A stretch of 64,000 nt of DNA from Desulfoscipio gibsoniae DSM 7213. Its GTDB lineage: Bacteria > Bacillota > Desulfotomaculia > Desulfotomaculales > Desulfallaceae. The stretch is from the NCBI RefSeq assembly GCF_000233715.2, contig NC_021184.1, positions 1,396,501-1,460,500 on the forward strand, read 5' to 3'. A program made the position numbers and the translations under genes. The notes beneath the pieces were generated by a model. The model worked only from the letters and a program-made list of their open reading frames with translations. It searched no databases and was not told the DNA's origin. Below are positions 1 through 64,000 of this stretch, in pieces. Position 1 is the first letter of the stretch, and every line of letters begins with the position of its first letter.

Positions 1-13
1 AATGTTATAAGAA

Positions 14-127
14 GTGTTCCATAATAGTAAAAAACAGCGATTGGTCTATTTTGATAGCGACGGCACAGGCCAAAGTTCAGAACGGCTAATTTTAGCGGCT
101 TTAGCTTGCCTGTTTATCTTACTTTAA
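14..127 (+). CDS. possible small protein of 37 residues, unrecognised
   Basis: A GTG-initiated frame encodes 37 residues with a charged N-terminal half, a run reading VYFDSDGTG, and a hydrophobic C-terminal tail rich in Leu and Ala. It ends directly before a good intrinsic terminator at 128-153, which suggests a real transcript ends here. No family is recognised. The window edge hides any upstream start or ribosome site, so it could also be the tail of a longer transcript with no coding role. Confidence 0.3.
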   Translation: MFHNSKKQRLVYFDSDGTGQSSERLILAALACLFILL

Positions 128-153
128 AGAGGGTCAGATGACCCTCTTTTATT
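128..153 (+). terminator. intrinsic terminator
   Basis: A 9-bp perfect stem (AGAGGGTCA / TGACCCTCT) with a 2-nt loop is followed by TTTTATTT. It closes the transcript that enters from the left edge. The rest of 154-318 is AT-rich and shows nothing coding that I can support. Confidence 0.75.
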
Positions 154-318
154 TAGCGTCATTATTATGTTAAATATTTATTAACTAAAAAGGAAATTGG
201 TAAAAAGTATAGAAGTACAATTAATCTCAGATGAACAAGAAAAAAAGCTTCTAATTTATAAAAAGTACTGGCTGCTGTAAGTTTAATTGTACAGGCTGTT
301 TACAGTAAACAAGCTGCT

Positions 319-912
319 ATGTTGGACAGGCAGGTGATGCGGGTGCTGCAGTCACGTCTTTTTTGGGCCATAAATTTACCGGTGGATTTAAAAAGGAAGT
401 TAGGAAATTTGCAATCCTGTTTGAAAACCGCCCCTGTTAATATTAAATGGGTTGAGCAGCACAACCTCCATTTGACTGTCAAATTCTTAGGTGATGTAGA
501 CGACAGCCGGGTTAGCGAAATTACCAGAGCTGTTAATGAAGCAGCCGGCGGTTTAGGTAGTTTTAAACTGGAATTGAGCGGGATAGGTTTTTTTCCGGGG
601 CCGCGCCGCCCCAGGGTTATCTGGGTGGGGGTGCAGGGAGAAGTGCATAAGCTTCGCCTGCTGCACCGGCGGGTGGAAGAGTGTATGGCCGGACTGGGTT
701 GGGATTCAAACAGTCAAGGCTTTGCACCACATTTGACCCTGGGCCGGTTGCGCACACCCCAGGGCGGTGAAATGTTGGCAGGTAAGGCAGACAAGCTTGC
801 CAGCCAGCTGGGCGTTATTGGCAGTCTAACAGTATCCGGTATAGATTTGATGAAGAGCAGGCTTACCCGCAATGGACCGGTGTACCAGGTGCTGGTTTCG
901 GTAAAAATATAA
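319..912 (+). CDS. thpR: RNA 2',3'-cyclic phosphodiesterase (2H family, ThpR/LigT)
   Basis: A 197-residue protein of the 2H phosphoesterase family, which hydrolyses RNA 2',3'-cyclic phosphates (and can ligate 2'-5' tRNA halves in vitro). Both signature HxTx motifs are present: HLTV at residues 51-54 and HLTL at 138-141, correctly spaced for the bilobal fold. Length matches the family (about 180-200 residues). An in-frame ATG at 337 would give a protein starting MRVLQS and is an alternative start; neither has a strong ribosome site. It is monocistronic and followed by a weakly coding gap. Function is confident at family level. Confidence 0.88.
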   Translation: MLDRQVMRVLQSRLFWAINLPVDLKRKLGNLQSCLKTAPVNIKWVEQHNLHLTVKFLGDVDDSRVSEITRAVNEAAGGLGSFKLELSGIGFFPGPRRPRVIWVGVQGEVHKLRLLHRRVEECMAGLGWDSNSQGFAPHLTLGRLRTPQGGEMLAGKADKLASQLGVIGSLTVSGIDLMKSRLTRNGPVYQVLVSVKI

Positions 913-1136
913 ACCTGATCAGGTCGTCTGTATAAAACCTTTAATATAACCGGTAACGCTTGCCGGCGTGCTATCGATTAAACCAGGTGTCTTTTGGCAT
1001 AAATCTTAGCTATTTGCATAAGTTTTATAAATTATTAGCAAAAAACCTTCTCATTTTGGCTATTACACTAGGTAGGGTGTATGTAAATACGTGTTTTTAC
1101 ACCAGATTAGCTCATTTATGGAAAGAGGGGATTCCT

Positions 1137-1751
1137 ATGCTTATTATTGCTATAAATGGCAGCCCTAATGCAGAAGGCAATACTGCCCTGATGCTGCGGA
1201 CCGCTTTAGATGAAATAACGACTGCGGGTGGTGAGGGGCATTTTATGCAAGTTTCTGATTTACTGGCCAAGGCTAAAGTGCCTTATTGCGTGGTTTGTTC
1301 TAATCCCTGTGAGGGCAGATGTTTCCGCGGCACAGCGCTGGAGGCTGCTTACGATTTGTTACGGCGCTGCGACGGCATAATAATGGGCAGCCCGGTATAT
1401 TTCTGCACTGTTTCGGCCCAAATTAAAGCCTTTTGGGATAAAGCCCGTTACCTGCGCAAGGATAAAGCACTGCTTAATGTGGTGGGAGGTGCATTGTCGG
1501 TGGGCGCGGGCCGTTTTGGCGGTCAGGAATCTACTCTGCGGGCCTTGCAGGACATGATGCTTTGTCAAGGTATGACCGTGGTGGGGGATGGCTTTAATGA
1601 TAATGATTCCGGGCATCTGGGTGCTTGCGCCCAGCGAATGGCCAAGGATGACCAGGATGGGCTGAAGCGCACCCGAATTTTGGCGCGGCGGGTGCTGGAG
1701 GTGGCACAGGCTACTGCCAGCCTGCGTGTCCACCGGACCCAGGGGAAGTAA
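1137..1751 (+). CDS. flavodoxin-fold NAD(P)H-dependent FMN reductase / iron-sulfur flavoprotein-like
   Basis: A 204-residue flavodoxin-like protein. The N-terminus (MLIIAINGSPNAEGNT) is the FMN phosphate-binding loop of the NADPH-dependent FMN reductase family, and GSPVYF near residue 85 is the second flavin contact. Cysteines at 51, 54, 58 and 62 form a compact CX2CX3CX3C cluster where archaeal and clostridial iron-sulfur flavoproteins carry their [4Fe-4S] ligands. The start at 1137 is chosen for its GAGGGG ribosome site; the frame stays open further upstream but without a site. A paralogue lies at 11677-12300. The electron partner is unknown. Confidence 0.75.
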   Translation: MLIIAINGSPNAEGNTALMLRTALDEITTAGGEGHFMQVSDLLAKAKVPYCVVCSNPCEGRCFRGTALEAAYDLLRRCDGIIMGSPVYFCTVSAQIKAFWDKARYLRKDKALLNVVGGALSVGAGRFGGQESTLRALQDMMLCQGMTVVGDGFNDNDSGHLGACAQRMAKDDQDGLKRTRILARRVLEVAQATASLRVHRTQGK

Positions 1752-1767
1752 AAGTATTGTTCTCCTG

Positions 1768-1810
1768 CCCCCGCTGGTCGTTTCGACAGGCTGCCGGGGG
1801 TATATTATTT
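1768..1810 (+). terminator. hairpin, probable terminator
   Basis: A CCCCCG/CGGGGG stem enclosing a 21-nt loop lies 17 nt after the flavoprotein gene and is followed by TATATTATTT. The T-run is interrupted, so efficiency is uncertain. Confidence 0.5.
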
Positions 1811-1946
1811 ACCTAACCGGAGTGTTCGGGCTGCTTCCAACTGGTTTAGTAGACGCAAAGCAAACTACTTAGACTTTTAAGTTAAGTTGGAGTAAATTAA
1901 AAGGCGATAAAATCCAAAAAATAACAGTTCGAGGGGTTGGGAGCGG

Positions 1947-3026
1947 GTGGAAATTCGTCAGCACACCGAGGCCATGGAAGATAACTATTTATCTCCATTT
2001 GGAGCGCGCAGCCATCGTTCAGTTGGCCGTCGCTTTTCTGAAGAACCGTGCCGTATTCGAACAGCGTTCCAGCGGGACCGGGATAGAATAATCCATTCTA
2101 AAGCGTTTCGCCGCCTCAAACACAAAACCCAGGTTTTTATTATTCCTGAAGGCGACCATTATCGCACCAGACTTACCCATACCCTGGAGGTGGCCCAGAT
2201 AGCCCGTACGGTGGCCCGGGCATTGCGTTTAAACGAGGACCTTACCGAGGCCATAGCGCTGGGGCATGATTTGGGACATACTCCCTTTGGCCATGCCGGG
2301 GAAAACGCTCTTAACGAAATTATGCCGGGTGGTTTTAAGCACAACAGGCAAAGCCTGCGGGTAGTGGAAGAGTTAGAGGAGGGTACGGGGCTTAACCTGA
2401 CCTGGGAAGTGTGTGACGGTATTTTACACCATACCGGTCCCGTACGCCCTTCCACCCTGGAGGGCCAGGTAGTTAAAATAGCTGATCGGGTGGCTTATAT
2501 AAACCATGATATTGACGATGCCATCCGGGGCGGTATTTTACTGGTAGAAGATTTGCCCACATTTTGTTTGGATATATTAGGAAGAGAGCACCGCACACGT
2601 ATTAATACAATGGTGACGGATTTAATTATAAGCAGCCGGGATAAGCCGTTGATCAGTATGAGCAGTACAGTGCATGAAGCCACGGATAAACTAAGGCAAT
2701 TTCTATTTGACCATGTCTATATCGACTCCGAGGCCAAAGGGGAAGAGGGAAAGGCTCGGCATGTGTTACAATATCTATTTACCCACTGGGTCAAAAACCC
2801 CCAATGCCTGCCTGAGGAGCACCGTGCCAGATCCCAAGTTGTCGGCGTGGAGCGGGCGGTATGCGACTATATTGCAGGTATGACTGACCGTTATGCCATC
2901 GCCCAATTTAAGCAGCTTTTTATCCCTCGCTCTTTTGCTATCCCCAAAATAACTTCATTGTGCACGGCTTACGGTAAACAAAAAAATGTCGAACTCGGAA
3001 GGATAATTTATAGTGACAGCGAATAA
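1947..3026 (+). CDS. dgt: dGTPase-like HD-domain deoxynucleoside triphosphate triphosphohydrolase
   Basis: A 359-residue HD-superfamily protein of the Dgt type, which removes tripolyphosphate from dNTPs. The metal ligands are visible: His78 in RLTHTLEV, the His107-Asp108 pair in LGHDLGHTPFGH, and the flanking motif KTQVF around residues 60-64. Length fits the short clostridial Dgt class. The start is GTG at 1947 behind GGGAGCGG. It is immediately followed by dnaG; this dgt-dnaG-rpoD order is common in Peptococcaceae and links dNTP supply to primase and the main sigma factor. Confidence 0.88.
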   Translation: MEIRQHTEAMEDNYLSPFGARSHRSVGRRFSEEPCRIRTAFQRDRDRIIHSKAFRRLKHKTQVFIIPEGDHYRTRLTHTLEVAQIARTVARALRLNEDLTEAIALGHDLGHTPFGHAGENALNEIMPGGFKHNRQSLRVVEELEEGTGLNLTWEVCDGILHHTGPVRPSTLEGQVVKIADRVAYINHDIDDAIRGGILLVEDLPTFCLDILGREHRTRINTMVTDLIISSRDKPLISMSSTVHEATDKLRQFLFDHVYIDSEAKGEEGKARHVLQYLFTHWVKNPQCLPEEHRARSQVVGVERAVCDYIAGMTDRYAIAQFKQLFIPRSFAIPKITSLCTAYGKQKNVELGRIIYSDSE

Positions 3027-3080
3027 ATGTTAAACGACCAATATGTTTGCGTATGTGGTTCGGGTTGGAAGGTGATACCG

Positions 3081-4886
3081 GTGGGAGGTTTTATTCCTGA
3101 GGAAATAGTGGAGAATATTCGATTAAGGGCAGATATTGTGCAAATTATTTCAGATTACGTAACGTTGCAAAAAAAAGGCCGCAACTATATGGGACACTGC
3201 CCTTTTCACCAGGAATCCGATCCTTCATTTACAGTTACGCCCGATAAACAAATTTTTTATTGTTTTGGTTGTCATGCTGGTGGCAATGTATTTAAATTTA
3301 TTATGCTTCAGCACAATTTATCCTTTCCCGAGGCGGTTAAAATGCTCGGTGAAAAGGTAGGGATAGCGGTTCCTGATGGATACAGCCCCCAGGTGCGGGA
3401 GCGTTTGCGCCGGGAGGAAAAAGCATGGAAAATAAACAATCTGGCCAAAGATTTCTTTCAATCTATACTGCTTCAGCATTCCGAGGCCGCTGCGGCTAGG
3501 GAATATATACATGGCAGGGGCATAAATGCGAATATCATCAAGGATTTTGGGCTTGGTTATGCGCCCGCTTCATGGGACACACTGATGAAATTCATGCAAA
3601 GCAAAGGTATTGGCGTGTCCGATTTGCTCAAGGTAGGGCTGGTGGTTAGCGGCGATCGCGGAGTATATGACCGGTTCCGGTCACGCTTGATGTTTCCCAT
3701 AGCAGATGCCCGGGGTCGGGTGGTTGGTTTTGGCGGGCGTGTGTTGGGCGATGGATTGCCCAAGTACTTAAACACTGCGGAAACAGATTTTTTCAGTAAA
3801 GGTAAAATATTATATGGTCTTGACAGGGCTAGGCAAGCCATTAGAGAGATGAGGTACGTCGTTATTACCGAGGGTTATATGGATACCATAGCGGCTCACC
3901 AGTACGGTATGGCCAATACAGTAGCCTCACTGGGTACCAGTTTGACCAAGGAACACGGGCGTTTATTGATGAACTACACCAGGGAAGTGATTATTGCCTA
4001 CGATGCTGACGCTGCGGGAGTGGCGGCAGCAGTGCGGGGACTTGACATATTACAGGAGTTGGGCTGCCGGGTTAGGGTGCTTTCCTTACCCGAAGGTAAG
4101 GATCCGGATGAATTTTTGCGGGCCCGGGGACTTGACCAATGGAAGCGGCAGGTGGAAAACGCCACACCGCTGGTTGAGTTCAAAATTCAAAGGGCCCTGG
4201 CTAAATATAATAATGGGCCTTTGGCCAGGGATGCTGTACTGGAAGAAGTATTGCCCGCCCTGGCAGCTATGCCCGGTGAGTTGGAAAAAAATGAAGCTAT
4301 CCGGCTGGTTGCTGCCAGGTTATTTACTAGCTACCATGTGGTAGCAGAGCAGCTCCAAAAATTTTCCAACAGTAACCGAAAAAAAACAACAAAACCGGAT
4401 AAAATTGCTAAAATTAAGCATAATATTAATAATAAAAGAATTGCCAATGATTTTGGTAAAAAAGCCGAATATGGATTAATAAGATTTATACTGGAAGATA
4501 ATAAAGTTATAGATTTGGTTGCCGGTGCACTACCGGGCAATTTTTTTCAAGATGATTTTTGTCGTGAGGTTTATGCAAAAATAATAGATGCTTATAATCG
4601 ATCATATGCGCATACATCATCTGTTGTACTTGATCACCTGGACGAGGAGTATCAGAAAAAGTTGAGCGCTATGTTAATTGAACCGGTTCCCGGCGAAAAC
4701 CCGGAGCTGATTGTAAAGGGTTATATAAATGCCATTAAAAAACGACAGTTGTTGGAACACCGCCGGCAATTGCAGGATGCGCTGGCCGGTGCGGAAAAAG
4801 CCGGGGATTATAATGAAATTATACGCATATTACAGGAAATAGGATTTACTGATCAAACCCTGAAGGGAGGGGAAATGTTGCAATGA
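3081..4886 (+). CDS. dnaG: DNA primase DnaG
   Basis: Primase that makes RNA primers at the replication fork. The N-terminal CHC2 zinc domain shows HCPFH and YCFGC ligands within the first 65 residues. The TOPRIM catalytic core carries VITEGYMD and IAYDADAAG, and the C-terminal third is the less conserved helicase (DnaB)-binding part. The start is uncertain: the frame is open back to an ATG at 3027 touching the dgt stop, but homologues begin close to the segment [13 protein letters not shown] at 3081 follows GGAAGGTGAT at 3067-3076, an excellent ribosome site, so I prefer it. The 3' end overlaps rpoD by 4 nt, implying coupled translation. Confidence 0.93.
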
Positions 4887-6001
4887 GCAGGGATGATTCC
4901 AAGGAAAAACGAATTGTCAAAAACGTTAAGGAATTAATCGAAAAGGGCAAAAAAAGGGGAGCCGTGACTTACCACGAGGTTATGGACAGTTTACAGGGCA
5001 TAGAGCTCACCCCCGAGCAAATTGATGATGTATACGAGAAGTTGTCAGCCATGGGTATCGAAGTGGTTCCCGATGTTCAGGATATTGAGACCGTCAACGC
5101 TTCTCCCTTGGAAGAAGAAGATAACGACTCCAGTGATGATGTAGAAGTGGATTTAACCGTCCCCGAGGGCGTTGGTATAGATGATCCCGTGCGCATGTAT
5201 TTAAAAGAAATTGGCCGGGTGCCCCTGCTGACGCCGGAAAGGGAAGTGGAACTGGCCAAGCGGATGGAGGAGGGCGACGAAGAAGCCAAGCGCTTGCTTG
5301 CCGAAGCCAACCTGCGTTTGGTGGTCAGTATTGCCAAACGGTATGTAGGCCGGGGCATGCTATTTTTGGATTTAATCCAGGAAGGTAATTTGGGCCTGAT
5401 TAAGGCTGTGGAAAAGTTTGATTACCGTAAGGGATATAAATTTAGCACCTATGCCACCTGGTGGATCAGGCAGGCCATTACCAGGGCTATAGCCGATCAG
5501 GCCCGGACTATTCGTATTCCGGTGCATATGGTGGAAACCATTAATAAACTAATCAGGGTGAGCAGACAGTTGCTGCAGGAGCTGGGTCGTGAGCCGTTGC
5601 CTGAGGAAATTGCCAAAGAAATGGGTATTTCCGAGGAAAAGGTGCGGGAAATACTTAAAATTGCCCAGGAGCCTGTTTCGCTGGAAACTCCCATTGGTGA
5701 AGAGGAAGATTCCCACCTGGGTGATTTCATTGAAGACCATGATGCCCGGGCTCCAGCCGAAGAAGCTTCTTTTACATTGCTTCGAGAACAGCTAGATGAT
5801 GTGCTGACCACGCTTACTGACCGGGAACAAAAAGTGTTGCGCCTGCGCTTTGGACTGGATGACGGCCGGGCACGGACCCTTGAGGAAGTGGGCCAGAAAT
5901 TTGGCGTAACCCGGGAGCGGATTAGACAAATTGAAGCTAAGACACTAAGAAAGCTACGCCATCCCAGCCGCAGTAAAAAACTTAAAGATTACCTGGATTA
6001 G
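4883..6001 (+). CDS. rpoD: RNA polymerase primary sigma factor SigA (RpoD)
   Basis: A 372-residue primary sigma-70 factor. Region 1.2 begins at [11 protein letters not shown]. Region 2 includes the core-binding and -10 recognition helices ([17 protein letters not shown], then [18 protein letters not shown]). Region 3 follows, and region 4 ends in the -35 reading helix near [21 protein letters not shown]. Region 1.1 is short, as is usual in Firmicutes. Its ATG overlaps the dnaG stop (ATGA), so it is part of the macromolecular-synthesis operon. Confidence 0.96.
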
Positions 6002-6025
6002 TTAAAAATTGCTTGATAAATTCTA

Positions 6026-6054
6026 TTGACCGAGGGGTGTGTTTATTGTATAAT
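6026..6054 (+). promoter_or_regulatory. sigma-A promoter of the tRNA operon
   Basis: TTGACC at 6026-6031 and a perfect TATAAT at 6049-6054 are separated by 17 nt. The predicted start near 6061 lies just upstream of the first tRNA at 6069. Confidence 0.85.
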
Positions 6055-6068
6055 AACTGCTGTAGCGT

Positions 6069-6143
6069 TCCTCGATAGCTCAACGGTAGAGCATCCGGCT
6101 GTTAACCGGAGGGTTGCTGGTTCGAATCCAGCTCGGGGAGCCA
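6069..6143 (+). tRNA. tRNA-Asn (GTT)
   Basis: A 75-nt cloverleaf with acceptor stem TCCTCGA/TCGGGGA, anticodon GTT in loop CTGTTAA, TTCGAAT T-loop and encoded CCA. First gene of a five-tRNA operon. Confidence 0.95.
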
Positions 6144-6151
6144 ATCCCTCT

Positions 6152-6226
6152 GGGCCCATAGCTCAACGGTAGAGCATCCGGCTCATAACCGGCTGGTTCT
6201 AGGTTCGAATCCTAGTGGGCCCACCA
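6152..6226 (+). tRNA. tRNA-Met (CAT), elongator type or Ile2
   Basis: Acceptor GGGCCCA/TGGGCCC, anticodon CAT, encoded CCA. The closed first acceptor pair argues against the initiator. CAT could also be a lysidine-modified tRNA-Ile2, which cannot be resolved by eye. Confidence 0.88.
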
Positions 6227-6251
6227 GTGATTAGCAGTTAGTAATAAAGTA

Positions 6252-6327
6252 GGCCCCATGGTCAAGAGGCCTAAGACACCGCCCTTTCACGGCGGTAACC
6301 CGGGTTCGAATCCCGGTGGGGTCACCA
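6252..6327 (+). tRNA. tRNA-Glu (TTC)
   Basis: A 76-nt cloverleaf with acceptor GGCCCCA/TGGGGTC, anticodon TTC in loop CTTTCAC, TTCGAAT T-loop and encoded CCA. Confidence 0.94.
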
Positions 6328-6328
6328 A

Positions 6329-6404
<76 letters not shown>

Positions 6405-6416
6405 ATCAGTGAACGG

Positions 6417-6437
6417 CGCCGGAGTACAACTCCGGCG
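6417..6437 (+). other. GC-rich hairpin between the two tRNA-Val genes
   Basis: A perfect 8-bp stem CGCCGGAG/CTCCGGCG with a 5-nt loop lies in the spacer. No T-run follows, so it is not a standard terminator. It could be a processing signal or a pause site. Confidence 0.5.
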
Positions 6438-6457
6438 TCAAGTCTGAACAACTAAAT

Positions 6458-6533
6458 GGGAGCATAGCTCAGCTGGGAGAGCGCCTGCCTTACAAGCAGG
6501 ATGTCAGCGATTCAAGCCCGTTTGCTCCCACCA
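6458..6533 (+). tRNA. tRNA-Val (TAC), copy 2 with a defective T-stem pair
   Basis: Acceptor GGGAGCA/TGCTCCC, anticodon TAC in CTTACAA, encoded CCA. D and anticodon arms are identical to copy 1. The T-stem reads AGCGA/CCGTT, so the near-universal G53-C61 pair is an A53/C61 mismatch, beside a G-T pair. It may be a weak or decaying tRNA. Confidence 0.85.
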
Positions 6534-6541
6534 AAAAAAGC

Positions 6542-6577
6542 TAGCACCGAAGTCAATCTTCGGTGCTAACTTTTTTT
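6542..6577 (+). terminator. intrinsic terminator of the tRNA operon
   Basis: An 11-bp perfect stem (TAGCACCGAAG / CTTCGGTGCTA) with a 5-nt loop is followed by ACTTTTTTTATT. Confidence 0.9.
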
Positions 6578-6827
6578 ATTCTAACCATTGGCTCTGTTGG
6601 TAATTCTTGATAAGGAGGTGGGTTCCAATTGTTGGCAACCCTTTGCCCAGCGGGATATTAACATGGTCACAAGTACTGGCTGCGTGTTTGGATATACTAA
6701 ATAGTACCGGATTAACTTATTTGATTTGGTACAATAATGCTGGAAGTATAATTATACCGTTACGGGTAATGATATTTTATTAAAGTCGCCCCCCGGTTTG
6801 GGCAATACATAACAAAAGCAAAGGGGG

Positions 6828-7541
6828 ATGCTTATCAATCCGTACATTGAAATACCGCTCCGAGCATTGTTTGCCTATTTATTTCTTTTGCTGTTTACAC
6901 GGATCAACGGACGTGAGCAAATATCCCAGCTAACCTATTTTGAATATGTGGTGGGTATTACGATAGGATCCATAGCCGGCACTTTAACCACTACGCCCGA
7001 GGATCCATTCGGCCCCGGATTATTGGGCATGGCCGTGTGGACGATATTACCCATTCTTACGGGCTTGTTGGTATTAAAATCAGTGCCTGCCCGCAAAATT
7101 ATCGAGGGTGAACCAATCGTCGTAATCCAAAACGGTAAGATTGATGAAGAGGCTTTGGCCAGGCAGAGGACTAATTTGGACGACCTCATGTTAATGCTCA
7201 GGCAAAAAGATATTTTTAATATCGGCGATGTTGAAAACGCAATATTTGAACGTAATGGTGAACTTACGGTACAGAGAAAAAGCCAGTTGAATCCGGTTAC
7301 TCCGGCGGATTTAAATATCAGCACCCTGTACCAGGGATTGCCCACTACTTTGGTTCAAGACGGGGTAGTTATTGAAAACAGGCTGAAAGAAATCAGCTTG
7401 AGTAAAGACTGGCTTTTAAAAAAATTGCAAACGGAGCATGGTGTAAATGAAATTAGTCAGGTTAGCATTGCTCAGCTGGATACCAGCGGTAATTTATACG
7501 TTGATTTGAAAAACGCCAATCCAGAAAACAAACCGCACTAA
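6828..7541 (+). CDS. DUF421 (YetF/YrbG-like) membrane protein, first copy in the spoVA-type cluster
   Basis: A 237-residue protein with three hydrophobic N-terminal segments (about residues 8-25, 40-58 and 64-82) followed by a soluble domain of about 150 residues typical of DUF421/YetF proteins (motifs ARKIIEGEP and LMLMLRQKDIFNIGDVENAIFE). DUF421 proteins encoded with spoVA genes sit in the spore inner membrane and raise heat resistance in Bacillus. ATG at 6828 directly abuts AAAGGGGG, so spacing is tight. It lacks the DUF1657-like tail of its paralogue at 8308. It opens a sporulation block; forespore control is expected from the family but not shown by a site I can read. Confidence 0.82.
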   Translation: MLINPYIEIPLRALFAYLFLLLFTRINGREQISQLTYFEYVVGITIGSIAGTLTTTPEDPFGPGLLGMAVWTILPILTGLLVLKSVPARKIIEGEPIVVIQNGKIDEEALARQRTNLDDLMLMLRQKDIFNIGDVENAIFERNGELTVQRKSQLNPVTPADLNISTLYQGLPTTLVQDGVVIENRLKEISLSKDWLLKKLQTEHGVNEISQVSIAQLDTSGNLYVDLKNANPENKPH

Positions 7542-7670
7542 TTATCACAAACGTAAATAAGCTAAATTGGTTTTATGAAAATATTTGAAAAGTATTTTCC
7601 AGATATAAAATGCAGTTTCCGGGGCATTATTAAATTTGTAAAAATTAAATTTTTCAAGGGAGGTACTTCA

Positions 7671-7877
7671 ATGACAGTAGCAACCCAAGTCAAACAAACC
7701 TTAGCGGGTCTTAAAAGTGCCCAGGCCAGTTTAGAAACCTTTGCCATGCAAACCCAAAACCAACAAGCTAAAGACCTTTACACTAACGCGGCACAGCAGA
7801 CCCAAACCATTGTGAACAGTTTGGAGCCCAGGATTAATGAGATTGAGCAGCAAGAGCCCCAGTATAAAGGATTTTAG
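7671..7877 (+). CDS. DUF1657 small protein, copy 1
   Basis: A 68-residue soluble, Gln-rich helical protein starting MTVATQVKQTLAGLKSAQ and ending EPQYKGF. DUF1657 proteins occur almost only in spore formers and are encoded in mobile spoVA operons. The ATG at 7671 follows AAGGGAGG at ideal spacing; upstream in-frame codons lack a ribosome site. Its closest relative here is the gene at 8042, with the same N-terminal VKQT and C-terminal EPQYKGF signatures. An intrinsic terminator follows at 7946. Biochemical function is unknown. Confidence 0.82.
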   Translation: MTVATQVKQTLAGLKSAQASLETFAMQTQNQQAKDLYTNAAQQTQTIVNSLEPRINEIEQQEPQYKGF

Positions 7878-7945
7878 TAATGAAGTTTTTCGTTTGACCA
7901 TCACACTCTGTTTGGTAATGGCTAACGTAAAACGCTTATGATACC

Positions 7946-7972
7946 AACCGGATCAGGCGATCCGGTTTTTCC
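7946..7972 (+). terminator. intrinsic terminator inside the spoVA-type cluster
   Basis: A perfect 9-bp stem AACCGGATC/GATCCGGTT with an AGGC loop is followed by TTTCC. It splits the block into two units (6828-7877 and 8042-11615) or attenuates between them. Confidence 0.75.
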
Positions 7973-8041
7973 ATCTTTTTTCAGTTTGGTATATAAAACG
8001 GCATTACTATACAAAATAAGTTTGCAGGGAAGGTGATTATG

Positions 8042-8248
8042 ATGACGGTGAGCGCCCAGGTTAAGCAAACGATTGCGAGCCTGAAGGGTACCAGGGCCAC
8101 CTTGGAAAGTTTTGCCGACATCGAGCAAAACGACCAGGCTGAGCAGATATTATATAAAAATATAACGCGTCTTGAAGGCGTCATTAAAGATATGGAAAAT
8201 AGACTAAGCGTCCTGGAGTTTGAGGAACCTCAGTACAAAGGTTTTTAA
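8042..8248 (+). CDS. DUF1657 small protein, copy 2
   Basis: A 68-residue DUF1657 protein (MTVSAQVKQTIASLKGT at the N-terminus, EEPQYKGF at the C-terminus), a paralogue of the protein at 7671. The start could be either of two adjacent ATG codons (8039 or 8042) behind GGGAAGGTGAT; 8042 gives the family-typical MTV start. It lies upstream of the DUF421-DUF1657 fusion and the spoVA genes and after a terminator, so it probably begins a transcript. No enzyme motif is visible; family role in spore resistance is by association. Confidence 0.82.
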   Translation: MTVSAQVKQTIASLKGTRATLESFADIEQNDQAEQILYKNITRLEGVIKDMENRLSVLEFEEPQYKGF

Positions 8249-8307
8249 GTTACTATGATCAATAGTAGTTATCAAAAATCCTATTAATATACAAGGGGTT
8301 AATCAGC

Positions 8308-9168
8308 ATGGTCGAATGGTTGGAAGTTTTACTGCGCTCCGTCGGCTTATTTGTGATAACGTTGTTCCTTGCTCGTTTAATCGGTAAAAGACAAACATCC
8401 CGGTTGACTTTTTTTGATTTGATTACCGCTATTGTAATTGGTGGAATCGCTACCGTTATATCTTTAAACTTGGTACCAAACCTGTTACATGGTTTGGTTG
8501 CCCTGGTGGTTTGGACCCTGCTCCCGGCACTTATTTACCTGCTGTCTATCAAATACAAAACGGTTAGGGATATTGTCCAGGGTAAGGAAACGGTACTGAT
8601 CAACCACGGTAAAGTACTGGAAGATAAATTAATGGAGGCCCGGTATACACCGGAAGATTTGTTGAGCCAGTTAAGGAAGAAAAATGCTTTTAAAGTGGCC
8701 GACGTGGAATTTGCGGTGCTAGAGCCAACCGGTGAGGTCAGCGTGTTGCTCAAAAAGGATCAACAGCCTGTTACCCCCAAAACCGCCGGCCTTAATGTAG
8801 GCCTGGAAAGCGTGCCGCAAACCGTTATTATGGATGGCATTATCATGGATGAGCCCCTCACCGCTATGGGGCTAAACAGAAACTGGCTACACACCGAGCT
8901 GGAGAAAGCAGGTGTGGCTCCGGAAAATGTATTTATCGGGCAGGTGGACTCCACTGGCCAGCTGTATCTGGATCTGTTTGACGATGCTATCCAAGTGCCC
9001 AAGCCTAAAACAAAAGAACTTGCCTGGGCAACCATCAAGAAATGCCAGGCTGACTGCGAACTATACGCTCTGGGCGCCAAACAACCGGAGGCCAGGGAGA
9101 TGTACGGTAAATCCGCTGCGGTACTGGCTGATGTGGTTAATGAGTTGGAACCGTTGCTTAAAAGATAA
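8308..9168 (+). CDS. DUF421 membrane protein with DUF1657-like C-terminal tail (2Duf-type)
   Basis: A 286-residue protein. Three transmembrane segments lie within residues 1-85 and the YetF-type soluble domain follows to about 235. The extra C-terminal 50 residues (from KELAWATIKKC) resemble DUF1657, giving the two-domain arrangement of the Bacillus 2Duf spore heat-resistance factor. The first DUF421 protein at 6828 lacks this tail. ATG at 8308 lies downstream of AAGGGG. It precedes spoVAC by 32 nt. Membrane location and domain fusion are seen; the heat-resistance role is inferred from family and context. Confidence 0.82.
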   Translation: MVEWLEVLLRSVGLFVITLFLARLIGKRQTSRLTFFDLITAIVIGGIATVISLNLVPNLLHGLVALVVWTLLPALIYLLSIKYKTVRDIVQGKETVLINHGKVLEDKLMEARYTPEDLLSQLRKKNAFKVADVEFAVLEPTGEVSVLLKKDQQPVTPKTAGLNVGLESVPQTVIMDGIIMDEPLTAMGLNRNWLHTELEKAGVAPENVFIGQVDSTGQLYLDLFDDAIQVPKPKTKELAWATIKKCQADCELYALGAKQPEAREMYGKSAAVLADVVNELEPLLKR

Positions 9169-9200
9169 TTAAGTGTAAAAAAATAGGGAGTGTATTAAAC

Positions 9201-9680
9201 TTGTCTAATAAACAAAAAAAGAAATTAACCGCAGTACAGCAGGAATACCAATCTTTTGCCAAGGCCAGGGAACCCGGACGGCCGGTTGCCAAAAATATCA
9301 TTCGGGCGTTTATTGCGGGTGGTATCATATGCATTATAGCCCAGGGGATATCGGAATTTTTTCTGTGGAACTTTGATTTTACGGAAAAAACAGTTGGTAA
9401 CCCCACTGTAGCGGTGATGATTTTAATATCAGTAATATTAACTTCATTTGGCGTATATGACCATATCGCCCAGTGGGCAGGGGCCGGGACGGCGGTGCCC
9501 GTTACGGGGTTTGCTAATTCCATAGCCTCGGCGGCCATTGAGCACCGCAGCGAAGGGTTTGTGCTTGGGGTAGGGGGAAATATGTTTAAACTGGCCGGCT
9601 CTGTAATCGTGTTTGGCGTTTTTGCAGCCTTCGTTATTGCCCTGATTAAAACAACGTTGGCAATGTTGGGGGGGGGCTAG
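9201..9680 (+). CDS. spoVAC: stage V sporulation protein AC
   Basis: A 159-residue integral membrane protein with about four hydrophobic segments. It matches SpoVAC, the mechanosensitive channel component of the SpoVA system that moves dipicolinic acid into the forespore and out during germination. The family motif AGAGTAVPVTGFANSIASAAIEHRSEG-type segment lies around residues 92-118. The start is TTG behind GGGAG. spoVAD begins 5 nt after the stop. Confidence 0.92.
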   Translation: MSNKQKKKLTAVQQEYQSFAKAREPGRPVAKNIIRAFIAGGIICIIAQGISEFFLWNFDFTEKTVGNPTVAVMILISVILTSFGVYDHIAQWAGAGTAVPVTGFANSIASAAIEHRSEGFVLGVGGNMFKLAGSVIVFGVFAAFVIALIKTTLAMLGGG

Positions 9681-9685
9681 AAGAG

Positions 9686-10699
9686 ATGTTGCAAGGTCAC
9701 CAAACCTGGGTATTTAATAACCGGCCCACCATTATATCTGCAGCCACCGTGGGGGGCCCCTTTGAGGCGGAGGGTCCTTTGGCAAATGATTTTGATTTAT
9801 TGCACGGCGACCTGTGGCTTGGGCAAGATAGCTATGAAAAAGCACAAAAGAAAATGCTGGAGGAAGCCTGTGAAAAAGCTATTCAAAAGGGTGGCCTGCA
9901 AAAACAAGATATCCAGTTTTTCCTTGCCGGAGATTTGCTGAACCAAATTATTTCCAGCAGTTTTGCTGCACGGACAATGGCGATGCCTTTTTTGGGACTA
10001 TACGGGGCCTGCTCAAGCTCAATGGAGAGCCTTGCCTTGGGTGCTCTGATCGTTAACAGTAAAGCGGGTAATTATGTGCTTTGCGGCACTGTCAGTCACA
10101 ATGGGGCGGTGGAAAAACAATTCCGCTACCCCACTGAATATGGCGCCCAGAAACCTCCCACTGCCCAGTGGACTGCTACAGCGGCCGGGGTAGCCCTGCT
10201 GGCAGCCGAAGGGGAGGGCCCCAAAGTTACTTGTGCAACCATTGGTAGAATAGTGGATATGGGTATTAGTGATCCTTATAACATGGGCGGCGCAATGGCT
10301 CCGGCCGCAGTGGATACTATTACTGCACATTTCAGGGATTTGCGTATTAATCCCCGGGAATACGACATTATTGCCACCGGTGACCTGGGGCGGGTGGGGC
10401 ATGAAATTGCTTCTGATTTACTAAAAAAACATAACATTGATATACCTACAGAAATATTTACAGATTGTGGACTTCTGATTTATGGGCCGAACCAGCAGTC
10501 GGAAGTACTGGCTGGTGGCAGTGGTTGTGGGTGCTCAGCTGCCGTAACCTATGGGCATCTACTGAATAGGATGAAAAAAGGAGAGTTACGCAAGATATTA
10601 ATTGTAGCTACCGGTGCCCTTTTATCTCCGCTGTCATACCAGCAAAAAGAAAGTATCCCATGTATTGCGCATGCCGTTTCCATTGTATCTAGCCAATAA
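9686..10699 (+). CDS. spoVAD: stage V sporulation protein AD
   Basis: A 337-residue soluble protein of the thiolase-like SpoVAD family, which binds dipicolinic acid at the inner spore membrane. Recognisable segments are [10 protein letters not shown] near the N-terminus, [19 protein letters not shown] (about 108-126), [21 protein letters not shown], and the C-terminal [21 protein letters not shown]. Length matches the family (about 335-340). It sits between spoVAC and spoVAE with short spacers, as in all known spoVA operons. Confidence 0.95.
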
Positions 10700-10713
10700 A
10701 GGGGTGGTTTTAT

Positions 10714-11067
10714 ATGGAAACTTATTTTTGGGCCTTTGTGGTTGGCGGGCTTATTTGTGTGATCGGGCAGCTGCTGATGGATGTGGGTAAACTTACCCCG
10801 GCCCATACCATCAGCAGTATGGTGGTGGCGGGCGCCGTTTTAGCCGGCTTGGGACTATACGAACCGCTGATAGATTTTGCCGGGGCCGGGGCCACCATCC
10901 CAATTACTAGTTTCGGCAACTCACTGGTGCACGGGGCGATGGCCGAGGCTGAGCAGACCGGGCTGGTGGGCATTATTACGGGCATTTTTGAAGTAACCAG
11001 CGCGGGTATATCGGCGGCTATTATTTTTGGTTTCATGGCGGCTTTGCTGGTGAGGCCTAAAGGGTAA
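10714..11067 (+). CDS. spoVAE: stage V sporulation protein AE (SpoVAEb type)
   Basis: A 117-residue membrane protein with about four hydrophobic segments. It is homologous to SpoVAC, sharing the [19 protein letters not shown] motif at residues 54-72. It is the short SpoVAEb form and completes the C-D-E core needed for dipicolinate transport. Start ATG at 10714 with AAAGGGG upstream. It ends 96 nt before the lipoprotein gene. Confidence 0.92.
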
Positions 11068-11162
11068 ACAAAATGGGCTGAGATAGTTGATAAATATCGC
11101 AGGCAGCCGCGCAAGATTGGCTGGAGTGGGAGTAGATAAAAGGTGATGAGAAGGGTGACAGA

Positions 11163-11615
11163 ATGAACAAACTCGTTAAAGCTGTTATTTTATCTTTAAT
11201 TATATGTATTATAGGCGGTTGTGCGGTTAACATGCCCCAAAGGAAGCCGGAGCCACAAACGGGCCAAGTTGAAGGACAGGCCCATATCAATACTGAGCTG
11301 ACAAAGCAAGTGCAGGAGGTCGCCTTGACGGTGCAGGGCGTGGAAGAAAGTATGGCTCTGGTGATAGACAACCAAATAGCCGTGGCCGTTAAAGTTACCG
11401 GATTTGACCGCCTGCGTTTAAAATCTATAAGACAAGAATTAAATAGCCAAATTAAAAGTATGGCACCCGAGTACGATGTGCATGTAAGCACTGACAAAAA
11501 GCTTTTTGCACAGCTACAAAAGCTGGCAGAACAAATAAAAAGAGCGCCGCAAGATAATTTGCCGGCGCAGATTAAAGATGACTACAATGTTATTATTGAA
11601 GATATGAACGGTTAA
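11163..11615 (+). CDS. YhcN/YlaJ-type sporulation lipoprotein
   Basis: A 150-residue secreted lipoprotein. The signal peptide ends in a lipobox IIGGC with Cys20. The mature part (about 55-140) has the YhcN/YlaJ pattern: paired beta-alpha modules with MALVIDNQIAVAVKV and a coupled VHVSTDKKLFAQL. This family is the usual lipoprotein partner of mobile spoVA operons. It is spaced 95 nt from spoVAE and reads in the same direction. Exact function is unknown; membrane anchoring in the forespore is inferred. Confidence 0.8.
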   Translation: MNKLVKAVILSLIICIIGGCAVNMPQRKPEPQTGQVEGQAHINTELTKQVQEVALTVQGVEESMALVIDNQIAVAVKVTGFDRLRLKSIRQELNSQIKSMAPEYDVHVSTDKKLFAQLQKLAEQIKRAPQDNLPAQIKDDYNVIIEDMNG

Positions 11616-11676
11616 AACAAGGCCGGCGGCGGGTATTGAATACCATGCCGTTAGCTTTGTCTGTAACAATAATTGA

Positions 11677-12300
11677 TTACTTGGACAAGGATCGAATAAG
11701 TTCAACCATGTTTCGGCCCAACTGTCGCGCTGCCAGCATGGCGGCTTCGTCTTCTTCTACACTCTTACGCCAGATCGCTTTGCCTTCCTTTACGTCAGCC
11801 AGCAGTGAGCCGGCCACTCCATCTGACATTATGGGCTTGTTCTGATTCCTGGCATCCACTAACGTCAGTCCTTGGGCAGACATGAAAAATGTCATGATAC
11901 GCAGTGCCGCTTCCTGACCCCCGTTACGCAGCCCGGCGTTGGTGACTGCGGCACCTACCTTGCCAGCCAACATATTTCGGGTTACATGCAAGTAGCGGGT
12001 GCGGTCCATAAAGTTTTTCATCAGCGTAGTTACATTGGCCCAGTAGGCTGGCGATCCCAGCACAATACCATCCGCAGCCAATAATTTTTCACCGATGGCG
12101 GGCATATCATCATCAGTGATGGAGCACTGGTTTCGCCCCATGCATTTATTGCAGGAGCGGCAGAGCTTAATATTATAATCGGTTAACTCCAGCAGCTCAG
12201 TGGTCGCGCCCAGGTCGGCGGCCTCGGCCAGCAGTGCATTCAGTAATATGGCTGTATTTTTCCCTTTGCGGTGGCTTCCATTAATGGCGATAATGTACAC
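11677..12300 (-). CDS. iron-sulfur flavoprotein (Isf-like, flavodoxin fold)
   Basis: A 207-residue FMN-binding protein of the NADPH-dependent FMN reductase/Isf family. It starts MYIIAINGSHRKGKNT (flavin phosphate loop) and has GSPAYWANV for the isoalloxazine ring. Cysteines 47, 50, 53 and 59 form the compact CX2CX2CX5C motif that binds [4Fe-4S] in Isf proteins. It is a paralogue of the gene at 1137 but has the more canonical cluster. It lies between two convergent or tandem sporulation blocks and is transcribed alone. Its role is probably two-to-one electron transfer from ferredoxin, or peroxide/oxygen defence. Confidence 0.82.
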   Translation of the reverse strand: MYIIAINGSHRKGKNTAILLNALLAEAADLGATTELLELTDYNIKLCRSCNKCMGRNQCSITDDDMPAIGEKLLAADGIVLGSPAYWANVTTLMKNFMDRTRYLHVTRNMLAGKVGAAVTNAGLRNGGQEAALRIMTFFMSAQGLTLVDARNQNKPIMSDGVAGSLLADVKEGKAIWRKSVEEDEAAMLAARQLGRNMVELIRSLSK

Positions 12301-12598
12301 TTAGCAAATCCCCCTTGTATATCAATTATGATTTTTCTGAAATCATTAATTAAATTAATTATATCATAATAAACGCGTTTTTAGGGTGGGGAAAAGCAAA
12401 AACGCCCCGCTAAGGGGCGATAATTAGGGAGTATTAAAAAGGGTAATTAGGAGAAGGGATTGTTAACACTTATATTTATATTTTAACCAAAATATAAACA
12501 ATTTCAGTCAAATACATGACAATTGTGCATAAAAATCAGAACTTTAAACTCTTTTCACTATAATTCGGTTGCTTCGCTGATCACCGGTTTTGACAAAC
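12301..12598. other. 298-nt intergenic region
   Basis: It holds the promoter side of the minus-strand flavoprotein gene (AT-rich, 12310-12370) and the terminator of the ger operon at 12397-12419. The rest (12420-12598) is AT-rich without a coding signal I can support. Confidence 0.6.
12397..12419 (-). terminator. intrinsic terminator of the ger operon
   Basis: Read on the minus strand, the stem CGCCCC/GGGGCG with a 5-nt loop is followed by a run of five T. It lies about 180 nt after the last ger gene. Confidence 0.72.
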
Positions 12599-12817
12599 TC
12601 ATTTTTTCAACCATTCGACCATTGGCTTGAAAAGTATTTCTATATATGTATTGGGGTTGGGAATCGTCATACCCAACGTCTGCGGTATGCTAAGCGCCAT
12701 GCCGATAACCAGCAGAGCTGCAAAGGCGGTTAATTCCCGCCACATTTTTTTGCGTACCAAGCCTGGCACCTCAAGACCGATGATGCCCAAAAAAGCCAGT
12801 ATCATTAAAAGAACCAT
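12599..12817 (-). CDS. small two-helix membrane protein, probable germinant receptor D subunit
   Basis: A 72-residue protein with two hydrophobic segments (about 1-18 and 29-46) and a short hydrophilic tail. Small two-helix D subunits are encoded with many GerA-type operons and modulate receptor activity. It is the last gene after gerAC, 59 nt downstream, with a GGAGG ribosome site before its ATG. The size, topology and position all match, but the sequence itself is too short for a certain family call. Confidence 0.65.
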   Translation of the reverse strand: MVLLMILAFLGIIGLEVPGLVRKKMWRELTAFAALLVIGMALSIPQTLGMTIPNPNTYIEILFKPMVEWLKK

Positions 12818-12876
12818 ACTTTCCTCCCTGATTCACCTATCTTAACTCGCTAGAGTTAAGTACTTTTTACCAGCTA

Positions 12877-14103
12877 TTATTTAGAGAGTCTATTGGTCGT
12901 CAGGCCGGTGCGCCTTATATGGGCTTCAACCTTTAGATTGATGTCGGCACTGATAAATGCCTCATTCCACTCATCTTTCAGCGCTGGCCAGGCCTCTTTA
13001 TATTTTCTATGAAAGGCTTGTCCAAAGCCAAATACGTCTACCCCATAATCATATTTAGCCAGCTCAATGACGGATCGGGCGTTGGCTTCAATGGCGCGGG
13101 CAGTGCTATTTTCAATGGCGGTAAAGATAGGCTCATCGGTTAATTCCTCCGTGGACTGCTGCTCTAAAAGAGCTCCGTCCAGGTTCATTTGCACATCAAA
13201 CCAAATGTTTTGTCCATCATAAAAGGGTTCCACCCTAGTGCTGCCCCTGGTAATGTCAATGGATATTTTTTTATCCGGTTCGGATGGTGAGGGTACGGTG
13301 ATTTCCCCGACGGTTATTTTGTCTTTAAGCCAGAGCAGCCCCCTGGTTTGGTGATAATCCAGCCAGCCCACCAGACGTTCATCATCAAATACCGCTGTGC
13401 CGGTGAGGGTGATTTCAGCATGGATTTTGGTGGATGGTTGCTGGGCATTTTGGGCCTCCGGAATATTTTCGTACATTACCGGGCCCTGGGGCGTGCCGGA
13501 CGGGGTTAATTCCATGCGGGGAAGAACCGGGTTTACGCCTTTGTTCGCCAGCATCATGCTTAAATCCTTTAACATCACCGGCACGCCAACCCCTGCCCCG
13601 ATCATGCGCCCGGCGGCTTGGGCCGAAGTATTTTCGAGCAGGGAGTGGCTGTTTAAAATATCTCGGGCCTGTCCCCTGGCCACTATTACCCAGATGGTTT
13701 CCCGGGAGTGGGGTGCGCGGGAGAAGAAGTTTATGGCTTTACGTATACCTTCTTTAGCTAGCTGCTCGCCTAAAACCAGTATCACAGTGTGACCCCAATA
13801 AATATGGCGGGATACTTTGCCCTCCAGGTACCTGGTGGCGTCCATTACTGTTTCACCCTCCTGAGAAATCACCCAGACATTGTTTTGCTGCCCTCCCCCC
13901 CCGATCTGTTGGCCGCCCTGGGAGCCGCCCAAGGCGCTGGGTCTGGCTAGCTCCACCGTGAGCAAGATATTACCTTCCGGGGTACTGTCCAAACCCGCAG
14001 CCAGCACTATGGCCAGATCACTTAATTCTTTGCGGCTCCAGCATCCCCCTAGGGGAAATACGAGACTGATTATTACCAGCAGGCAAATGGTTTTTTTCAT
14101 CAT
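12877..14103 (-). CDS. gerAC: spore germination protein GerAC-type lipoprotein
   Basis: A 408-residue Ger(x)C family lipoprotein. The signal peptide ends in LGGC with lipidated Cys21, followed directly by the family motif WSRKELSDLAIVLAAGLD. The C-terminal domain includes AKYDYGVDVFGFGQAFHRKYKEAW-type residues around 340-365, typical of the family. It forms the outer C subunit of the nutrient receptor in the spore inner membrane. Its ATG overlaps the gerAB stop by 4 nt, so translation is coupled. Confidence 0.92.
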   Translation of the reverse strand: MMKKTICLLVIISLVFPLGGCWSRKELSDLAIVLAAGLDSTPEGNILLTVELARPSALGGSQGGQQIGGGGQQNNVWVISQEGETVMDATRYLEGKVSRHIYWGHTVILVLGEQLAKEGIRKAINFFSRAPHSRETIWVIVARGQARDILNSHSLLENTSAQAAGRMIGAGVGVPVMLKDLSMMLANKGVNPVLPRMELTPSGTPQGPVMYENIPEAQNAQQPSTKIHAEITLTGTAVFDDERLVGWLDYHQTRGLLWLKDKITVGEITVPSPSEPDKKISIDITRGSTRVEPFYDGQNIWFDVQMNLDGALLEQQSTEELTDEPIFTAIENSTARAIEANARSVIELAKYDYGVDVFGFGQAFHRKYKEAWPALKDEWNEAFISADINLKVEAHIRRTGLTTNRLSK

Positions 14104-15194
14104 TGCCTATTTCCTCCTTGTCTTCTAACCAGTGCGATTAAAAGCAGGGTTAGCGGTATGACCAATTCAAAGGTTAACAGCTCGTATGGCGATACGTTGC
14201 CAAGGAAATGCGTTAACTCAAGCATATTTTCAGCCACGGCTATAGAAAGGGCTATTAGTATCACACCCACGGGCAGCACTAGTGGCCGGTAGTCTTTAAG
14301 GTTTAGCCACTGGGCGAAACCTAATACTGAAACATAATAGAAGATGGATATTTTTAGTAACCCTCCGATTATCCAGATGGCCATGATTATTGGTTCCGGG
14401 CGGTCAATGAAATTGGCTATATTAATCACCCTGGCGGCATTTAATACGGGAAAATTCATATTGCTGAAGACGGGGCCAAAGACGGCCACACTGGCCACTG
14501 CCAGCAGCGTAAAAAACAGCCCCACCAGGGGTATGGTAATAACGGCGGTGTGTCGGGTTTGTCCGGGTTGAGCTAAAAAGGGGATCAACATGGCAAAGGT
14601 GATAATTTCTCCCATCCAGCCCCAGGGAACGATGGCGCCCTTAAATATTTTTACGGTTTCGGCTTCAAAAACCGGTAGAAACCGTTCTAGTTTCATCTCC
14701 GGCAGAGCCAGCAAAAATATTAATATTACTGAAATTAATATGATCGGCAAAAAAATTTGGTTTACCCGGGCCAGAACTTCCAAACCGTTTTTTACGGTGT
14801 AAGCAGCCAGGGCCGCTCCTAAAATGTTAATAACAATCAGGGGCGTTTCGGGCATAAAAACATCTATTAGAAAATTACCATATTCCCTGATCATTATCGA
14901 ACAAATATGGATAAACCACAGTAAGTATAGCAAACCAAGCAGCTTACCGGGCCACTTGCCCAGTATGTCCTCGGTGTATTCCACCAGTGTTTTGCCTGGA
15001 AATAAAGTGCCCAGACTGGCCGTGACCCACGCAATGGGCAGAGCCAGCAGTGTGGCCAGCAGCATGGACAACCAGGCGTCCTGCCGGGCATGCACGGCGG
15101 CAATAGCCGGGACAGCGAGCATTGCCGTGGCGATAATCATGGTTATATTTAAAAAAACAGCCTGTCCGCTGCTAATTTTGCCACCTTCCAGCAA
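14100..15194 (-). CDS. gerAB: spore germination protein GerAB-type (APC-family permease-like)
   Basis: A 364-residue membrane protein with about ten hydrophobic segments, of the spore germination GerAB family related to amino acid permeases. This B subunit usually binds the germinant. The N-terminal segment GKISSGQAVFLNITMII and the mid-protein PWGWMGEIITFAMLIPF are family-typical. It sits between gerAA (14 nt away) and gerAC (4-nt overlap). A frameshifted copy of its middle part lies upstream at 16889-17020. Confidence 0.92.
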   Translation of the reverse strand: MLEGGKISSGQAVFLNITMIIATAMLAVPAIAAVHARQDAWLSMLLATLLALPIAWVTASLGTLFPGKTLVEYTEDILGKWPGKLLGLLYLLWFIHICSIMIREYGNFLIDVFMPETPLIVINILGAALAAYTVKNGLEVLARVNQIFLPIILISVILIFLLALPEMKLERFLPVFEAETVKIFKGAIVPWGWMGEIITFAMLIPFLAQPGQTRHTAVITIPLVGLFFTLLAVASVAVFGPVFSNMNFPVLNAARVINIANFIDRPEPIIMAIWIIGGLLKISIFYYVSVLGFAQWLNLKDYRPLVLPVGVILIALSIAVAENMLELTHFLGNVSPYELLTFELVIPLTLLLIALVRRQGGNRQ

Positions 15195-15208
15195 CTGTTT
15201 TACACCAC

Positions 15209-16849
15209 CTATTTATTTTTGGGCTGCGGGGGCCGTGGTTGCATCCCCGGTGCTTCTCGCTGCGGGTTGTTTTGACCAATTAAATGCGGTCGTTTGCGCA
15301 TGGCCCACCAGGGGGCCCGCACCGCCGAGTCCTTCAAATCCTCAGTAATAACAGGACCCAGCGGTGCCAGGTAGGGAACCCCAAAGGAACGTAAACTGGC
15401 CATGTGCACCACCATGGCGATTACGCCCCCAACTATGCCGAACAGCCCAAAGGATGCCGCCAGGAACATGAGCGGAAATCTTAACAGCCGAAAAGTGAAG
15501 CTGCCGCTATAGTAGACCGTGAAGGAGGCCATGGCCGTTAAAGCAACCACGATAATGGTAGCCCCGGCCACCAGCCCTGCCTGAACTGCGGCCTGGCCTA
15601 TAATTAGCGCGGCTACGATGCTCACGGCCTGGCCCACGTCCCGGGGCAGCCGGATGCCGGCTTCCCTGATAATTTCAAAGGCTAATTCCATTAATAATGC
15701 TTCCACGAAAACAGGGAAGGGCACTGCCTCCCGCTGGGCCGCGATACTTAACAGCAGAGGCGTGGGCAGCATTTCATGGTGAAAAGAAACAATAGCAATA
15801 TAAAGAGAGGGCAGCGTCAAAGCGATCACCATGCTGATAATCCGCAGCATGCGCACGCCGGACATGAAAAATGATTGCTCATAATAGTCTTCCGGTGTCT
15901 GGATGGCTTCAATGAATAAATAGGGTGCCACCAATACCATCGGTGTGCCGTCCACCATAATAGCCACCCGGCCCTCTAATAAATTGGCGGCAACTCGATC
16001 GGGACGGTCGGTGTGTGAAAGAGTGGGGAATACGGAAAAAGGGTGATCGCGGATCAGCTCTTCTATATAGCCCGATTCCAGCACTGCGTCAATTTTAATT
16101 TTCGACAGTCTGTTTTTGACCTCCTGAACCAGTCCGTCGCTTGCAATACCTTTAATGTAGATAACTGCTATATCGGTTTTAGTTACTTCCCCCAGCTGCA
16201 GCGCCTCAATTTTTAGGTTGGGATTTTTAATTTTGCGCCTGAGCATAGAAGTGTTGGTGCGTAGTGTTTCCACAAAAGATTCCCGTGGCCCTCGCACCAC
16301 CGTCTCGGTTTTTGATTCCTCAATGGAACGGGCCGCCCAGCCCCGGCTGCCGACGATTAATGCGGTAGCATGCCCGTCCACCAATAGTATACTATCTCCG
16401 GACAAAATCGCATTGATTACGTCCTCCAGCTTTTGGCTTTCCTGTAATTGATGCACACAAAGACCGCGCATTTTAATGTAGTGCCAGGCATTTTCTTTGG
16501 TTATGGCCGCCTTGTCGGTAGCTGTAGGCACTTCCAGGGATAGTGTCCGCATAATTTGGTCGCTTACCTGGCTTTTATCGGTCAAACCATCAATATAAAT
16601 CAAAGCAAGTTTTATATGTTCTCGCTGAGCAAATAAAAACTCCCGAAAAATTATGTCATTACATTGGTTGAAAATTTCCTTTAGGCTCCGGAGATTGTCT
16701 TCTATATCGCTACTTAAAGTCCGGCTTTGGGAAGTGTGGCCCGGGCCGCTTTGGCGCTGGCTATTTTGACCGCCGCTGGAGTTAACCGGCTTTTGGACCG
16801 GGGTGTTTAAACGGCGGGGTCGTCGGAATTTGTTAAAAAAAGCTGCCAT
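15209..16849 (-). CDS. gerAA: spore germination protein GerAA-type
   Basis: A 546-residue GerA family protein, the A subunit of the nutrient receptor. The N-terminal 70 residues are polar and low-complexity (Gln, Ser, Pro). The cytosolic GerA domain spans about 50-330 (motifs GDSILLVDGHATALIVGSRGW and LLEGRVAIMVDGTPMVLVAPYLF-type segment near 300). Four to five transmembrane helices follow (about 340-500). The last 30 residues are Pro/Arg/Gln-rich. The start follows AAGGAG at good spacing. It is first in a gerAA-AB-AC-small operon, expected to be forespore-expressed. Confidence 0.93.
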   Translation of the reverse strand: MAAFFNKFRRPRRLNTPVQKPVNSSGGQNSQRQSGPGHTSQSRTLSSDIEDNLRSLKEIFNQCNDIIFREFLFAQREHIKLALIYIDGLTDKSQVSDQIMRTLSLEVPTATDKAAITKENAWHYIKMRGLCVHQLQESQKLEDVINAILSGDSILLVDGHATALIVGSRGWAARSIEESKTETVVRGPRESFVETLRTNTSMLRRKIKNPNLKIEALQLGEVTKTDIAVIYIKGIASDGLVQEVKNRLSKIKIDAVLESGYIEELIRDHPFSVFPTLSHTDRPDRVAANLLEGRVAIMVDGTPMVLVAPYLFIEAIQTPEDYYEQSFFMSGVRMLRIISMVIALTLPSLYIAIVSFHHEMLPTPLLLSIAAQREAVPFPVFVEALLMELAFEIIREAGIRLPRDVGQAVSIVAALIIGQAAVQAGLVAGATIIVVALTAMASFTVYYSGSFTFRLLRFPLMFLAASFGLFGIVGGVIAMVVHMASLRSFGVPYLAPLGPVITEDLKDSAVRAPWWAMRKRPHLIGQNNPQREAPGMQPRPPQPKNK

Positions 16850-16888
16850 AGGACAACTCCTTGTAAATTTGTTTATTAGCTTAGCTTT

Positions 16889-17020
16889 GAAAAAAGGGTA
16901 TTAGCATAGCAAAGGTGATAATTTCCCCCGCCCAAGCCCAAGGGGCGATGGCACCCCGGAAAATAACTACCGCATTGGCTTCGAAAACCGCAGAAACCTG
17001 TTGGTATTCATCTCCGGCAG
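16889..17020 (-). pseudogene. frameshifted remnant of a second gerAB
   Basis: The minus strand encodes LPEMNTNRFL, then after loss of one base VFEANAVVIFRGAI and PWAWAGEIITFAMLIPFF. This aligns with the gerAB product around LPEMKLERFLPVFEAE and PWGWMGEIITFAMLIPF, and the DNA is clearly similar to 14570-14705. No start, no continuation and a one-base deletion show it is a relic. It lies directly upstream of gerAA, so a tandem or rearranged ger locus once existed here. Confidence 0.85.
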
Positions 17021-17262
17021 TAACTTTATTCTGTGTAGTTGGTGGTGTTATTATGAATTATTTTAAAAGATTACCAAGCTATTCTTAAAGAAAAAATATC
17101 TACTGTTGTTGCCAAAAAAGTGTATTGTTGGCAGGTATGATTAAAAATGTGGCAATGGGAGCCAGTATATATAGAGTTATTCTTATTCGGGTAAATTTTA
17201 TATTGGTTTAATGGGAGACATATTTCTAGTTATCCTGGGAAACATTGTTTTAGGTGGTATAG
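17021..17262. other. upstream region of the hydrogenase genes
   Basis: AT-rich and without coding signal. It presumably carries the promoter for the hydrogenase genes on the plus strand. Possible -10-like AT tracts near 17160-17220 are not convincing enough to call. Confidence 0.4.
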
Positions 17263-18393
17263 ATGATTGAAAAAGAAAATTTCAAAAAAAAGTTTAACAA
17301 AAGTGGCTTGGTGGTATCTAAAACCACCAACCAACTGGTGGGCAGTTTGCTGGCCGGAGACAAAAAGAAACGTCCTCCGGTGCTCTGGCTGGGTACCAAT
17401 ACCTGTGCGGGAGACAGTATATCTTTTTTAAACTCTCTGGATCCGGGTTACCGGGCTATTATTACGGATTTGATAGATTTTCGTTATAACCAATTTGTCA
17501 TGACCGCCGAAGGGGATATGTGTACGGGCGTACTGAAAGAAACTCTGGCTAAGCACGCCGGCGAATATATATTGATTGTAGAGGGCACTGTGCCTACCCG
17601 ATCCAATGGGCTGTATTGCGTAGTCGGCCATCGTAACGGGGAACCGTACACGGCCCTGGCGGCGGTGCAGGAACTGGGCGCGGCGGCAGGGTATGTGGTG
17701 GCAGTGGGCACCTGCGCCGCCTTTGGGGGGCCTTATGCAGCCCATCCCAATCCTTCGCATGGTAAAAGTGTTCAGGAAGTGCTGACCCGGCGGGTCATTA
17801 ATGTGCCGGGCTGTCCGGTGAACCCGGGCTGGATTGTAGGCACCCTGGCTCACCTGGTGTGGTATGGTGAACCTGAGCTGGATGATTATAACCGACCCAC
17901 GCTGTTTTACGGGGAAACCATTGATAACCTGTGCCAGCGCCGGCACTATTTCGACAGCGGTATATTTGCCGATCAATTGGGGGAGCCGTGGTGCATGTAC
18001 AAGGTGGGCTGCAAAGGGCCGGTAACCTTCGCAGACTGTCCTTACCGCCAGTGGAACGGGGAGCACGTCAATTGGCCCGTTAAGGCCAATACCCCCTGCA
18101 TAGGTTGTGTAAGTCCCGAGTTTCCAGAGCACACCATGCCTTTTTTTGAGCACCTGCCGGATATACGCCTGCCCGGTATTACCGTAAATGCCAACCGTAT
18201 AGGGGCCATAACCGGCACCCTGACCGCCCTCGGCCTTGGCACTCACCTGGCGACCAGTGTTATAAAGGGACGGCTGCCCAAAACTATTAAAAAGGGTTTA
18301 GCACCTCCCAAATTAGGTCTCGAGGTGCTGCAGAACACGCCAGCGCAAAAGTTAGTAGATGGTATTAAATATAAATTAAAGAAAAGGCATTAA
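17263..18393 (+). CDS. [NiFe] hydrogenase small subunit with Cys-x-x-Asp proximal cluster motif
   Basis: A 376-residue Fe-S subunit that passes electrons from the NiFe site. The proximal-cluster motif reads Cys48-Ala-Gly-Asp51 where most enzymes have CxxC; the other proximal ligands are in VGTCAAFGG and VPGCPVNP. Distal and medial ligands follow in RRHYFDSG, PWCMYKVGCKGP, FADCP and TPCIGC. A 3Cys/1Asp proximal cluster is known from actinobacterial-type (group 1h) enzymes. No twin-arginine signal is present, so it should be cytosolic, as in groups 1h and 2a. ATG at 17263 follows TTAGGTGG. The large subunit follows after 139 nt. Confidence 0.92.
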   Translation: MIEKENFKKKFNKSGLVVSKTTNQLVGSLLAGDKKKRPPVLWLGTNTCAGDSISFLNSLDPGYRAIITDLIDFRYNQFVMTAEGDMCTGVLKETLAKHAGEYILIVEGTVPTRSNGLYCVVGHRNGEPYTALAAVQELGAAAGYVVAVGTCAAFGGPYAAHPNPSHGKSVQEVLTRRVINVPGCPVNPGWIVGTLAHLVWYGEPELDDYNRPTLFYGETIDNLCQRRHYFDSGIFADQLGEPWCMYKVGCKGPVTFADCPYRQWNGEHVNWPVKANTPCIGCVSPEFPEHTMPFFEHLPDIRLPGITVNANRIGAITGTLTALGLGTHLATSVIKGRLPKTIKKGLAPPKLGLEVLQNTPAQKLVDGIKYKLKKRH

Positions 18394-18532
18394 TCGGGCT
18401 AGATATAAATTCGGGTGCATTCCTAAATCCTAAAAAATATTGGTAATTGGTGTTAATTTGGGATTGAGCGAGAATAAAGGAAGAGTAGTTTTAACCTCAC
18501 AAATCAGCTTGAAAGGGGGTGCCAGTCATCAA

Positions 18533-19969
18533 ATGAAAAAGATTACCATTAATCCGGTGACCAGGGCCAACAGTCCCTTTGTGGTGGAAGTTACGGTATC
18601 CGGTGGCAAGGTGGTGGAAGCCAGATGCAGTGTTCAGTTTTTCAGGGGGTTTGAGTTAATCTTAAAGGACCGGGACCCCCGGGACGCCAGTTACCTTACC
18701 GAGCGGGTGTGCGGTATTTGTTCCGCCGCTCACGGTACAGCGGCAGCCTTTGCCTTGGAAGATGCCGCCGGGGTACGACCGCCCCATAACGGTAATGTAT
18801 TGCGTAATTTAATTTTAGGCGCGGATTTGCTGCAAAATCATATCAGGCATTTTTATCTTTTAAGTTTGCCCGATTTCATGCGGGGACCTGACCTGCATCC
18901 CTTTGTGCCTGGTTATAAAAAAGACTTCAGGCTCAATGGCCGAGACAACGAGGCTATGTTGCAAAACTACTATGAAGCATTGGAGATAGCACGGCTGGCC
19001 CATGAGCTGGTGGCCCTGTTCGGCGCAAAAGCACCATTCCCCCATAGTATACTGGCCGGGGGCAGCACCGTAGCACCTGCGGTGGATGTAGTCCTAAATT
19101 TCCGCTCCAAACTGCAAAAAATAAACGATTTTATTGCCAACCGGATGATTGCTGATGCCCATACCCTGGCCGATGTTTATGCTGATTACTATACCATTGG
19201 TGGCCGTAAAGCCGATATGCTGATATTCGGCCTATTTCCCCGGGATCAAAACGACCAGGGAAGGTATTTCCCCTTCGGGGTGGTGCTGGACGGGCAGGTG
19301 TGTCAAATGGACTCTCAGGCCATTAAGGAAGATCTAAGCCATGCCTGGTATGAAGATAACGGCGAAAATTCCGGCGTTTCTAAAGTAATGCGTAATCAAG
19401 AAGTACTAAATGATCAAACAGCGCCCGACCGGGATAAACAAGGGGCTTATTCTTGGGTGAAAGCACCCCGTTATAACGGCAGGGCAGTGGAGGGGGGACC
19501 CCTGGCCCGGCTATGGGTAAGCGGTGACTACCGCCGCGGTGTTTCTACAATAGACCGGATAATGGCCCGGGTGTTGGAAACCCAAAAGGTGGGCCAATTA
19601 ATGGAGGGGTGGTTGAAGGAACTGCGCCCCGGAGAACCTGTGTATAAAACTTTTAAAATCCCTCAAAAAGCAGTCGGAGTGGGCTTAACCGGTGCCATGC
19701 GCGGTCCTCTGGGCCACTGGCTGCGTATTGAAAAGGGACGCATTGCCAATTACCAGATCATTACCCCCACGGCGTGGAACATGTCCCCCCGGGATGCAGA
19801 GGGGCAGCTCGGCCCAATGGAACAGGCCCTTTTAGATACACCGGTGGCGGATGAAAACGAGCCCATAGAAATCAGCCGGGTGGTCCGCGCTTTCGACCCC
19901 TGCTCGGCTTGCGCCACCCATGTGATTGCACCCGGCAAATCATTGCGGGAGTTTATGATTTCTTTGTAA
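18533..19969 (+). CDS. [NiFe] hydrogenase large (catalytic) subunit
   Basis: A 478-residue catalytic subunit that binds the NiFe(CN)2CO centre. The L1 motif RVCGICSAAH has Cys60 and Cys63; the L2 motif DPCSACATH has Cys457 and Cys460. After His463 a 15-residue tail (VIAPGKSLREFMISL) remains, the peptide removed by the maturation protease encoded at 22810. The frame is open further upstream to 18440, but ATG at 18533 starts the family-typical MKKITINPVTR and follows AAAGGGGG, though with long spacing. Substrate is H2; direction (uptake or evolution) is not set by sequence. Confidence 0.94.
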   Translation: MKKITINPVTRANSPFVVEVTVSGGKVVEARCSVQFFRGFELILKDRDPRDASYLTERVCGICSAAHGTAAAFALEDAAGVRPPHNGNVLRNLILGADLLQNHIRHFYLLSLPDFMRGPDLHPFVPGYKKDFRLNGRDNEAMLQNYYEALEIARLAHELVALFGAKAPFPHSILAGGSTVAPAVDVVLNFRSKLQKINDFIANRMIADAHTLADVYADYYTIGGRKADMLIFGLFPRDQNDQGRYFPFGVVLDGQVCQMDSQAIKEDLSHAWYEDNGENSGVSKVMRNQEVLNDQTAPDRDKQGAYSWVKAPRYNGRAVEGGPLARLWVSGDYRRGVSTIDRIMARVLETQKVGQLMEGWLKELRPGEPVYKTFKIPQKAVGVGLTGAMRGPLGHWLRIEKGRIANYQIITPTAWNMSPRDAEGQLGPMEQALLDTPVADENEPIEISRVVRAFDPCSACATHVIAPGKSLREFMISL

Positions 19970-20038
19970 GTAGTCTTGGGGTTTTATAAGCTTGTTATTA
20001 GACCAGTTTGTTGAGCTTTGTTACGCACAGCATAAAAT

Positions 20039-20086
20039 AGCGCCCGGGAACCTTATCTATTAAGGATCTCAGGCGCTTTTTTTTAA
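20039..20086 (+). terminator. intrinsic terminator after the hydrogenase genes
   Basis: An imperfect stem AGCGCC...GGCGCT with an inner CCTTA/TAAGG pairing is followed by eight T. It ends the hydrogenase transcript before the convergent gene at 20162. Confidence 0.75.
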
Positions 20087-20161
20087 CTGAAACATTAAAG
20101 TTTATTAACTTGATCGTAATTTGTCAGATATATGTGTTGCCAGGCATCCGTATTTGCATTA

Positions 20162-20398
20162 TTAAACCGCCGAATTGGAAATAGTGACCACCATGTTAAC
20201 TTCGTTTTGGGCTCCGGCCCGGTCAAATAAGTCTCGTAACCCAGCCCATACTTCATCATCTGTACCCTGCAGTCGGGTGGACATGGAACCCACCTGGGTT
20301 TGCAAGTCATGCTGTCTCAGCGTATCCAGTGAATTGTTGATAATCTGGCTGGCGTTGGTTGTTTTTTGCGGGTAAAGAGACACCTCAGCCGTTAGCAT
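20162..20398 (-). CDS. YkoF-like thiamine/HMP-binding family small protein
   Basis: A 78-residue protein with the ferredoxin-like beta-alpha-beta pattern of the YkoF/MTH1187 family (MLTAEVSLYPQKTTNASQII at the start, then a TQVGSMSTRLQG strand and a DLFDRAGAQN helix). YkoF proteins bind thiamine or hydroxymethylpyrimidine; this is a single-repeat version. The ATG at 20398 follows GGAGGAG; open sequence further upstream has no ribosome site. It lies opposite to the hydrogenase genes and its link to them is unclear. Confidence 0.65.
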   Translation of the reverse strand: MLTAEVSLYPQKTTNASQIINNSLDTLRQHDLQTQVGSMSTRLQGTDDEVWAGLRDLFDRAGAQNEVNMVVTISNSAV

Positions 20399-20618
20399 TT
20401 TATTTCTCCTCCAATTTAAGTATTTTTTAAACACTATATGTAAAGCTATACCCCGCCAAGCCACAAATTATTTGACCTGGTATAATTTCCAAAACTTATT
20501 TTTTAGTCTACCTGCCATACTAATAAATGAATCAGGCTTGCTTGAGTAAGGCGCGTAGTTAGGAATAGTTAGGTCAACGTTTCAATTTTCAACAACCGGT
20601 ACCAGGGGGAGGAGGTAA

Positions 20619-21470
20619 ATGCAAAATTTATTGAAATTGGTATTAATAGCAGTGGCTATTTTGTTAATCTTTGGTCAATTAAACCTTAAACAAAAGATTC
20701 AGCAAAAACCAATCCCTCAAAATAAGCTTCCTATTGCACACCAGCCTGTTTACCCGAATAAGGATAAACAAAAGGCTTCGCTGGTCCCTCAAAATACTAA
20801 ACAAGGTTGTGTTATATTTGAGAACGACAGTGTGGTGGTCTGCCGCTTAGACCAGGAATACGATGTTATTAACAAGCAAACGGGACAAACTATAAGAGTT
20901 AGTCACGGTGGTGTTGTTCACAATATTAATGATAAACTGGCCGGTATGCCCCCGCTGGTGGGGCATGCTATAGCAGAAGGTATTAAGCTGGTTGATGGCG
21001 ATGAAATAACCGTCATTGGCATTGAGCCTACATTTAAAGTGTTGGCTGCCTACCCCAATCCCCGTACTGGCCGGGATAAAATTATCATCAACAAAGGAAC
21101 CAATACTTTATATTTATACAAAGAAGGCGAGCTGTACAAAAGTTACCCGGTGGCCACCGGAAAAGATCCTCTGTATACACCCGAGGGTGTTTTCAAAATA
21201 GCCAATAAAATTGAGGACCATGGCCGGGAATTAAAGCCGCAGCTGGGTGATCGCTGGATGGGCCTCGCCGTGCCTTTTGAACAAGATAACCGGGCCGTAA
21301 AAGACGCCAGAGCACCGGTTGGTAGCAAGTATGGCATTCATGGTACCAATGAGCCGGATTCTATAGGTAAACATGCCTCGGGCGGGTGCATCAGGATGGA
21401 TAACAGGCAAGTTGCCGAGCTTTTTAAATTGGTCGAGGTAAATACAATCGTGGAAATCAGGCACCAGTAA
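20619..21470 (+). CDS. L,D-transpeptidase (YkuD family)
   Basis: A 283-residue exported enzyme. One N-terminal transmembrane segment (about 3-20) anchors it. Residues about 160-282 form the YkuD catalytic domain: NKGTNTLYLYKEGELYKSYPVATG starts it, and the catalytic HGT...SGGCIRM motif (His near 242, Cys near 259) is intact. It makes 3-3 cross-links in peptidoglycan or attaches proteins; spore cortex or vegetative wall cannot be decided. The middle region (60-140) resembles a cell-wall binding or LysM-like spacer but is not clear. The start has GGGGGAGG upstream. Confidence 0.85.
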   Translation: MQNLLKLVLIAVAILLIFGQLNLKQKIQQKPIPQNKLPIAHQPVYPNKDKQKASLVPQNTKQGCVIFENDSVVVCRLDQEYDVINKQTGQTIRVSHGGVVHNINDKLAGMPPLVGHAIAEGIKLVDGDEITVIGIEPTFKVLAAYPNPRTGRDKIIINKGTNTLYLYKEGELYKSYPVATGKDPLYTPEGVFKIANKIEDHGRELKPQLGDRWMGLAVPFEQDNRAVKDARAPVGSKYGIHGTNEPDSIGKHASGGCIRMDNRQVAELFKLVEVNTIVEIRHQ

Positions 21471-21567
21471 TTATATGTTGTAATGAAATGGGAATTGCTT
21501 TTTGTGTACAGTTTTTCTATTATTCGAAACCTGATTTAATCAATTTTATTCCGAAGGGAGTACAAAT

Positions 21568-21643
21568 CCAGTCATGGGGCTTGCTCTATGTTTTTGGTGA
21601 AAATGGTTTTTAGGAATAGCTGAAAGCTATGTTTCATGACTGG
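21568..21643 (+). other. possible structured leader of the ferritin-like gene
   Basis: A 9-bp perfect pair CCAGTCATG (21568-21576) / CATGACTGG (21635-21643) encloses a second hairpin ATAGC-TGAAA-GCTAT at 21616-21630. The right arm includes the ATG at 21636, so folding could hide a start. No known riboswitch family is recognised. Confidence 0.4.
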
Positions 21644-22094
21644 GACAACCATGGACGATAAAACAATAATGGCCAAATTAAATTGGTTTTATAGCCTGGA
21701 GCTGAGCCAGGTGGATTTATATACAGCCCAGGCCCATGCTGTGGAGGACATTTACCTGGCTAAAACTTTTGCCAGAATAGCAATGATTGAGCAGCAGCAT
21801 GTAGACAAGCTGGCCGAGGAAATTAAAAGACGGGGGGGGATGCCCACCAGTCTGGGAGATGTTATTTCGCCCCTGCTTGGGAAATCCGCCGGTACATTTA
21901 GTGGTTTGCTGGGACCCAAGATGATACTTAAAATGAATATCACTTTGGAAGAAAAGGCCATGCAGGATTATAAAAATATAATCATGCATGTTGGAAATGA
22001 CCAGCATCTGTTTGATGTTTTATGGGACAATCTGATTGACGAGGATCTACATACCGCGTGGTTTACCAATAAGTTAAAGGAGTTTGAGCATTAG
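21636..22094 (+). CDS. ferritin-like diiron-type four-helix protein
   Basis: A protein of about 150 residues with the four-helix ferritin-like pattern of the COQ7/rubrerythrin superfamily. Carboxylate/His pairs are visible: Glu in LELSQVDLY, EQQH in helix 2, EEKAMQDY in helix 3 and DEDLH in helix 4. It most likely binds iron and handles peroxide, or acts as an oxidoreductase. The start is either ATG 21636 or ATG 21651; neither has a strong ribosome site. It lies between the L,D-transpeptidase and the hydrogenase cytochrome, in the same direction. Confidence 0.72.
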   Translation: MTGTTMDDKTIMAKLNWFYSLELSQVDLYTAQAHAVEDIYLAKTFARIAMIEQQHVDKLAEEIKRRGGMPTSLGDVISPLLGKSAGTFSGLLGPKMILKMNITLEEKAMQDYKNIIMHVGNDQHLFDVLWDNLIDEDLHTAWFTNKLKEFEH

Positions 22095-22168
22095 GAACTT
22101 CCCTAGCCATTTTAACGATTTAACCCCTATATGTAAGAGAGACAATATATTAAGCCGGAGCGATAGGT

Positions 22169-22789
22169 ATGATATTTGACAATAACCTGCTGGGATTACG
22201 ACTAAAAGGCATTAAAACTAAACGCCACAGCCGGACCGCCAGGGCGTTGCACTGGGTGCTGGTGCCGTCTTTCTTGCTGCTGGCAGCCAGTGGTTTTTAT
22301 ATCCATAAACCCACCGGTGCACGCGGCTTTCGCAGTATGGATGCCGCAAGGAAAGTGCATTTTACCGCACAGTATTTCTTGGGCTTTTATCTTTTGTCCC
22401 GGGTATACTATGCTGTGGCCAGCCGGGATTACCGCAAGCTGTTCCCCGGTGCCGGCGACATAGCCGATGTCCCGAGGTTTGCCGCTTACGAGCTTTTTTT
22501 AAAAAGGCAACAGCCCAACTATCCCAAGTATAACCCCGGGCAAAAGTTGTTGTTTTCTCAAATGGCCATATTGTTTATAACACAATTGGTCACCGGAGCG
22601 GCCCTTTATTCCCCAGGCAAGCTGCAAATGTTGAGCCGTTATTTTGGTGGTTTGCACAATACCCGCCTGGTGCATTATTTAGTTGCAGTTATCTTATCAA
22701 GCGCGGTGGCGGGGCATGTTTATTTTGCGTTTACCAACAGCTTGGGAAAACTTAAATCGATTTTTACCGGTTATTTTAGGCCCAAGTAA
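22169..22789 (+). CDS. b-type cytochrome, [NiFe] hydrogenase membrane subunit-like
   Basis: A 206-residue integral membrane cytochrome b of the HyaC/HydC/formate dehydrogenase gamma type. Four hydrophobic helices carry candidate haem ligands: ALHWVL (helix 1), KVHFTAQ (helix 2), and LHNTRLVHYL plus AGHVYF (helix 4). It would link the hydrogenase to the quinone pool. It is separated from the structural subunits by about 2.2 kb but sits next to the maturation protease. The lack of an export signal on the small subunit would put the enzyme on the inner face. Confidence 0.82.
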   Translation: MIFDNNLLGLRLKGIKTKRHSRTARALHWVLVPSFLLLAASGFYIHKPTGARGFRSMDAARKVHFTAQYFLGFYLLSRVYYAVASRDYRKLFPGAGDIADVPRFAAYELFLKRQQPNYPKYNPGQKLLFSQMAILFITQLVTGAALYSPGKLQMLSRYFGGLHNTRLVHYLVAVILSSAVAGHVYFAFTNSLGKLKSIFTGYFRPK

Positions 22790-22809
22790 AAGCTGGGTGG
22801 TGGTCATTA

Positions 22810-23280
22810 GTGAAGCAGATTGCCGTAGTAGGACTGGGCAACCCGTTATTAAAGGATGACGGAATTGGTCCCCGTGTGGTTAGGGAATTACAAAAAACCG
22901 GTATGCCGCCGGGCGTTCGGGCTGTTGAGGCAGGAGGCGTCCTGTGGAGCTACTGGAATTTACTCAGGGAGTGCAGGCATGTAATTGCTGTGGACTGCAT
23001 GCAGGGGGGTGGTCCAGCGGGGGCTGTTTATCTAATGGGCCTGGAGCAGCTAAACAAAATAGAAACGGGAGCGGGGTCGGATGCCTGGATAGGCCATGAG
23101 CTGCACTTTCTGGATGCGCTAAAGTTAGCTGCTCACTACGGGGTTAGACCGGAGGTGACTATTATTGGCGTGGAGCCCGGCGAAATTAGCTTCTCCCTTG
23201 AACTATCGCCGGTAATTGAAGCCAGGTTGCCCCGGCTGGTGGAAATTGTGCGGGAACGGTGTTGGTGTTTGATGAGGTGA
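22810..23280 (+). CDS. hydrogenase maturation protease
   Basis: A 156-residue HyaD/HybD/HycI family endopeptidase. It starts KQIAVVGLGNPLLKDDGIGPRVV, which carries the metal-binding acidic residue of GNPLLxDD. It also has VIAVDCMQGGGPAGAVYL and a His in IGHELHFLDAL, the three nickel-sensing ligand sites. It removes the C-terminal tail of the large subunit at 18533. The start is GTG at 22810, 20 nt after the cytochrome stop. Confidence 0.9.
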   Translation: MKQIAVVGLGNPLLKDDGIGPRVVRELQKTGMPPGVRAVEAGGVLWSYWNLLRECRHVIAVDCMQGGGPAGAVYLMGLEQLNKIETGAGSDAWIGHELHFLDALKLAAHYGVRPEVTIIGVEPGEISFSLELSPVIEARLPRLVEIVRERCWCLMR

Positions 23281-23315
23281 AACCCCCTTCTTGGTAAAGA
23301 GAAGGGGGTTTTTAA
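23281..23315. terminator. bidirectional intrinsic terminator
   Basis: An 11-bp stem AACCCCCTTCT/AGAAGGGGGTT followed by TTT, and by A-rich sequence on the other side. It serves the protease gene and the convergent stress-protein gene, whose stop codon it touches. Confidence 0.8.
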
Positions 23316-23758
23316 ATTAAGCAAACTGTTCCGGCGGGGATTTCCTGCAGCTTATTTTTAAACCACAGCCATCCTTTGGATTCATTGCGGCAGAACCTTG
23401 AAGGGCTGGCGATGAATATCTTGTCATAATGGTTTTCTGTGCTCATTTCTTTGATTTTTTCATCCTGATCCCTGCTGGTGACGACTACCCGGGGATCCAG
23501 GCCTGCTTCTTTAAAAATGGGGATGATTTCTCCGTCCAGGACTTTGTTCCTCAGCCTTTGGGTAACCATTTTGTATTCAAAGTCCGGCATCCAGAAGCAA
23601 AGTTGGGGTATATCAGGGTACATTTGGTTGCACGGGGGATTTACATAGAGGACATCCAGTTGGGCATCCTCTAATTTGGACAGCCATATCGCTTTTTTAA
23701 TCGCCCCCGTAGAGTATTGGGCACCGTTTACCGCCAGTAACATTCTGGTCATATTCAT
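23312..23758 (-). CDS. universal stress protein (UspA family)
   Basis: A 148-residue single-domain Usp-type protein. The N-terminal strand RMLLAVNGAQYSTGAIKKAIWLS and the alpha/beta order match the family. The ATP-binding GX2GX9G(S/T) motif is not clear near the C-terminus (IFIASPSRFCRNESKG instead), so nucleotide binding may be lost. It is monocistronic, with GGAGG before its ATG. Confidence 0.7.
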   Translation of the reverse strand: MNMTRMLLAVNGAQYSTGAIKKAIWLSKLEDAQLDVLYVNPPCNQMYPDIPQLCFWMPDFEYKMVTQRLRNKVLDGEIIPIFKEAGLDPRVVVTSRDQDEKIKEMSTENHYDKIFIASPSRFCRNESKGWLWFKNKLQEIPAGTVCLI

Positions 23759-24171
23759 GGACCTCCTTATGGTTATTAACTTAATTGGATTTACTTGCGA
23801 TTGGCTTTTCGGGCAACCAGCGTTTAGTTGCTGCTCTTGCCAGATCGGGTAAGGCTTTGTTTCATTTGCTGATCATATGATACGCCAATGCCCATTTTTG
23901 TTCAACGAGTTACGGTTGTTTTAACTTTTTTGCAGTTTATCCGGTAAATGTGGTATGTCGAAAATTTCACTTGGCTATAATGGTGCTGGTTAGCTGGTTA
24001 AAACGCAATAAATGACCGCTTATTTGTTTTGTTACGGTTATAACAATGATATCAATGTGGTAGCCCCTTCGTATTAATTGTGGTATTAAACTACATCGTC
24101 TTAATGGGCTATAATATTAAGGGAACTAATTGCCTATCATGGGCATTGTTTGATAGATAGGGGGATGTATA
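23759..24171. promoter_or_regulatory. 413-nt divergent intergenic region with a promoter for trmK
   Basis: TTAAAC at 24086-24091 and TATAAT at 24110-24115 with an 18-nt spacer form a sigma-A-like promoter about 50 nt before trmK. The remaining sequence between the stress-protein gene and the promoter shows no gene. Confidence 0.5.
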
Positions 24172-24867
24172 GTGGTAATGGAGTTATCAAAGCGGTTGGC
24201 CACGGTAGCCCGGCATGTGCCGGTCGGCGCGACGGTTGCGGATATCGGCACAGACCATGCTTATTTACCTGTTTATCTGGTCCGGCGGGGTATATCCCCC
24301 CGGGTGGTGGGAGTTGACATAAACCAGGGGCCGTTTGATGCAGCACACCTCACCGTGCGAGCCAGCGGGTTGGATGAGTATATCGATTTACGTATGGGAG
24401 ATGGTTTTAACATCATAAAACCAGGCGAGGTTAGTGTAGTGGTGGTGGCCGGTATGGGCGGTAAAACAATATGTAAAATACTTGCGCAGGGCAGGGAGGT
24501 GTTGCAGCACTTACGGCGGCTGGTCCTCCAGCCCATGCGGGACATAGTTATGGTGCGAAAGTGGCTGACAGATAACGGGTGGCGGTTGATGGATGAGGAG
24601 ATGGTAACCGAAGATGGACACTATTACGTCATTATAGTGGCTGAGCCTGGTTTTGAAAAAATTAAAAACAGCTTTGCATTGAAGCTGGGGCCGCGCCTTC
24701 TGGAAAAGAAAGATGCTGTATTGAGGGAATTTTTGAAAAGAAGGATAATAGAAATAAATATTATACTCGGGGAAATAACCAGTGCCCATAGCTCAGAGGC
24801 AAATACCCGTGCCCAGGTATTAAAACAAGAGGCTGAGGAAATAGAGGAGGTGTTGTCGAAATGGTAG
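24172..24867 (+). CDS. trmK: tRNA (adenine22-N1)-methyltransferase TrmK
   Basis: A 231-residue Rossmann methyltransferase. SAM motif I is VADIGTDHAYLPVYLV (about 23-38), VGVDINQGPFDAA follows, and VVVVAGMGGKTI is motif IV of the TrmK family. The C-terminal helical coiled segment (about 170-231) recognises tRNA. It methylates N1 of A22. The start is GTG/ATG at 24172 region with GGGGG upstream. Its 3' end overlaps the Nif3 gene by 7 nt, the conserved trmK-nif3 pair of Firmicutes (normally just after rpoD). Confidence 0.92.
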   Translation: MVMELSKRLATVARHVPVGATVADIGTDHAYLPVYLVRRGISPRVVGVDINQGPFDAAHLTVRASGLDEYIDLRMGDGFNIIKPGEVSVVVVAGMGGKTICKILAQGREVLQHLRRLVLQPMRDIVMVRKWLTDNGWRLMDEEMVTEDGHYYVIIVAEPGFEKIKNSFALKLGPRLLEKKDAVLREFLKRRIIEINIILGEITSAHSSEANTRAQVLKQEAEEIEEVLSKW

Positions 24868-25997
24868 ATAAGTCAAAGGTGGTACTGGCCAGGGACTTGG
24901 TGCGGGTAATGGAGCGGTTGGCCCCACTGGAGTTGGCGGAAGAATGGGATAACAGCGGCTGGCAGGTGGGTGACCCTGATGCTAGGGTGCATAAGGTTTT
25001 GCTGGCACTGGATGTCACCCCGGAAGTGGTGGATGAGGCCGTGGGAAAAGGTGTCCAGTTAATCATTAGCCACCATCCCATGCTACTCAAGGGCGTTAAA
25101 GCGTTGCGCCGGGACAATCCGGCAGGGAGCCTGCTCTTCCGGCTTATTCAGGCCGGTATTGGTGTGTATTCCGCCCATACCAGTCTGGATAGTGCCGAGG
25201 GCGGGGTTAATGATGTGCTGGCCCGGGTACTGGGGCTACAGCAAATCGAGGTGCTGCAGCCGGTGCGATACCAGCAGCTGCTTAAATTGGTGGTATTTGT
25301 GCCCGCTGCCTATGCTGACGCAGTACGGGAGGCCCTGGGGCGGGCAGGTGCCGGCCATATCGGCAATTACAGTCATTGCACCTTTAACCTTAACGGTACT
25401 GGTACGTTTTATCCCCGGGAGGGTACTAGTCCGTTTATTGGTAAAGTCGGCCGTTTGGAGCGGGTGGAAGAGGTACGTATAGAAACCATTATTAATAAAG
25501 AGAAAACCGGTGAAGTGGTGCGAGCCATGTTGGAGGCTCACCCATACGAGGAAGTGGCCTATGATCTTTATCCCCTGGAAAATAAAGGGGCGGCCAGTGG
25601 GTTGGGCCGGATTGGCCGTCTGCCCCTTACGGTTACGCTGGCCGAACTTGCCGGTACAGTACAGCAAGTGCTGCAAGGGGACTGCTTGCGCTATGGCGGA
25701 GATCCCCACACTTTGGTGCAGCGAATAGCTGTGTGCGGCGGCTCAGGTGGTGATCTGTGGCCTCAGGCCGGGCAAAAGGGTGCTGATGTGCTGGTTACCG
25801 GGGACGTGCGCTACCATGCCGCCAGAGACATGCTTGCGGCAGGAATGAGCTTTATCGACGCCGGACATTTTGCCACCGAGCGGGTGGTGCTGCCTCCGCT
25901 GCGCGAGCAGTTAACCGTAGCTTTGGCACAAGCCGGGCTGGCAGTGGAAATTGCCGTAGCCACTTGCGAAACCGAACCCTGGATCGGGGTACGGTAA
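24861..25997 (+). CDS. Nif3-like dinuclear metal centre hexameric protein
   Basis: A 378-residue protein of the Nif3/YqfO family. Metal ligands appear in LIISHHPML (about 70-78), HTSLDSAEGG and, near the C-terminus, DAGHFATE. An inserted PII-like domain of about 130 residues (about 130-260) marks the long form. It may be a GTP cyclohydrolase type I-like protein, but its real substrate is unsettled. It is translated from within the trmK 3' end, with GAGGAGG as ribosome site. Confidence 0.9.
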   Translation: MVDKSKVVLARDLVRVMERLAPLELAEEWDNSGWQVGDPDARVHKVLLALDVTPEVVDEAVGKGVQLIISHHPMLLKGVKALRRDNPAGSLLFRLIQAGIGVYSAHTSLDSAEGGVNDVLARVLGLQQIEVLQPVRYQQLLKLVVFVPAAYADAVREALGRAGAGHIGNYSHCTFNLNGTGTFYPREGTSPFIGKVGRLERVEEVRIETIINKEKTGEVVRAMLEAHPYEEVAYDLYPLENKGAASGLGRIGRLPLTVTLAELAGTVQQVLQGDCLRYGGDPHTLVQRIAVCGGSGGDLWPQAGQKGADVLVTGDVRYHAARDMLAAGMSFIDAGHFATERVVLPPLREQLTVALAQAGLAVEIAVATCETEPWIGVR

Positions 25998-26056
25998 ACC
26001 CGCTCTATTTAAAATGTTCGTTAGCCTTTAAGAGCTTTTTCGAAAAGGTAGGTTTT

Positions 26057-26114
26057 GGTGCCAGGTGTTGAAAGGTTGAAAATCAAGATTTTCAACCTTT
26101 CAACACCTGGCACC
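26057..26114. repeat. 58-nt near-perfect palindrome
   Basis: Two perfectly complementary 28-nt arms (26057-26084 and 26087-26114) with a 2-nt AA centre. The outer end reads GGTGCCAGGTG. No T-run follows immediately, and a separate terminator lies at 26151. It could be a small non-autonomous element or a very strong hairpin. Confidence 0.85.
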
Positions 26115-26150
26115 TATCAAGGCGATGCAAGCTTTGAGGGGTTGCATTTA

Positions 26151-26178
26151 TAAAAAACCCTTTATTAAGGGTTTTTTT
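26151..26178. terminator. bidirectional intrinsic terminator
   Basis: Stem AAAAACCC/GGGTTTTT with a 6- to 8-nt loop, T-run on both strands. It lies between the convergent Nif3 and response regulator genes and overlaps the stop codon of the latter. Confidence 0.78.
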
Positions 26179-26851
26179 ATTTAGAGCTTGCTTTTAATAT
26201 TTTAATACCTTCAGTTATGGCTTGCGACCGGTTTTTTACACCCATTTTTCTAAAAATGTTTCTTAAATGTGTTTTTACAGTATCTATCGCCAGGTGGGTG
26301 GCTGCTGATATCTCCTTATTAGTCATCCCTTTAATCAATTGATAGAGTATTTCTTGTTCCCGTGGTGTCAGATCGATGGTCTGCGGCACCCACTTAACTT
26401 CCTCATTATAATCAGAATGGTTCGTTAGTTTAATATAATCATCTACAATTTGATTAAAAACTGTGGGATCAATTACCCTTTCCCCACGGTATACACTTTT
26501 AATAGTGTCAATCAATTTATCCCGGGAAACGTGTTTTAAAACATAACCGGCAGCTCCAGCTTCTAATGCTTGCCGTACGAATTCCGCATCTTCAAAAATA
26601 GTTAGGAATATAATTTTTATTTCCGGAAGATCCTTTAGTATTTGCTTGGCAGCTTCAATACCGCTAATCCCATTCATTTTTATATCCATTAAAATTATAT
26701 CCGGTTTTAATAGTTGAGATAACCGGTAAGCTTCTTCAGCATTGTCACAGTTATCAACTATTACGATATCTTCACATGCACTCAACATATAAATTAATCC
26801 TTCTCTAATCATTGCATGATCATCTACTACAATGACCCTTATCTGTGTCAT
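26177..26851 (-). CDS. NarL/LuxR-family response regulator
   Basis: A 224-residue two-domain regulator. The receiver domain (1-125) has VVDDH, the phospho-acceptor Asp in IILMDIKMNG and Lys in VLKHVSRDKL. The LuxR-type HTH (about 158-222) shows LTPREQEILYQLIKGMTNKEISAATHLA-type residues. The ATG at 26851 is chosen for its GAGAGG ribosome site; five codons earlier an ATG lacks one. It is co-transcribed after the histidine kinase gene with a 52-nt gap. Targets are unknown; nearby catabolic genes are candidates. Confidence 0.9.
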   Translation of the reverse strand: MTQIRVIVVDDHAMIREGLIYMLSACEDIVIVDNCDNAEEAYRLSQLLKPDIILMDIKMNGISGIEAAKQILKDLPEIKIIFLTIFEDAEFVRQALEAGAAGYVLKHVSRDKLIDTIKSVYRGERVIDPTVFNQIVDDYIKLTNHSDYNEEVKWVPQTIDLTPREQEILYQLIKGMTNKEISAATHLAIDTVKTHLRNIFRKMGVKNRSQAITEGIKILKASSK

Positions 26852-26903
26852 ATAAACCTCTCCCATTTAGAAAATAATATATATTTTGATGGTCTGATTA
26901 TAT

Positions 26904-28586
26904 CTATTCTTTAATTTCTTCGTATTCTTGTATTGGTATAACTACTTGCACCTGTGTGCCTTTACCAGGTTCGGAATTGATTTTACTGGTACCGTTTAAA
27001 AGAAGGGCTCTTTCCTTAATGCTGGCCAAACCTAGTCGGTTTTGGATTTGGGATTGCTTTAGGGCCGATTTGCATAATCCAGAGCCGTTATCTGTAATAG
27101 ATAGTTTAATTTCATTTTTATCAACAGAAAAATCGACCTTGACTTTTGTTGCCCCGGAATGCTTAATTACATTGGTGATTATTTCCTGGTATATGCGAAA
27201 AAGGGTAATCTCCAATTTTGATGGAAATCTTACATTTCCCTTACCCAGAGCTAGTTCTATTTTCAAATTGTGCTGTTCCTGTATTTTTTCGGAATATGAT
27301 TCAATGGCAGGTACCAAGCCGTAATTATCAAGTATAACCGGTCTTAAATCGTAAAGAATTCGTCTGGTATCCTGTATCTGTTCACTTAATATCGCGGTTA
27401 AATCACTAATCTCTTGATACCATTCCTTCGGGTCTTTATTGCTGTTTGAAGAAATTCGTTGCATGCGATACCAAATACCAATAAGTGATTGAATTATGCC
27501 GTCGTGGAAGTCTGAAGCAAGGCGCTTTCTCTCATCCTCTTGGGCGGTGATTATTTTATTAACCAATCTGTGTAATAAAAATTCTTTTTGACTAAGTACA
27601 TCAACAAGTCGTGCATTTTCCATAGCAATGGCCGTAACCCTGGCTATGGCGGAAATAATTTCGGTTTCTTCGTGGTCAAATCCCTTTGGCCCATAAGGCC
27701 TGTCCACTTGTAAAATACCCAGGGTTTTATCTTTTTTTGTAATAGGTGCCATAACCATCCAACTATAATTAAAATCTTTTATTATATCAACCGGTATATA
27801 TTTTTTTATATTTTTTGGTGTAATAATTACAGGACGTTTATTTTTTATAGCTATATTTATGGCGGGGAAAATAGGATAGTTTTTTAAAGCTTTAAATTTG
27901 TCCTTTAATTGATTGTCATAGCTCCCCACGGCTACTGTTGGAAGAATAGATTCTTCATTCTTATCCAACATATACATACAGGTTCGGGCAAGAAATAAAT
28001 CTGCTGTTAACTGGGCAACTACATGAAGGACTTGTCGTATATCCAAAGTTGAACTAATGGTGCTGATTACTTCCAGCCATGCCGCTAGTTTTCTAAACTG
28101 ACGATCTTTTTGTGATTCAAAAATTGACTCTTGAATAATATCCGCCATGTGACGGCCCAGTGACAGTGCTTTTATTAACATGTAATCCGCGGTACCGGAG
28201 TCGGTGTTAAAAATACCTACCTCCATTGTGCCCACAGGGTCGCCGGTCTGTAAAATTACCGGTAGAGTTGTATATGCCACCGGGTGTAAAGACTCTAACA
28301 ATTTTTCTTCATTTATTTCTGATTGATTTATATTTCTATATAAAGCATCCCAATATGCTTTTTTGTTTTCTGTTATGGGAATGAATTCATTCTCCGCATA
28401 CCACCATACAGGAGGGCTGCCTTCCCTAACCAGCACCAGGGCGGCCCGCCGGAATTCAAAGGAATGAACAGAAGTTTTTAGCACCTGTTCCAGGGTTGTT
28501 TCCAATTTTTTGGTGGTCTTAAAGGAAGGACTTACCTGACAAGCGAGGATTAATTCCGTCTTCGAGGGTTTAATATCTATTTGCAA
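26904..28586 (-). CDS. GAF-domain sensor histidine kinase (NarX/DegS type, HisKA_3)
   Basis: A 560-residue soluble kinase without transmembrane segments. A GAF-like region lies in the N-terminal 150 residues and a clear GAF domain at about 180-335. HisKA_3 follows with the phospho-acceptor in SDFHDGIIQSLIG, then a HATPase with NVIKHSGA, SITDNGSGL and GKGTQVQV. The start is TTG with AAAGGGGG upstream. It pairs with the regulator at 26177. A cytosolic GAF sensor suggests an internal small-molecule or redox cue. Confidence 0.9.
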   Translation of the reverse strand: MQIDIKPSKTELILACQVSPSFKTTKKLETTLEQVLKTSVHSFEFRRAALVLVREGSPPVWWYAENEFIPITENKKAYWDALYRNINQSEINEEKLLESLHPVAYTTLPVILQTGDPVGTMEVGIFNTDSGTADYMLIKALSLGRHMADIIQESIFESQKDRQFRKLAAWLEVISTISSTLDIRQVLHVVAQLTADLFLARTCMYMLDKNEESILPTVAVGSYDNQLKDKFKALKNYPIFPAINIAIKNKRPVIITPKNIKKYIPVDIIKDFNYSWMVMAPITKKDKTLGILQVDRPYGPKGFDHEETEIISAIARVTAIAMENARLVDVLSQKEFLLHRLVNKIITAQEDERKRLASDFHDGIIQSLIGIWYRMQRISSNSNKDPKEWYQEISDLTAILSEQIQDTRRILYDLRPVILDNYGLVPAIESYSEKIQEQHNLKIELALGKGNVRFPSKLEITLFRIYQEIITNVIKHSGATKVKVDFSVDKNEIKLSITDNGSGLCKSALKQSQIQNRLGLASIKERALLLNGTSKINSEPGKGTQVQVVIPIQEYEEIKE

Positions 28587-28659
28587 ATTTCAGCCCCCTT
28601 TCCTTTTAAGTAATTTTACAGCCGCCTAAATTATCTGTCAACTTTTTGAACACATGGAT

Positions 28660-28677
28660 TAACCTAAAAAGGTTAAC
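28660..28677. repeat. 18-nt shared palindromic motif, copy 1
   Basis: TAACCTAAAAAGGTTAAC, with half-sites AACCT/AGGTT around AAAA. The identical 18-nt sequence recurs at 50787-50804 upstream of the BcrD-like gene. Candidate operator. Confidence 0.6.
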
Positions 28678-28820
28678 TCTAAAGTCTTTAATGATAGTTA
28701 AACCAGTAAAATCCATAAATCTACCATTCGCTTACAAAAACTTATTTTATACATGGAAAAGTTGTATTATAAGAGGGAGTTTGTTAATTATTTATCTATA
28801 TAATGTTATATTTGGATTTT

Positions 28821-28903
28821 TAGAAATATACTAAAATACAAAGTTTATTTGTACTACATCGCCAATATAAATTAGATTAACACCGTGTTACACTATATTT
28901 ACT
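28821..28903 (+). promoter_or_regulatory. 83-nt conserved upstream element, copy A
   Basis: Aligns without gaps to 48628-48710 with 66 of 83 positions identical. The conserved blocks include TAGAAATATACTAAAAT, TTATTTGT, CGCCAATATAAAT, ACACCGTG and ACTATA. It lies 14 nt before the start codon of the V4R-PucR regulator, so it likely includes the promoter and an operator. Confidence 0.7.
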
Positions 28904-28917
28904 CCGGAGGGAAGTAC

Positions 28918-30792
28918 ATGGGAGATTTTAACCTTAGGGATTTGTTAGAATTTAGGCCTGAAGAAGGAGTTATTTCGCTTAAAGAAAGCAGAATGGTCCT
29001 CTTAGAGGCCACAGCTTTAAGTTACTTAAAGCACGATCTAATTTATACTCTGGGTCAAAACATTGCGCAAGGAATTTTGTTTCGCTTTGGTTACAGGTGC
29101 GGTTCTTACGATGCAAAAATGGTTGCCTCGGATTACGGCGGAGAGATTAAACACATTGGTCTTGGTCCTGCTATTTACCGCTGGAAAGGAAACGGCCAGG
29201 TCAAGGTTATCAAAGAATTACGCTTTGGAACTAATTTTAACAGGTATTATGCAGAAGGAAAATGGGAAAATTGTCATGAAGCCGAGCACTATAAAAAGTT
29301 ATATGGTCTATCAGAATTCCCTATATGTTGGATTTCAACTGGTTATGCCAGTGGTTTTACCAGTGTTATTACGGGTCAGGAAGTAATTTGTCTAGAAAAA
29401 ACATGCGTTGGCATGGGCCATAAAAATTGCAGCTGGGAGATACGCACCAGGGATAATTGGGGGAATCTAGCTATTAAAGATTTGTATGATATTAACTGTA
29501 ATTTTAACTTTAAAGATCTGCAAACTATGATAGCAGAACAAAAATCTATTGATTCTAACCGAAAAATGACTCAAATAATTCTTGAAGGTGCTGGCATACA
29601 AGGGATCGTACAAACATTAAGTGAAATGCTCAACAGTCATGTTATCATTTTTGACCGTTTTTTAAATGTTCTTACGCAGTGTTGTAATGAACAAGATAAT
29701 AATTTACAAATGGATATTTTGAGACAAGAATTGGAAGAGTATCTAGACAAAAATTTAAATTTTGCGTTGTCTAATTCAATTAATAAACTTTCTTGCTGGA
29801 TGGATAATTATGAACAACAAACATGGATAATATCACCTATCATTGCTGGTTCTAATATATGGGGCTATCTCCTGGTTAAAGAAAAAGATAATTATACGGA
29901 TTTAAGCTTATTTACTATTGAACACGCCAGCACGTTGTGTGCCCTGGATTATCTAAAAAAGGACTCAGCTTTAGAGGTGGAGTTGCGACTCAAAGGTGAC
30001 CTACTTGATGAGATATTTTCAAATGGTGCATTAAACACAGAAGAAATTTTACCCAGGGCCATGAAGCTGGGCTGTGATTTAAAAATGCCCCATCAGGTAT
30101 TTGTTTTAGATTTAATTAATTTGCATGGTAATTTTAACAAAATCAGTCCGGCGGGCGATGTTTTTGAGTTTGTTAAAGCAGGCATAGGAGATTTAATTAA
30201 ACATCACTTGCCAGGCAGCTTATTAGCTGTCAAAAAAAACCGGATACTTGTTTTGATGAGAATCGGCCAGGATGAAAAGCAAGATGATCACATAGCCATA
30301 TTTTCATCACTGACACGTCAATGGGTTAATGAACATTTACCGAATTATGCCGTAAATATTGTATGGGGTCGTACATGTCAGGATTTGGATGATTATCGTA
30401 AATCGTTCCAGGAGGCATGGAAGGCAGCAAGTATACTCAAAGAATTGGGTCGCCAGGATGAGGATATAGGATTTAAGGATTTAGGAATTTACGCTTTATT
30501 GTGGGAATCAGATAACAAAGAACAATTAAAGGATTATGCCCTATCCATACTTAAACCCCTAATGGATTACGATCGTGATCATAATACTAATTTTCTCTGG
30601 ACTTTGGAATTATTTTTGGAGAAAAAATGTGGGCTTAGTGAGACTGCAAAAAGCTCTTTTGTACACATTAACACTTTACGCTATCGTATCAAAAGAATTG
30701 AAGAGTTAATCGGAATTGATCTTTCAAGCAATGAAGGCAGATTCCAAGCTCAACTGAGCATAAGGCTGCTTAAATTAATTGGAATGTCATAA
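28918..30792 (+). CDS. aromatic-sensing regulator: XylR_N + V4R + PucR-type HTH
   Basis: A 624-residue cytosolic regulator. Residues about 10-85 match the XylR_N (activator of aromatic catabolism) domain and about 95-180 the V4R domain with zinc-type cysteines (EVICLEKTCVGMGHKNCSW). A linker of about 200 residues follows, with a CdaR/GGDEF-like part (about 370-500) and a C-terminal PucR HTH (SFVHINTLRYRIKRIEEL, about 585-602). XylR_N and V4R bind aromatic effectors in XylR/DmpR, which instead drive sigma-54 through an AAA+ domain. ATG 28918 follows GGAGGG. It probably controls the catabolic genes downstream. Confidence 0.85.
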   Translation: MGDFNLRDLLEFRPEEGVISLKESRMVLLEATALSYLKHDLIYTLGQNIAQGILFRFGYRCGSYDAKMVASDYGGEIKHIGLGPAIYRWKGNGQVKVIKELRFGTNFNRYYAEGKWENCHEAEHYKKLYGLSEFPICWISTGYASGFTSVITGQEVICLEKTCVGMGHKNCSWEIRTRDNWGNLAIKDLYDINCNFNFKDLQTMIAEQKSIDSNRKMTQIILEGAGIQGIVQTLSEMLNSHVIIFDRFLNVLTQCCNEQDNNLQMDILRQELEEYLDKNLNFALSNSINKLSCWMDNYEQQTWIISPIIAGSNIWGYLLVKEKDNYTDLSLFTIEHASTLCALDYLKKDSALEVELRLKGDLLDEIFSNGALNTEEILPRAMKLGCDLKMPHQVFVLDLINLHGNFNKISPAGDVFEFVKAGIGDLIKHHLPGSLLAVKKNRILVLMRIGQDEKQDDHIAIFSSLTRQWVNEHLPNYAVNIVWGRTCQDLDDYRKSFQEAWKAASILKELGRQDEDIGFKDLGIYALLWESDNKEQLKDYALSILKPLMDYDRDHNTNFLWTLELFLEKKCGLSETAKSSFVHINTLRYRIKRIEELIGIDLSSNEGRFQAQLSIRLLKLIGMS

Positions 30793-30901
30793 TTTGATTA
30801 AAATTATCTGAATCCTTTGAATTATAGCAATTTTGTTATAGTAGTATGGAAACCTCTGCAGAGGGTTGGCCGGCTAAAAAAATATTTTGGAGGTATGTCC
30901 A

Positions 30902-31891
30902 ATGTCGGAATTTAATCCTTTAAACATTTTAATTGTCCAGGAAGAGGCGGAAAAGTACGCTAACTTAATTAAGGAGAGGTTTCCCCAAAAAGTTGCTAAT
31001 GGCGAAATTAATCTAATGTTGGCTTTAAATGAGGTATCTTTACCGGATAACGTACTAGATACTCATATCATTGGAACATGGCCCCTGTTTGATGAACTTG
31101 CACAAATGCCGGACTTACAGTGGGTGATGACGTTTAGCTCCGGGGTAGATCACTGGGAAAAATGGGGCAAACTACCATCTCATGTTCCTCTGGTACATTT
31201 ACCCGGTGGTTCAGGAATACCCGTGGCGGAATTTACCATTGGGTTAATGCTAAATCTCACTAAAAAATATAATGAGATGTGGGATAACCAGAAAGTAAAT
31301 AAATATGACCGTATCCAGGGTGGAGAATTATATGGCAAAACACTGGGCATCATTGGCCTGGGTGGAATTGGCCGGGAAATTGCTAAAAGGGCTAAAGCAT
31401 TTGATATGCATGTTATAGGCACAGAAATCAGAATTATGGATATACCCTGCGTAGATGAAGTTTATTTAAACAACCAGTTTGAAAAGGTACTGCAAATGAG
31501 CGATTTTGTAGTATTATCTTGCCCGGAAACCAGTGAAACCCTTGGCATGATGAACGAAGACCGGTTTAAAATGATGAAGAAAACAGCGTATTTTATCAAC
31601 TGTGCCCGTGGTTCGCTGGTAATTAAAGAAGCACTTATTAAGGCCCTGGAAGAAGGTTGGATTGCCGGTGCTGCCAATGATACCCACTGGATTAAAAAAC
31701 CACTTCCATCATACCTGCCACCGGATGATGAACTTTGGAACACCAAAAACCTAATCATTACTCCGCATGTCTCCAGCTGGACTGATATGTATGCACAGCG
31801 GTTCGGGGCGATATTTGTAGAAAACATAGCACGTTTTATCAATGGAGAGCCGTTGGTTAGTGTAGCTCCGGGATTTGCCGCACCAAGGTAA
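30902..31891 (+). CDS. D-2-hydroxyacid dehydrogenase, first copy
   Basis: A 329-residue NAD(P)-dependent D-isomer 2-hydroxyacid dehydrogenase. The nucleotide motif LGIIGLGGIGREIAKRAKAF lies at about 140-159. The catalytic Arg is in INCARGSLV, and the His in ITPHVSSWTD. ATG at 30902 follows GGAGG. It is first in a run reading into the BcrC/BcrB-like genes and iorAB, so it may reduce an aryl-2-oxo acid to the hydroxy acid (or the reverse). Substrate is inferred from context only. Confidence 0.85.
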   Translation: MSEFNPLNILIVQEEAEKYANLIKERFPQKVANGEINLMLALNEVSLPDNVLDTHIIGTWPLFDELAQMPDLQWVMTFSSGVDHWEKWGKLPSHVPLVHLPGGSGIPVAEFTIGLMLNLTKKYNEMWDNQKVNKYDRIQGGELYGKTLGIIGLGGIGREIAKRAKAFDMHVIGTEIRIMDIPCVDEVYLNNQFEKVLQMSDFVVLSCPETSETLGMMNEDRFKMMKKTAYFINCARGSLVIKEALIKALEEGWIAGAANDTHWIKKPLPSYLPPDDELWNTKNLIITPHVSSWTDMYAQRFGAIFVENIARFINGEPLVSVAPGFAAPR

Positions 31892-31946
31892 TAGCTTATT
31901 ACTATGCTGCCCGGTAGAATGAAGTAAACGGCTGAAAGGGGTAGTT

Positions 31947-33083
31947 ATGACAGCTAATGCACTTGTTAAACAATTCTATGATGTAGTTAATAATCCCGGT
32001 AACGCTCCACGTGAATGGCAAAAACAACAGGGTGGCAGGGTTATTGGGTGGCTAAAAACAGATGTTCCCGAAGAATTGATCCATGCAGCTGGTTTTTTAC
32101 CCTACGGGATTGTGGGAGGCAAGACAAAATTTAGCCGGGTAGATGCGCATTTACAGTCGTGGGCTTGTTCTCTTATGCGCAGTTGCCTGGGAATAGCCTT
32201 AAACGATGAATTAAACTTTCTGGATGGATTAATTATTCCCCATACCTGTGATACCACCCGCATGGTATCAGGTATCTGGAGACAAATTCACCTCCTGCCT
32301 TATATGGAGAATTTTTTTCTACCCCGGCAGGTGGACCGGGCTAGTTCTAAGATGTTTATGCTAGCAGAATTAATGAGACTTAAAGAAAGCCTGGAGGTGT
32401 ACTCGGGAAGTGCAATAACAGAAGAAAACTTGAGAAACAGCATTGCTCTCTATAATGAAAACAGGGGTCTTATGCGTCTTTTGTTTGCGATGCATGAAAA
32501 AACCCCCGGGTTAATTAGCTGTCGCGACCTGTATACCGTAGTAAGAGCTTCAATGATGATGCCTAAAGAAACGCACAGTCACTTGTTAGAGCAATTGTTG
32601 CAGGCACTGCGCATTCAAAATAACGTTTATCAGGGACGTGATAAAGTTAGAGTTATTATATCAGGTCCGGTCTGGGAACCTCCTGAATTAATGGATATTA
32701 TCGACAGTAAAGGAACTGTGGTGGGAGATGATCTCCTTACCGGTTTCCGATATATAGCTAGCGATGTCAATACGGAAGAGGAACCGCTGGCAGCACTAGC
32801 TGAAAGACAATTAAATAGAATACCCTTTGCATGTTTTGATAGTACCCAGAATCCCCGTCGACAGTTTTTAGTAAATCTGGTCCGCCAAAAGCAAGCTAAA
32901 GGTGTAATTTTCCTACATCTGAAGTTTTGTGAACCGGAAAACTACGATTACTATGATCATAAATTGGCTCTTGAAAAGGCCGGTATCCCCAGTACACGCA
33001 TTGAAACAGAAGTTGGGGGAGTCTCAGTGGAACAGATGCGTACCAGAATTGAAGCTTTTTTTGAAATGTTGGGGGGGATTTAA
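31947..33083 (+). CDS. BcrC/HgdB-like aryl-CoA reductase or 2-hydroxyacyl-CoA dehydratase subunit
   Basis: A 378-residue protein of the HgdB/BcrC family, which holds a [4Fe-4S] cluster that delivers low-potential electrons to a CoA thioester. Candidate cluster cysteines are in SWACSLMRSCLG, IPHTCDTTRM and LKFCEPENYDY. The C-terminal KFCEPE...YY...L..AGIP and the ending Q-M-R-T-R-I-E-A-F are typical of benzoyl-CoA reductase subunit C. It abuts the next gene with no gap, implying coupled translation and a heterodimer. Ring reduction versus dehydration cannot be settled by sequence alone. Confidence 0.85.
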   Translation: MTANALVKQFYDVVNNPGNAPREWQKQQGGRVIGWLKTDVPEELIHAAGFLPYGIVGGKTKFSRVDAHLQSWACSLMRSCLGIALNDELNFLDGLIIPHTCDTTRMVSGIWRQIHLLPYMENFFLPRQVDRASSKMFMLAELMRLKESLEVYSGSAITEENLRNSIALYNENRGLMRLLFAMHEKTPGLISCRDLYTVVRASMMMPKETHSHLLEQLLQALRIQNNVYQGRDKVRVIISGPVWEPPELMDIIDSKGTVVGDDLLTGFRYIASDVNTEEEPLAALAERQLNRIPFACFDSTQNPRRQFLVNLVRQKQAKGVIFLHLKFCEPENYDYYDHKLALEKAGIPSTRIETEVGGVSVEQMRTRIEAFFEMLGGI

Positions 33084-34286
33084 ATGGCACCCAAACAGGA
33101 GTTTAAAACGACTGCAATGTTTAAACAGTTAATGTCCCAGTATTATGCTCAGGGAGTAGAAGCAAGGAGGAAAAATATTCCGGTAGCCTGGGTTACAGCA
33201 GTCTTTCCTGTAGAAATTCTTTATGCAGCAGAAGTTTTTCCCTATTATCCGGAAAATTTTGGTGCGCTGGCTGCCGCTCGAAAAATTGCACATGATTTAT
33301 CTGAATTGGCTGAAGCCAAAGGATATTTTTACGATCTTTGCGGTTATGCCCGGTGTGGTATTGGAGATGCTTATGCACAGGAACATCCTGTTGGAGAGAT
33401 CGAGCGACCGGATATAATATTTTGTTGCAACACACAGTGCGGCAGTTTGCCCAAATGGTTTGAAGCGGCCAGCCGATTTTATAATGCACCATATTTTCTG
33501 TTAGATGCACCGCTGATAGAAGATGCCTGGGAAGAACAGGTAAAGAAATATTTTATTAAACAGTTAGAAGAAATGATTGACTTTTTGGAACAGTCAACGG
33601 GTAAGGCCTTTGACTATAACCGCTTAGTTAGAGTACTCGATTTATCTAACGAGGCGTGCAGGTTATGGAATGAAATATTGGACACAGCGGCGCTTAAACC
33701 TGCACCTTTCGGATTTTTTGATGCATGTTTTCATATGGCCCCAATTGTCACCTGGCGTGGTACAGAGGAAGCTGTGACGTATTACCGGGCTCTAAAAGAA
33801 GAGCTGGATGAACGTATTAAAAAAGGTATATACGCCATCCCTAATGAGCGTTACAAAATATATTGGGATCATATACCTGTTTGGCCACGTTTACGGTGGT
33901 TTGCAGATCTCTTTGCTGAGCACGGGGCTTTGGTGGTAGTTTCTCAGTATACCCATTCCTGGGCGTATAATTTTGACCCGTCAAATCCACTGGAAAGTCT
34001 TGCTGATAATTACTTGAAATCCTTTGTCAATCGTAGTTTTGATAAGCGGATTGATTTAAAGATCAATTTTATGAAGAAATACAATGTTGACGGCTTTGTA
34101 TTATTCTCTAACCGAAGTTGTAAGCCCAACGCATTCGGCCTTTATGATAAAAGTAATGTAATAAAAAATGTTACCGGTTTGCCAGGAGTTGTGTTTGAGG
34201 CTGATATGTCGGATCTGCGTTTCTTTTCTGAGGAACAGGTAAGGTCCAAAATAGAAGTGTTTGTGGAACAGTTAAAGGAAAGATAA
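33084..34286 (+). CDS. BcrB/HgdA-like aryl-CoA reductase or 2-hydroxyacyl-CoA dehydratase subunit
   Basis: A 400-residue second subunit of the same superfamily. Cysteines in DLCGYARCGIGDAYAQ, CCNTQCGSLPKWFE and NRSCKPNAFG are candidate cluster ligands. The ending DMSDLRFFSEEQVRSKIEVF matches the subunit B pattern of benzoyl-CoA reductase-type enzymes. Its ATG is at the base after the previous stop, with GGGGGG upstream. The ATP-dependent activators it needs are not adjacent but lie 16.7 kb downstream at 50946-52629. Confidence 0.85.
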   Translation: MAPKQEFKTTAMFKQLMSQYYAQGVEARRKNIPVAWVTAVFPVEILYAAEVFPYYPENFGALAAARKIAHDLSELAEAKGYFYDLCGYARCGIGDAYAQEHPVGEIERPDIIFCCNTQCGSLPKWFEAASRFYNAPYFLLDAPLIEDAWEEQVKKYFIKQLEEMIDFLEQSTGKAFDYNRLVRVLDLSNEACRLWNEILDTAALKPAPFGFFDACFHMAPIVTWRGTEEAVTYYRALKEELDERIKKGIYAIPNERYKIYWDHIPVWPRLRWFADLFAEHGALVVVSQYTHSWAYNFDPSNPLESLADNYLKSFVNRSFDKRIDLKINFMKKYNVDGFVLFSNRSCKPNAFGLYDKSNVIKNVTGLPGVVFEADMSDLRFFSEEQVRSKIEVFVEQLKER

Positions 34287-34341
34287 GAGCAGCAATACAA
34301 TTTATAAATTGTGGCAATGAGTAATAAGGAGGTTATACCCT

Positions 34342-36123
34342 TTGAGAAAGCTTATGTCGGGAAACGAAGCCATTGCCTACGGGGCTTACCTCAGCGGAGT
34401 TAAAGTAGGTTCGGCCTATCCGGGAACACCCAGCACGGAAGTTATGGATAATTTTTCAAGGTACCCTGGAGTATACGCTGAATGGGCACCTAATGAAAAA
34501 GTAGCGCTGGATGTCGGGATAGGCGCTGCTTATGCCGGAAGCAGGGCTATGGTGGCCATGAAGCATGTCGGTCTTAATGTGGCTGCTGATGCTCTCTTCT
34601 ATAGCTCCTACACAGGGTTGAATGGTGGACTGATTATTATTAACGCCGATGACCCTGGCATGCACAGTTCGCAGAACGAGCAGGATAACCGGGTTTATGC
34701 AAAATTTGCTAAAGTACCCATGCTGGAACCGGCTGATAGCGAAGATGCCAAAACATTTGTAAAAGTTGCATTGGAGCTTAGTGAAACCTTCGATACTCCA
34801 GTGATATTAAGGACTACCACTCGGATATCTCACTCCAAAAGTAGTGTAGAGTTGGAAGATAGTGCGGCACCCGCATCGGAAAAATCTACATCGCCGGCCT
34901 ATAATCGTGATCCGGGTAAATTTGTTATGGTACCGGCCAATGCCAGGCGCAGGCATCCGGTGGTAGAAGACAGGTTGGCAAAGCTGGCTGCTTATGCCGA
35001 GACCGCTGAGATTAACCGCATTGAAATGGGGAAAGAGCAGTTGGGTATCATTGCCGGTGGTATTGCCTACCAGTATGCTCGAGAGGTGTTTCCAGACGCT
35101 AGCTTTTTAAAGCTGGGCATGGTTTACCCGCTACCGCAAGAATTAATACGCAGTTTTGCGGCAAAGGTTAAAGTGTTATTAGTAGTAGAAGAACTTGAGC
35201 CCTTTATTGAAGAGCATATTCGTCTTATGGGGATACCAGTAAAGGGTAAGGGTGTTTTTCCCATCACTGGAGAATTTAGTCCTCATCTGGTTAGGGAATG
35301 TGCTGCTAAAGCAGGATTAATAAATATGGAACAGGATAATTCAAGTACTACAGTATCCCAGCCTGAGTTGCCGGTCAGACCTCCCATGCTATGCCCGGGG
35401 TGTGGTCACCGGGGGGTTTTTCATACCTTAAGCAAGTTAGATGTCTTAGTGCTGGGGGATATAGGCTGTTATACCCTGGGTGCCGCTCCGCCCCTGTCGG
35501 CAATGCATACGTGTGGATGTATGGGAGCCAGTATTGGTGTGGCTCATGGCGTAGATAAGGCGGGGGTAAGTGACCGCAGCGTAGCTATTATTGGCGATTC
35601 CACGTTTTTCCATACCGGCATAACCCCATTGATTAATGTGCTATATAACCAGGGTACGACAACCACCATTGTACTGGATAATAGGGTTACCGCTATGACC
35701 GGGCACCAGGTAAATCCCGGTACGGGACTTACACTGCAAAATAAGGAAACCAGAGAAATTAATATCAGTGGTCTGGCTAAAAGCATTGGTTATGAAATGG
35801 TTGACGAGGTTTCACCATACGACTTAGATAAATTGTCCAGCGTAATTGAAAAACACATCAATAGTTCTCTTCCATCCCTAATATCAGTTAAGCACCCCTG
35901 CGTTTTAAATGTGAAAGAAAAGCACCCGGCCCCGGTTGTTGACCAGGATATCTGTGTCAATTGCGGTACCTGTCTGGAACTGGGATGCTCACCTCTAACT
36001 CAAGAAGAGGATCATGTAAGTATCAATCCCTTGTTATGTAATGGTTGCGGTTTATGTGTTCAGGTTTGTCCCGCAGAAGCTATTTTAGTAAACGATGATA
36101 ATAACGGCAAGGAGAGGAGGTAG
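34342..36123 (+). CDS. iorA: indolepyruvate:ferredoxin oxidoreductase alpha subunit
   Basis: A 593-residue thiamine-diphosphate enzyme that oxidatively decarboxylates aryl-2-oxo acids to arylacetyl-CoA with ferredoxin. The PYR domain starts GNEAIAYGAYLSGVKVGSAYPGTPSTEV. The TPP/Mg site is GDSTFFHTG...N, and CPGCGHRGVFHTL opens the PP domain. The C-terminal ferredoxin has CVNCGTC...C and CNGCGLCVQVCP clusters (about 540-580). Start TTG behind AAGGAGG. iorB follows after 4 nt. Specificity for aromatic 2-oxo acids is by family. Confidence 0.93.
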   Translation: MRKLMSGNEAIAYGAYLSGVKVGSAYPGTPSTEVMDNFSRYPGVYAEWAPNEKVALDVGIGAAYAGSRAMVAMKHVGLNVAADALFYSSYTGLNGGLIIINADDPGMHSSQNEQDNRVYAKFAKVPMLEPADSEDAKTFVKVALELSETFDTPVILRTTTRISHSKSSVELEDSAAPASEKSTSPAYNRDPGKFVMVPANARRRHPVVEDRLAKLAAYAETAEINRIEMGKEQLGIIAGGIAYQYAREVFPDASFLKLGMVYPLPQELIRSFAAKVKVLLVVEELEPFIEEHIRLMGIPVKGKGVFPITGEFSPHLVRECAAKAGLINMEQDNSSTTVSQPELPVRPPMLCPGCGHRGVFHTLSKLDVLVLGDIGCYTLGAAPPLSAMHTCGCMGASIGVAHGVDKAGVSDRSVAIIGDSTFFHTGITPLINVLYNQGTTTTIVLDNRVTAMTGHQVNPGTGLTLQNKETREINISGLAKSIGYEMVDEVSPYDLDKLSSVIEKHINSSLPSLISVKHPCVLNVKEKHPAPVVDQDICVNCGTCLELGCSPLTQEEDHVSINPLLCNGCGLCVQVCPAEAILVNDDNNGKERR

Positions 36124-36127
36124 GCAG

Positions 36128-36715
36128 GTGAAAAACAAAATTGACTTTATGTTGGCCGGGGTTGGCGGTCAGGGTACTATTTTAGCCAGTGACATACTGG
36201 TGGAAGTGGGCTTAAAATTAGGATATGATGCTAAAAAATCGGAAGTACATGGAATGTCCCAACGGGGTGGCACCGTTGAGAGTCATGTTCGCTGGGGGGA
36301 GAAGGTTTATTCCCCGGTAGTCGAACGAGGGAAACTGGACTATTTGATTGGTTTTGAAATGTTGGAGGCTGCCCGTTGGACTTCATACATGAATAACCAG
36401 TCAGCGGCTATAGTAAATCGCTACCGTGTGCCGCCGCCATCGGTTAACTTGGGTCTTGCCAGTTATCCGCCGGATGAGGAATTGCAGCATTTTATCGAGA
36501 CCCGGGCCGAACAGTTCCAATGGGTGGAAGGAAATGCAATTGCACAGGAATTGGGTAACCCGGCTGTGGCAGGTGTCGTATTGCTTGGTGTGCTGGCATC
36601 AAAACTAGGCGGTAGTGAAGACGTTTGGTTAGAGGTAATTGAGCAATTAGTTCCACCCAAATTTATTGATTTAAATAAACAAGCATTTATTAGAGGAAAA
36701 AGGCTTAATGCTTAA
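36128..36715 (+). CDS. iorB: indolepyruvate:ferredoxin oxidoreductase beta subunit
   Basis: A 195-residue IorB (gamma-type POR domain). The start motif DFMLAGVGGQGTILASDIL is typical, followed by KKSEVHGMSQRGGTVESHVRWG. It partners IorA in the heterodimer or heterotetramer. Start GTG at 36128 behind AGGAGG within the end of iorA. It closes the group of closely spaced genes that began at 30902. Confidence 0.92.
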   Translation: MKNKIDFMLAGVGGQGTILASDILVEVGLKLGYDAKKSEVHGMSQRGGTVESHVRWGEKVYSPVVERGKLDYLIGFEMLEAARWTSYMNNQSAAIVNRYRVPPPSVNLGLASYPPDEELQHFIETRAEQFQWVEGNAIAQELGNPAVAGVVLLGVLASKLGGSEDVWLEVIEQLVPPKFIDLNKQAFIRGKRLNA

Positions 36716-36817
36716 TTTTAATATGAATACTTGGGGTTGATAATTCCTACCAGCCCCATACGATTTCTATTTTCTGAAAATTAAAATATTTTACACTATT
36801 AAGGAGGGTACACTTAT

Positions 36818-38149
36818 ATGTCTAAAAAGCCCAGCCATAATCTAATTTGGGATCGCAGTGCCGAATGTATGTCGTTAAGTGAACGCAAAGAATTACAGCT
36901 TAACCGTTTGCGGGATTTAATAGAAAGGGTATATGTTCAGTCTCCTTTTTACAGAAAATTATATACGGAGCATCAGATAAAACCCCAAAACATTAGATCG
37001 CTGGAGGATTTACAACAGCTACCTTTTACTGTTAAAAGCGATTTGCGTGATAATTATCCTTTTGAACTTTTTTGCACGCCTTTAAAGGAGGTTGTCAGGT
37101 TACATTGTTCCAGTGGGACAACCGGCAAGCCAGTTGTATCAGCTTTTACAAAAAACGATTTAGACATGTGGTCTGAAATGATGGCCCGGTCCTTCACATC
37201 AGCAGGTACAACCAACCGTGATGTTGTGCACGTCTCCTATGGTTACGGATTATTTACCGGAGGTCTCGGGGCGGATATGGGTTCCTTGCGGGTAGGAGCC
37301 TCCACTGTACCGGTCTCCGGTGGATTAAATAATCGCCAGATTATGCTGTTAGAGGACTTTGGTGCAACGGTTCTGGCTTGTACCCCTTCCTATGCACTGG
37401 TCATTGCTGAGGCGGCAGCTCAATTAGGTGTGGATATCCCCAGCAGGTTTAGATTAAGGACCGGTATATTTGGTGCAGAGCCCTGGACCGAAGAAATGAG
37501 GGCGGAAATTGAAGAAAAGTTGAATTTAGAGGCCTATGATATTTTTGGCATGGGTGAAATAATGGGTCCCGGAGTAGCGGTGGAATGTCCTTACCATAAT
37601 GGCATGCATATTCAAGATGATTACTTCTTGCCCGAAATTATCGACCCTGATACAGGGGAACTGTTGGGACCGGGTGAACAAGGTGAATTGGTGTTAACTA
37701 CATTAACGAAGGAGGCCATGCCCCTGATTAGATACCGTACCAGAGATATTACCAGATTGGAATATGAACCTTGCCCGTGTGGACGTACCAGTGTCCGTTT
37801 TCATAAATTAGCCGGGCGCACAGATGATATGCTGATTATCCGCGGAGTTAACGTTTTCCCATCCCAAATAGAAGGCGTTTTGCTGCGTTTTGAGGAGTTG
37901 GAACCCCAGTATCTGTTAATGGTAGAAAGGGTAAATAATTTGGACCGCCTGGAGGTTCTTGTAGAAGCCAAAGATGAATTTTATAACCTTGGTGAGGAGG
38001 CTATCGAAGCGTTTTCTAATAAAGTTAAACATGAATTACACCAGATGTTGTATATCTCCACTAAAGTTACCATTGTACCGCCAAGAACAATCCAACGCAG
38101 TGAAGGTAAAGCCAAACGTATTATCGATAAACGAAAAGAGAGTATTTAA
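36818..38149 (+). CDS. phenylacetate-CoA ligase (PaaK family), copy 1
   Basis: A 443-residue AMP-forming aryl-acid CoA ligase. The P-loop is LHCSSGTTGKPV (about 98-109), the acyl-AMP motif YDIFGMGEIMGPG follows, and the hinge is in GRTDDMLIIRGVNVFPSQ. The C-terminal domain ends PPRTIQRSEGKAKRI with the catalytic Lys. It lies after iorAB, as in many archaeal and clostridial aryl-pyruvate clusters. It probably activates arylacetate or conserves energy from arylacetyl-CoA. A truncated copy of its C-terminus lies at 45766. Confidence 0.9.
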   Translation: MSKKPSHNLIWDRSAECMSLSERKELQLNRLRDLIERVYVQSPFYRKLYTEHQIKPQNIRSLEDLQQLPFTVKSDLRDNYPFELFCTPLKEVVRLHCSSGTTGKPVVSAFTKNDLDMWSEMMARSFTSAGTTNRDVVHVSYGYGLFTGGLGADMGSLRVGASTVPVSGGLNNRQIMLLEDFGATVLACTPSYALVIAEAAAQLGVDIPSRFRLRTGIFGAEPWTEEMRAEIEEKLNLEAYDIFGMGEIMGPGVAVECPYHNGMHIQDDYFLPEIIDPDTGELLGPGEQGELVLTTLTKEAMPLIRYRTRDITRLEYEPCPCGRTSVRFHKLAGRTDDMLIIRGVNVFPSQIEGVLLRFEELEPQYLLMVERVNNLDRLEVLVEAKDEFYNLGEEAIEAFSNKVKHELHQMLYISTKVTIVPPRTIQRSEGKAKRIIDKRKESI

Positions 38150-38466
38150 CAAACATCTCATAAACACCAGTTGCAGAATCATGACGATCATTAGCACTTT
38201 TATACGGATAGTTTTTATTCATCAGGAAGCTTGGATAGCATCTTACTTTAACAGCCTGTTAACCAAGCGTTCTATTACGCCGGGCTAAAAGGAATCCAGC
38301 TTCCTATTTTTCTTTCTTTGTGCTTATGCTTGAACTTGCCGGCCTGGATTTGTAAATGATACTTTCCTTGCGATACCAGCCCAACCATATCATATCTTAT
38401 TTTTTTCATCAGATTATTCAAAATGTTTAGAATGTAATACGGGTTATCTCCAAGGGGGTGAATTTA
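38150..38466. other. 317-nt intergenic region
   Basis: A weak hairpin AGGAA/TTCCT followed by ATTTTTCTTTCTTTG at 38289-38320 may end the ligase transcript. The rest is AT-rich and presumably holds the promoter for the symporter pair. No gene is seen. Confidence 0.45.
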
Positions 38467-38574
38467 ATGTTGGGTTTAGAAAACACAGGCGTTATAATTG
38501 CTTATGTTTTGTCTGTCGGCGGTGCTGCATTATGTGTTGTTTATGGAGTTCTTAAGTGGAACAGTAAAGATTAA
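38467..38574 (+). CDS. small symporter-associated membrane protein of 35 residues
   Basis: ATG at 38467 behind CCAAGGGGGTG starts a 35-residue protein with a single hydrophobic helix (about 7-29) and a short Lys/Trp/Asn/Ser tail. It ends 28 nt before the sodium:solute symporter gene. Very short single-helix proteins are known as accessory partners encoded just before SSS-family symporters. It is easily missed because of its length. Function is inferred from topology and position. Confidence 0.65.
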   Translation: MLGLENTGVIIAYVLSVGGAALCVVYGVLKWNSKD

Positions 38575-38602
38575 TAATTTTAAAAGAGAAAGGGGTTAAA
38601 TT

Positions 38603-40234
38603 ATGAGTTACGGGATGCTCCTGTTTATTGCCTTGCTGTATATAGGTATAACCGTATATTTAGGCTGGTTAGGGTATCAGCACACTAAGTCAAGTAAGGA
38701 TTATATGATTGCAGGAGGCGAGGTGCACCCTTACCTGATGGCAATGGGGTACGGTTCAACTTTTATCAGTACCTCCGCCATTGTGGGGTTTGGTGGCGCT
38801 GCTGCAGTTTATGGCATGAGTCTTTTATGGTTGACGGCTTTTAATATTATTTGCGGTGTATTTATTGCTTTTGTGATTCTGGGTACTAGAACCAGGTCGA
38901 TGGGAGCAATATTAAATGTTCAGACATTTCCCGAAATGCTTGGGGTGCGTTTTCGGTCAAAATTTATCAGAACATTCAGCGCAATTGTTCTTACTGTTTC
39001 CATGCCGCTTTATGCTGCCGCTGTAATGATAGGTGGAGCACGGTTTATGGAACAGGCATTGCAGGTTAATTATACAGCTGCGTTGTTAATTGTTGCGTTT
39101 ATCGTTGGTGCCTACGTTATGGCCGGAGGTATGAAGGGTGTGCTTTATACCAGCGCATTTCAAGGAACCTTAATGCTGTTAGCCATGTTCTTACTGATGG
39201 TTTTGACATATGTCAAATTAGGCGGTATTACCGCTGCCCACCAGGCCCTTACGTCTTTAGCCGATAAGGTGCCTGCATCACTGGTGGAACAGGGACACAT
39301 GGGCTGGACTGCCATGCCGGAAACAGGCTCTATATTGTGGTTATATGTTATTACCACCCTGGTAATGGGTGTAGGCGTTGGCGTGCTGGCGCAACCCCAG
39401 TTGGCAGTACGTTATCTAACAGTAAAAAGCAATAAAGACCTTTACCGGGCGCTGGCTCCTGGTGGTGTATTTATATTAATGATGACCGGGGTTGGCTTTA
39501 CAGTGGGTGCTTTATCAAACGTTTTCTTTAATGATAAATTTGGCAAGATATCTTTATTAATGGCCATAGATCCTGCTACCAATGCTCCTAATATAGATAA
39601 AATTATACCATTATTCATAACAGAGGCTATGCCTTCCTGGTTAGGTTATCTCTTTTTATTAACTCTATTAGCAGCTGCTATGTCTACCCTTAGCGGGCAA
39701 ATCCATGCCATTGCCACTTCCGTGAGCTATGATCTATTTAAATCTAGCCGTGGTGACAAAGGGCAATTAAAACTGGCTCGTTACGGTACCCTATTTGGCT
39801 TTTTAGTTACTTTATTAATAAGCTTTATATTACCCGGAAATATTATTGCAATTGCAACCGCAATATTTTTTGGTCTTTGTGCTGCTTCGTTCTTGCCTAT
39901 GTATGTTTCGGGACTTTTTTGGAAAAGGGCTACGGTTCCCGGAGTTACCTGGGGCATGGTTGTCGGTACCGTGGTATATGTTTTTGATATGTTGTTTATG
40001 CATACCAAAGAGGCTACGATTTTTAAGGTGTCGCAATTGATTTTAGGTAAGGATACTATTGCCGGCTTTCCCTGGAATGTTATAGATCCGCTAGTTATAG
40101 CTCTTCCGGCAAGTATAATTGTGACTCTGGTTGTTAGTTTAGTAACTAAACCCATGGAGCAATCACATATAGATAAGTGCTTTGGTTTTCAAAGTTTAAG
40201 GAATCAAGAAACAACTAATACATTAAATAGATAA
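38603..40234 (+). CDS. sodium:solute symporter (SSS family)
   Basis: A 543-residue membrane protein with about 13 hydrophobic segments. SSS-family features include YLGWLGYQHTKSSKDYMIAGGE near the N-terminus, GFGGAAAVYG in helix 2 and the AAAMSTLSGQIHAIATSVSYDL segment (about 350-371), near the second sodium site. The substrate is not predictable; a carboxylate fits the flanking CoA ligases. Start ATG behind AAAGGGG. It follows the 35-residue partner. Confidence 0.9.
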   Translation: MSYGMLLFIALLYIGITVYLGWLGYQHTKSSKDYMIAGGEVHPYLMAMGYGSTFISTSAIVGFGGAAAVYGMSLLWLTAFNIICGVFIAFVILGTRTRSMGAILNVQTFPEMLGVRFRSKFIRTFSAIVLTVSMPLYAAAVMIGGARFMEQALQVNYTAALLIVAFIVGAYVMAGGMKGVLYTSAFQGTLMLLAMFLLMVLTYVKLGGITAAHQALTSLADKVPASLVEQGHMGWTAMPETGSILWLYVITTLVMGVGVGVLAQPQLAVRYLTVKSNKDLYRALAPGGVFILMMTGVGFTVGALSNVFFNDKFGKISLLMAIDPATNAPNIDKIIPLFITEAMPSWLGYLFLLTLLAAAMSTLSGQIHAIATSVSYDLFKSSRGDKGQLKLARYGTLFGFLVTLLISFILPGNIIAIATAIFFGLCAASFLPMYVSGLFWKRATVPGVTWGMVVGTVVYVFDMLFMHTKEATIFKVSQLILGKDTIAGFPWNVIDPLVIALPASIIVTLVVSLVTKPMEQSHIDKCFGFQSLRNQETTNTLNR

Positions 40235-40269
40235 TTTATGTTTTAAAATTTTTTAAAAGGAGGATTAAT

Positions 40270-41574
40270 ATGCCATTCTGGCAGCAGGATTTAGAAAGCA
40301 TGTCCCAGGAGCAAATCCAAAAGTTGCAGTTAAAAAAAATACAAAACCAGGTAAGTAAATTATATAAAGATAATACTTTTTTTAAAAAGAAACTGGATGA
40401 TATCCAAGTAAAACCGGGAGACATTAAATCCCTGGAAGATGTTAAATATATACCCTTTACCTATAAAGAGGATCTTCGTAATAATTACCCCACAGGGCTG
40501 GTTTGCGGAAATTGGGACAATGTCATAAGGATACACATGACCTCCGGTACAACTGGTGTGCCTGTGGCAATGGCATACACCAAGAACGACCTGGATGTTT
40601 GGGCTGATTGCATGGCTAGAAATTTTGTGGCCGGCGGTTTGCACAGCGGTGATATAGTACAGCAGGCACATGGTCTGGGCTTGTTTACCGGTGGTTTGGG
40701 TTTTCATTACGGGCTTGAGCGTGTTGGGGCAAAAGTTATTCCCACTGGTTCCGGGGGTACGGAAAGACAATTACGGTTAATGAAGGAATGGGGCACAACG
40801 GTATTTACAGGTACTCCTTCTTATGCTCTATATTTGGCTGAAATCGCCATGGAAAAAGGCATTGACCCTGTTAAGGACTTAAAATTGCGCCTAGGCTTTC
40901 ACGGAGGGGAACCCTGTACCGATGAAATGAGACGGCGGATAAATGAAAGACTTGGTTATACCGCTCGTGGTGGAGGTATGCGCCGTTGTTATGGTTTAAC
41001 GGAAATGGGTGGTCCTATGAGTATGGATTGCCATTATGCTACCGGAATTCACCTTTGGGCGGACCACTATATGGTTGAAGTGATTAACCCTGACACAGGA
41101 GAATATACACCACCCGGGGAACCTGGGGAACTTGTCCTCAGTAACTTGAGCTTTGAGGCTATGCCCATCTTGCGTTACCGTACCGGTGATCGTGTAATAG
41201 TTGATTTTTCACCGTGTCCTTGTGGGCGTACTCATCCCAGAATAACGAATTTTTTAGGCAGAGTGGATGATATGTTATTGGTAAGCGGGACAAATGTGTT
41301 TCCTAGCCAAGTGGAAAATGTATTATTGCAACAGTCCGAATTGAGTGAAAATTGGCAATTGATGGTGGGTGATAACAAAGGGTTGCATACGCTGCGGGTT
41401 GAAGTAGAACCTATGCCGGGAGTTATCATTAGTGAAAAATATATTAAAGATTTAGAAGGAAAACTTCACGACTTTCTGGAAATAAGATGTAAGGTTGTTA
41501 TTATGCCGGTTGGCAGTCTAGCCCGATTCGAAGGGAAGGCTGTTCGGGTTGTGGATGAACGGAAAAAAATATAA
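40270..41574 (+). CDS. phenylacetate-CoA ligase (PaaK family), copy 2
   Basis: A 434-residue PaaK-type AMP-forming ligase. P-loop HMTSGTTGVPV, acyl-AMP motif RCYGLTEMGGPM, hinge GRVDDMLLVSGTNVFPSQ, C-terminal LARFEGKAVRV. It differs from copy 1 along its whole length, so substrate preference likely differs. It follows the symporter after 35 nt, with AAAAGGAGG upstream, which suggests the transported acid is activated by this enzyme. Confidence 0.88.
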   Translation: MPFWQQDLESMSQEQIQKLQLKKIQNQVSKLYKDNTFFKKKLDDIQVKPGDIKSLEDVKYIPFTYKEDLRNNYPTGLVCGNWDNVIRIHMTSGTTGVPVAMAYTKNDLDVWADCMARNFVAGGLHSGDIVQQAHGLGLFTGGLGFHYGLERVGAKVIPTGSGGTERQLRLMKEWGTTVFTGTPSYALYLAEIAMEKGIDPVKDLKLRLGFHGGEPCTDEMRRRINERLGYTARGGGMRRCYGLTEMGGPMSMDCHYATGIHLWADHYMVEVINPDTGEYTPPGEPGELVLSNLSFEAMPILRYRTGDRVIVDFSPCPCGRTHPRITNFLGRVDDMLLVSGTNVFPSQVENVLLQQSELSENWQLMVGDNKGLHTLRVEVEPMPGVIISEKYIKDLEGKLHDFLEIRCKVVIMPVGSLARFEGKAVRVVDERKKI

Positions 41575-41617
41575 AATACATTATAATAAGCAACATGCAC
41601 TTAACGGAGTGTTGTAG

Positions 41618-42076
41618 ATGGACCAATATATAACTCATTATTTGAATTCATTTCTGAAGGATCTAATAGTAATTGTAGAAAATATTATAAAGGATAAAAC
41701 AAAAAAACAAATTATTAGTAGTGATACTGATCATATTGCTATTTTTATATCTAATAGTCTTAGTGATAACCACGATAATGAATTCATTATTGATCTAGAA
41801 TTAAACCTATCAGCAAAAACAGCGGTCTTGTTTCATCTTGCTTTGCCCAAAGAAAATAGGAATCAGGGATATGGCTCATTAATTGTCAATGAAATAGAAA
41901 AAAAATTAAATGCTTTGGGTATACAGTATGTGTCATTACCTGCGGAGCACCACTCTACTGATTTTTGGTTAAAGTTAGGTTACCAGTTTAAATTTCTTTA
42001 TGAAAAGGAGTTTTATAGGAAAAATATAGATCGCCATTATCCCAGTGTGGCTTATGAATTAGAAAAATATCTATAA
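41618..42076 (+). CDS. GNAT-family N-acetyltransferase
   Basis: A 152-residue protein. The acetyl-CoA motif A is HLALPKENRNQGYGSLIVNEIEKK-like around residues 72-95 (Q/RxxGxG/A as NQGYGS), and FWLKLGYQF gives motif B. The N-terminal 50 residues are Lys/Asp-rich with an uncertain fold. The substrate is unknown. It is 43 nt after the ligase and followed by a terminator, so it closes this unit. Protein-lysine acetylation of CoA ligases is a known theme, but a link here is speculative. Confidence 0.72.
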   Translation: MDQYITHYLNSFLKDLIVIVENIIKDKTKKQIISSDTDHIAIFISNSLSDNHDNEFIIDLELNLSAKTAVLFHLALPKENRNQGYGSLIVNEIEKKLNALGIQYVSLPAEHHSTDFWLKLGYQFKFLYEKEFYRKNIDRHYPSVAYELEKYL

Positions 42077-42088
42077 TACCAAGAATTA

Positions 42089-42123
42089 TATCCTGGTTAT
42101 TACCGGCCAGGTATTTTTTTTGT
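42089..42123 (+). terminator. intrinsic terminator
   Basis: Stem ATCCTGG/CCAGGTAT with a 10-nt loop followed by eight T. It ends the unit that contains the symporter, ligase and acetyltransferase. Confidence 0.85.
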
Positions 42124-42254
42124 GGGTTTTGGGGTAATGTAAAGTCACCCAAAAGCATTAATTCTTTTTTCACCCGGCAAAAACCTTTTTACATTCCTTT
42201 TAGTGATTTAAACGTATGTCATTATATCGTATAGTTAAATTTAAATAAGTCTAA

Positions 42255-42412
42255 AGCATCATAGTTCAAAAAACTGTGCCGCTGGGACGGCGGTCACATG
42301 CCTGGGGAACTAGGTTGCAGTAAGGACCTACTATGAACCAGGAAACTCCGTAACTTTGTTTTGCTCATGGAAGCCCCTTCCTGAGCGGAGCGAAGGGAGG
42401 GGTAGTTCACTT
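42255..42412 (+). ncRNA. structured RNA candidate, class unassigned (6S-like or leader RNA)
   Basis: A promoter-like TTTAAA (42207) and TATAGT (42230) with a 17-nt spacer precede it. Visible pairings: GTGCCGC...GCGGTCAC hairpin (42276-42297), CCTGG (42301-42305) with CCAGG (42348-42352) enclosing TAGGT/ACCTA, and CCCCTTCC/GGGAGGGG near the 3' end (42374-42402). CTCCG at 42356 can pair with CGGAG in the 3' hairpin loop (pseudoknot), and GAACTA at 42307 with TAGTTC at 42403. No coding frame fits. It is 54 nt before the dehydrogenase gene, so it may be its leader or an independent RNA. Confidence 0.5.
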
Positions 42413-42466
42413 TCTTTTACTTATCGGGTAAAGATTTTAAAAAATTTTTTAAGGAGTTGATAATAA

Positions 42467-43324
42467 TTGGCTGTTAAAACAGTAGCAGTATTAGGTGCCG
42501 GTGCTATGGGAGGCGGTATTGCTCAGGTGGCTGCCCAATCCGGTTATAATGTTATATTAAATGATGTAGACATTAAATTTGTAAATAAAGCCATGGAACG
42601 AATTGATGCCTTTATGCAAAAAGGTATTGAAAAAGGTAAATTTACTCCTGAACAAAAGGAACAGGTACTGGGGCGTATCAATGGTACCACAGATATGAAT
42701 CAATTTGCTGATGCCGATTTGGTAATAGAAGCCATAATTGAAGATCTTAATGTTAAAAAGAATGCTTTTAAGGAATTAGACAATATCTGTAAACCGGAGA
42801 CTATTATTGCCACCAATACTTCATCCATGTCCATTACAGTACTGGCTAATGAAACCCAAAGACCTGCACAAGTGGTTGGTATGCACTTCTTTAACCCACC
42901 GCCAATCATGAGGTTGGTGGAAATTATTCGCGGTTACTATACAAGTGATGAAACAGTGGCCATTGTTGCCGATGTAGCCAAATCAATGAGGAAATCAACA
43001 ATTGAAGTTAAAAAGGACTACCCGGGATTTGTAGTTAACCGGTTGATGTTGGTTCAATACCTGGAAGCTATTAGATTGGTGGAAAACGGTGTGGCAACTC
43101 CTGAGGATGTAGATGCTGCACTAAAGCTTGGCCTTAACCACCCAATGGGGCAATTTGAGTTGCAAGATTTTGCCGGCGTTGATATCGGCTACCATGTTTT
43201 AAATTACTTATATGATGAGCATAAAGAGGCATTCTGGACCCCCCCGCAAAGCTTGAAAAGTTTGATCAATGCCGGGCGCTTTGGTCGCAAGACTGGTGCC
43301 GGTTGGTATGACTATAAAAAGTAA
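42467..43324 (+). CDS. 3-hydroxybutyryl-CoA dehydrogenase (3-hydroxyacyl-CoA dehydrogenase)
   Basis: A 285-residue NAD-dependent enzyme of the Hbd/FadB-N family. The Rossmann motif VAVLGAGAMGGGIAQVAAQSG is at the N-terminus. The catalytic His is in GMHFFNPPPIMRLVE and Glu follows in VEIIRG; the C-terminal domain has DYPGFVVNRL. It oxidises (S)-3-hydroxyacyl-CoA. Start TTG behind AAGGAG. The crotonase gene follows after 18 nt. It could act in beta-oxidation-like steps after the CoA ligases. Confidence 0.92.
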   Translation: MAVKTVAVLGAGAMGGGIAQVAAQSGYNVILNDVDIKFVNKAMERIDAFMQKGIEKGKFTPEQKEQVLGRINGTTDMNQFADADLVIEAIIEDLNVKKNAFKELDNICKPETIIATNTSSMSITVLANETQRPAQVVGMHFFNPPPIMRLVEIIRGYYTSDETVAIVADVAKSMRKSTIEVKKDYPGFVVNRLMLVQYLEAIRLVENGVATPEDVDAALKLGLNHPMGQFELQDFAGVDIGYHVLNYLYDEHKEAFWTPPQSLKSLINAGRFGRKTGAGWYDYKK

Positions 43325-43342
43325 TTAAGGGGGCAATGAATA

Positions 43343-44122
43343 TTGCCATTTAAAACTTTATTATTTAGTAAACAAGATACTATTGCTGTTATAACATTAA
43401 ACAGGCCTCCCATGAATGCCTTAAATAGCAAAGTATATAAGGAACTGGGAAAGGTCATTGACGAACTAAACGAGGACTCTTCGGTAAAGGTCGTTATTGT
43501 TACCGGGGCAGGGGAAAAGGCCTTTGCCGCAGGAGCAGATATAACCGAAATGGTTAACTTATCCACCACGGAAATGCATGAATTTTGTTTAATATCACAA
43601 GATGCATATAATAAATTTGAACAATTAAATAAACCAACCATTGCAGCTATCAACGGGTTGGCGCTGGGTGGCGGTTGTGAATTGGCGATGACTTGTGATT
43701 TTAGGCTGGCATCGGAAAATGCCCGGTTTGGTCAACCAGAGATAAACTTGGGCATAATTCCCGGTGGTGGAGGCACTCAACGATTGCCTAGATTAATTGG
43801 TTTAGCCAGAGCCAAGGAGTTGCTTTACCTGGGCGATATGATTGATGCTGTTACGGCGGAAAAGTATGGCCTGGTTAATAAAGTGGTGAAGCAATCCGAA
43901 CTGATGAACGAAGCTATGGCTATGGCCAAAAAATTAGCATCCAAGCCTGCGGTAGCCATGAAGGTGCTAAAAAATACCGTGAATAACGGCGTAGAAATGA
44001 ATATTACTTCCGCTACCAATTTTGAAACCAATAGTTTTCTAGTTACGTTTTCCAGTGAGGATAGGCTTGAAGGTATGAAAGCATTATTAGAAAAAAGAAA
44101 GCCTAATTTTAGTGATAAATAA
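43343..44122 (+). CDS. enoyl-CoA hydratase/crotonase
   Basis: A 259-residue crotonase-fold protein. The oxyanion-hole segments are AFAAGADITEM (about 57-67) and ALGGGCELAMTCD (about 106-118). Catalytic Glu residues are in PEINLGIIPGGGGTQRL. This full set matches short-chain enoyl-CoA hydratase, so hydration of crotonyl-type substrates is likely. Start TTG behind AAGGGGG. It forms a pair with the dehydrogenase at 42467 and is followed by a terminator. Confidence 0.9.
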   Translation: MPFKTLLFSKQDTIAVITLNRPPMNALNSKVYKELGKVIDELNEDSSVKVVIVTGAGEKAFAAGADITEMVNLSTTEMHEFCLISQDAYNKFEQLNKPTIAAINGLALGGGCELAMTCDFRLASENARFGQPEINLGIIPGGGGTQRLPRLIGLARAKELLYLGDMIDAVTAEKYGLVNKVVKQSELMNEAMAMAKKLASKPAVAMKVLKNTVNNGVEMNITSATNFETNSFLVTFSSEDRLEGMKALLEKRKPNFSDK

Positions 44123-44139
44123 ATTAAATTCATAATCAG

Positions 44140-44172
44140 CCGCCAGTTTTCTAGACTGTCGGTCTTTTTTTA
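44140..44172 (+). terminator. intrinsic terminator
   Basis: Stem CCGCCAGT/ACTGTCGG (one C-T mismatch) with a 7-nt loop, followed by TCTTTTTTT. Confidence 0.82.
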
Positions 44173-44277
44173 CTTCAAAAGCATTTAATCATTTTGAAGG
44201 CTTTTGCAGTGCAATCTAACTGTATTATGAAAACATTGTTTTAATCTTTGCTGGAAAAAAAATCCGTTAGGAGTTTG

Positions 44278-44286
44278 TGATATAAT
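44278..44286 (+). promoter_or_regulatory. extended -10 promoter
   Basis: TGATATAAT gives TGn-TATAAT, 40 nt before the M24 peptidase start. No good -35 is seen, as expected for extended -10 promoters. Confidence 0.5.
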
Positions 44287-44325
44287 CAGAATTGTTTAAT
44301 AATCAGATACAGAGGTGAGTTATAT

Positions 44326-45504
44326 ATGCGATTTACTCCTCGAAGCGAGTTAATGGTACGAATTTCCAAGCTTCAGCAAGCGATGTCTGATGCCGGGTTT
44401 GACGGAATCGTTATAGCCCAAAACGCGGATTTATTTTATTTCGCAGGCACGGTTCGGCAATCCAACCTATACGTTCCGGCTAGTGGAGTTCCAGTTTTAA
44501 TGGTCAGAAAAAGCTTGGACCGGGCCAGGGAGGAGTCTAACTTGGGGGAAATAGTACCGCTTTCAAACTTAAAAGAAATGCCCAATGTACTGGCATCATA
44601 CGGTTATCGGAATTTGGGCGTGCTGGGATTTGAGATGGACGTATTGCCGGTAGCACTGTTTATGCGTTACCAGAAAATACTTCCATCGGCAAGACTGGCA
44701 GATGCCAGCGAGTTAATCAAAAGGGTCAAAATGGTCAAATCGGCTTATGAAATAAACCTCATGAAAGAGGCTGCCAAGATAAATCAAGTTATCTTTTCAC
44801 GGGTCAGGGATTATTTGCGGGAAGGTATTACCGAAATAGAGCTCGCGGGTAAGCTAGAGTTGTTATCACGACAGATGGGAAATCAGGGTTATATAAGAAT
44901 GCGTGGGTTTAACCAGGAAATGGCATTCTATGTCATATCCGGGCCAAACCTGGCGGAGCCCAGTTATCTGGACACCCCAATTAGCGGAACAGGGCTCAAC
45001 GTCTCTTTGCCCCAGGGAGCGGGCTACAGGAAAATCCAAGTAAACGAACCTGTAATGCTTGATTACGGTGGCGCATTTGATGGCTACATTGTGGACCAGA
45101 CCAGGACTTATTGCATCGGCCGTTTGCCGGAGAAAATGACCCGGGCCTACGAGACAGCGATAAGCATACAGGAAGAACTTAAGCAAAAGGCGGTGCCGGG
45201 GGTGTTGTGTAAAGACCTTTATGCACTGGCCGTTGATATAGCTAACCAGGCTGACTTGGGTAACCATTTTATGGGTTACTCCGATGCTGTGCATTTTGTG
45301 GGCCACGGCGTAGGTATCGAGTTGGACGAGTGGCCGGTATTGGCTAAAAGGTTCAATATTCCTTTGGAAGAAGGCATGGTTATGGCTATAGAACCCAAAT
45401 TTGTGTTCCCCGAAGGGGCTGTGGGGATTGAGAATACGTTTGTTGTCAGGAATAACGGGCTGGAAACAATCACTGAGTTTGACGAGGGAATTATCTATCT
45501 ATAA
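44326..45504 (+). CDS. M24-family metallopeptidase (Xaa-Pro aminopeptidase/creatinase-like)
   Basis: A 392-residue pita-bread protein. The N-terminal creatinase-like domain ends near residue 135. Metal ligands are visible in the C-terminal domain: Asp in MLDYGG and IVDQTRTY, His in HFVGHGVGIE, Glu in MAIEPKF and GIENTFVV. All five positions are filled, so it is likely an active dimetal enzyme. It may be a dipeptidase or an amidinohydrolase-like enzyme. It is a single gene with its own promoter and terminator in the catabolic region. Confidence 0.85.
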   Translation: MRFTPRSELMVRISKLQQAMSDAGFDGIVIAQNADLFYFAGTVRQSNLYVPASGVPVLMVRKSLDRAREESNLGEIVPLSNLKEMPNVLASYGYRNLGVLGFEMDVLPVALFMRYQKILPSARLADASELIKRVKMVKSAYEINLMKEAAKINQVIFSRVRDYLREGITEIELAGKLELLSRQMGNQGYIRMRGFNQEMAFYVISGPNLAEPSYLDTPISGTGLNVSLPQGAGYRKIQVNEPVMLDYGGAFDGYIVDQTRTYCIGRLPEKMTRAYETAISIQEELKQKAVPGVLCKDLYALAVDIANQADLGNHFMGYSDAVHFVGHGVGIELDEWPVLAKRFNIPLEEGMVMAIEPKFVFPEGAVGIENTFVVRNNGLETITEFDEGIIYL

Positions 45505-45548
45505 AGGAATGTATCAGGGGAATTAAGGAAGATTTGCGTCCAAAAAAG

Positions 45549-45588
45549 GCTCAAATGTCGCATGCTAGTCGACTTTGAGCTTTTTATT
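45549..45588 (+). terminator. intrinsic terminator
   Basis: Stem GCTCAAA...TTTGAGC with an inner GTCG/CGAC pair, followed by TTTTTATTATTT. Confidence 0.82.
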
Positions 45589-45765
45589 ATTTAAAGAAGA
45601 AATCATTTTTGAATGACTTCAATTCTGACAATTCAGAATATTGTATTAATAAGCGTGCTGTAATTTGGCATGCTTTTTGTTTACTTAAAATATAAAATTA
45701 GTGTTTGTGAGATGTCAAAACCACCAAACTGGGGTATAAAGTGATGTGTTAGCTTAATAGTAAAT

Positions 45766-46005
45766 ATGGGGAGGGGATGTGGAGAGATTGGCAACCTGGA
45801 TCAGCTTGAGATAATGGTAGAGGCCAGTGAAGAATTTTATAATCAGGGAGAAGAGAGTATTGAATATTTTACCAAAAAGCTATATTATGAAATGCATCAG
45901 ACGCTGTATATATCCAGTAAAATAACTATAGTGCCACCACGGACCATTCAGCGTAGTGAAGGCAAGGCCAAGCGGATTATCGACAAGCGTAAAGAAAAAA
46001 ATTAA
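45766..46005 (+). pseudogene. C-terminal fragment of a PaaK-type CoA ligase
   Basis: From about residue 9 the frame reads GNLDQLEIMVEASEEFYNQG and ends PPRTIQRSEGKAKRIIDKRKE, matching the last 72 residues of the ligase at 36818. The P-loop, acyl-AMP and hinge parts are absent. The ATG at 45766 has no ribosome site; GGGGAGGGG downstream serves no in-frame start. It is best read as the end of a deleted third paaK copy, but an expressed lone C-terminal domain cannot be excluded. Confidence 0.75.
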
Positions 46006-46026
46006 ATTTATAAAGGGGTGGTTATT

Positions 46027-47364
46027 GTGACCCAGCTACAGAAGGAAACTATGGTTGAAAATAGCAGCAGGTTGGGCTTCCATTACGGTTATATAATATT
46101 AATTATCGGCATTTTAACTGTTACGGGTGCCCTGGGCTTTGCCCGATTCGGCTACGCAACCATTGTGCCTTCCATGAAAGTAAGCCTTTTGCTGAACAAT
46201 ACTCAAATGGGAGCGATAGCCACCGGGAACCTGATTGGCTATACAGCCTTCTCCCTGATCGGAGGTTTTCTCGCTGCCAGATACGGGCCCCGGCTTATTA
46301 TCGGTTTTTCAATGTCTTTAACTGGAGTTACCATGTTCTTAACCGGATTGTCCGGCGGGTTTGCTTCCGCAGTGGCTTTGCGTTTTTTGACCGGTTTTGG
46401 TAGTGCAGGCAGCAACGTGCCAATGATGGGCCTTGCTTCGGCCTGGTTCGGCCCTAAACGACGCGGGATGGCAGCTGGATTTTTAGTCGGCGGTTCGGGT
46501 CTTGGCTTTTTTGTAACCGGCTTTCTAGTGCCCAAGGTAATCGCAGCCTCGCCGCAAAACGGCTGGCGATTAAGCTGGTTTATCCTTGGTGCACTGGTGG
46601 TTCTGTTAGGCTTATTAAGCTACATCTTTCTGCGGAACAGCCCCAAGGATAAGGGACTTTTGCCACTGGGTGTTGAGTCGGTAGCTTCCCCACAGTCGTC
46701 CGCCAGTTCTATGGTTGATCAAATGGGTGAAGTAAACAAAGCAGCTCCCGTTAGTGGGCCGGAGGCGACTACTAAGAGTATTGTTTGGAGTAGCGTTTAT
46801 GCTTCCCCGGCAATGTGGCATCTGGGTTTTATATACCTGTTTTTCGGTTTCGAATATATAATCTACGGTACATTTTTTTCCACTGCGCTTGTGAGTGATA
46901 AAGGGTTCACCCAGGCACAGGCCGGGGCGATGTGGGCATTAGCAGGTGCCATAGGTATCTTCAGCGGCATTCTGTGGGGGGCCGTTTCCGACTATATTGG
47001 CCGCAAGTATGCCCTGGCAATTGTTTTTGCTTTACATGCTGTCTGTTACTATTTGTTCTATTCCGCTAACGCAGACGGTGGTATGCTGTTAGTTTCTGTG
47101 ATACTCTACGGTCTTACAGCTTTCAGTATACCAGGCATTGTAGCCGCCACTTGCGGTGACTACGTGGGTGCGAGATTGGCACCGGCTGCTCTGGGAATGG
47201 TTACTCTTTTCTTTGCTATAGGCCAGGCGGCAGCCCCTTCTGTGGCAGGTTACCTGGCTGATGCAACTTGCTCTTTCAACAAAGCTTTTCTTCTGGCTGC
47301 AGCAGTAGCAGCTGTTGGCAGTGTTGGCTCGCTAACTTTGGGGCAGCCGAAACATAAATTGTAA
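46027..47364 (+). CDS. major facilitator superfamily transporter
   Basis: A 445-residue membrane protein with 12 predicted helices in two halves and a loop of about 45 polar residues (about 205-250). The motif A-like segment GGFLAARYGPRLI follows helix 2, and GAVSDYIGRKYAL is its counterpart in the second half. The sequence style fits the YbfB/oxalate-formate antiporter-like MFS group that moves small carboxylates. Start GTG at 46027 behind AAAGGGG. A carboxylate substrate is inferred from the neighbours. Confidence 0.85.
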   Translation: MTQLQKETMVENSSRLGFHYGYIILIIGILTVTGALGFARFGYATIVPSMKVSLLLNNTQMGAIATGNLIGYTAFSLIGGFLAARYGPRLIIGFSMSLTGVTMFLTGLSGGFASAVALRFLTGFGSAGSNVPMMGLASAWFGPKRRGMAAGFLVGGSGLGFFVTGFLVPKVIAASPQNGWRLSWFILGALVVLLGLLSYIFLRNSPKDKGLLPLGVESVASPQSSASSMVDQMGEVNKAAPVSGPEATTKSIVWSSVYASPAMWHLGFIYLFFGFEYIIYGTFFSTALVSDKGFTQAQAGAMWALAGAIGIFSGILWGAVSDYIGRKYALAIVFALHAVCYYLFYSANADGGMLLVSVILYGLTAFSIPGIVAATCGDYVGARLAPAALGMVTLFFAIGQAAAPSVAGYLADATCSFNKAFLLAAAVAAVGSVGSLTLGQPKHKL

Positions 47365-47421
47365 TTTTTTAAGAAGTGTCATGATATGTTGTAAATTAAA
47401 AAGAATATGGAGATGATTTAA

Positions 47422-48417
47422 TTGCCAAAAATAATAAGCTTAATGCCGGAAATTTATTTTAAAGATCCAGGTACACTGTCAATTTTAGAAACTTTTAAAG
47501 ATGATCTTGTTTTTTTTACAAACTATGAACCCAGTCAAATTATAGCCGCAGCCAAGGATGCAACCTGTTTGTTATGCCCGGCTCCTTACCCACTTATCAC
47601 AGAACAAATTATTAATGCCCTGCCCAATTTAAAATTAATCCAATCTACTGGCGCCGGCTATGACAAGATCGATATACAGGCGGCAGCGCGTGCTGGGATT
47701 CCTGTAAGCAATACCCCGGGCCTGAACTCAATTTCGGTGGCCGAACTGGTTTTGGCGGTAATAATTAATCTTCAGCGGGGATTAGCTTACGCCGATCGGC
47801 AAATAAGAAAAGGTTTATACCAGCCTGTAAGGGAAAAGCTTTTGGCTCGTGGGATGTCGGAAATAACGGGAAGTAAATGGGGAGTAATCGGCTTAGGGCA
47901 AATTGGGTCCAAAGTAGCCAAATTAGGAAGAACGCTTGGGGTCGAAGTTAACTATTTCAACCGAAAGCGTAAGGTTGAAATTGAAAAAGAACTGCAAATT
48001 AATTATCTCAATCTAGAGGAACTATTGGTAACCAGCGATGTCGTTATCGTTTGTTTGGCTTTGACTGCCGAAACCCAAAAGTTAATTGGATTCAATGAAA
48101 TGAAGTTAATGAAACCAGATTCCCTTCTAATTAATGTGGGCAGGGGTGGGATAATTGACGAGACTGCCCTGGCTGAAGCCTTAACCCTGGGGGAGGTGGG
48201 TGGAGCAGCGCTTGACACTTTTGAAACAGAACCTTTGCCCAGCGAACATCCCTTTTTAAATTTGCCGGAGGAGATACAGGATAGAATATTTCTCACCCCT
48301 CATTTAGGCGGGGTTACTACCGAAGCATTAAACCGCATGCTGAATTGTGCTCTAGCCAATTGCGTTCGAGTTATTAAAGGGGAGAAACCGCTAGCGGTGG
48401 TGAACGGGGTTGAGTAA
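47422..48417 (+). CDS. D-2-hydroxyacid dehydrogenase, second copy
   Basis: A 331-residue enzyme of the phosphoglycerate dehydrogenase/hydroxypyruvate reductase group. NAD motif GVIGLGQIGSKVAKLGRTLG (about 154-173); catalytic Arg in NVGRGGIID, Glu in FETEPLPSEHP, His in LTPHLGGVT. It differs clearly from the gene at 30902, which has longer insertions. Start TTG at 47422 with GGAGATG upstream. It follows the MFS gene by 57 nt and may act on the imported hydroxy acid. Confidence 0.85.
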   Translation: MPKIISLMPEIYFKDPGTLSILETFKDDLVFFTNYEPSQIIAAAKDATCLLCPAPYPLITEQIINALPNLKLIQSTGAGYDKIDIQAAARAGIPVSNTPGLNSISVAELVLAVIINLQRGLAYADRQIRKGLYQPVREKLLARGMSEITGSKWGVIGLGQIGSKVAKLGRTLGVEVNYFNRKRKVEIEKELQINYLNLEELLVTSDVVIVCLALTAETQKLIGFNEMKLMKPDSLLINVGRGGIIDETALAEALTLGEVGGAALDTFETEPLPSEHPFLNLPEEIQDRIFLTPHLGGVTTEALNRMLNCALANCVRVIKGEKPLAVVNGVE

Positions 48418-48540
48418 TAATACCATTATCATTAGCTAAATCCGTGGTCAAATGTTTAGAATCAATAATAAATGAATTTTTGTAACAGGTCATCTCTTTT
48501 GTGTCTATGCTGCAGTTATCAGGGCTACCGCTTATGTTTT

Positions 48541-48578
48541 ATAAACCCCAACCATTTCGGTATACGGGGTTTATTTGT
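48541..48578 (+). terminator. intrinsic terminator
   Basis: Stem ATAAACCCC/GGGGTTTAT with a 16-nt loop, followed by TTGTTG. The T-run is short. Confidence 0.6.
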
Positions 48579-48627
48579 TGTGGGGCACGTTGGTTTTGTA
48601 TCTACATAATTAAGATATATTGATTAA

Positions 48628-48710
48628 TAGAAATATACTAAAATGCTTCTATTATTTGTGCAAGCCCGCCAATATAAATGAAATTCACACCGTGATAAAC
48701 TATAATTACT
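48628..48710 (+). promoter_or_regulatory. 83-nt conserved upstream element, copy B
   Basis: Gapless match to 28821-28903 (66 of 83 identical). It lies about 75 nt before the acyl-CoA synthetase start. Conserved blocks include CGCCAATATAAAT and ACACCGTG. It suggests the same control as the V4R-PucR regulator gene. Confidence 0.7.
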
Positions 48711-48784
48711 AACATTTCAGAGGAACCAAGTGGATTATGTATTGGCTATACTTTAACTCTTATAAAATGGAGGTGTTGGCATAA

Positions 48785-50359
48785 ATGTTAACCAGCAAGT
48801 GGATGCACGTTGGCACCGTGTTAAAGATGAACGCATACAATTATCCGGATAAATTGGGGTGTCAGGATAAGTATAAAAGCTACACCTTTAAAGAATGGAA
48901 TGAAAGGTCCTGTCGCCTGGCCAATGGCTTAAAGGATCTAGGAGTAGGTCGCGGTGATCGTGTAGCAATAATTGCATACAACTGCGTAGAGTGGATGGAA
49001 ATTTATGCTGCATGTGCCAAAGGCGGACAAATTGCCGTACCAATTATGTTCCGTCTCACGCCTAATGAATATGAATATATTATTAATCATTCTGAATGTA
49101 AAGCATTGATTGTTGATGAACCTTTTGTAGATGGAGTCAATAGCGTACGTGGAAGGCTTACTTCTATTCCGGAAGAAAATTATATTTTTTTAGGCGATGG
49201 AAAAGCGCCGGAAGGGTTTATAAGTTATGAAGGTGTTATATCCAATGGAAGTGCTCAAGAACCCAGTGTATTGGTTGACGCGGCGGATACATGGACAATT
49301 ATGTATACATCGGGCACAACAGGGAAACCCAAAGGTGTGGTTAGATCTCACGAAAGCTATATGGCACAATACTTATTAAGCAATATGAACATGGGGGTCA
49401 GGCCAAATGACAAATCCATGTTGGTGATGCCCATGTGCCATGTTAATTCTATATATTATTCATTCGCTTATACTTGTGTTTCCGCCTCCGTAATGGTATA
49501 TAATATGCTTAGTTTTGATTCTGAAGATCTGCTGAGGACAATGGCTAATTACAAAGTAACTTTTACTTCTTTAGTGCCCACTCATTATACTATGATCCTG
49601 GCATTACCGGATGAAATTAAGCAAAAGTATAATGTCGATAGTATCAGGCAGTTGTTGATTTCATCCGCTCCGGCCAGAAAGGAATTAAAGTTGGCCATCA
49701 TGGACTATTTTAAATCCGCCGAGTTATGGGAAGCATACGGTTCAACAGAAGCTGGGTTAATAACATACTTGCGGCCGGAAGATCAAATGAAAAAATTAGG
49801 GTCTATTGGTAAAGAGATTTTTGGTATAGACAGGATTAAATTATTAAATGAAGACGGCCAGGAGGTTCCTGAAGGAGAAGTTGGCGAATTGTATACCAGA
49901 TCATCAAACGCCTTTAATGAATATTGGAAGGATCCGGGAAAAACCAGGGAAGTATTTCGTGACGCATGGTGCACTTCCGGGGATATGGGGCGAAGGGATC
50001 AGGATGGTTATTATTACTTAGTTGATAGAAAGAAAAATATGATCATTACTGGTGGCGAAAACGTCTATCCATCAGAAGTGGAAAATGTGGTGGGCATGCA
50101 CCCGGCGGTAAAAGAATTAGCTGTTATTGGCGTACCGGATAAGAAATGGGGTGAATCAATTAAAGCTGTAATTACCCTGCACGAAAATTATTTACCAAGT
50201 GACGAACTAGCAAAAGAAATAATTATGTTCTGTAAAGATAAAATCGCCGGTTATAAACGGCCAAAATCAATTAACTTCATCAATGATGATGAATTGCCAA
50301 GAACCGGGACAGGAAAGATATTGCATAGATTGCTGCGGGAGAAATTTAGCCATGACTAG
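48785..50359 (+). CDS. AMP-forming acyl/aryl-CoA synthetase
   Basis: A 524-residue ANL-family ligase. P-loop IMYTSGTTGKPKGVV (about 177-191), acyl-AMP motif WEAYGSTEAGL, hinge DRKKNMIITGGENVYPSEVE, catalytic Lys in PRTGTGKILHRLL. The type is like fatty-acid, cinnamate or crotonobetaine ligases and differs from PaaK. Start ATG behind ATGGAGG. It is preceded by the conserved upstream element and followed by the MoaD-like gene after 57 nt, so this is a regulated unit. The substrate is unknown. Confidence 0.88.
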   Translation: MLTSKWMHVGTVLKMNAYNYPDKLGCQDKYKSYTFKEWNERSCRLANGLKDLGVGRGDRVAIIAYNCVEWMEIYAACAKGGQIAVPIMFRLTPNEYEYIINHSECKALIVDEPFVDGVNSVRGRLTSIPEENYIFLGDGKAPEGFISYEGVISNGSAQEPSVLVDAADTWTIMYTSGTTGKPKGVVRSHESYMAQYLLSNMNMGVRPNDKSMLVMPMCHVNSIYYSFAYTCVSASVMVYNMLSFDSEDLLRTMANYKVTFTSLVPTHYTMILALPDEIKQKYNVDSIRQLLISSAPARKELKLAIMDYFKSAELWEAYGSTEAGLITYLRPEDQMKKLGSIGKEIFGIDRIKLLNEDGQEVPEGEVGELYTRSSNAFNEYWKDPGKTREVFRDAWCTSGDMGRRDQDGYYYLVDRKKNMIITGGENVYPSEVENVVGMHPAVKELAVIGVPDKKWGESIKAVITLHENYLPSDELAKEIIMFCKDKIAGYKRPKSINFINDDELPRTGTGKILHRLLREKFSHD

Positions 50360-50416
50360 TTACTAAGCGGACTTTTTATTTAAAGATTTTAAATATTATG
50401 TTAGGGAAGATTAATA

Positions 50417-50695
50417 ATGGCAATTTACGTTAAATTTATGTCATATTTAAGTAATATAACTGGGACCAGTGAGTACCATATAAAAAATCCCTGTAAAACG
50501 ATGGAAGATGTAATGGAGCATCTTATGGATCAATTTCCTGATCTCAGGGAAGAACTATTTGATGAATTTGGTGACATAGGCTATATTTACCAAATTATAT
50601 TAAACGGCAGGCGTATATTGTGGCCTGGTGAGAAAGAGATAAGTGTATTACCTGGTGACGAAATTTTATTTCTTGCATTTTTAGGCGGTGGTTAA
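50417..50695 (+). CDS. MoaD/ThiS-family ubiquitin-like sulfur carrier
   Basis: A 92-residue beta-grasp protein ending in the diagnostic LAFLGGG, whose C-terminal Gly-Gly is adenylated and thiocarboxylated in MoaD/ThiS. The strand IYVKFMSYLSNITG and the segment LPGDEILFLAFLGGG match the family. No moaE, thiG, thiF or tungsten-enzyme gene is near. It sits between an acyl-CoA synthetase and the reductase activators, then a terminator. Its sulfur acceptor is unclear. Confidence 0.82.
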   Translation: MAIYVKFMSYLSNITGTSEYHIKNPCKTMEDVMEHLMDQFPDLREELFDEFGDIGYIYQIILNGRRILWPGEKEISVLPGDEILFLAFLGGG

Positions 50696-50752
50696 CATAC
50701 AAATTATATGCAAGCAGGTCAGTAAATTAATATTAAAGTGATTTGCTATGAT

Positions 50753-50783
50753 AGCCCTTCAAGTTGAGGGCTTATTTATTTTG
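50753..50783 (+). terminator. intrinsic terminator
   Basis: Stem GCCCT/AGGGC extended by TCAA/TTGA pairing, followed by TTATTTATTTT. It ends the synthetase-MoaD unit. Confidence 0.7.
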
Positions 50784-50786
50784 AAG

Positions 50787-50804
50787 TAACCTAAAAAGGT
50801 TAAC
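50787..50804. repeat. 18-nt shared palindromic motif, copy 2
   Basis: TAACCTAAAAAGGTTAAC, identical to 28660-28677. It lies about 140 nt before the BcrD-like start and just after a terminator. Candidate operator. Confidence 0.6.
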
Positions 50805-50945
50805 CCTTGTTTCACCCTCAAATAACCTAGTATCCATGCTTTTAAGCGATTTCGTAAATTTTCTATTTATTTTATAGTATATTGATAAACAATTGGATAG
50901 TTTGAGCATTAGCAAACTAGAATAATTACAGGAAGTGCAAATAAG

Positions 50946-51719
50946 ATGATAACTGCTGGTATAGATGCAGGCAATAAGTTTACTAAAACGATCATTATGA
51001 AGGATGGCAAAATTATAGCCCGTGGACTAGTATACAGCGGCTTTGATTTAAAGAAGTCCGCACAAGATGCTTTAGCTCAAGCTCTAAACGAAGCCGGGTT
51101 AGCATTGGAAGATATTCAATTTAGTGTAGCCACCGGTGCGGGTAAATTGGATGTTGGTTCTGCGGACGGGACTATCTCCGATGTTAGTGCGGCTGTCAAA
51201 GGAGCGACTTATTTCTGCCCGGGTGCCAGAACAATTGTGGATGTGGGTGCTGAGGGAGGTAAAGCTATAAAAGCTAACGATAGGGCAAAGGTTATTGATT
51301 TTGCTATTAACGACAAATGTGCAGCAGGTGCAGGATCATTTGTTGAATCAATGGCCCGGGCACTGGAAATACCCGTAGAACAATTTGGTGAGTTATCATT
51401 GCAGTCCGATAAAGCGGTACCAATGAACGCTCAATGTGTTGTTTTTGCAGAAACAGAAGTAGTATCGCTGATTCATGCCAATGTACCCAAAATGGATATA
51501 GCCAAAGCAGTAAATGATGCCATTGCCGGCAGAAATGTTTCCATGGTTCGCCGTGTAGGAATGACAAAGGAACTAGTCCTCGTGGGTGGAATGGCGAGAA
51601 ACGTAGGCTATGTGCGGGCTATGGAAGAAGGCCTTGAAGTTAAAGCGTTAATTCCTGAATACCCTGAATTTGTTTCCGCAGTAGGCGCGGCCGTGGCAGC
51701 ACAGGAAAAATTTAAATAA
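50946..51719 (+). CDS. BcrD/BadG-like ATPase subunit (reductase activator)
   Basis: A 257-residue ASKHA-fold ATPase of the BadF/BadG/BcrA/BcrD family, which couples ATP hydrolysis to low-potential electron transfer. Cys125 (NDKCAAGAG) and Cys164 (NAQCVVFAE) are the ligands of the bridging [4Fe-4S]. The second phosphate motif reads VDVGAEGGKAI, the BcrD/BadG form, not the GGQD form of HgdC or BcrA. The start ATG at 50946 lies after AGGAAGTG. It is 31 nt before the BcrA-like gene. Confidence 0.88.
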   Translation: MITAGIDAGNKFTKTIIMKDGKIIARGLVYSGFDLKKSAQDALAQALNEAGLALEDIQFSVATGAGKLDVGSADGTISDVSAAVKGATYFCPGARTIVDVGAEGGKAIKANDRAKVIDFAINDKCAAGAGSFVESMARALEIPVEQFGELSLQSDKAVPMNAQCVVFAETEVVSLIHANVPKMDIAKAVNDAIAGRNVSMVRRVGMTKELVLVGGMARNVGYVRAMEEGLEVKALIPEYPEFVSAVGAAVAAQEKFK

Positions 51720-51750
51720 TAGTATAATAAAAAATAATTAGGGGACAAAA

Positions 51751-52629
51751 ATGGTTTTTGAAAAGAAAGAGTATTGGAGATGGAAAGAATATAACTGGAA
51801 GAACCCGGATACTGACTGGCGTAAAGCCAATATTATCACTGCCGGCGTTGACGTGGGCTCAGTTAGTTCCCAGGCTGTAATTATGTGCGACGGTGAACTT
51901 TACGCATACTCCACTATGCGCACTGGTTCTAATAGCCCCAATAGCGCTTTAAATGCCATAAATTGGGCAATGGAAAGTACCGGCTTAAGCCTGGACGATA
52001 TTCATTTTAAAGTGGGTACGGGATATGGTCGCGTCAATATCCCTTTCGCTGATAAAGCAATAACGGAAATTGCTTGCCATGCTCGGGGTGCAAATTATAT
52101 GTACGGACCCACTGTGCGTACCATCCTGGATATGGGAGGACAGGATTGTAAAGCCATTCACTGTGATGAAAAAGGTAAAGTTACTTCCTTTCTGATGAAC
52201 GACAAATGTGCAGCTGGTACCGGACGTGGTATGGAGGTTTTTGCCGACCTGCTTAATATATCCATTGAAGAAGTTGGTGATAGATCGCTTCAAGTGGAAA
52301 AAGAGCCTGAGCCGGTAAGCAGCACCTGCGTGGTATTCGCCAAATCGGAGGCAATTGCCCTATTGCGTTCGGGCTGGTCCACTGAAAAAGTACTGGCCGC
52401 ATATTGCCTGGCTATGGCTCGCCGCGTTGTATCGCTCATAGAGAGGAACGGTATGGAGCTTGATTTTGCAATAACCGGTGGCATTGCCAAAAACGATGGT
52501 GTGGTAAGTAGGATAGAGAAAGAAATGGGTGTTAAAGCCTTAAAGCCCAAACATGATACTCAAATAGCCGGTGCTCTGGGGGCAGCTCTATTTGCCAAGG
52601 CACTGGTGGAAAAATCCGGGGAAAAGTGA
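51751..52629 (+). CDS. BcrA/BadF-like ATPase subunit (reductase activator)
   Basis: A 292-residue ATPase of the same family but with different features: an N-terminal extension rich in Trp (EYWRWKEYNWKNP), then ITAGVDVGSVSSQAVIM, the canonical LDMGGQDCKAI motif, and cluster ligands Cys153 (NDKCAAGTG) and Cys193 (SSTCVVFAK). Two unlike ATPases in tandem are the mark of class I benzoyl-CoA reductases; 2-hydroxyacyl-CoA dehydratases use one homodimeric activator. ATG behind TAGGGGA. It reads into the ferredoxin-like gene after 33 nt. Confidence 0.88.
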   Translation: MVFEKKEYWRWKEYNWKNPDTDWRKANIITAGVDVGSVSSQAVIMCDGELYAYSTMRTGSNSPNSALNAINWAMESTGLSLDDIHFKVGTGYGRVNIPFADKAITEIACHARGANYMYGPTVRTILDMGGQDCKAIHCDEKGKVTSFLMNDKCAAGTGRGMEVFADLLNISIEEVGDRSLQVEKEPEPVSSTCVVFAKSEAIALLRSGWSTEKVLAAYCLAMARRVVSLIERNGMELDFAITGGIAKNDGVVSRIEKEMGVKALKPKHDTQIAGALGAALFAKALVEKSGEK

Positions 52630-52662
52630 TGCCCCGTTAAATGGGTGGCTGAGGTGAAAATT

Positions 52663-52944
52663 ATGATTGCTAATTATGGCTACAAAGATGGTGCCGGTGA
52701 GTTTTTTATCAGTATTGATACTGAGAAGTGCGCCTCTTGTGTAGAAAAGCCATGTGTAAAAGCTTGCCCGGAACAAATATTTTATATTTACGAGGATGAC
52801 TATGATGATGAGGTTGTTGGTGTTAGGGATAAAAGCCGTAACCAATTACAATATATTTGCGCGCCATGCAAACCATCTACCGGCGAGCCAAAGCTAACTT
52901 GTACAGAAGCCTGCACCTCCGGAGCTATTAAACATTCCTGGTAA
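52663..52944 (+). CDS. ferredoxin-like protein with two non-standard cysteine clusters
   Basis: A 93-residue protein. Eight cysteines lie in two groups: CASCVEKPCVKAC (CX2CX4CX3C) and CAPC...C...C (CX2C, then CTEAC after about 11 residues). Two [4Fe-4S] clusters are likely but spacing differs from classic CX2CX2CX3CP ferredoxins. An acidic stretch (YEDDYDDEVV) lies between. ATG at 52663 follows GAGGTGA. Directly after the two ATPases, it is a good candidate electron donor of the aryl-CoA reductase-like system. Confidence 0.75.
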   Translation: MIANYGYKDGAGEFFISIDTEKCASCVEKPCVKACPEQIFYIYEDDYDDEVVGVRDKSRNQLQYICAPCKPSTGEPKLTCTEACTSGAIKHSW

Positions 52945-52945
52945 A

Positions 52946-54823
52946 ATGTGCAACCAGTGGGAAAGCCAGCTCATACAACAATACCTTCAAGAATACGGTC
53001 AACTGCCGCCAGAAGGTAATGAAGAACTGGATGACCTCTTTAAAAGGGGGAATATCTACTACATGAATATGGAAGAGTATAAAGATTTAATTCAAGTGCC
53101 CTTGGGCAGAGTTCATGCCGACAAAGTTATTAATAATGCCAGAATAATCAATACTTACACCGGCAAGGTACAGTCCGGGCTCAAGGTGGCTATAAAGGGT
53201 AGCCGAATTGCTTATGTCGGCACATCAGATAGTATGGTAGGTGAGGAAACAGAAGTTATTGATGCCACGGGGATGTTTCTGGCACCGGGTTATATTGATC
53301 CCCACGGACATACTGATTTTGGCGCTAATCCAATAACTCTGGTAAATGAAATACTTCCCCGGGGTACAACGGCTATAATGACTGATACTAAATCATTAAC
53401 AGCGGCCCTGGGGGTAACTGGTATTCAGGCTTTGCTGGATATGACCGAACAACTGCCATTGAAATTCTTTTATGCTGTTACTGCAGCCAATCCGATTTTT
53501 CCACATCTTGAGGGTGAAGAAAGCCTCTCCATGGAGGAGTATACCAGATTCATCAATCACCCCAGGGTGCTTGCGGTGGGTGAGTTGGTAAGCTGGGTCA
53601 GGGCTATCGATCTTGATGAAACGGTATTAAGCAAACTAAATCTGGCTCGCCGTTTGAATAAGCGCATAGAGGGCCATGGAGCAGGTTGTTCGCCTGAAAC
53701 ACTAAATGCTTTGATAAATGTCGGCATAACATCTTGTCATGAGAGCATTACCCCGGAGGAAATACAACACCGGATTAACCTTGGTATACATGCCATGCTT
53801 CGACATGGATCTATTCGCAGTGATTTGGAAGCCCTTTCGCGTGTAATTACTATGGACCCGGAGTTGGATACCAGATGGATGATGTTAACTCCGGACTGCT
53901 TTAGCCCGGGTGATATTTTAACCCACGGCTATATGGTATTTTTGGTTGAAGAAGCTATCAGGTGCGGTGTACCTCCGGTGAAGGCGATACAAATGGCAAC
54001 TATAAATCCTGCTCAATACCTGGGGATTGACCGGGTGGTGGGAGGGATTGGACCCTCACGATATGCGGATATACTATTTTTGGAGCACCCGTCATTACCT
54101 GCTCCGGTAAAGGTAATGGTCAATGGTGAGATAGTGGCGGAAAACGGTAAATTAATACAACATTCTCAACTAAATTGCCCACGCTTTCATCCTGGGAACT
54201 GGCGCTCCGGACGGGTGCCTTCCTTTAAGGCTGCTGTAACCGAGCATTTTTTAGTTAAGGCCGTTGCAGCGGATGGAGAATATGAGCAAGTTCCCGTGAT
54301 AAAAATTGTAAATCGTACTATCACCAAGTTAGATTATGTGAAACTACCGGTAAAATCCGGCGAACTTATAATTAATGACGAAGATATACTTAAAATTAGT
54401 ATGTTACACATTAATAGGGATAGGTTTGCCACGGCGTTTATGAAAGGCTACGGTGCTTCTATTGGCGGTTTGGCCACCAGCACTGCCCACGACCACCATA
54501 CACCATTTGTAATAGGTAATAATGAAGATGATATGGCACTAGCCTTTAACCGGATGATGGAAATAGGTGGTGGACTTGTGCTGGTGGATGGAGGGCAAAT
54601 TAAAGGAGAATGTCCAATGGTTATAGGAGGAATTATGTCAAACCGGGACATGGGTAGCCTGAATAGAGAATTAAAGGTGATTGAACAGTATCTCATGGAA
54701 AGGGGTTGTAAATCCGGTCCTTTGATAACACTGGACTTTTTGGCGCATACAGGAGTGCCTTTTATCAGAATAACCCCTTCCGGACTGTACGATGTGCGCA
54801 GTAAGGAGATTTTATTTTCATAA
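52946..54823 (+). CDS. divergent adenine-deaminase-family amidohydrolase, copy 1
   Basis: A 625-residue amidohydrolase-superfamily protein like adenine deaminase (Ade). Metal motif HGH is in GYIDPHGHTDFG; EGHGAG, CHESIT and a late Asp in LTPDCF supply the other ligands. The C-terminal Ade-type domain (GGGLVLVDGGQI) is present. It lacks the IESS Glu and the DPHEI segment found in true Ade, so another cyclic amide or amine may be the substrate. The first 50 residues are an extra segment. It begins 1 nt after the ferredoxin-like gene. Confidence 0.72.
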   Translation: MCNQWESQLIQQYLQEYGQLPPEGNEELDDLFKRGNIYYMNMEEYKDLIQVPLGRVHADKVINNARIINTYTGKVQSGLKVAIKGSRIAYVGTSDSMVGEETEVIDATGMFLAPGYIDPHGHTDFGANPITLVNEILPRGTTAIMTDTKSLTAALGVTGIQALLDMTEQLPLKFFYAVTAANPIFPHLEGEESLSMEEYTRFINHPRVLAVGELVSWVRAIDLDETVLSKLNLARRLNKRIEGHGAGCSPETLNALINVGITSCHESITPEEIQHRINLGIHAMLRHGSIRSDLEALSRVITMDPELDTRWMMLTPDCFSPGDILTHGYMVFLVEEAIRCGVPPVKAIQMATINPAQYLGIDRVVGGIGPSRYADILFLEHPSLPAPVKVMVNGEIVAENGKLIQHSQLNCPRFHPGNWRSGRVPSFKAAVTEHFLVKAVAADGEYEQVPVIKIVNRTITKLDYVKLPVKSGELIINDEDILKISMLHINRDRFATAFMKGYGASIGGLATSTAHDHHTPFVIGNNEDDMALAFNRMMEIGGGLVLVDGGQIKGECPMVIGGIMSNRDMGSLNRELKVIEQYLMERGCKSGPLITLDFLAHTGVPFIRITPSGLYDVRSKEILFS

Positions 54824-54846
54824 AGTTAATATTTTAAACTCTTTCG

Positions 54847-54893
54847 CAAGCTTTAAGGTTGTACAGGTTGGAATTGTACAACCTTAAAGCTTG
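54847..54893 (+). terminator. 19-bp perfect inverted repeat, possible terminator
   Basis: Arms of 19 nt (54847-54865 and 54875-54893) with a 9-nt loop, followed by TATTTTG. It lies 23 nt after the amidohydrolase stop. The length is unusual for a terminator, so a small repeat element is also possible. Confidence 0.6.
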
Positions 54894-54948
54894 TATTTTG
54901 CTGCAGCTAAATACTTTTGACGACTAATCGCCAGCAATGCTTAAAAAC

Positions 54949-55000
54949 AAAAAACCGGTCAAAGTATTCATAATTATATGTATAATTTGCCGGTTTTTTA
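54949..55000. terminator. bidirectional terminator between convergent genes
   Basis: AAAAACCGG...CCGGTTTTTT with A-run and T-run flanks and an inner AT-rich loop. It serves the amidohydrolase (plus) and the CoA ligase (minus). Confidence 0.7.
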
Positions 55001-55069
55001 TTGTTTCTATTTAAAAAATTTTGAGAAAATTAATTTTATCTATCTTAACTTTTAAAACAACTAAAATTT

Positions 55070-56653
55070 TTATTCCAACACAGTAGATTCAATGGCCTGC
55101 TGCCTTAACTTATACCTTTGAATTTTGCCCGTTGCTGTTTTAGGCAGTTCTTCAACCGGTACAACCCAACGCGGGTACTTATAAGGAGCAATATTCGATT
55201 TGACAAATTTCTTTAACTCTTCTAAAAGCTGATCATTAGAATCTACATTTTGTTTAAAAACTACATAAGCAAGTGGCTTATACATTCCATCAGAATCAGG
55301 TTTGCCCACCACACCGCATTCAAGCACTGCCGGGTGAGCCATTAATGCATTTTCAACTTCCACTGGAGAGACCCATATTCCGCCAGCCTTGATCATATCA
55401 TCGCCCCGGCCGACATAGAAGAAATATCCATCTTCATCTTGATAGTATTTATCACCGGTATTTATCCATTCACCGATGAAGGTTTCTTTGGTTTTCTGGT
55501 GTTTGTTCCAGTAATAAGCCGCTATGCTATCCCCTTTAACCATTAAAGTACCGACTTCACCTTGCGGTACGCGGTTTCCATCGGCATCCAAAATCTTAGC
55601 TTCATAACCCGGTACAACTTGACCAGTGCTTCCTGGTTTAATTGCACCCGGTCTATTGCTTATAAATATATGCAATACTTCTGTGGAACCTATGCCATCT
55701 AATATTTCCAGTCCAAACTTTTCCTTCCACTTTAAAAATATTGGTGCGGGTAATGATTCGCCGGCTGATGCACAATGCCTGATGGAACTCAAATCATAAT
55801 CCCGTTCTGCATTTTCTATTTGCAGTATTGCACCATAGGATGTTGGTACTCCAAAATAAAGTGTGGGGCGGTATTTAGTAACAGTTTTCAATACTGATTC
55901 CGGCGTCGGTCTTTGAGGTACTAATACTGTGGATGCACCAACGCTGAAAGAAAAGTACAGGCCGTTACCAAGCCCGTAGGCAAAGAATAATTTGGCCACT
56001 GAAAAAGTAATATCATTTTCATTGATACCGAGAATGCCCTTGGCATAATATTCGGCACAGTAAATCATATCGTGATGCAAATGCACGGCACCCTTTGGAA
56101 AACCGGTGGTTCCCGAACTATAAAGCCAAAAGGCAGGGTCGTCCGCTGTTGTGGCAGCAGTGGACAAATCCGTGGCTGACTTTTTCAAAAGGTCTGAAAA
56201 ATTAAAATACTTTTCAGGTGCGTCATCGCCAACCACAATGATGTGCTTTAGATATAGAAGCTCATCGTATATTTCAATAATGTTGCCCAGTAGTTCCTGG
56301 CTGACAATTATTGCTTTAGCACGGCTGTCGTTTAATAAGTAAAGGTAGTCTCTCGGTTTAAGCATTGTATTGGTGGGAACCGGTACAGCACCGATTTTCA
56401 TAGCACCAAAAAAACTGTAAGCAAACTCGGGACAATCAAAAAGCAACAGCATTACCCTGTCTTCTAATCCTATTCCCAAAGTTAATAATGCATTACCGGT
56501 ACGATTTACGTTTTCATATACCTCCTGATAAGTAATAGTTTTATCTTCATAATAGATAGCTACTCTTTCACCACGTCCCGCCTTAATGTTTTGGTCTACA
56601 AAATACTCTGCAGCATTAAATTTTTCCGCAAAAATTATTGGTGATGGTGACAT
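55070..56653 (-). CDS. benzoate-CoA ligase family protein
   Basis: A 527-residue ANL ligase most like benzoate/4-hydroxybenzoate-CoA ligases. P-loop FWLYSSGTTGFPKGAVH, the following HHDMIYCAEYYAKGILGI segment, acyl-AMP motif LDGIGSTEVLHIFISN, hinge GRGDDMIKAGGIWVSPVEVE and catalytic Lys in PKTATGKIQRYKLR are all present. ATG at 56653 follows GGGGGAG. It lies downstream of the sigma-54 activator on the same strand. It would supply an aryl-CoA for the reductase-like enzyme; the natural acid is unproven. Confidence 0.88.
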   Translation of the reverse strand: MSPSPIIFAEKFNAAEYFVDQNIKAGRGERVAIYYEDKTITYQEVYENVNRTGNALLTLGIGLEDRVMLLLFDCPEFAYSFFGAMKIGAVPVPTNTMLKPRDYLYLLNDSRAKAIIVSQELLGNIIEIYDELLYLKHIIVVGDDAPEKYFNFSDLLKKSATDLSTAATTADDPAFWLYSSGTTGFPKGAVHLHHDMIYCAEYYAKGILGINENDITFSVAKLFFAYGLGNGLYFSFSVGASTVLVPQRPTPESVLKTVTKYRPTLYFGVPTSYGAILQIENAERDYDLSSIRHCASAGESLPAPIFLKWKEKFGLEILDGIGSTEVLHIFISNRPGAIKPGSTGQVVPGYEAKILDADGNRVPQGEVGTLMVKGDSIAAYYWNKHQKTKETFIGEWINTGDKYYQDEDGYFFYVGRGDDMIKAGGIWVSPVEVENALMAHPAVLECGVVGKPDSDGMYKPLAYVVFKQNVDSNDQLLEELKKFVKSNIAPYKYPRWVVPVEELPKTATGKIQRYKLRQQAIESTVLE

Positions 56654-56881
56654 TATTACTCCCCCTTCCTTTAGCAGCATACAGTAGCAAATAAGATGCC
56701 TAATTTTTTGTTTCATATCTAATTAGTTGTCCAAGTGGCCTGAATGGCGCAAATTTAGCGGTGATTGGTTATTTGCAGATATAATGTCTTAATAATTAGT
56801 TGGTGCCAAATTGATTTTTGGTGCCTGGTTGAACCATTTTTTTTCAGTATTGCACCATGCTCTATATGCGTTTAATTAGTA
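56654..56881 (-). other. gap between the sigma-54 activator and the ligase gene
   Basis: Contains TTGGTGCC repeated at 56801 and 56817 (as TTGGTGCC), within a loose dyad. On the minus strand TTGGCACC appears twice, close to a -24 element, but a correct -12 GC is missing. Not called as a promoter. Confidence 0.35.
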
Positions 56882-58381
56882 TTACTTGCTGGCATTATGC
56901 CTTTTTTGTGTTTTTATATTATAACGCGCCATTTTACGGATTACACTGGAATGTGAAATGCCCAATGCCTTAGCTGCTTTTCGTGATGTTGTGTAACGAT
57001 TTATAGCCATATCCAGTAACTCTTTATCCAGTATATCATGTGCATCCTTTATCGGCAGTAAATAGTTAATGGTAACTGGTGGAATTGTTTTCTTATCATG
57101 CAGTAGCAGCTGTTCTTTGACCTGCTGAGCCTGAATAACATCTCCTTCATACAGGATAACCAGTCGCTCAATAATGTTTTCCATTTCTCGAACATTACCG
57201 GGCCAGGAGTATCTCTCCAATTCCGTAAGTGCTTCAGAATCCAACCGTTTTTCTATTTTATGTTTTTCCTTGCATTTCTTAAGAAAATGCAGTGCCAGCG
57301 GTGCAATGTCTTCAATGCGTTGGCGTAGTGGAGGAACTTTTATGGGTATTACATTAATACGGTAATAAAGATCCTCCCGGAAAGTACCCTCTCGTACACA
57401 TTCCCACAAATCTTTATTAGCAGCGGCAATAACTCTAACATCAACCTTTATGGGCTTGGTGCCGCCCAATCGATAAAGCACTTGTTCTTGTAGTACGCGC
57501 AGCAGCTTACCTTGTATACTTAACGGCATTTCGGCTATTTCATCCAACATAATTGAGCCCTTATTAGCCAGTTCAAATAGTCCCATTTTCCCTTGTTTTT
57601 TAGCCCCTGTGAAGGCACCTGCCTCGTAGCCGAAAAGCTCTGCTTCCAGTAAAGTCTCAGGGATGGCGCAGCAGTTAATTTGTACAAATTTGCCATACTT
57701 TGCCCTGTCACCACTATTATGTATAACCCTGGCAACTATTTCTTTACCGACGCCAGACTCACCGGTAATTAACACTGTACTATCTGTTTGGGCTAACTTG
57801 ATAGCTAAATATAAAATCTTTTGCATTTCCTTGTTTTCAACAATAACCGTGTCATGATGAAACTTTTCTAACAATAACTGGTAAAGTTCAGTATGATACT
57901 GTTCATTTAAAATTTGAGTTTGTTGCAATTTTTCCTTTAATTGGTTTAATTCAGTAATATCCCGAACATTAGTTATTACGCCCGTTACTTTGCCCAAATG
58001 GTCGAACACAGGATTGCCCGTCACCAGCACCTCTTTGCCCGTTGGGTTAATATATTGATAAGCAGTAACTGTGCGCTTTTCCTGTAAAGCTTTAATGGTT
58101 ACAGATTCCCATTTAAAAATACCTTTCCTGAATAAATCATCTATTCGCTTACCGATAAAATAGCTATCGTCAAGACCGGTTAAGCGAGCTAAGGCCTGAT
58201 TTATTCTAACACCTCTGCCATGCACATCTGTAATCATAACACCATCAAAAGAGGTTTCGATAATAGTGTCCAGTTGGTTGTAGAGATGCCGAACGGTATT
58301 TAATTCGGAGGACACCCGTTCAAGCTCAGTTATATTTTGAAAAATTGATTGGGATGGTAGAGAAAAATTTTTCAGAACCAT
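56882..58381 (-). CDS. sigma-54-dependent PAS-domain transcription activator
   Basis: A 499-residue regulator. A PAS domain at about 30-145 (SFDGVMITDVHGRGVRINQALARLTGL). The AAA+ domain from about 165 has Walker A GESGVGKE, the sigma-54 contact loop GAFTGA, and Walker B IMLDEIAEMP. The C-terminal TyrR/Fis-type HTH shows AAKALGISHSSVIRKMARYNIK. ATG behind AAAGGGG. It is placed between the ligase gene and the divergent amidohydrolase, likely controlling one or both. Confidence 0.9.
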   Translation of the reverse strand: MVLKNFSLPSQSIFQNITELERVSSELNTVRHLYNQLDTIIETSFDGVMITDVHGRGVRINQALARLTGLDDSYFIGKRIDDLFRKGIFKWESVTIKALQEKRTVTAYQYINPTGKEVLVTGNPVFDHLGKVTGVITNVRDITELNQLKEKLQQTQILNEQYHTELYQLLLEKFHHDTVIVENKEMQKILYLAIKLAQTDSTVLITGESGVGKEIVARVIHNSGDRAKYGKFVQINCCAIPETLLEAELFGYEAGAFTGAKKQGKMGLFELANKGSIMLDEIAEMPLSIQGKLLRVLQEQVLYRLGGTKPIKVDVRVIAAANKDLWECVREGTFREDLYYRINVIPIKVPPLRQRIEDIAPLALHFLKKCKEKHKIEKRLDSEALTELERYSWPGNVREMENIIERLVILYEGDVIQAQQVKEQLLLHDKKTIPPVTINYLLPIKDAHDILDKELLDMAINRYTTSRKAAKALGISHSSVIRKMARYNIKTQKRHNASK

Positions 58382-58548
58382 TGGTACAACCCCTTTGCAG
58401 ATGCATAAATAAAGCTTAAATATATTTTACAATCAATATGGCCACCTGTCTGTTAAGCAAAGGGAGGAATTGTGGGCTAGCCCAAAAGTATTAAATCTTT
58501 AAATAGTGTCACGAGTTATCTGTTGATTAGTAAATATTTATAATGTTC

Positions 58549-58578
58549 TGGAAAGTTGTATTATGCTGGTGATATAAT
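58549..58578 (+). promoter_or_regulatory. extended -10 promoter before the second amidohydrolase
   Basis: TGATATAAT at 58570-58578 with a weak -35 TGGAAA at 58549 and an 18-nt spacer. The start codon is 34 nt later with TGGAGG before it. Confidence 0.5.
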
Positions 58579-58611
58579 TAATTTTATATAAACTATTATT
58601 ATGGAGGTTTT

Positions 58612-60375
58612 ATGAAAAATCAAAAATTGCGACCTTTAAACAGGCAGAGTTTATATAATTTAATTTGTACTGCAAAGGGTGACGTCAAAGCTGACCTCTA
58701 TATTACAGATAGTATGGTGGTAAATGTTTACACAGGTGAATTAGTTAAGTCAAATGTGGCAATAAAAGGTCGCCATATAGCATATGTGGGTGATGCAGTC
58801 AACATGGTTGGAAAGGAAACCCGGGTGCTGAATGCAAAAGGTTTATATCTTTGTCCCGGATATATTGAACCTCATGCCCATCCTTTTCAAACATATAACC
58901 CGGTTACCCTGGCCGAAAAAGTAATGACTTTGGGAACTACTACTTTAATATGCGACAGCCTATTTTTTTTTAATAACATGGATGAAAGGCAGCTGACCCA
59001 TCTCTGGCAAGAACTAGCTGAACTGCCGGTAAAAATACTTTGGGGGGTTCGCCTGGATCCCCAAACATATTCCCCTCAGCGTATGGAACAATTCTCAATG
59101 CAAAGAATTGAGTACCTATTGGACCAAACGGTGGCCAGGCAGGCAGGGGAACTCACTGACTGGCCTTCACTGATTTCCGGCAGGGAACAAATGCTTAATA
59201 ATATGCTCACGGCAAGCCGGTTAGGCAAACGTGTTGAGGGCCATGCGCCCGGAGCGTCCTTGCAAACTTTAAACGCGCTGACATCCGGAGGGGTAACAGC
59301 TTGTCATGAAAGTATTACGGGGGAGGAAGCTATACAACGTTTGCGCCTGGGCATGTACGCTACGTTGCGTCATAGTTCACTCAGACCGGATCTGCCTAAA
59401 TTACTGCAGGATTTATTAAACGCCAAAGTGGATTTGCGCAGAACCATGATTACCACTGATGGTACAACACCTCCAACCATACAACATGGATTCACCGATT
59501 ATATACTGCGTTTAGCCATTGAATCCGGCTTGCCCCCGGTGGAAGCTTACCGTATGGCTACTATCAATCCGGCGACATACTACGGATTAGACAATGAACT
59601 GGGCGGTATAGCCCCCGGTAAGCTGGCAGACATTCTTTTCCTGGAGGATCTGACCAACCCTACACCTGTAAAAGTGTTAACTGAAGGTACTTTGGCGGCG
59701 GAAAAAGGCAGAAAGCTTATAGAATTTGATCAACCTAACTGGCAAGACTATAACATTACTTCGATCTCGAGTTATCATATTGAGAGGACTGATATTATAC
59801 CCCCTGCTTATGATGGTTTATTTCCAGTAATGCAGTTTGTCAGCCCGGCAATAACCAAACAACGGGATTTAAAACTGCCGGTGCGGGATGGTGTGATAGA
59901 CATAACCGGTGAATCCGGCTTGATTTATGCCGCCCTGCTGGACCATATGGGGAACTGGATCTGTAGCGGAATAGCTGGCGGATTTGCTGACGACCTGTCC
60001 GGAATGGCCTGTTCTAATACCTATTCAGGTGATATTGCGGTGTTGGGGAGAAATCCTGAGGAGATGTTGCGAGCCACCAGGCGTGTGTTTGACATTGGAG
60101 GTGGTGTGGTGGTTGCTGAAGATGGGCAAATAGTTTTCGAATTACCCCTGACTCTGGGTGGTATGATGAGCGACCAGTCCCTTGATGAATTAATTGCAAA
60201 ATGTCAAGAACTGTACTCATTACTGGCTAAAAAAGGCCATACTCATTATGACTTGTTGTATACTATCCATTTTCTTTCTGCCACCCACTTGCCGGAAATT
60301 CGTTTATCTCCGCATGGTATTTTTGCCGTGAAAGAAAAAAAAGTGTTAATGCCGACCAGGAAAATAGGTATTTGA
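58612..60375 (+). CDS. divergent adenine-deaminase-family amidohydrolase, copy 2
   Basis: A 587-residue paralogue of the protein at 52946, without the 50-residue N-terminal extension. Ligands: HAH in GYIEPHAHPFQ, EGHAPG, CHESIT, and Asp in MITTDGTTP. The C-terminal domain has GGGVVVAEDGQIVFELPLTLGG. The DPHEI and IESS features of true adenine deaminase are missing here too, replaced by CDSLFFF and HAHPFQ. The two genes bracket the benzoate-CoA ligase and sigma-54 regulator, suggesting related substrates. Confidence 0.72.
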   Translation: MKNQKLRPLNRQSLYNLICTAKGDVKADLYITDSMVVNVYTGELVKSNVAIKGRHIAYVGDAVNMVGKETRVLNAKGLYLCPGYIEPHAHPFQTYNPVTLAEKVMTLGTTTLICDSLFFFNNMDERQLTHLWQELAELPVKILWGVRLDPQTYSPQRMEQFSMQRIEYLLDQTVARQAGELTDWPSLISGREQMLNNMLTASRLGKRVEGHAPGASLQTLNALTSGGVTACHESITGEEAIQRLRLGMYATLRHSSLRPDLPKLLQDLLNAKVDLRRTMITTDGTTPPTIQHGFTDYILRLAIESGLPPVEAYRMATINPATYYGLDNELGGIAPGKLADILFLEDLTNPTPVKVLTEGTLAAEKGRKLIEFDQPNWQDYNITSISSYHIERTDIIPPAYDGLFPVMQFVSPAITKQRDLKLPVRDGVIDITGESGLIYAALLDHMGNWICSGIAGGFADDLSGMACSNTYSGDIAVLGRNPEEMLRATRRVFDIGGGVVVAEDGQIVFELPLTLGGMMSDQSLDELIAKCQELYSLLAKKGHTHYDLLYTIHFLSATHLPEIRLSPHGIFAVKEKKVLMPTRKIGI

Positions 60376-60421
60376 ACTACTGAACTGGTTTTTGCGATTT
60401 TCACAGAAAGGCGGTAGCATA

Positions 60422-61306
60422 TTGTACTTAACTGAACAGATAACCGTGCTGGGCAACCGGCACTTTCGTATTTACGCTGTTGGTAAAAATCCAGCGGTGC
60501 TGTTGGAAGGTGCCGTTAGTGCCGTGGTACCTGCTGTTGCGGGCCAGGTGCAAAGTAGTGATATTGCACCGTCAATTAATCATTTGGTGATTATGCATGC
60601 TCATTTTGACCATGTTTGTGGCATGCCCGGGTTGCGACAGTTGTTCCCCGGCGCGCGTGTTGCCGCATCGGCCAAAGCTCGGGATGTTCTGCAGCGTTCC
60701 AAAGTGGTGGCGCACTTTTTTGCAGAAGACGCTGCCATGACCCGGGTGCTGTGCAATGAGGGTTATTTAACGGAAACAGCCGGCATTGCTGCTCCAGCAA
60801 CCATTGATGTGGACGATGTTATTGAGGATGGGATGTGCTGGGAACCGTCCCCTGGGGTGCGTTTGCAATTCTACCATGCCCCGGGGCACAGCCCGTGCAG
60901 TTTAGTGGCCTATCTCCCCGAAGGGGAAGTGCTCTTCAGCTCGGATTGCGCAGGTTTTCCCATTGACAATAATCGCTTGTTTCCTATTTTCTTTGAAAGC
61001 TATGAAAAGTACGTCTCCACCATCAACCGCCTGGCGGATTTGCCGGTAAGCATACTGGCCGGCGCACATGAACAAATCATTCAAGGATCAAAACAGGTCC
61101 GGGAGTTCTGGAATTTAGCTCGTACTGAGGCGGAATGGGCTCGGGAAAAGATTATCCTATTGCTGCAAAAGGGATTGGATGAGATGTCGGTTGTTGAAGA
61201 ACTGTTTGAATACTATTATACCGGTAACCTGCGCATTTACTCGGAGCAAAATATCCGGCTTTGTTGTAGTTTGTTGGTCAGGCGGGTTAAGGAAACTATC
61301 GAGTAA
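60422..61306 (+). CDS. metallo-beta-lactamase-fold hydrolase
   Basis: A 294-residue MBL-fold protein. The metal motif HAHFDHVCG (HxHxDH, about 59-65) is complete, with later His in YHAPGHSPCS, Asp in FSSDCAGF and a His in LAGAHEQ. The C-terminal helical tail (about 225-290) is extra. TTG at 60422 follows AGGCGG. It lies 46 nt after the amidohydrolase. A thioesterase, lactonase or glyoxalase II-type reaction is possible; the substrate is unknown. Confidence 0.82.
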   Translation: MYLTEQITVLGNRHFRIYAVGKNPAVLLEGAVSAVVPAVAGQVQSSDIAPSINHLVIMHAHFDHVCGMPGLRQLFPGARVAASAKARDVLQRSKVVAHFFAEDAAMTRVLCNEGYLTETAGIAAPATIDVDDVIEDGMCWEPSPGVRLQFYHAPGHSPCSLVAYLPEGEVLFSSDCAGFPIDNNRLFPIFFESYEKYVSTINRLADLPVSILAGAHEQIIQGSKQVREFWNLARTEAEWAREKIILLLQKGLDEMSVVEELFEYYYTGNLRIYSEQNIRLCCSLLVRRVKETIE

Positions 61307-61470
61307 AACAGAACTTTTATAGCTGTTTACAATGATGGTGTTTAATTGCAAGTCAAAGTAACGGCTGGGCAAGTAACTTTATAGCCTGTATCATTGCTAA
61401 CCGGTTTTTTGATTGTAGCATGACTTGAAAATAAAATTCCCGGCTAAATGGCTCAAAACTATGCACCGGG

Positions 61471-61486
61471 TGTGATAAATATCACG
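61471..61486. promoter_or_regulatory. CRP/FNR-type binding site
   Basis: TGTGATAAATATCACG fits TGTGA-N6-TCACA with one mismatch. Its centre is about 65 nt upstream of the predicted transcription start of the promoter at 61508-61536, a class I activator position. Confidence 0.6.
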
Positions 61487-61507
61487 GTCAACCAGTTATT
61501 AATAATA

Positions 61508-61536
61508 TGGTTTTAGACGGCTAAATTATATATAAT
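61508..61536 (+). promoter_or_regulatory. sigma-A-like promoter
   Basis: TGGTTT at 61508-61513, 17-nt spacer, TATAAT at 61531-61536. The weak -35 fits activation by the upstream CRP/FNR-type site. Confidence 0.55.
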
Positions 61537-61597
61537 GTGGCAAAACAGGTGGTTTCCTGTTAAGGTTCAAGGGGAAACCAACAGGAGGTGCATTATT

Positions 61598-62626
61598 ATG
61601 CTAAAACTACCGGGTAATTGTATGACCACTGCTATGGGTATATTGCCCCATAAGGAAATAAACGCTGCTATGGAAGTTGCTCTTACCATGGATATCCCTT
61701 TTTGGCCTCAGCTCCCCGGGTATAGCTTTTACGAGGACATGTACGTACAAGTAAGCGAAAATTTTCCCGGGATCAGGCTGGATGAACAAAAGAAAAAGTT
61801 ATGGCTGGATACAAACGCTTTTTACGAAGAATTGGGCGCATACGCAGTGCACAGTGAGGAGGAAAGTACTTTTACGCTTTCTGATGCCTATTCCGCAGCG
61901 TTTAAAACCTTTTTAAAGCAGGATTTAAGCGAGTTCGCAGTGGTGCGCGGGCAAAATATCGGGCCCATCAGCTTTGGGCTCAAGGTCACCGATGAAAATA
62001 TGAAACCCATAATTTATAATGACGAAATACGCTCATTTATGTTTGATTTTATTGCCCGTAAAATTAATGCTCAATACCGCCAGCTGCTTGATGTGCACCC
62101 TGTGCCCTTTGTGTGGGTGGATGAACCGGGGCTGGAAATACTGTTCGGGTCCTTTACGGGGTATGCAAGTGATCTGGCTAAAAGAGATTTTGCCGGTTTT
62201 TTAGATACCTTGGAGGGTCCCCGCGGCGTGCACTTATGCGGCAATCCAGATTGGTCATTTCTACTGAGCGGGTTGGATTTGGATATTCTATCCGTAGACA
62301 TCTATGGTAACGGGCACATATTTACCCGCTATGTTGATGAAATAAAAACTTTTTTAGAGCGTGGTGCCATAATTTCCTGGGGTATTGTGCCCACCCTCAC
62401 CGAGGAATTAAATGTAGAAAGCGTGGATATGCTGGCGCGCAGGCTGGAGGAATACTGGAGTTACTTGTCAGGCCGGGGGATACCGCTGGAGGTTATTTTA
62501 GACCGTGCCTGGCTGGCACCGGCCCGGTGCTGCCTGGTTAATGCCGATGGTGCTGCTACTGTGGAAAGAGCCTTTCATGCAGTTAACCAGATATCCAGGC
62601 AGCTGCAGAATAAATACGGGTTGTAA
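61598..62626 (+). CDS. stand-alone MetE C-terminal/UroD-fold protein
   Basis: A 342-residue barrel protein like the catalytic half of cobalamin-independent methionine synthase, or a core-MetE/uroporphyrinogen decarboxylase-like methyltransferase. Zinc-type ligands His212-x-Cys214 (GVHLCGNPDW) and Cys311/Cys312 (LAPARCCLVN) are seen; the usual ligand Glu appears as Asp234. The segment VDEPGLE is also family-typical. ATG at 61598 follows AGGAGGTG. Methyl donor and acceptor are unknown. It is monocistronic with a CRP-like site. Confidence 0.75.
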   Translation: MLKLPGNCMTTAMGILPHKEINAAMEVALTMDIPFWPQLPGYSFYEDMYVQVSENFPGIRLDEQKKKLWLDTNAFYEELGAYAVHSEEESTFTLSDAYSAAFKTFLKQDLSEFAVVRGQNIGPISFGLKVTDENMKPIIYNDEIRSFMFDFIARKINAQYRQLLDVHPVPFVWVDEPGLEILFGSFTGYASDLAKRDFAGFLDTLEGPRGVHLCGNPDWSFLLSGLDLDILSVDIYGNGHIFTRYVDEIKTFLERGAIISWGIVPTLTEELNVESVDMLARRLEEYWSYLSGRGIPLEVILDRAWLAPARCCLVNADGAATVERAFHAVNQISRQLQNKYGL

Positions 62627-62904
62627 CAGTTAAGCATACGATAAAGCATGCAATAAGGCATCGACCGGCGCGGATAAACCGTGCTAATATTGACAATATA
62701 AAACGTAAGCTTTAAAGTTGAAAAAGGTGAAGGTTAAAATAATAAGATGCTATAATAAGCTGGTGTTATATTTGGTCTGGTACTTATTTGTGCCAGGGCA
62801 TATATATAAGCAGTCGTGCATGCGTGCTTTTATAAGCAGGTTTGCAAACTCTTGCTCGGTAATGTCCAGGGTTGCTTATATAGAAATTTTTTATGGAGCG
62901 GATT

Positions 62905-63528
62905 ATGAACGAAAATAAAATTATGCAAAAACTAAACAATGGAAAATTAGATTTAATGGATAAAAATAATTACCTGGTATCGGAGGTGCTTCTACCGCTG
63001 GTATATAGTACCGGTGGTCTCGAGATCCTGTTTGAGGTGCGTTCCCAACACCTTAACAGGCAGCCCGGGGAAATATGTTTTCCCGGGGGCAAAGTAGAGG
63101 AAAACGAGCTTAGTCAACCGGGTTCCGCCGCCGTGAGGGAAGCTGCTGAGGAACTGGGATTGTCCACCGGTGATATAACGACCATAGGTGCGCTGGATGT
63201 GCTGGTTACCCCTATGGGAACATTGATATACCCCTTTGTGGGACGGATATTGTCCCCCGGGAATATTGCACCCAACCGTGGCGAGGTGGCTGAAGTTTTT
63301 ACTGTGCCCTTATCCTTTTTTCAGTTCAACCCCCCGCAGGTGAGTAAAGTAGAGGTGGCCACCCGTTATAGTAAAGATTTTCCTCTGCACCGGGTGCCGG
63401 AAACATATAGGGGTGATTGGACTAAGCGCTGGTCCTACCCCACATATATATATGAATACAAAAATTATTTTATTTGGGGCATGACAGCCAATATTTTACA
63501 TCATTTTTTAAGTGCTATTATCGAGTAA
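62905..63528 (+). CDS. Nudix hydrolase, CoA pyrophosphatase type
   Basis: A 207-residue Nudix protein. The Nudix box runs from GGKVEENELSQPGSAAVREA to the following AEELGL (GX5EX7REUXEEXGU with a longer first part). The upstream UPF0035-like RQPGEICFPGG matches the CoA pyrophosphatase (NudL) signature. It cleaves CoA or its derivatives to phosphopantetheine and 3',5'-ADP. ATG 62905 follows GGAGCGG; an ATG 12 nt upstream is possible. The gap 62627-62904 shows no convincing gene. Confidence 0.85.
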   Translation: MNENKIMQKLNNGKLDLMDKNNYLVSEVLLPLVYSTGGLEILFEVRSQHLNRQPGEICFPGGKVEENELSQPGSAAVREAAEELGLSTGDITTIGALDVLVTPMGTLIYPFVGRILSPGNIAPNRGEVAEVFTVPLSFFQFNPPQVSKVEVATRYSKDFPLHRVPETYRGDWTKRWSYPTYIYEYKNYFIWGMTANILHHFLSAIIE

Positions 63529-63609
63529 TAGACGAAAAGTTTGTTAACAAAGCGACTTGCTGCATTTTCAACTTGAAGCACTGTAATGGGTATAGGGGCA
63601 CGATCTTCC

Positions 63610-64000
63610 TCAGATCCACGAACGTAACTTATACTTGTCCAGTATAGTTACCTGGCCTTTTTTAACGTCAATAGCCTTTTGTCTTTTAAAATCATTAATT
63701 ATGCGATTGGCGGTTTCCCGGGAAGTGCCAATTAAACTGGCCAGATCTTGATTGGTCAACGAAATGTCAATGACTATACCCCGGTCAGTTTTAGTACCCT
63801 GTTCACCGGCCAGGAAAAGCAGCATGCTGGCGGCCCGGCGGGTAGTATCCATTAAAGCCAGCTCAATCAGCTGGTTTTGAGATATGCGCAAGCGCCGGGC
63901 CATGATTTTAAGCAATCCCAGAGCCATATCGGGGTTAGTGCCAATGATTTTTTCCATATCAGCGTTTCTAATAAAGCCCACGGTGCAGTCCTCGATTACC
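63610..64000 (-). CDS. Crp/Fnr-family transcription regulator, 5' end beyond the window
   Basis: The minus-strand frame continues to the edge (VIEDCTVGFIRNAD), so the N-terminal cyclic-nucleotide-type domain is cut off. What is seen is the end of the effector domain, the dimer helix (MALGLLKIMARRLRISQNQLIELAL) and the HTH_Crp domain with SLTNQDLASLIGTSRETANR as reading helix. No Fnr-type N-terminal cysteines can be checked. It could bind the CRP-like site at 61471. Confidence 0.85.
   Translation of the reverse strand, partial: VIEDCTVGFIRNADMEKIIGTNPDMALGLLKIMARRLRISQNQLIELALMDTTRRAASMLLFLAGEQGTKTDRGIVIDISLTNQDLASLIGTSRETANRIINDFKRQKAIDVKKGQVTILDKYKLRSWI

Follow-up and report, generated by a model that had tools for sequence, protein, structure and literature searches.

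A Tat-less [NiFe] hydrogenase with Asp at a proximal-cluster cysteine position and its gerA neighbourhood in Desulfoscipio gibsoniae

The described systems that lie closest to the hydrogenase considered here are the group 1 uptake hydrogenases HyaABC/HoxKGZ, the [NiFeSe] and group 1a-type periplasmic hydrogenases known from the structures 1cc1, 4kl8 and 5jsu, which presumably carry a signal peptide, and the group 1h enzyme HofKG of Cupriavidus necator (5aa5). The Asp of the group 1h enzymes has been proposed as a feature for coping with O2 (PMC7174314). In the genome paper of D. gibsoniae, three [NiFe] hydrogenases were described, i.e., Desgi_1398-1397, which may be membrane-bound via the cytochrome b Desgi_1402, the "simple dimeric" Desgi_1231-1230 and one group 3 enzyme (PMC4148979). 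The first of these is evidently the hydrogenase of the present locus; neither its cluster ligands nor its missing Tat signal is mentioned in the portion of the genome paper that was used here (PMC4148979).

The hydrogenase genes and the small subunit

The window is the whole stretch of DNA that was analysed, 64,000 nucleotides of D. gibsoniae DSM 7213 (NC_021184.1, positions 1,396,501 to 1,460,500), and the coordinates below are counted from its first base. The features around the hydrogenase are as follows:

12877..14103, minus strand: gerC-type gene of the divergent gerA operon (PF05504, 153.6 bits; PF25198, 135.6 bits), kept near the hydrogenase in relatives
14100..15194, minus strand: gerB-type gene of the spore germination permease family (PF03845, 187.3 bits), kept in relatives
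15209..16849, minus strand: gerXA, GerA germinant receptor subunit (PF03323, 630.8 bits)
16850..17262: divergent intergenic region of 413 bases between gerXA and the hydrogenase
17263..18393, plus strand: [NiFe] hydrogenase small subunit, Tat-less, 376 aa (PF14720, 106.9 bits; PF01058, 98.4 bits; TIGR00391, 261.9 bits)
17404..17415, plus strand: Cys48-Ala-Gly-Asp51, the first two proximal-cluster positions, with Asp for the second Cys (alignment)
17923..17925, plus strand: Asp221 (GAT) at the distal-cluster His position (195-sequence alignment)
18190..18264, plus strand: predicted C-terminal helix at residues 310-334, with a tail rich in Lys and Arg behind it (AlphaFold2 model; match to 4gd3 up to residue 336)
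18533..19969, plus strand: [NiFe] hydrogenase large subunit with all four L1/L2 cysteines (PF00374, 367.1 bits); its closest PDB sequences are [NiFeSe] large subunits
20619..21470, plus strand: YkuD-type L,D-transpeptidase (PF03734, 82.6 bits), retained nearby in some members of the clade
21636..22094, plus strand: ferritin-like protein (PF00210, 35.3 bits), retained nearby in Desulfoscipio, in Desulfotruncus and also in a Soudan MAG
22169..22789, plus strand: hydrogenase-type b cytochrome (PF01292, 105.3 bits; TIGR02125, 104.4 bits, under the cut-off of 121.5)
22810..23280, plus strand: hydrogenase maturation protease (TIGR00072, 106.2 bits)

The matches of the small subunit to PF01058 and PF14720 and of the large subunit, whose start was picked by eye, to PF00374 with both CxxC motifs (RVCGIC in L1 and DPCSAC in L2 of the translation) are those by which a group 1 [NiFe] hydrogenase is recognised. 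The L2 motif contains no selenocysteine and there is no in-frame TGA, and thus the enzyme is not of the [NiFeSe] type. The cytochrome b gene pointed out in the original prediction does lie nearby, 2.2 kb downstream, and its product is a candidate partner of the enzyme; in many relatives, this gene adjoins that of the large subunit. The gerA operon upstream is divergent from the hydrogenase and comprises the full set of gerXA, gerB and gerC, its gerXA being one of five GerA genes in the genome, and the host is an anaerobic spore former, as had been supposed.

The small subunit reads ...WLGTNTC48AGD51SISF..., in which Cys48 (TGT, 17404-17406) and Asp51 (GAC, 17413-17415) align with the two N-terminal proximal-cluster cysteines of the [NiFeSe] small subunit 1cc1, and the remaining proximal cysteines are present as Cys151 and Cys184. 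An AlphaFold2 model that was built from a 77-row alignment (pLDDT 85.2) and that replaced a 21-row model with a pLDDT of 61.4 superposes on 1cc1_S with a Z of 36.2 and an rmsd of 1.5 over 261 residues (model 36-298, chain 6-283). In the alignment and in the predicted fold alike, residues 48 and 51 are placed at the N-terminal proximal-cluster cysteine positions, and the pattern of three Cys and one Asp that the original prediction had described therefore holds in the translation, the alignment and the superposition. The closest PDB sequences to the small subunit are also [NiFeSe] small subunits (4kl8, E 8.4e-60), and the fold match of the model to the Hyd-1 small subunit in its complex with cytochrome b (4gd3) extends as far as model residue 336.

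At the distal cluster, the ligand position is occupied by Asp221, a residue on which the original prediction did not remark and the single case among the 195 aligned small subunits, as the other 194 have His. A decaying enzyme, in which the loss of the distal His after that of the proximal Cys would mark a failing electron transfer, might be seen in this. We find that reading highly improbable; both open reading frames are intact, the three closest relatives compared keep the distal His, and comparisons of the window genes with those of three relatives gave a dN/dS of 0.08-0.17 (small subunit) and of 0.09-0.10 (large subunit), which shows that both subunits are under purifying selection. Because the dN/dS is low and the same motif recurs in relatives that belong to other species, the CxxD is neither a chance event nor an error.

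A clade without the second proximal cysteine and its relation to group 1h

The genomes searched for relatives numbered 16 at the family, 113 at the class and 398 at the phylum level, and 12 hits from the class search were left out; the sample also took in 80 of 221 named-genome hits, 60 chosen phylum loci and plasmid references. After open reading frames of at least 230 aa had been taken and sequences alike in their last 180 residues had been merged, the final set held 195 non-identical small subunits, references included. The second of the first two proximal positions (position 2) was Cys in 56 of these, Asp in 62, Asn in 34, Glu in five and Gly and His in one each, and the remaining 36 belonged to a type with Ser at position 1, in which position 2 was Asn (35) or Asp (1). 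In trees that were built without the trait columns, the non-Cys Bacillota sequences formed one clade with no CCCC member, which comprised 76 of 116 rows of the small-subunit tree (SH-aLRT 99), 39 of 64 rows of a smaller one (support 100/99), 49 of 61 rows of the large-subunit tree (SH-aLRT 100) and 33 of 43 rows of the tree of both subunits (support 100). The placement of the window enzyme in this Bacillota clade of group 1 hydrogenases is well supported. Its named members are Desulfosporosinus, Thermincola, Pelosinus, Sporomusa, Desulforudis, Desulfotruncus, Paradesulfitobacterium and an Aneurinibacillus MAG, which we take to be mostly anaerobes.

None of the 76 sampled clade representatives kept the second proximal Cys. 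Position 2 was instead occupied by Asp, Asn, Glu, Gly or His with about 17 changes of state, and forcing the 15 Asp rows of the clade to be monophyletic was strongly rejected (p 9e-9). Since all five residues occur and have been exchanged so frequently, a specific Asp is not required at this position and its presence alone gives no ground for seeing an O2-tolerance device in it. Asn at position 2 was also found outside the clade in plasmid-borne enzymes of Sulfurimonas and Sulfobacillus. The original prediction had drawn a kinship with group 1h and a possible O2 tolerance from the Asp and had taken its pairing with a cytochrome b as a sign of an unusual uptake enzyme. The phylogenies of both subunits lend no support to the first two of these ideas; they place the enzyme in a mostly anaerobic clade in which every sampled member has a variable non-Cys residue at position 2, an outcome that the original prediction had itself named as a refutation. 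The pairing of CxxD with a cytochrome b gene is not unusual, as it was seen in many relatives. The observation itself was confirmed, and its interpretation was partly supported.

A high-affinity, O2-tolerant enzyme of the group 1h kind in an anaerobe was considered as an alternative. The three 1h references (HofK, one from a Streptomyces and one from a Methylocystis) share with the window enzyme the C-x-G-D pattern, as C-D-G-D, and the absence of a Tat signal, and 1h as sister to the whole clade was not rejected in AU tests, the constrained tree scoring slightly better than the free one each time (p 0.68, 0.614, 0.792 and 0.724). However, when no constraint was set, 1h stood outside the Bacillota clade, with a very long branch of its own (about 2.4-2.9 changes per site), and other placements fitted about as well; with the CCCC kin, p was 0.676, and in the free tree of both subunits 1h fell beside 1b/1d-type rows with a support of 68. 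Joining 1h to the subclade of the window enzyme was borderline for the small subunit (p 0.046) and gave p 0.54 for the large subunit and 0.197 for both. The match of HofK (5aa5) to the window small subunit was weak (phmmer E 9.6e-28). Moreover, the C-x-x-D of 1h is not specific to that group, as relatives of the window enzyme have N, E, G or H at position 2. DUF5947, which was annotated beside all three 1h references, was not found among the ten window neighbours that were scanned; NifU-like and DUF6084 genes were annotated only on pHG1, and together with DUF5947 these accessory genes may be what defines 1h. We regard a 1h-like enzyme as very unlikely, although the Asp of the two lineages may be shared by descent as well as convergent. 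The structure 7uur is presumably that of Huc. As Huc belongs to group 2a (PMC10017518), Huc structures are no references for 1h.

Tat loss, gerA linkage and a putative role in spores

No Tat motif was found in the N-terminus of the window small subunit, in agreement with the original prediction that an export signal is missing, and a frameshifted or upstream signal was looked for by eye in the window. For the relatives, a Tat signal was scored as [STNDE]RRxF within the 75 residues before the first Cys position, as a looser pattern gave false positives (e.g., L176). It was found in 32 of the 34 CCCC representatives; among the 76 representatives of the clade, 26 had it, 44 lacked it and six were too short, a distribution for which three changes suffice. 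The group of the window enzyme kept the C-terminal helix and the cytochrome b gene despite the loss of Tat. In the Ser/Asn group, the helix was found in none of the 36 sequences and its rows had no cytochrome b match, and 29 of the 36 have a KEEFxxLC-like stretch at the site at which many exported kin have RREFxxLC (44 of 53 CCCC, 24 of 47 Tat-bearing non-Cys and none of 50 Tat-less non-Cys sequences). This stretch is probably the fossil of a Tat signal.

The lack of Tat does not in itself make an enzyme cytoplasmic, and the protein could still reach the outside of the membrane by a non-canonical route or by hitch-hiking. Such an unchanged topology would fit the tail behind the helix, which in 32 Tat-less helix-bearing sequences has a median of 10.5 Lys and Arg against one Asp and Glu, and the His residues of the cytochrome, which line up with those of HoxZ, some exported relatives being without one of them. 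The N-terminus of the cytochrome is positively charged and looks N-in in the alignment (judged by eye), and from the sequences this and the tail appear to fit awkwardly with a cytoplasmic enzyme. Nevertheless, no candidate carrier was found among the ten neighbours scanned, the N-terminal hydrophobicity is far below that of the Tat-bearing relatives (median KD14 0.23 against 1.48), and the Tat-less state extends, across all types, to most of the 70 scorable clade representatives, and we consider an outside location to be unlikely.

The linkage to gerA was counted at those 108 loci for which 4 kb or more of upstream sequence was available, with a GerA gene within 4.5 kb being counted as near. 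It was found at 17 of 28 Tat-less non-Cys loci (17 of 25 without the 1h reference L111 and the soluble-type L166 and L184), at two of 27 Tat-bearing non-Cys loci and at none of the 28 Ser/Asn and 25 CCCC loci. The Fisher test gave 4e-5 or lower with related loci treated as independent, and the proximity expected by chance is about 1.2% per locus, as estimated from six genomes that together have 18 GerA genes above the cut-off. Of the 17 linked operons, 16 are divergent from the hydrogenase; outside the 17, L117 has gerB- and gerC-like genes downstream, the gerC in its longer copy L091. In the GerA tree, the linked gerXA genes fall into three separate groups among unlinked paralogues, i.e., that of the window (support 100/99), a Desulforudis-type group that neighbours an unlinked GerA of D. 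gibsoniae (100/100) and a group of L095, L106, L133 and L147 (100/100). Three separate groups imply that on at least three occasions the linkage arose or one operon was exchanged for another. The gene order is not constant either, and in the groups of Desulforudis and L106 it is gerB that lies closest to the hydrogenase. The linkage of gerA to Tat-less non-Cys hydrogenases is a new observation; among the open-access matches listed, judged by title and the start of the abstract, none dealt with a hydrogenase-gerA linkage or with a Bacillota clade in which the second proximal Cys is missing. The genes of GerA operons are expressed in the forespore. The idea of a use in spores, which had been raised in the original prediction, is strengthened by this repeated linkage, which is contextual evidence and leaves the role itself as one that we infer.

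Our best reading, which we hold tentatively and would put at somewhat below an even chance, is a membrane-associated, core-facing H2:menaquinone enzyme of spores with a three-Cys proximal cluster; the enzyme type is well supported, and the spore role is suggested by its context. The proximal Fe-S cluster would be bound by Cys48, Cys151 and Cys184 with a variable fourth residue, here Asp51, so that the fourth ligand would be weak or an oxygen or nitrogen one. The altered cluster, probably a [3Fe-4S] or a loosely liganded [4Fe-4S] one, might raise the potential of the relay and bias the enzyme towards uptake; [3Fe-4S] clusters lie about 250 mV above [4Fe-4S] clusters (PMC10017518). The enzyme would stay on the cytoplasmic face, which in spores is that of the core, and would oxidise H2, the electrons passing through the relay of clusters and the b cytochrome to menaquinone, and the lost distal His of the window copy may slow their exit. 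Less surely, it might be produced in the forespore together with the germinant receptor next door and supply the inner membrane of the spore with reduced quinone at the start of germination. An early energisation of electron transport has been reported for germination in Bacillus, as has its slowing when a spore oxidase isoform is lost (PMC12772218); an H2-fed chain could be an anaerobic analogue of such powered germination. By this analogy, a spore hydrogenase that is co-expressed with germinant receptors, with H2 as the fuel and perhaps a co-germinant for waking anaerobic spores, is conceivable and, in our estimation, rather doubtful.

Promoters were scanned with sigma-factor consensuses in the 200 bases before six ger-linked small-subunit genes, three of which have approximate starts, and no site there exceeded shuffled sequences (lowest p 0.12 for SigG, 0.32 for SigE and 0.47 for SigA). 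Before gerXA, the same consensuses gave p 0.05-0.57 for SigG-like and 0.03-0.52 for SigE-like sites, and in some relatives a conserved block of the gerXA-hydrogenase intergenic region contains a SigG-like site, a weak one, ahead of gerXA; a sporulation-type promoter for the hydrogenase was not found in this region. The missing promoter, the Tat-less loci without gerA within 4.5 kb (11 of 28, or eight of 25 minus L111, L166 and L184), the Lys/Arg-rich tail and the N-terminus of the cytochrome count against the spore reading. A possible alternative that we do not favour is that the enzyme serves the vegetative cells of a sulfate reducer as an ordinary H2:menaquinone uptake hydrogenase, with the gerA neighbourhood as happenstance kept by descent. 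It would suit an organism that grows on H2, CO2 and sulfate and whose Desgi_1398-1397 may be bound through Desgi_1402 (PMC4148979), and the 25 of 27 Tat-bearing relatives without gerA nearby, most of which have a cytochrome b gene, are in line with it. However, three GerA groups with differing gene orders are hard to obtain by descent alone, and the loss of Tat would abolish the usual outside location that generates a pmf.

Comparison with known hydrogenases

If the gerA linkage is functional, H2 would be a candidate energy source or signal for anaerobic spores as they germinate, those of Desulforudis-type sulfate reducers among them. The clade also offers natural D, N, E, G and H variants at one position of the proximal cluster, in which the ligand can be examined independently of O2 tolerance.

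With the group 1 uptake hydrogenases HyaABC/HoxKGZ, the window enzyme shares the subunit families, the C-terminal helix, the b cytochrome and a nearby maturation protease, and it differs from them in having no Tat signal, Asp for the second proximal Cys, an adjoining gerA operon and Asp at the distal His. The [NiFeSe] and group 1a-type periplasmic hydrogenases are the closest solved structures by sequence for both subunits, and the [NiFeSe] type is also the closest by fold for the small subunit (Z 36), with the other group 1 small subunits scoring at most about 3 Z lower; unlike 1cc1, which has four proximal Cys, the window enzyme has three and is not selenium-type in its L2. Group 1h HofKG resembles it in the C-x-G-D motif and the missing Tat, whereas the weak match, the DUF5947 beside 1h and the long separate branch set the two apart; no cytochrome b was annotated in the three 1h stretches, two of which end soon after the large subunit. 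A further comparison is with the Tat-bearing Bacillota relatives from Desulfosporosinus, Thermincola, Pelosinus and Sporomusa sp. KB1, which belong to the same clade, have CxG[D/N/E] and mostly a cytochrome b gene, but carry the Tat signal and rarely stand beside gerA.

Distal-cluster residue and neighbourhood of the window hydrogenase

In the window copy, and in this copy only, the distal-cluster His is replaced by Asp221 (window 17923-17925), while the codon is CAT or CAC in the three nearest relatives that were compared with it. The gene for a ferritin-like protein (window 21636-22094) is a conserved neighbour of the hydrogenase genes in Desulfoscipio, Desulfotruncus and a Soudan MAG, and such a gene is close to two more distant hydrogenases, L138 and L152. 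Asn at the second proximal position was observed in the Tat-bearing plasmid hydrogenases of Sulfobacillus and Sulfurimonas (L113 and L114), which fall outside the Bacillota clade around the window enzyme.

The paralogue lineage

The genome that holds the window also encodes a paralogue:

L016:7797-10152 (genome 1263796-1266151), paralogue hydrogenase

Its related loci include L046-L062, L172, L173 and L175-L181. In this lineage, both N-terminal proximal cysteines are gone and the sequence reads TNDSGDNN, in which Asp-Ser-Gly-Asp possibly stands in for them. The small subunits have neither a C-terminal helix nor a Tat signal, and the KEEFxxLC motif, present in 29 of the 36, is probably a fossil of that signal. 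The NiFe cysteines are retained in the large subunits that were examined. The [NiFe] hydrogenases of this lineage are left with just two cysteines at the proximal cluster.

In-frame TGA codons in the large subunits of kin

In the large subunits of five loci from kin genomes (L067, L068, L070, L073 and L081), an in-frame TGA occupies the second cysteine of the L1 motif (RICGV*PISHG), which in hydrogenase structures is the Ni-Fe bridging ligand. The 21 bases right after it, CACGGCATCAGTTCGGTGCTA, are identical in all five loci, with variable flanking codons, and the 14 Cys-bearing kin rows differ from this stretch. All five genomes had an RF01852 (tRNA-Sec) match of 71-79 bits, their other matches reaching at most 53 bits; the cut-off was also passed in 5 of 14 control genomes. 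The simple folds compared at these loci were inconsistent. It is possible that this TGA encodes selenocysteine at the bridging position. L077, L080 and L083 differ from these five loci in that their TGA lies in L2 rather than L1.
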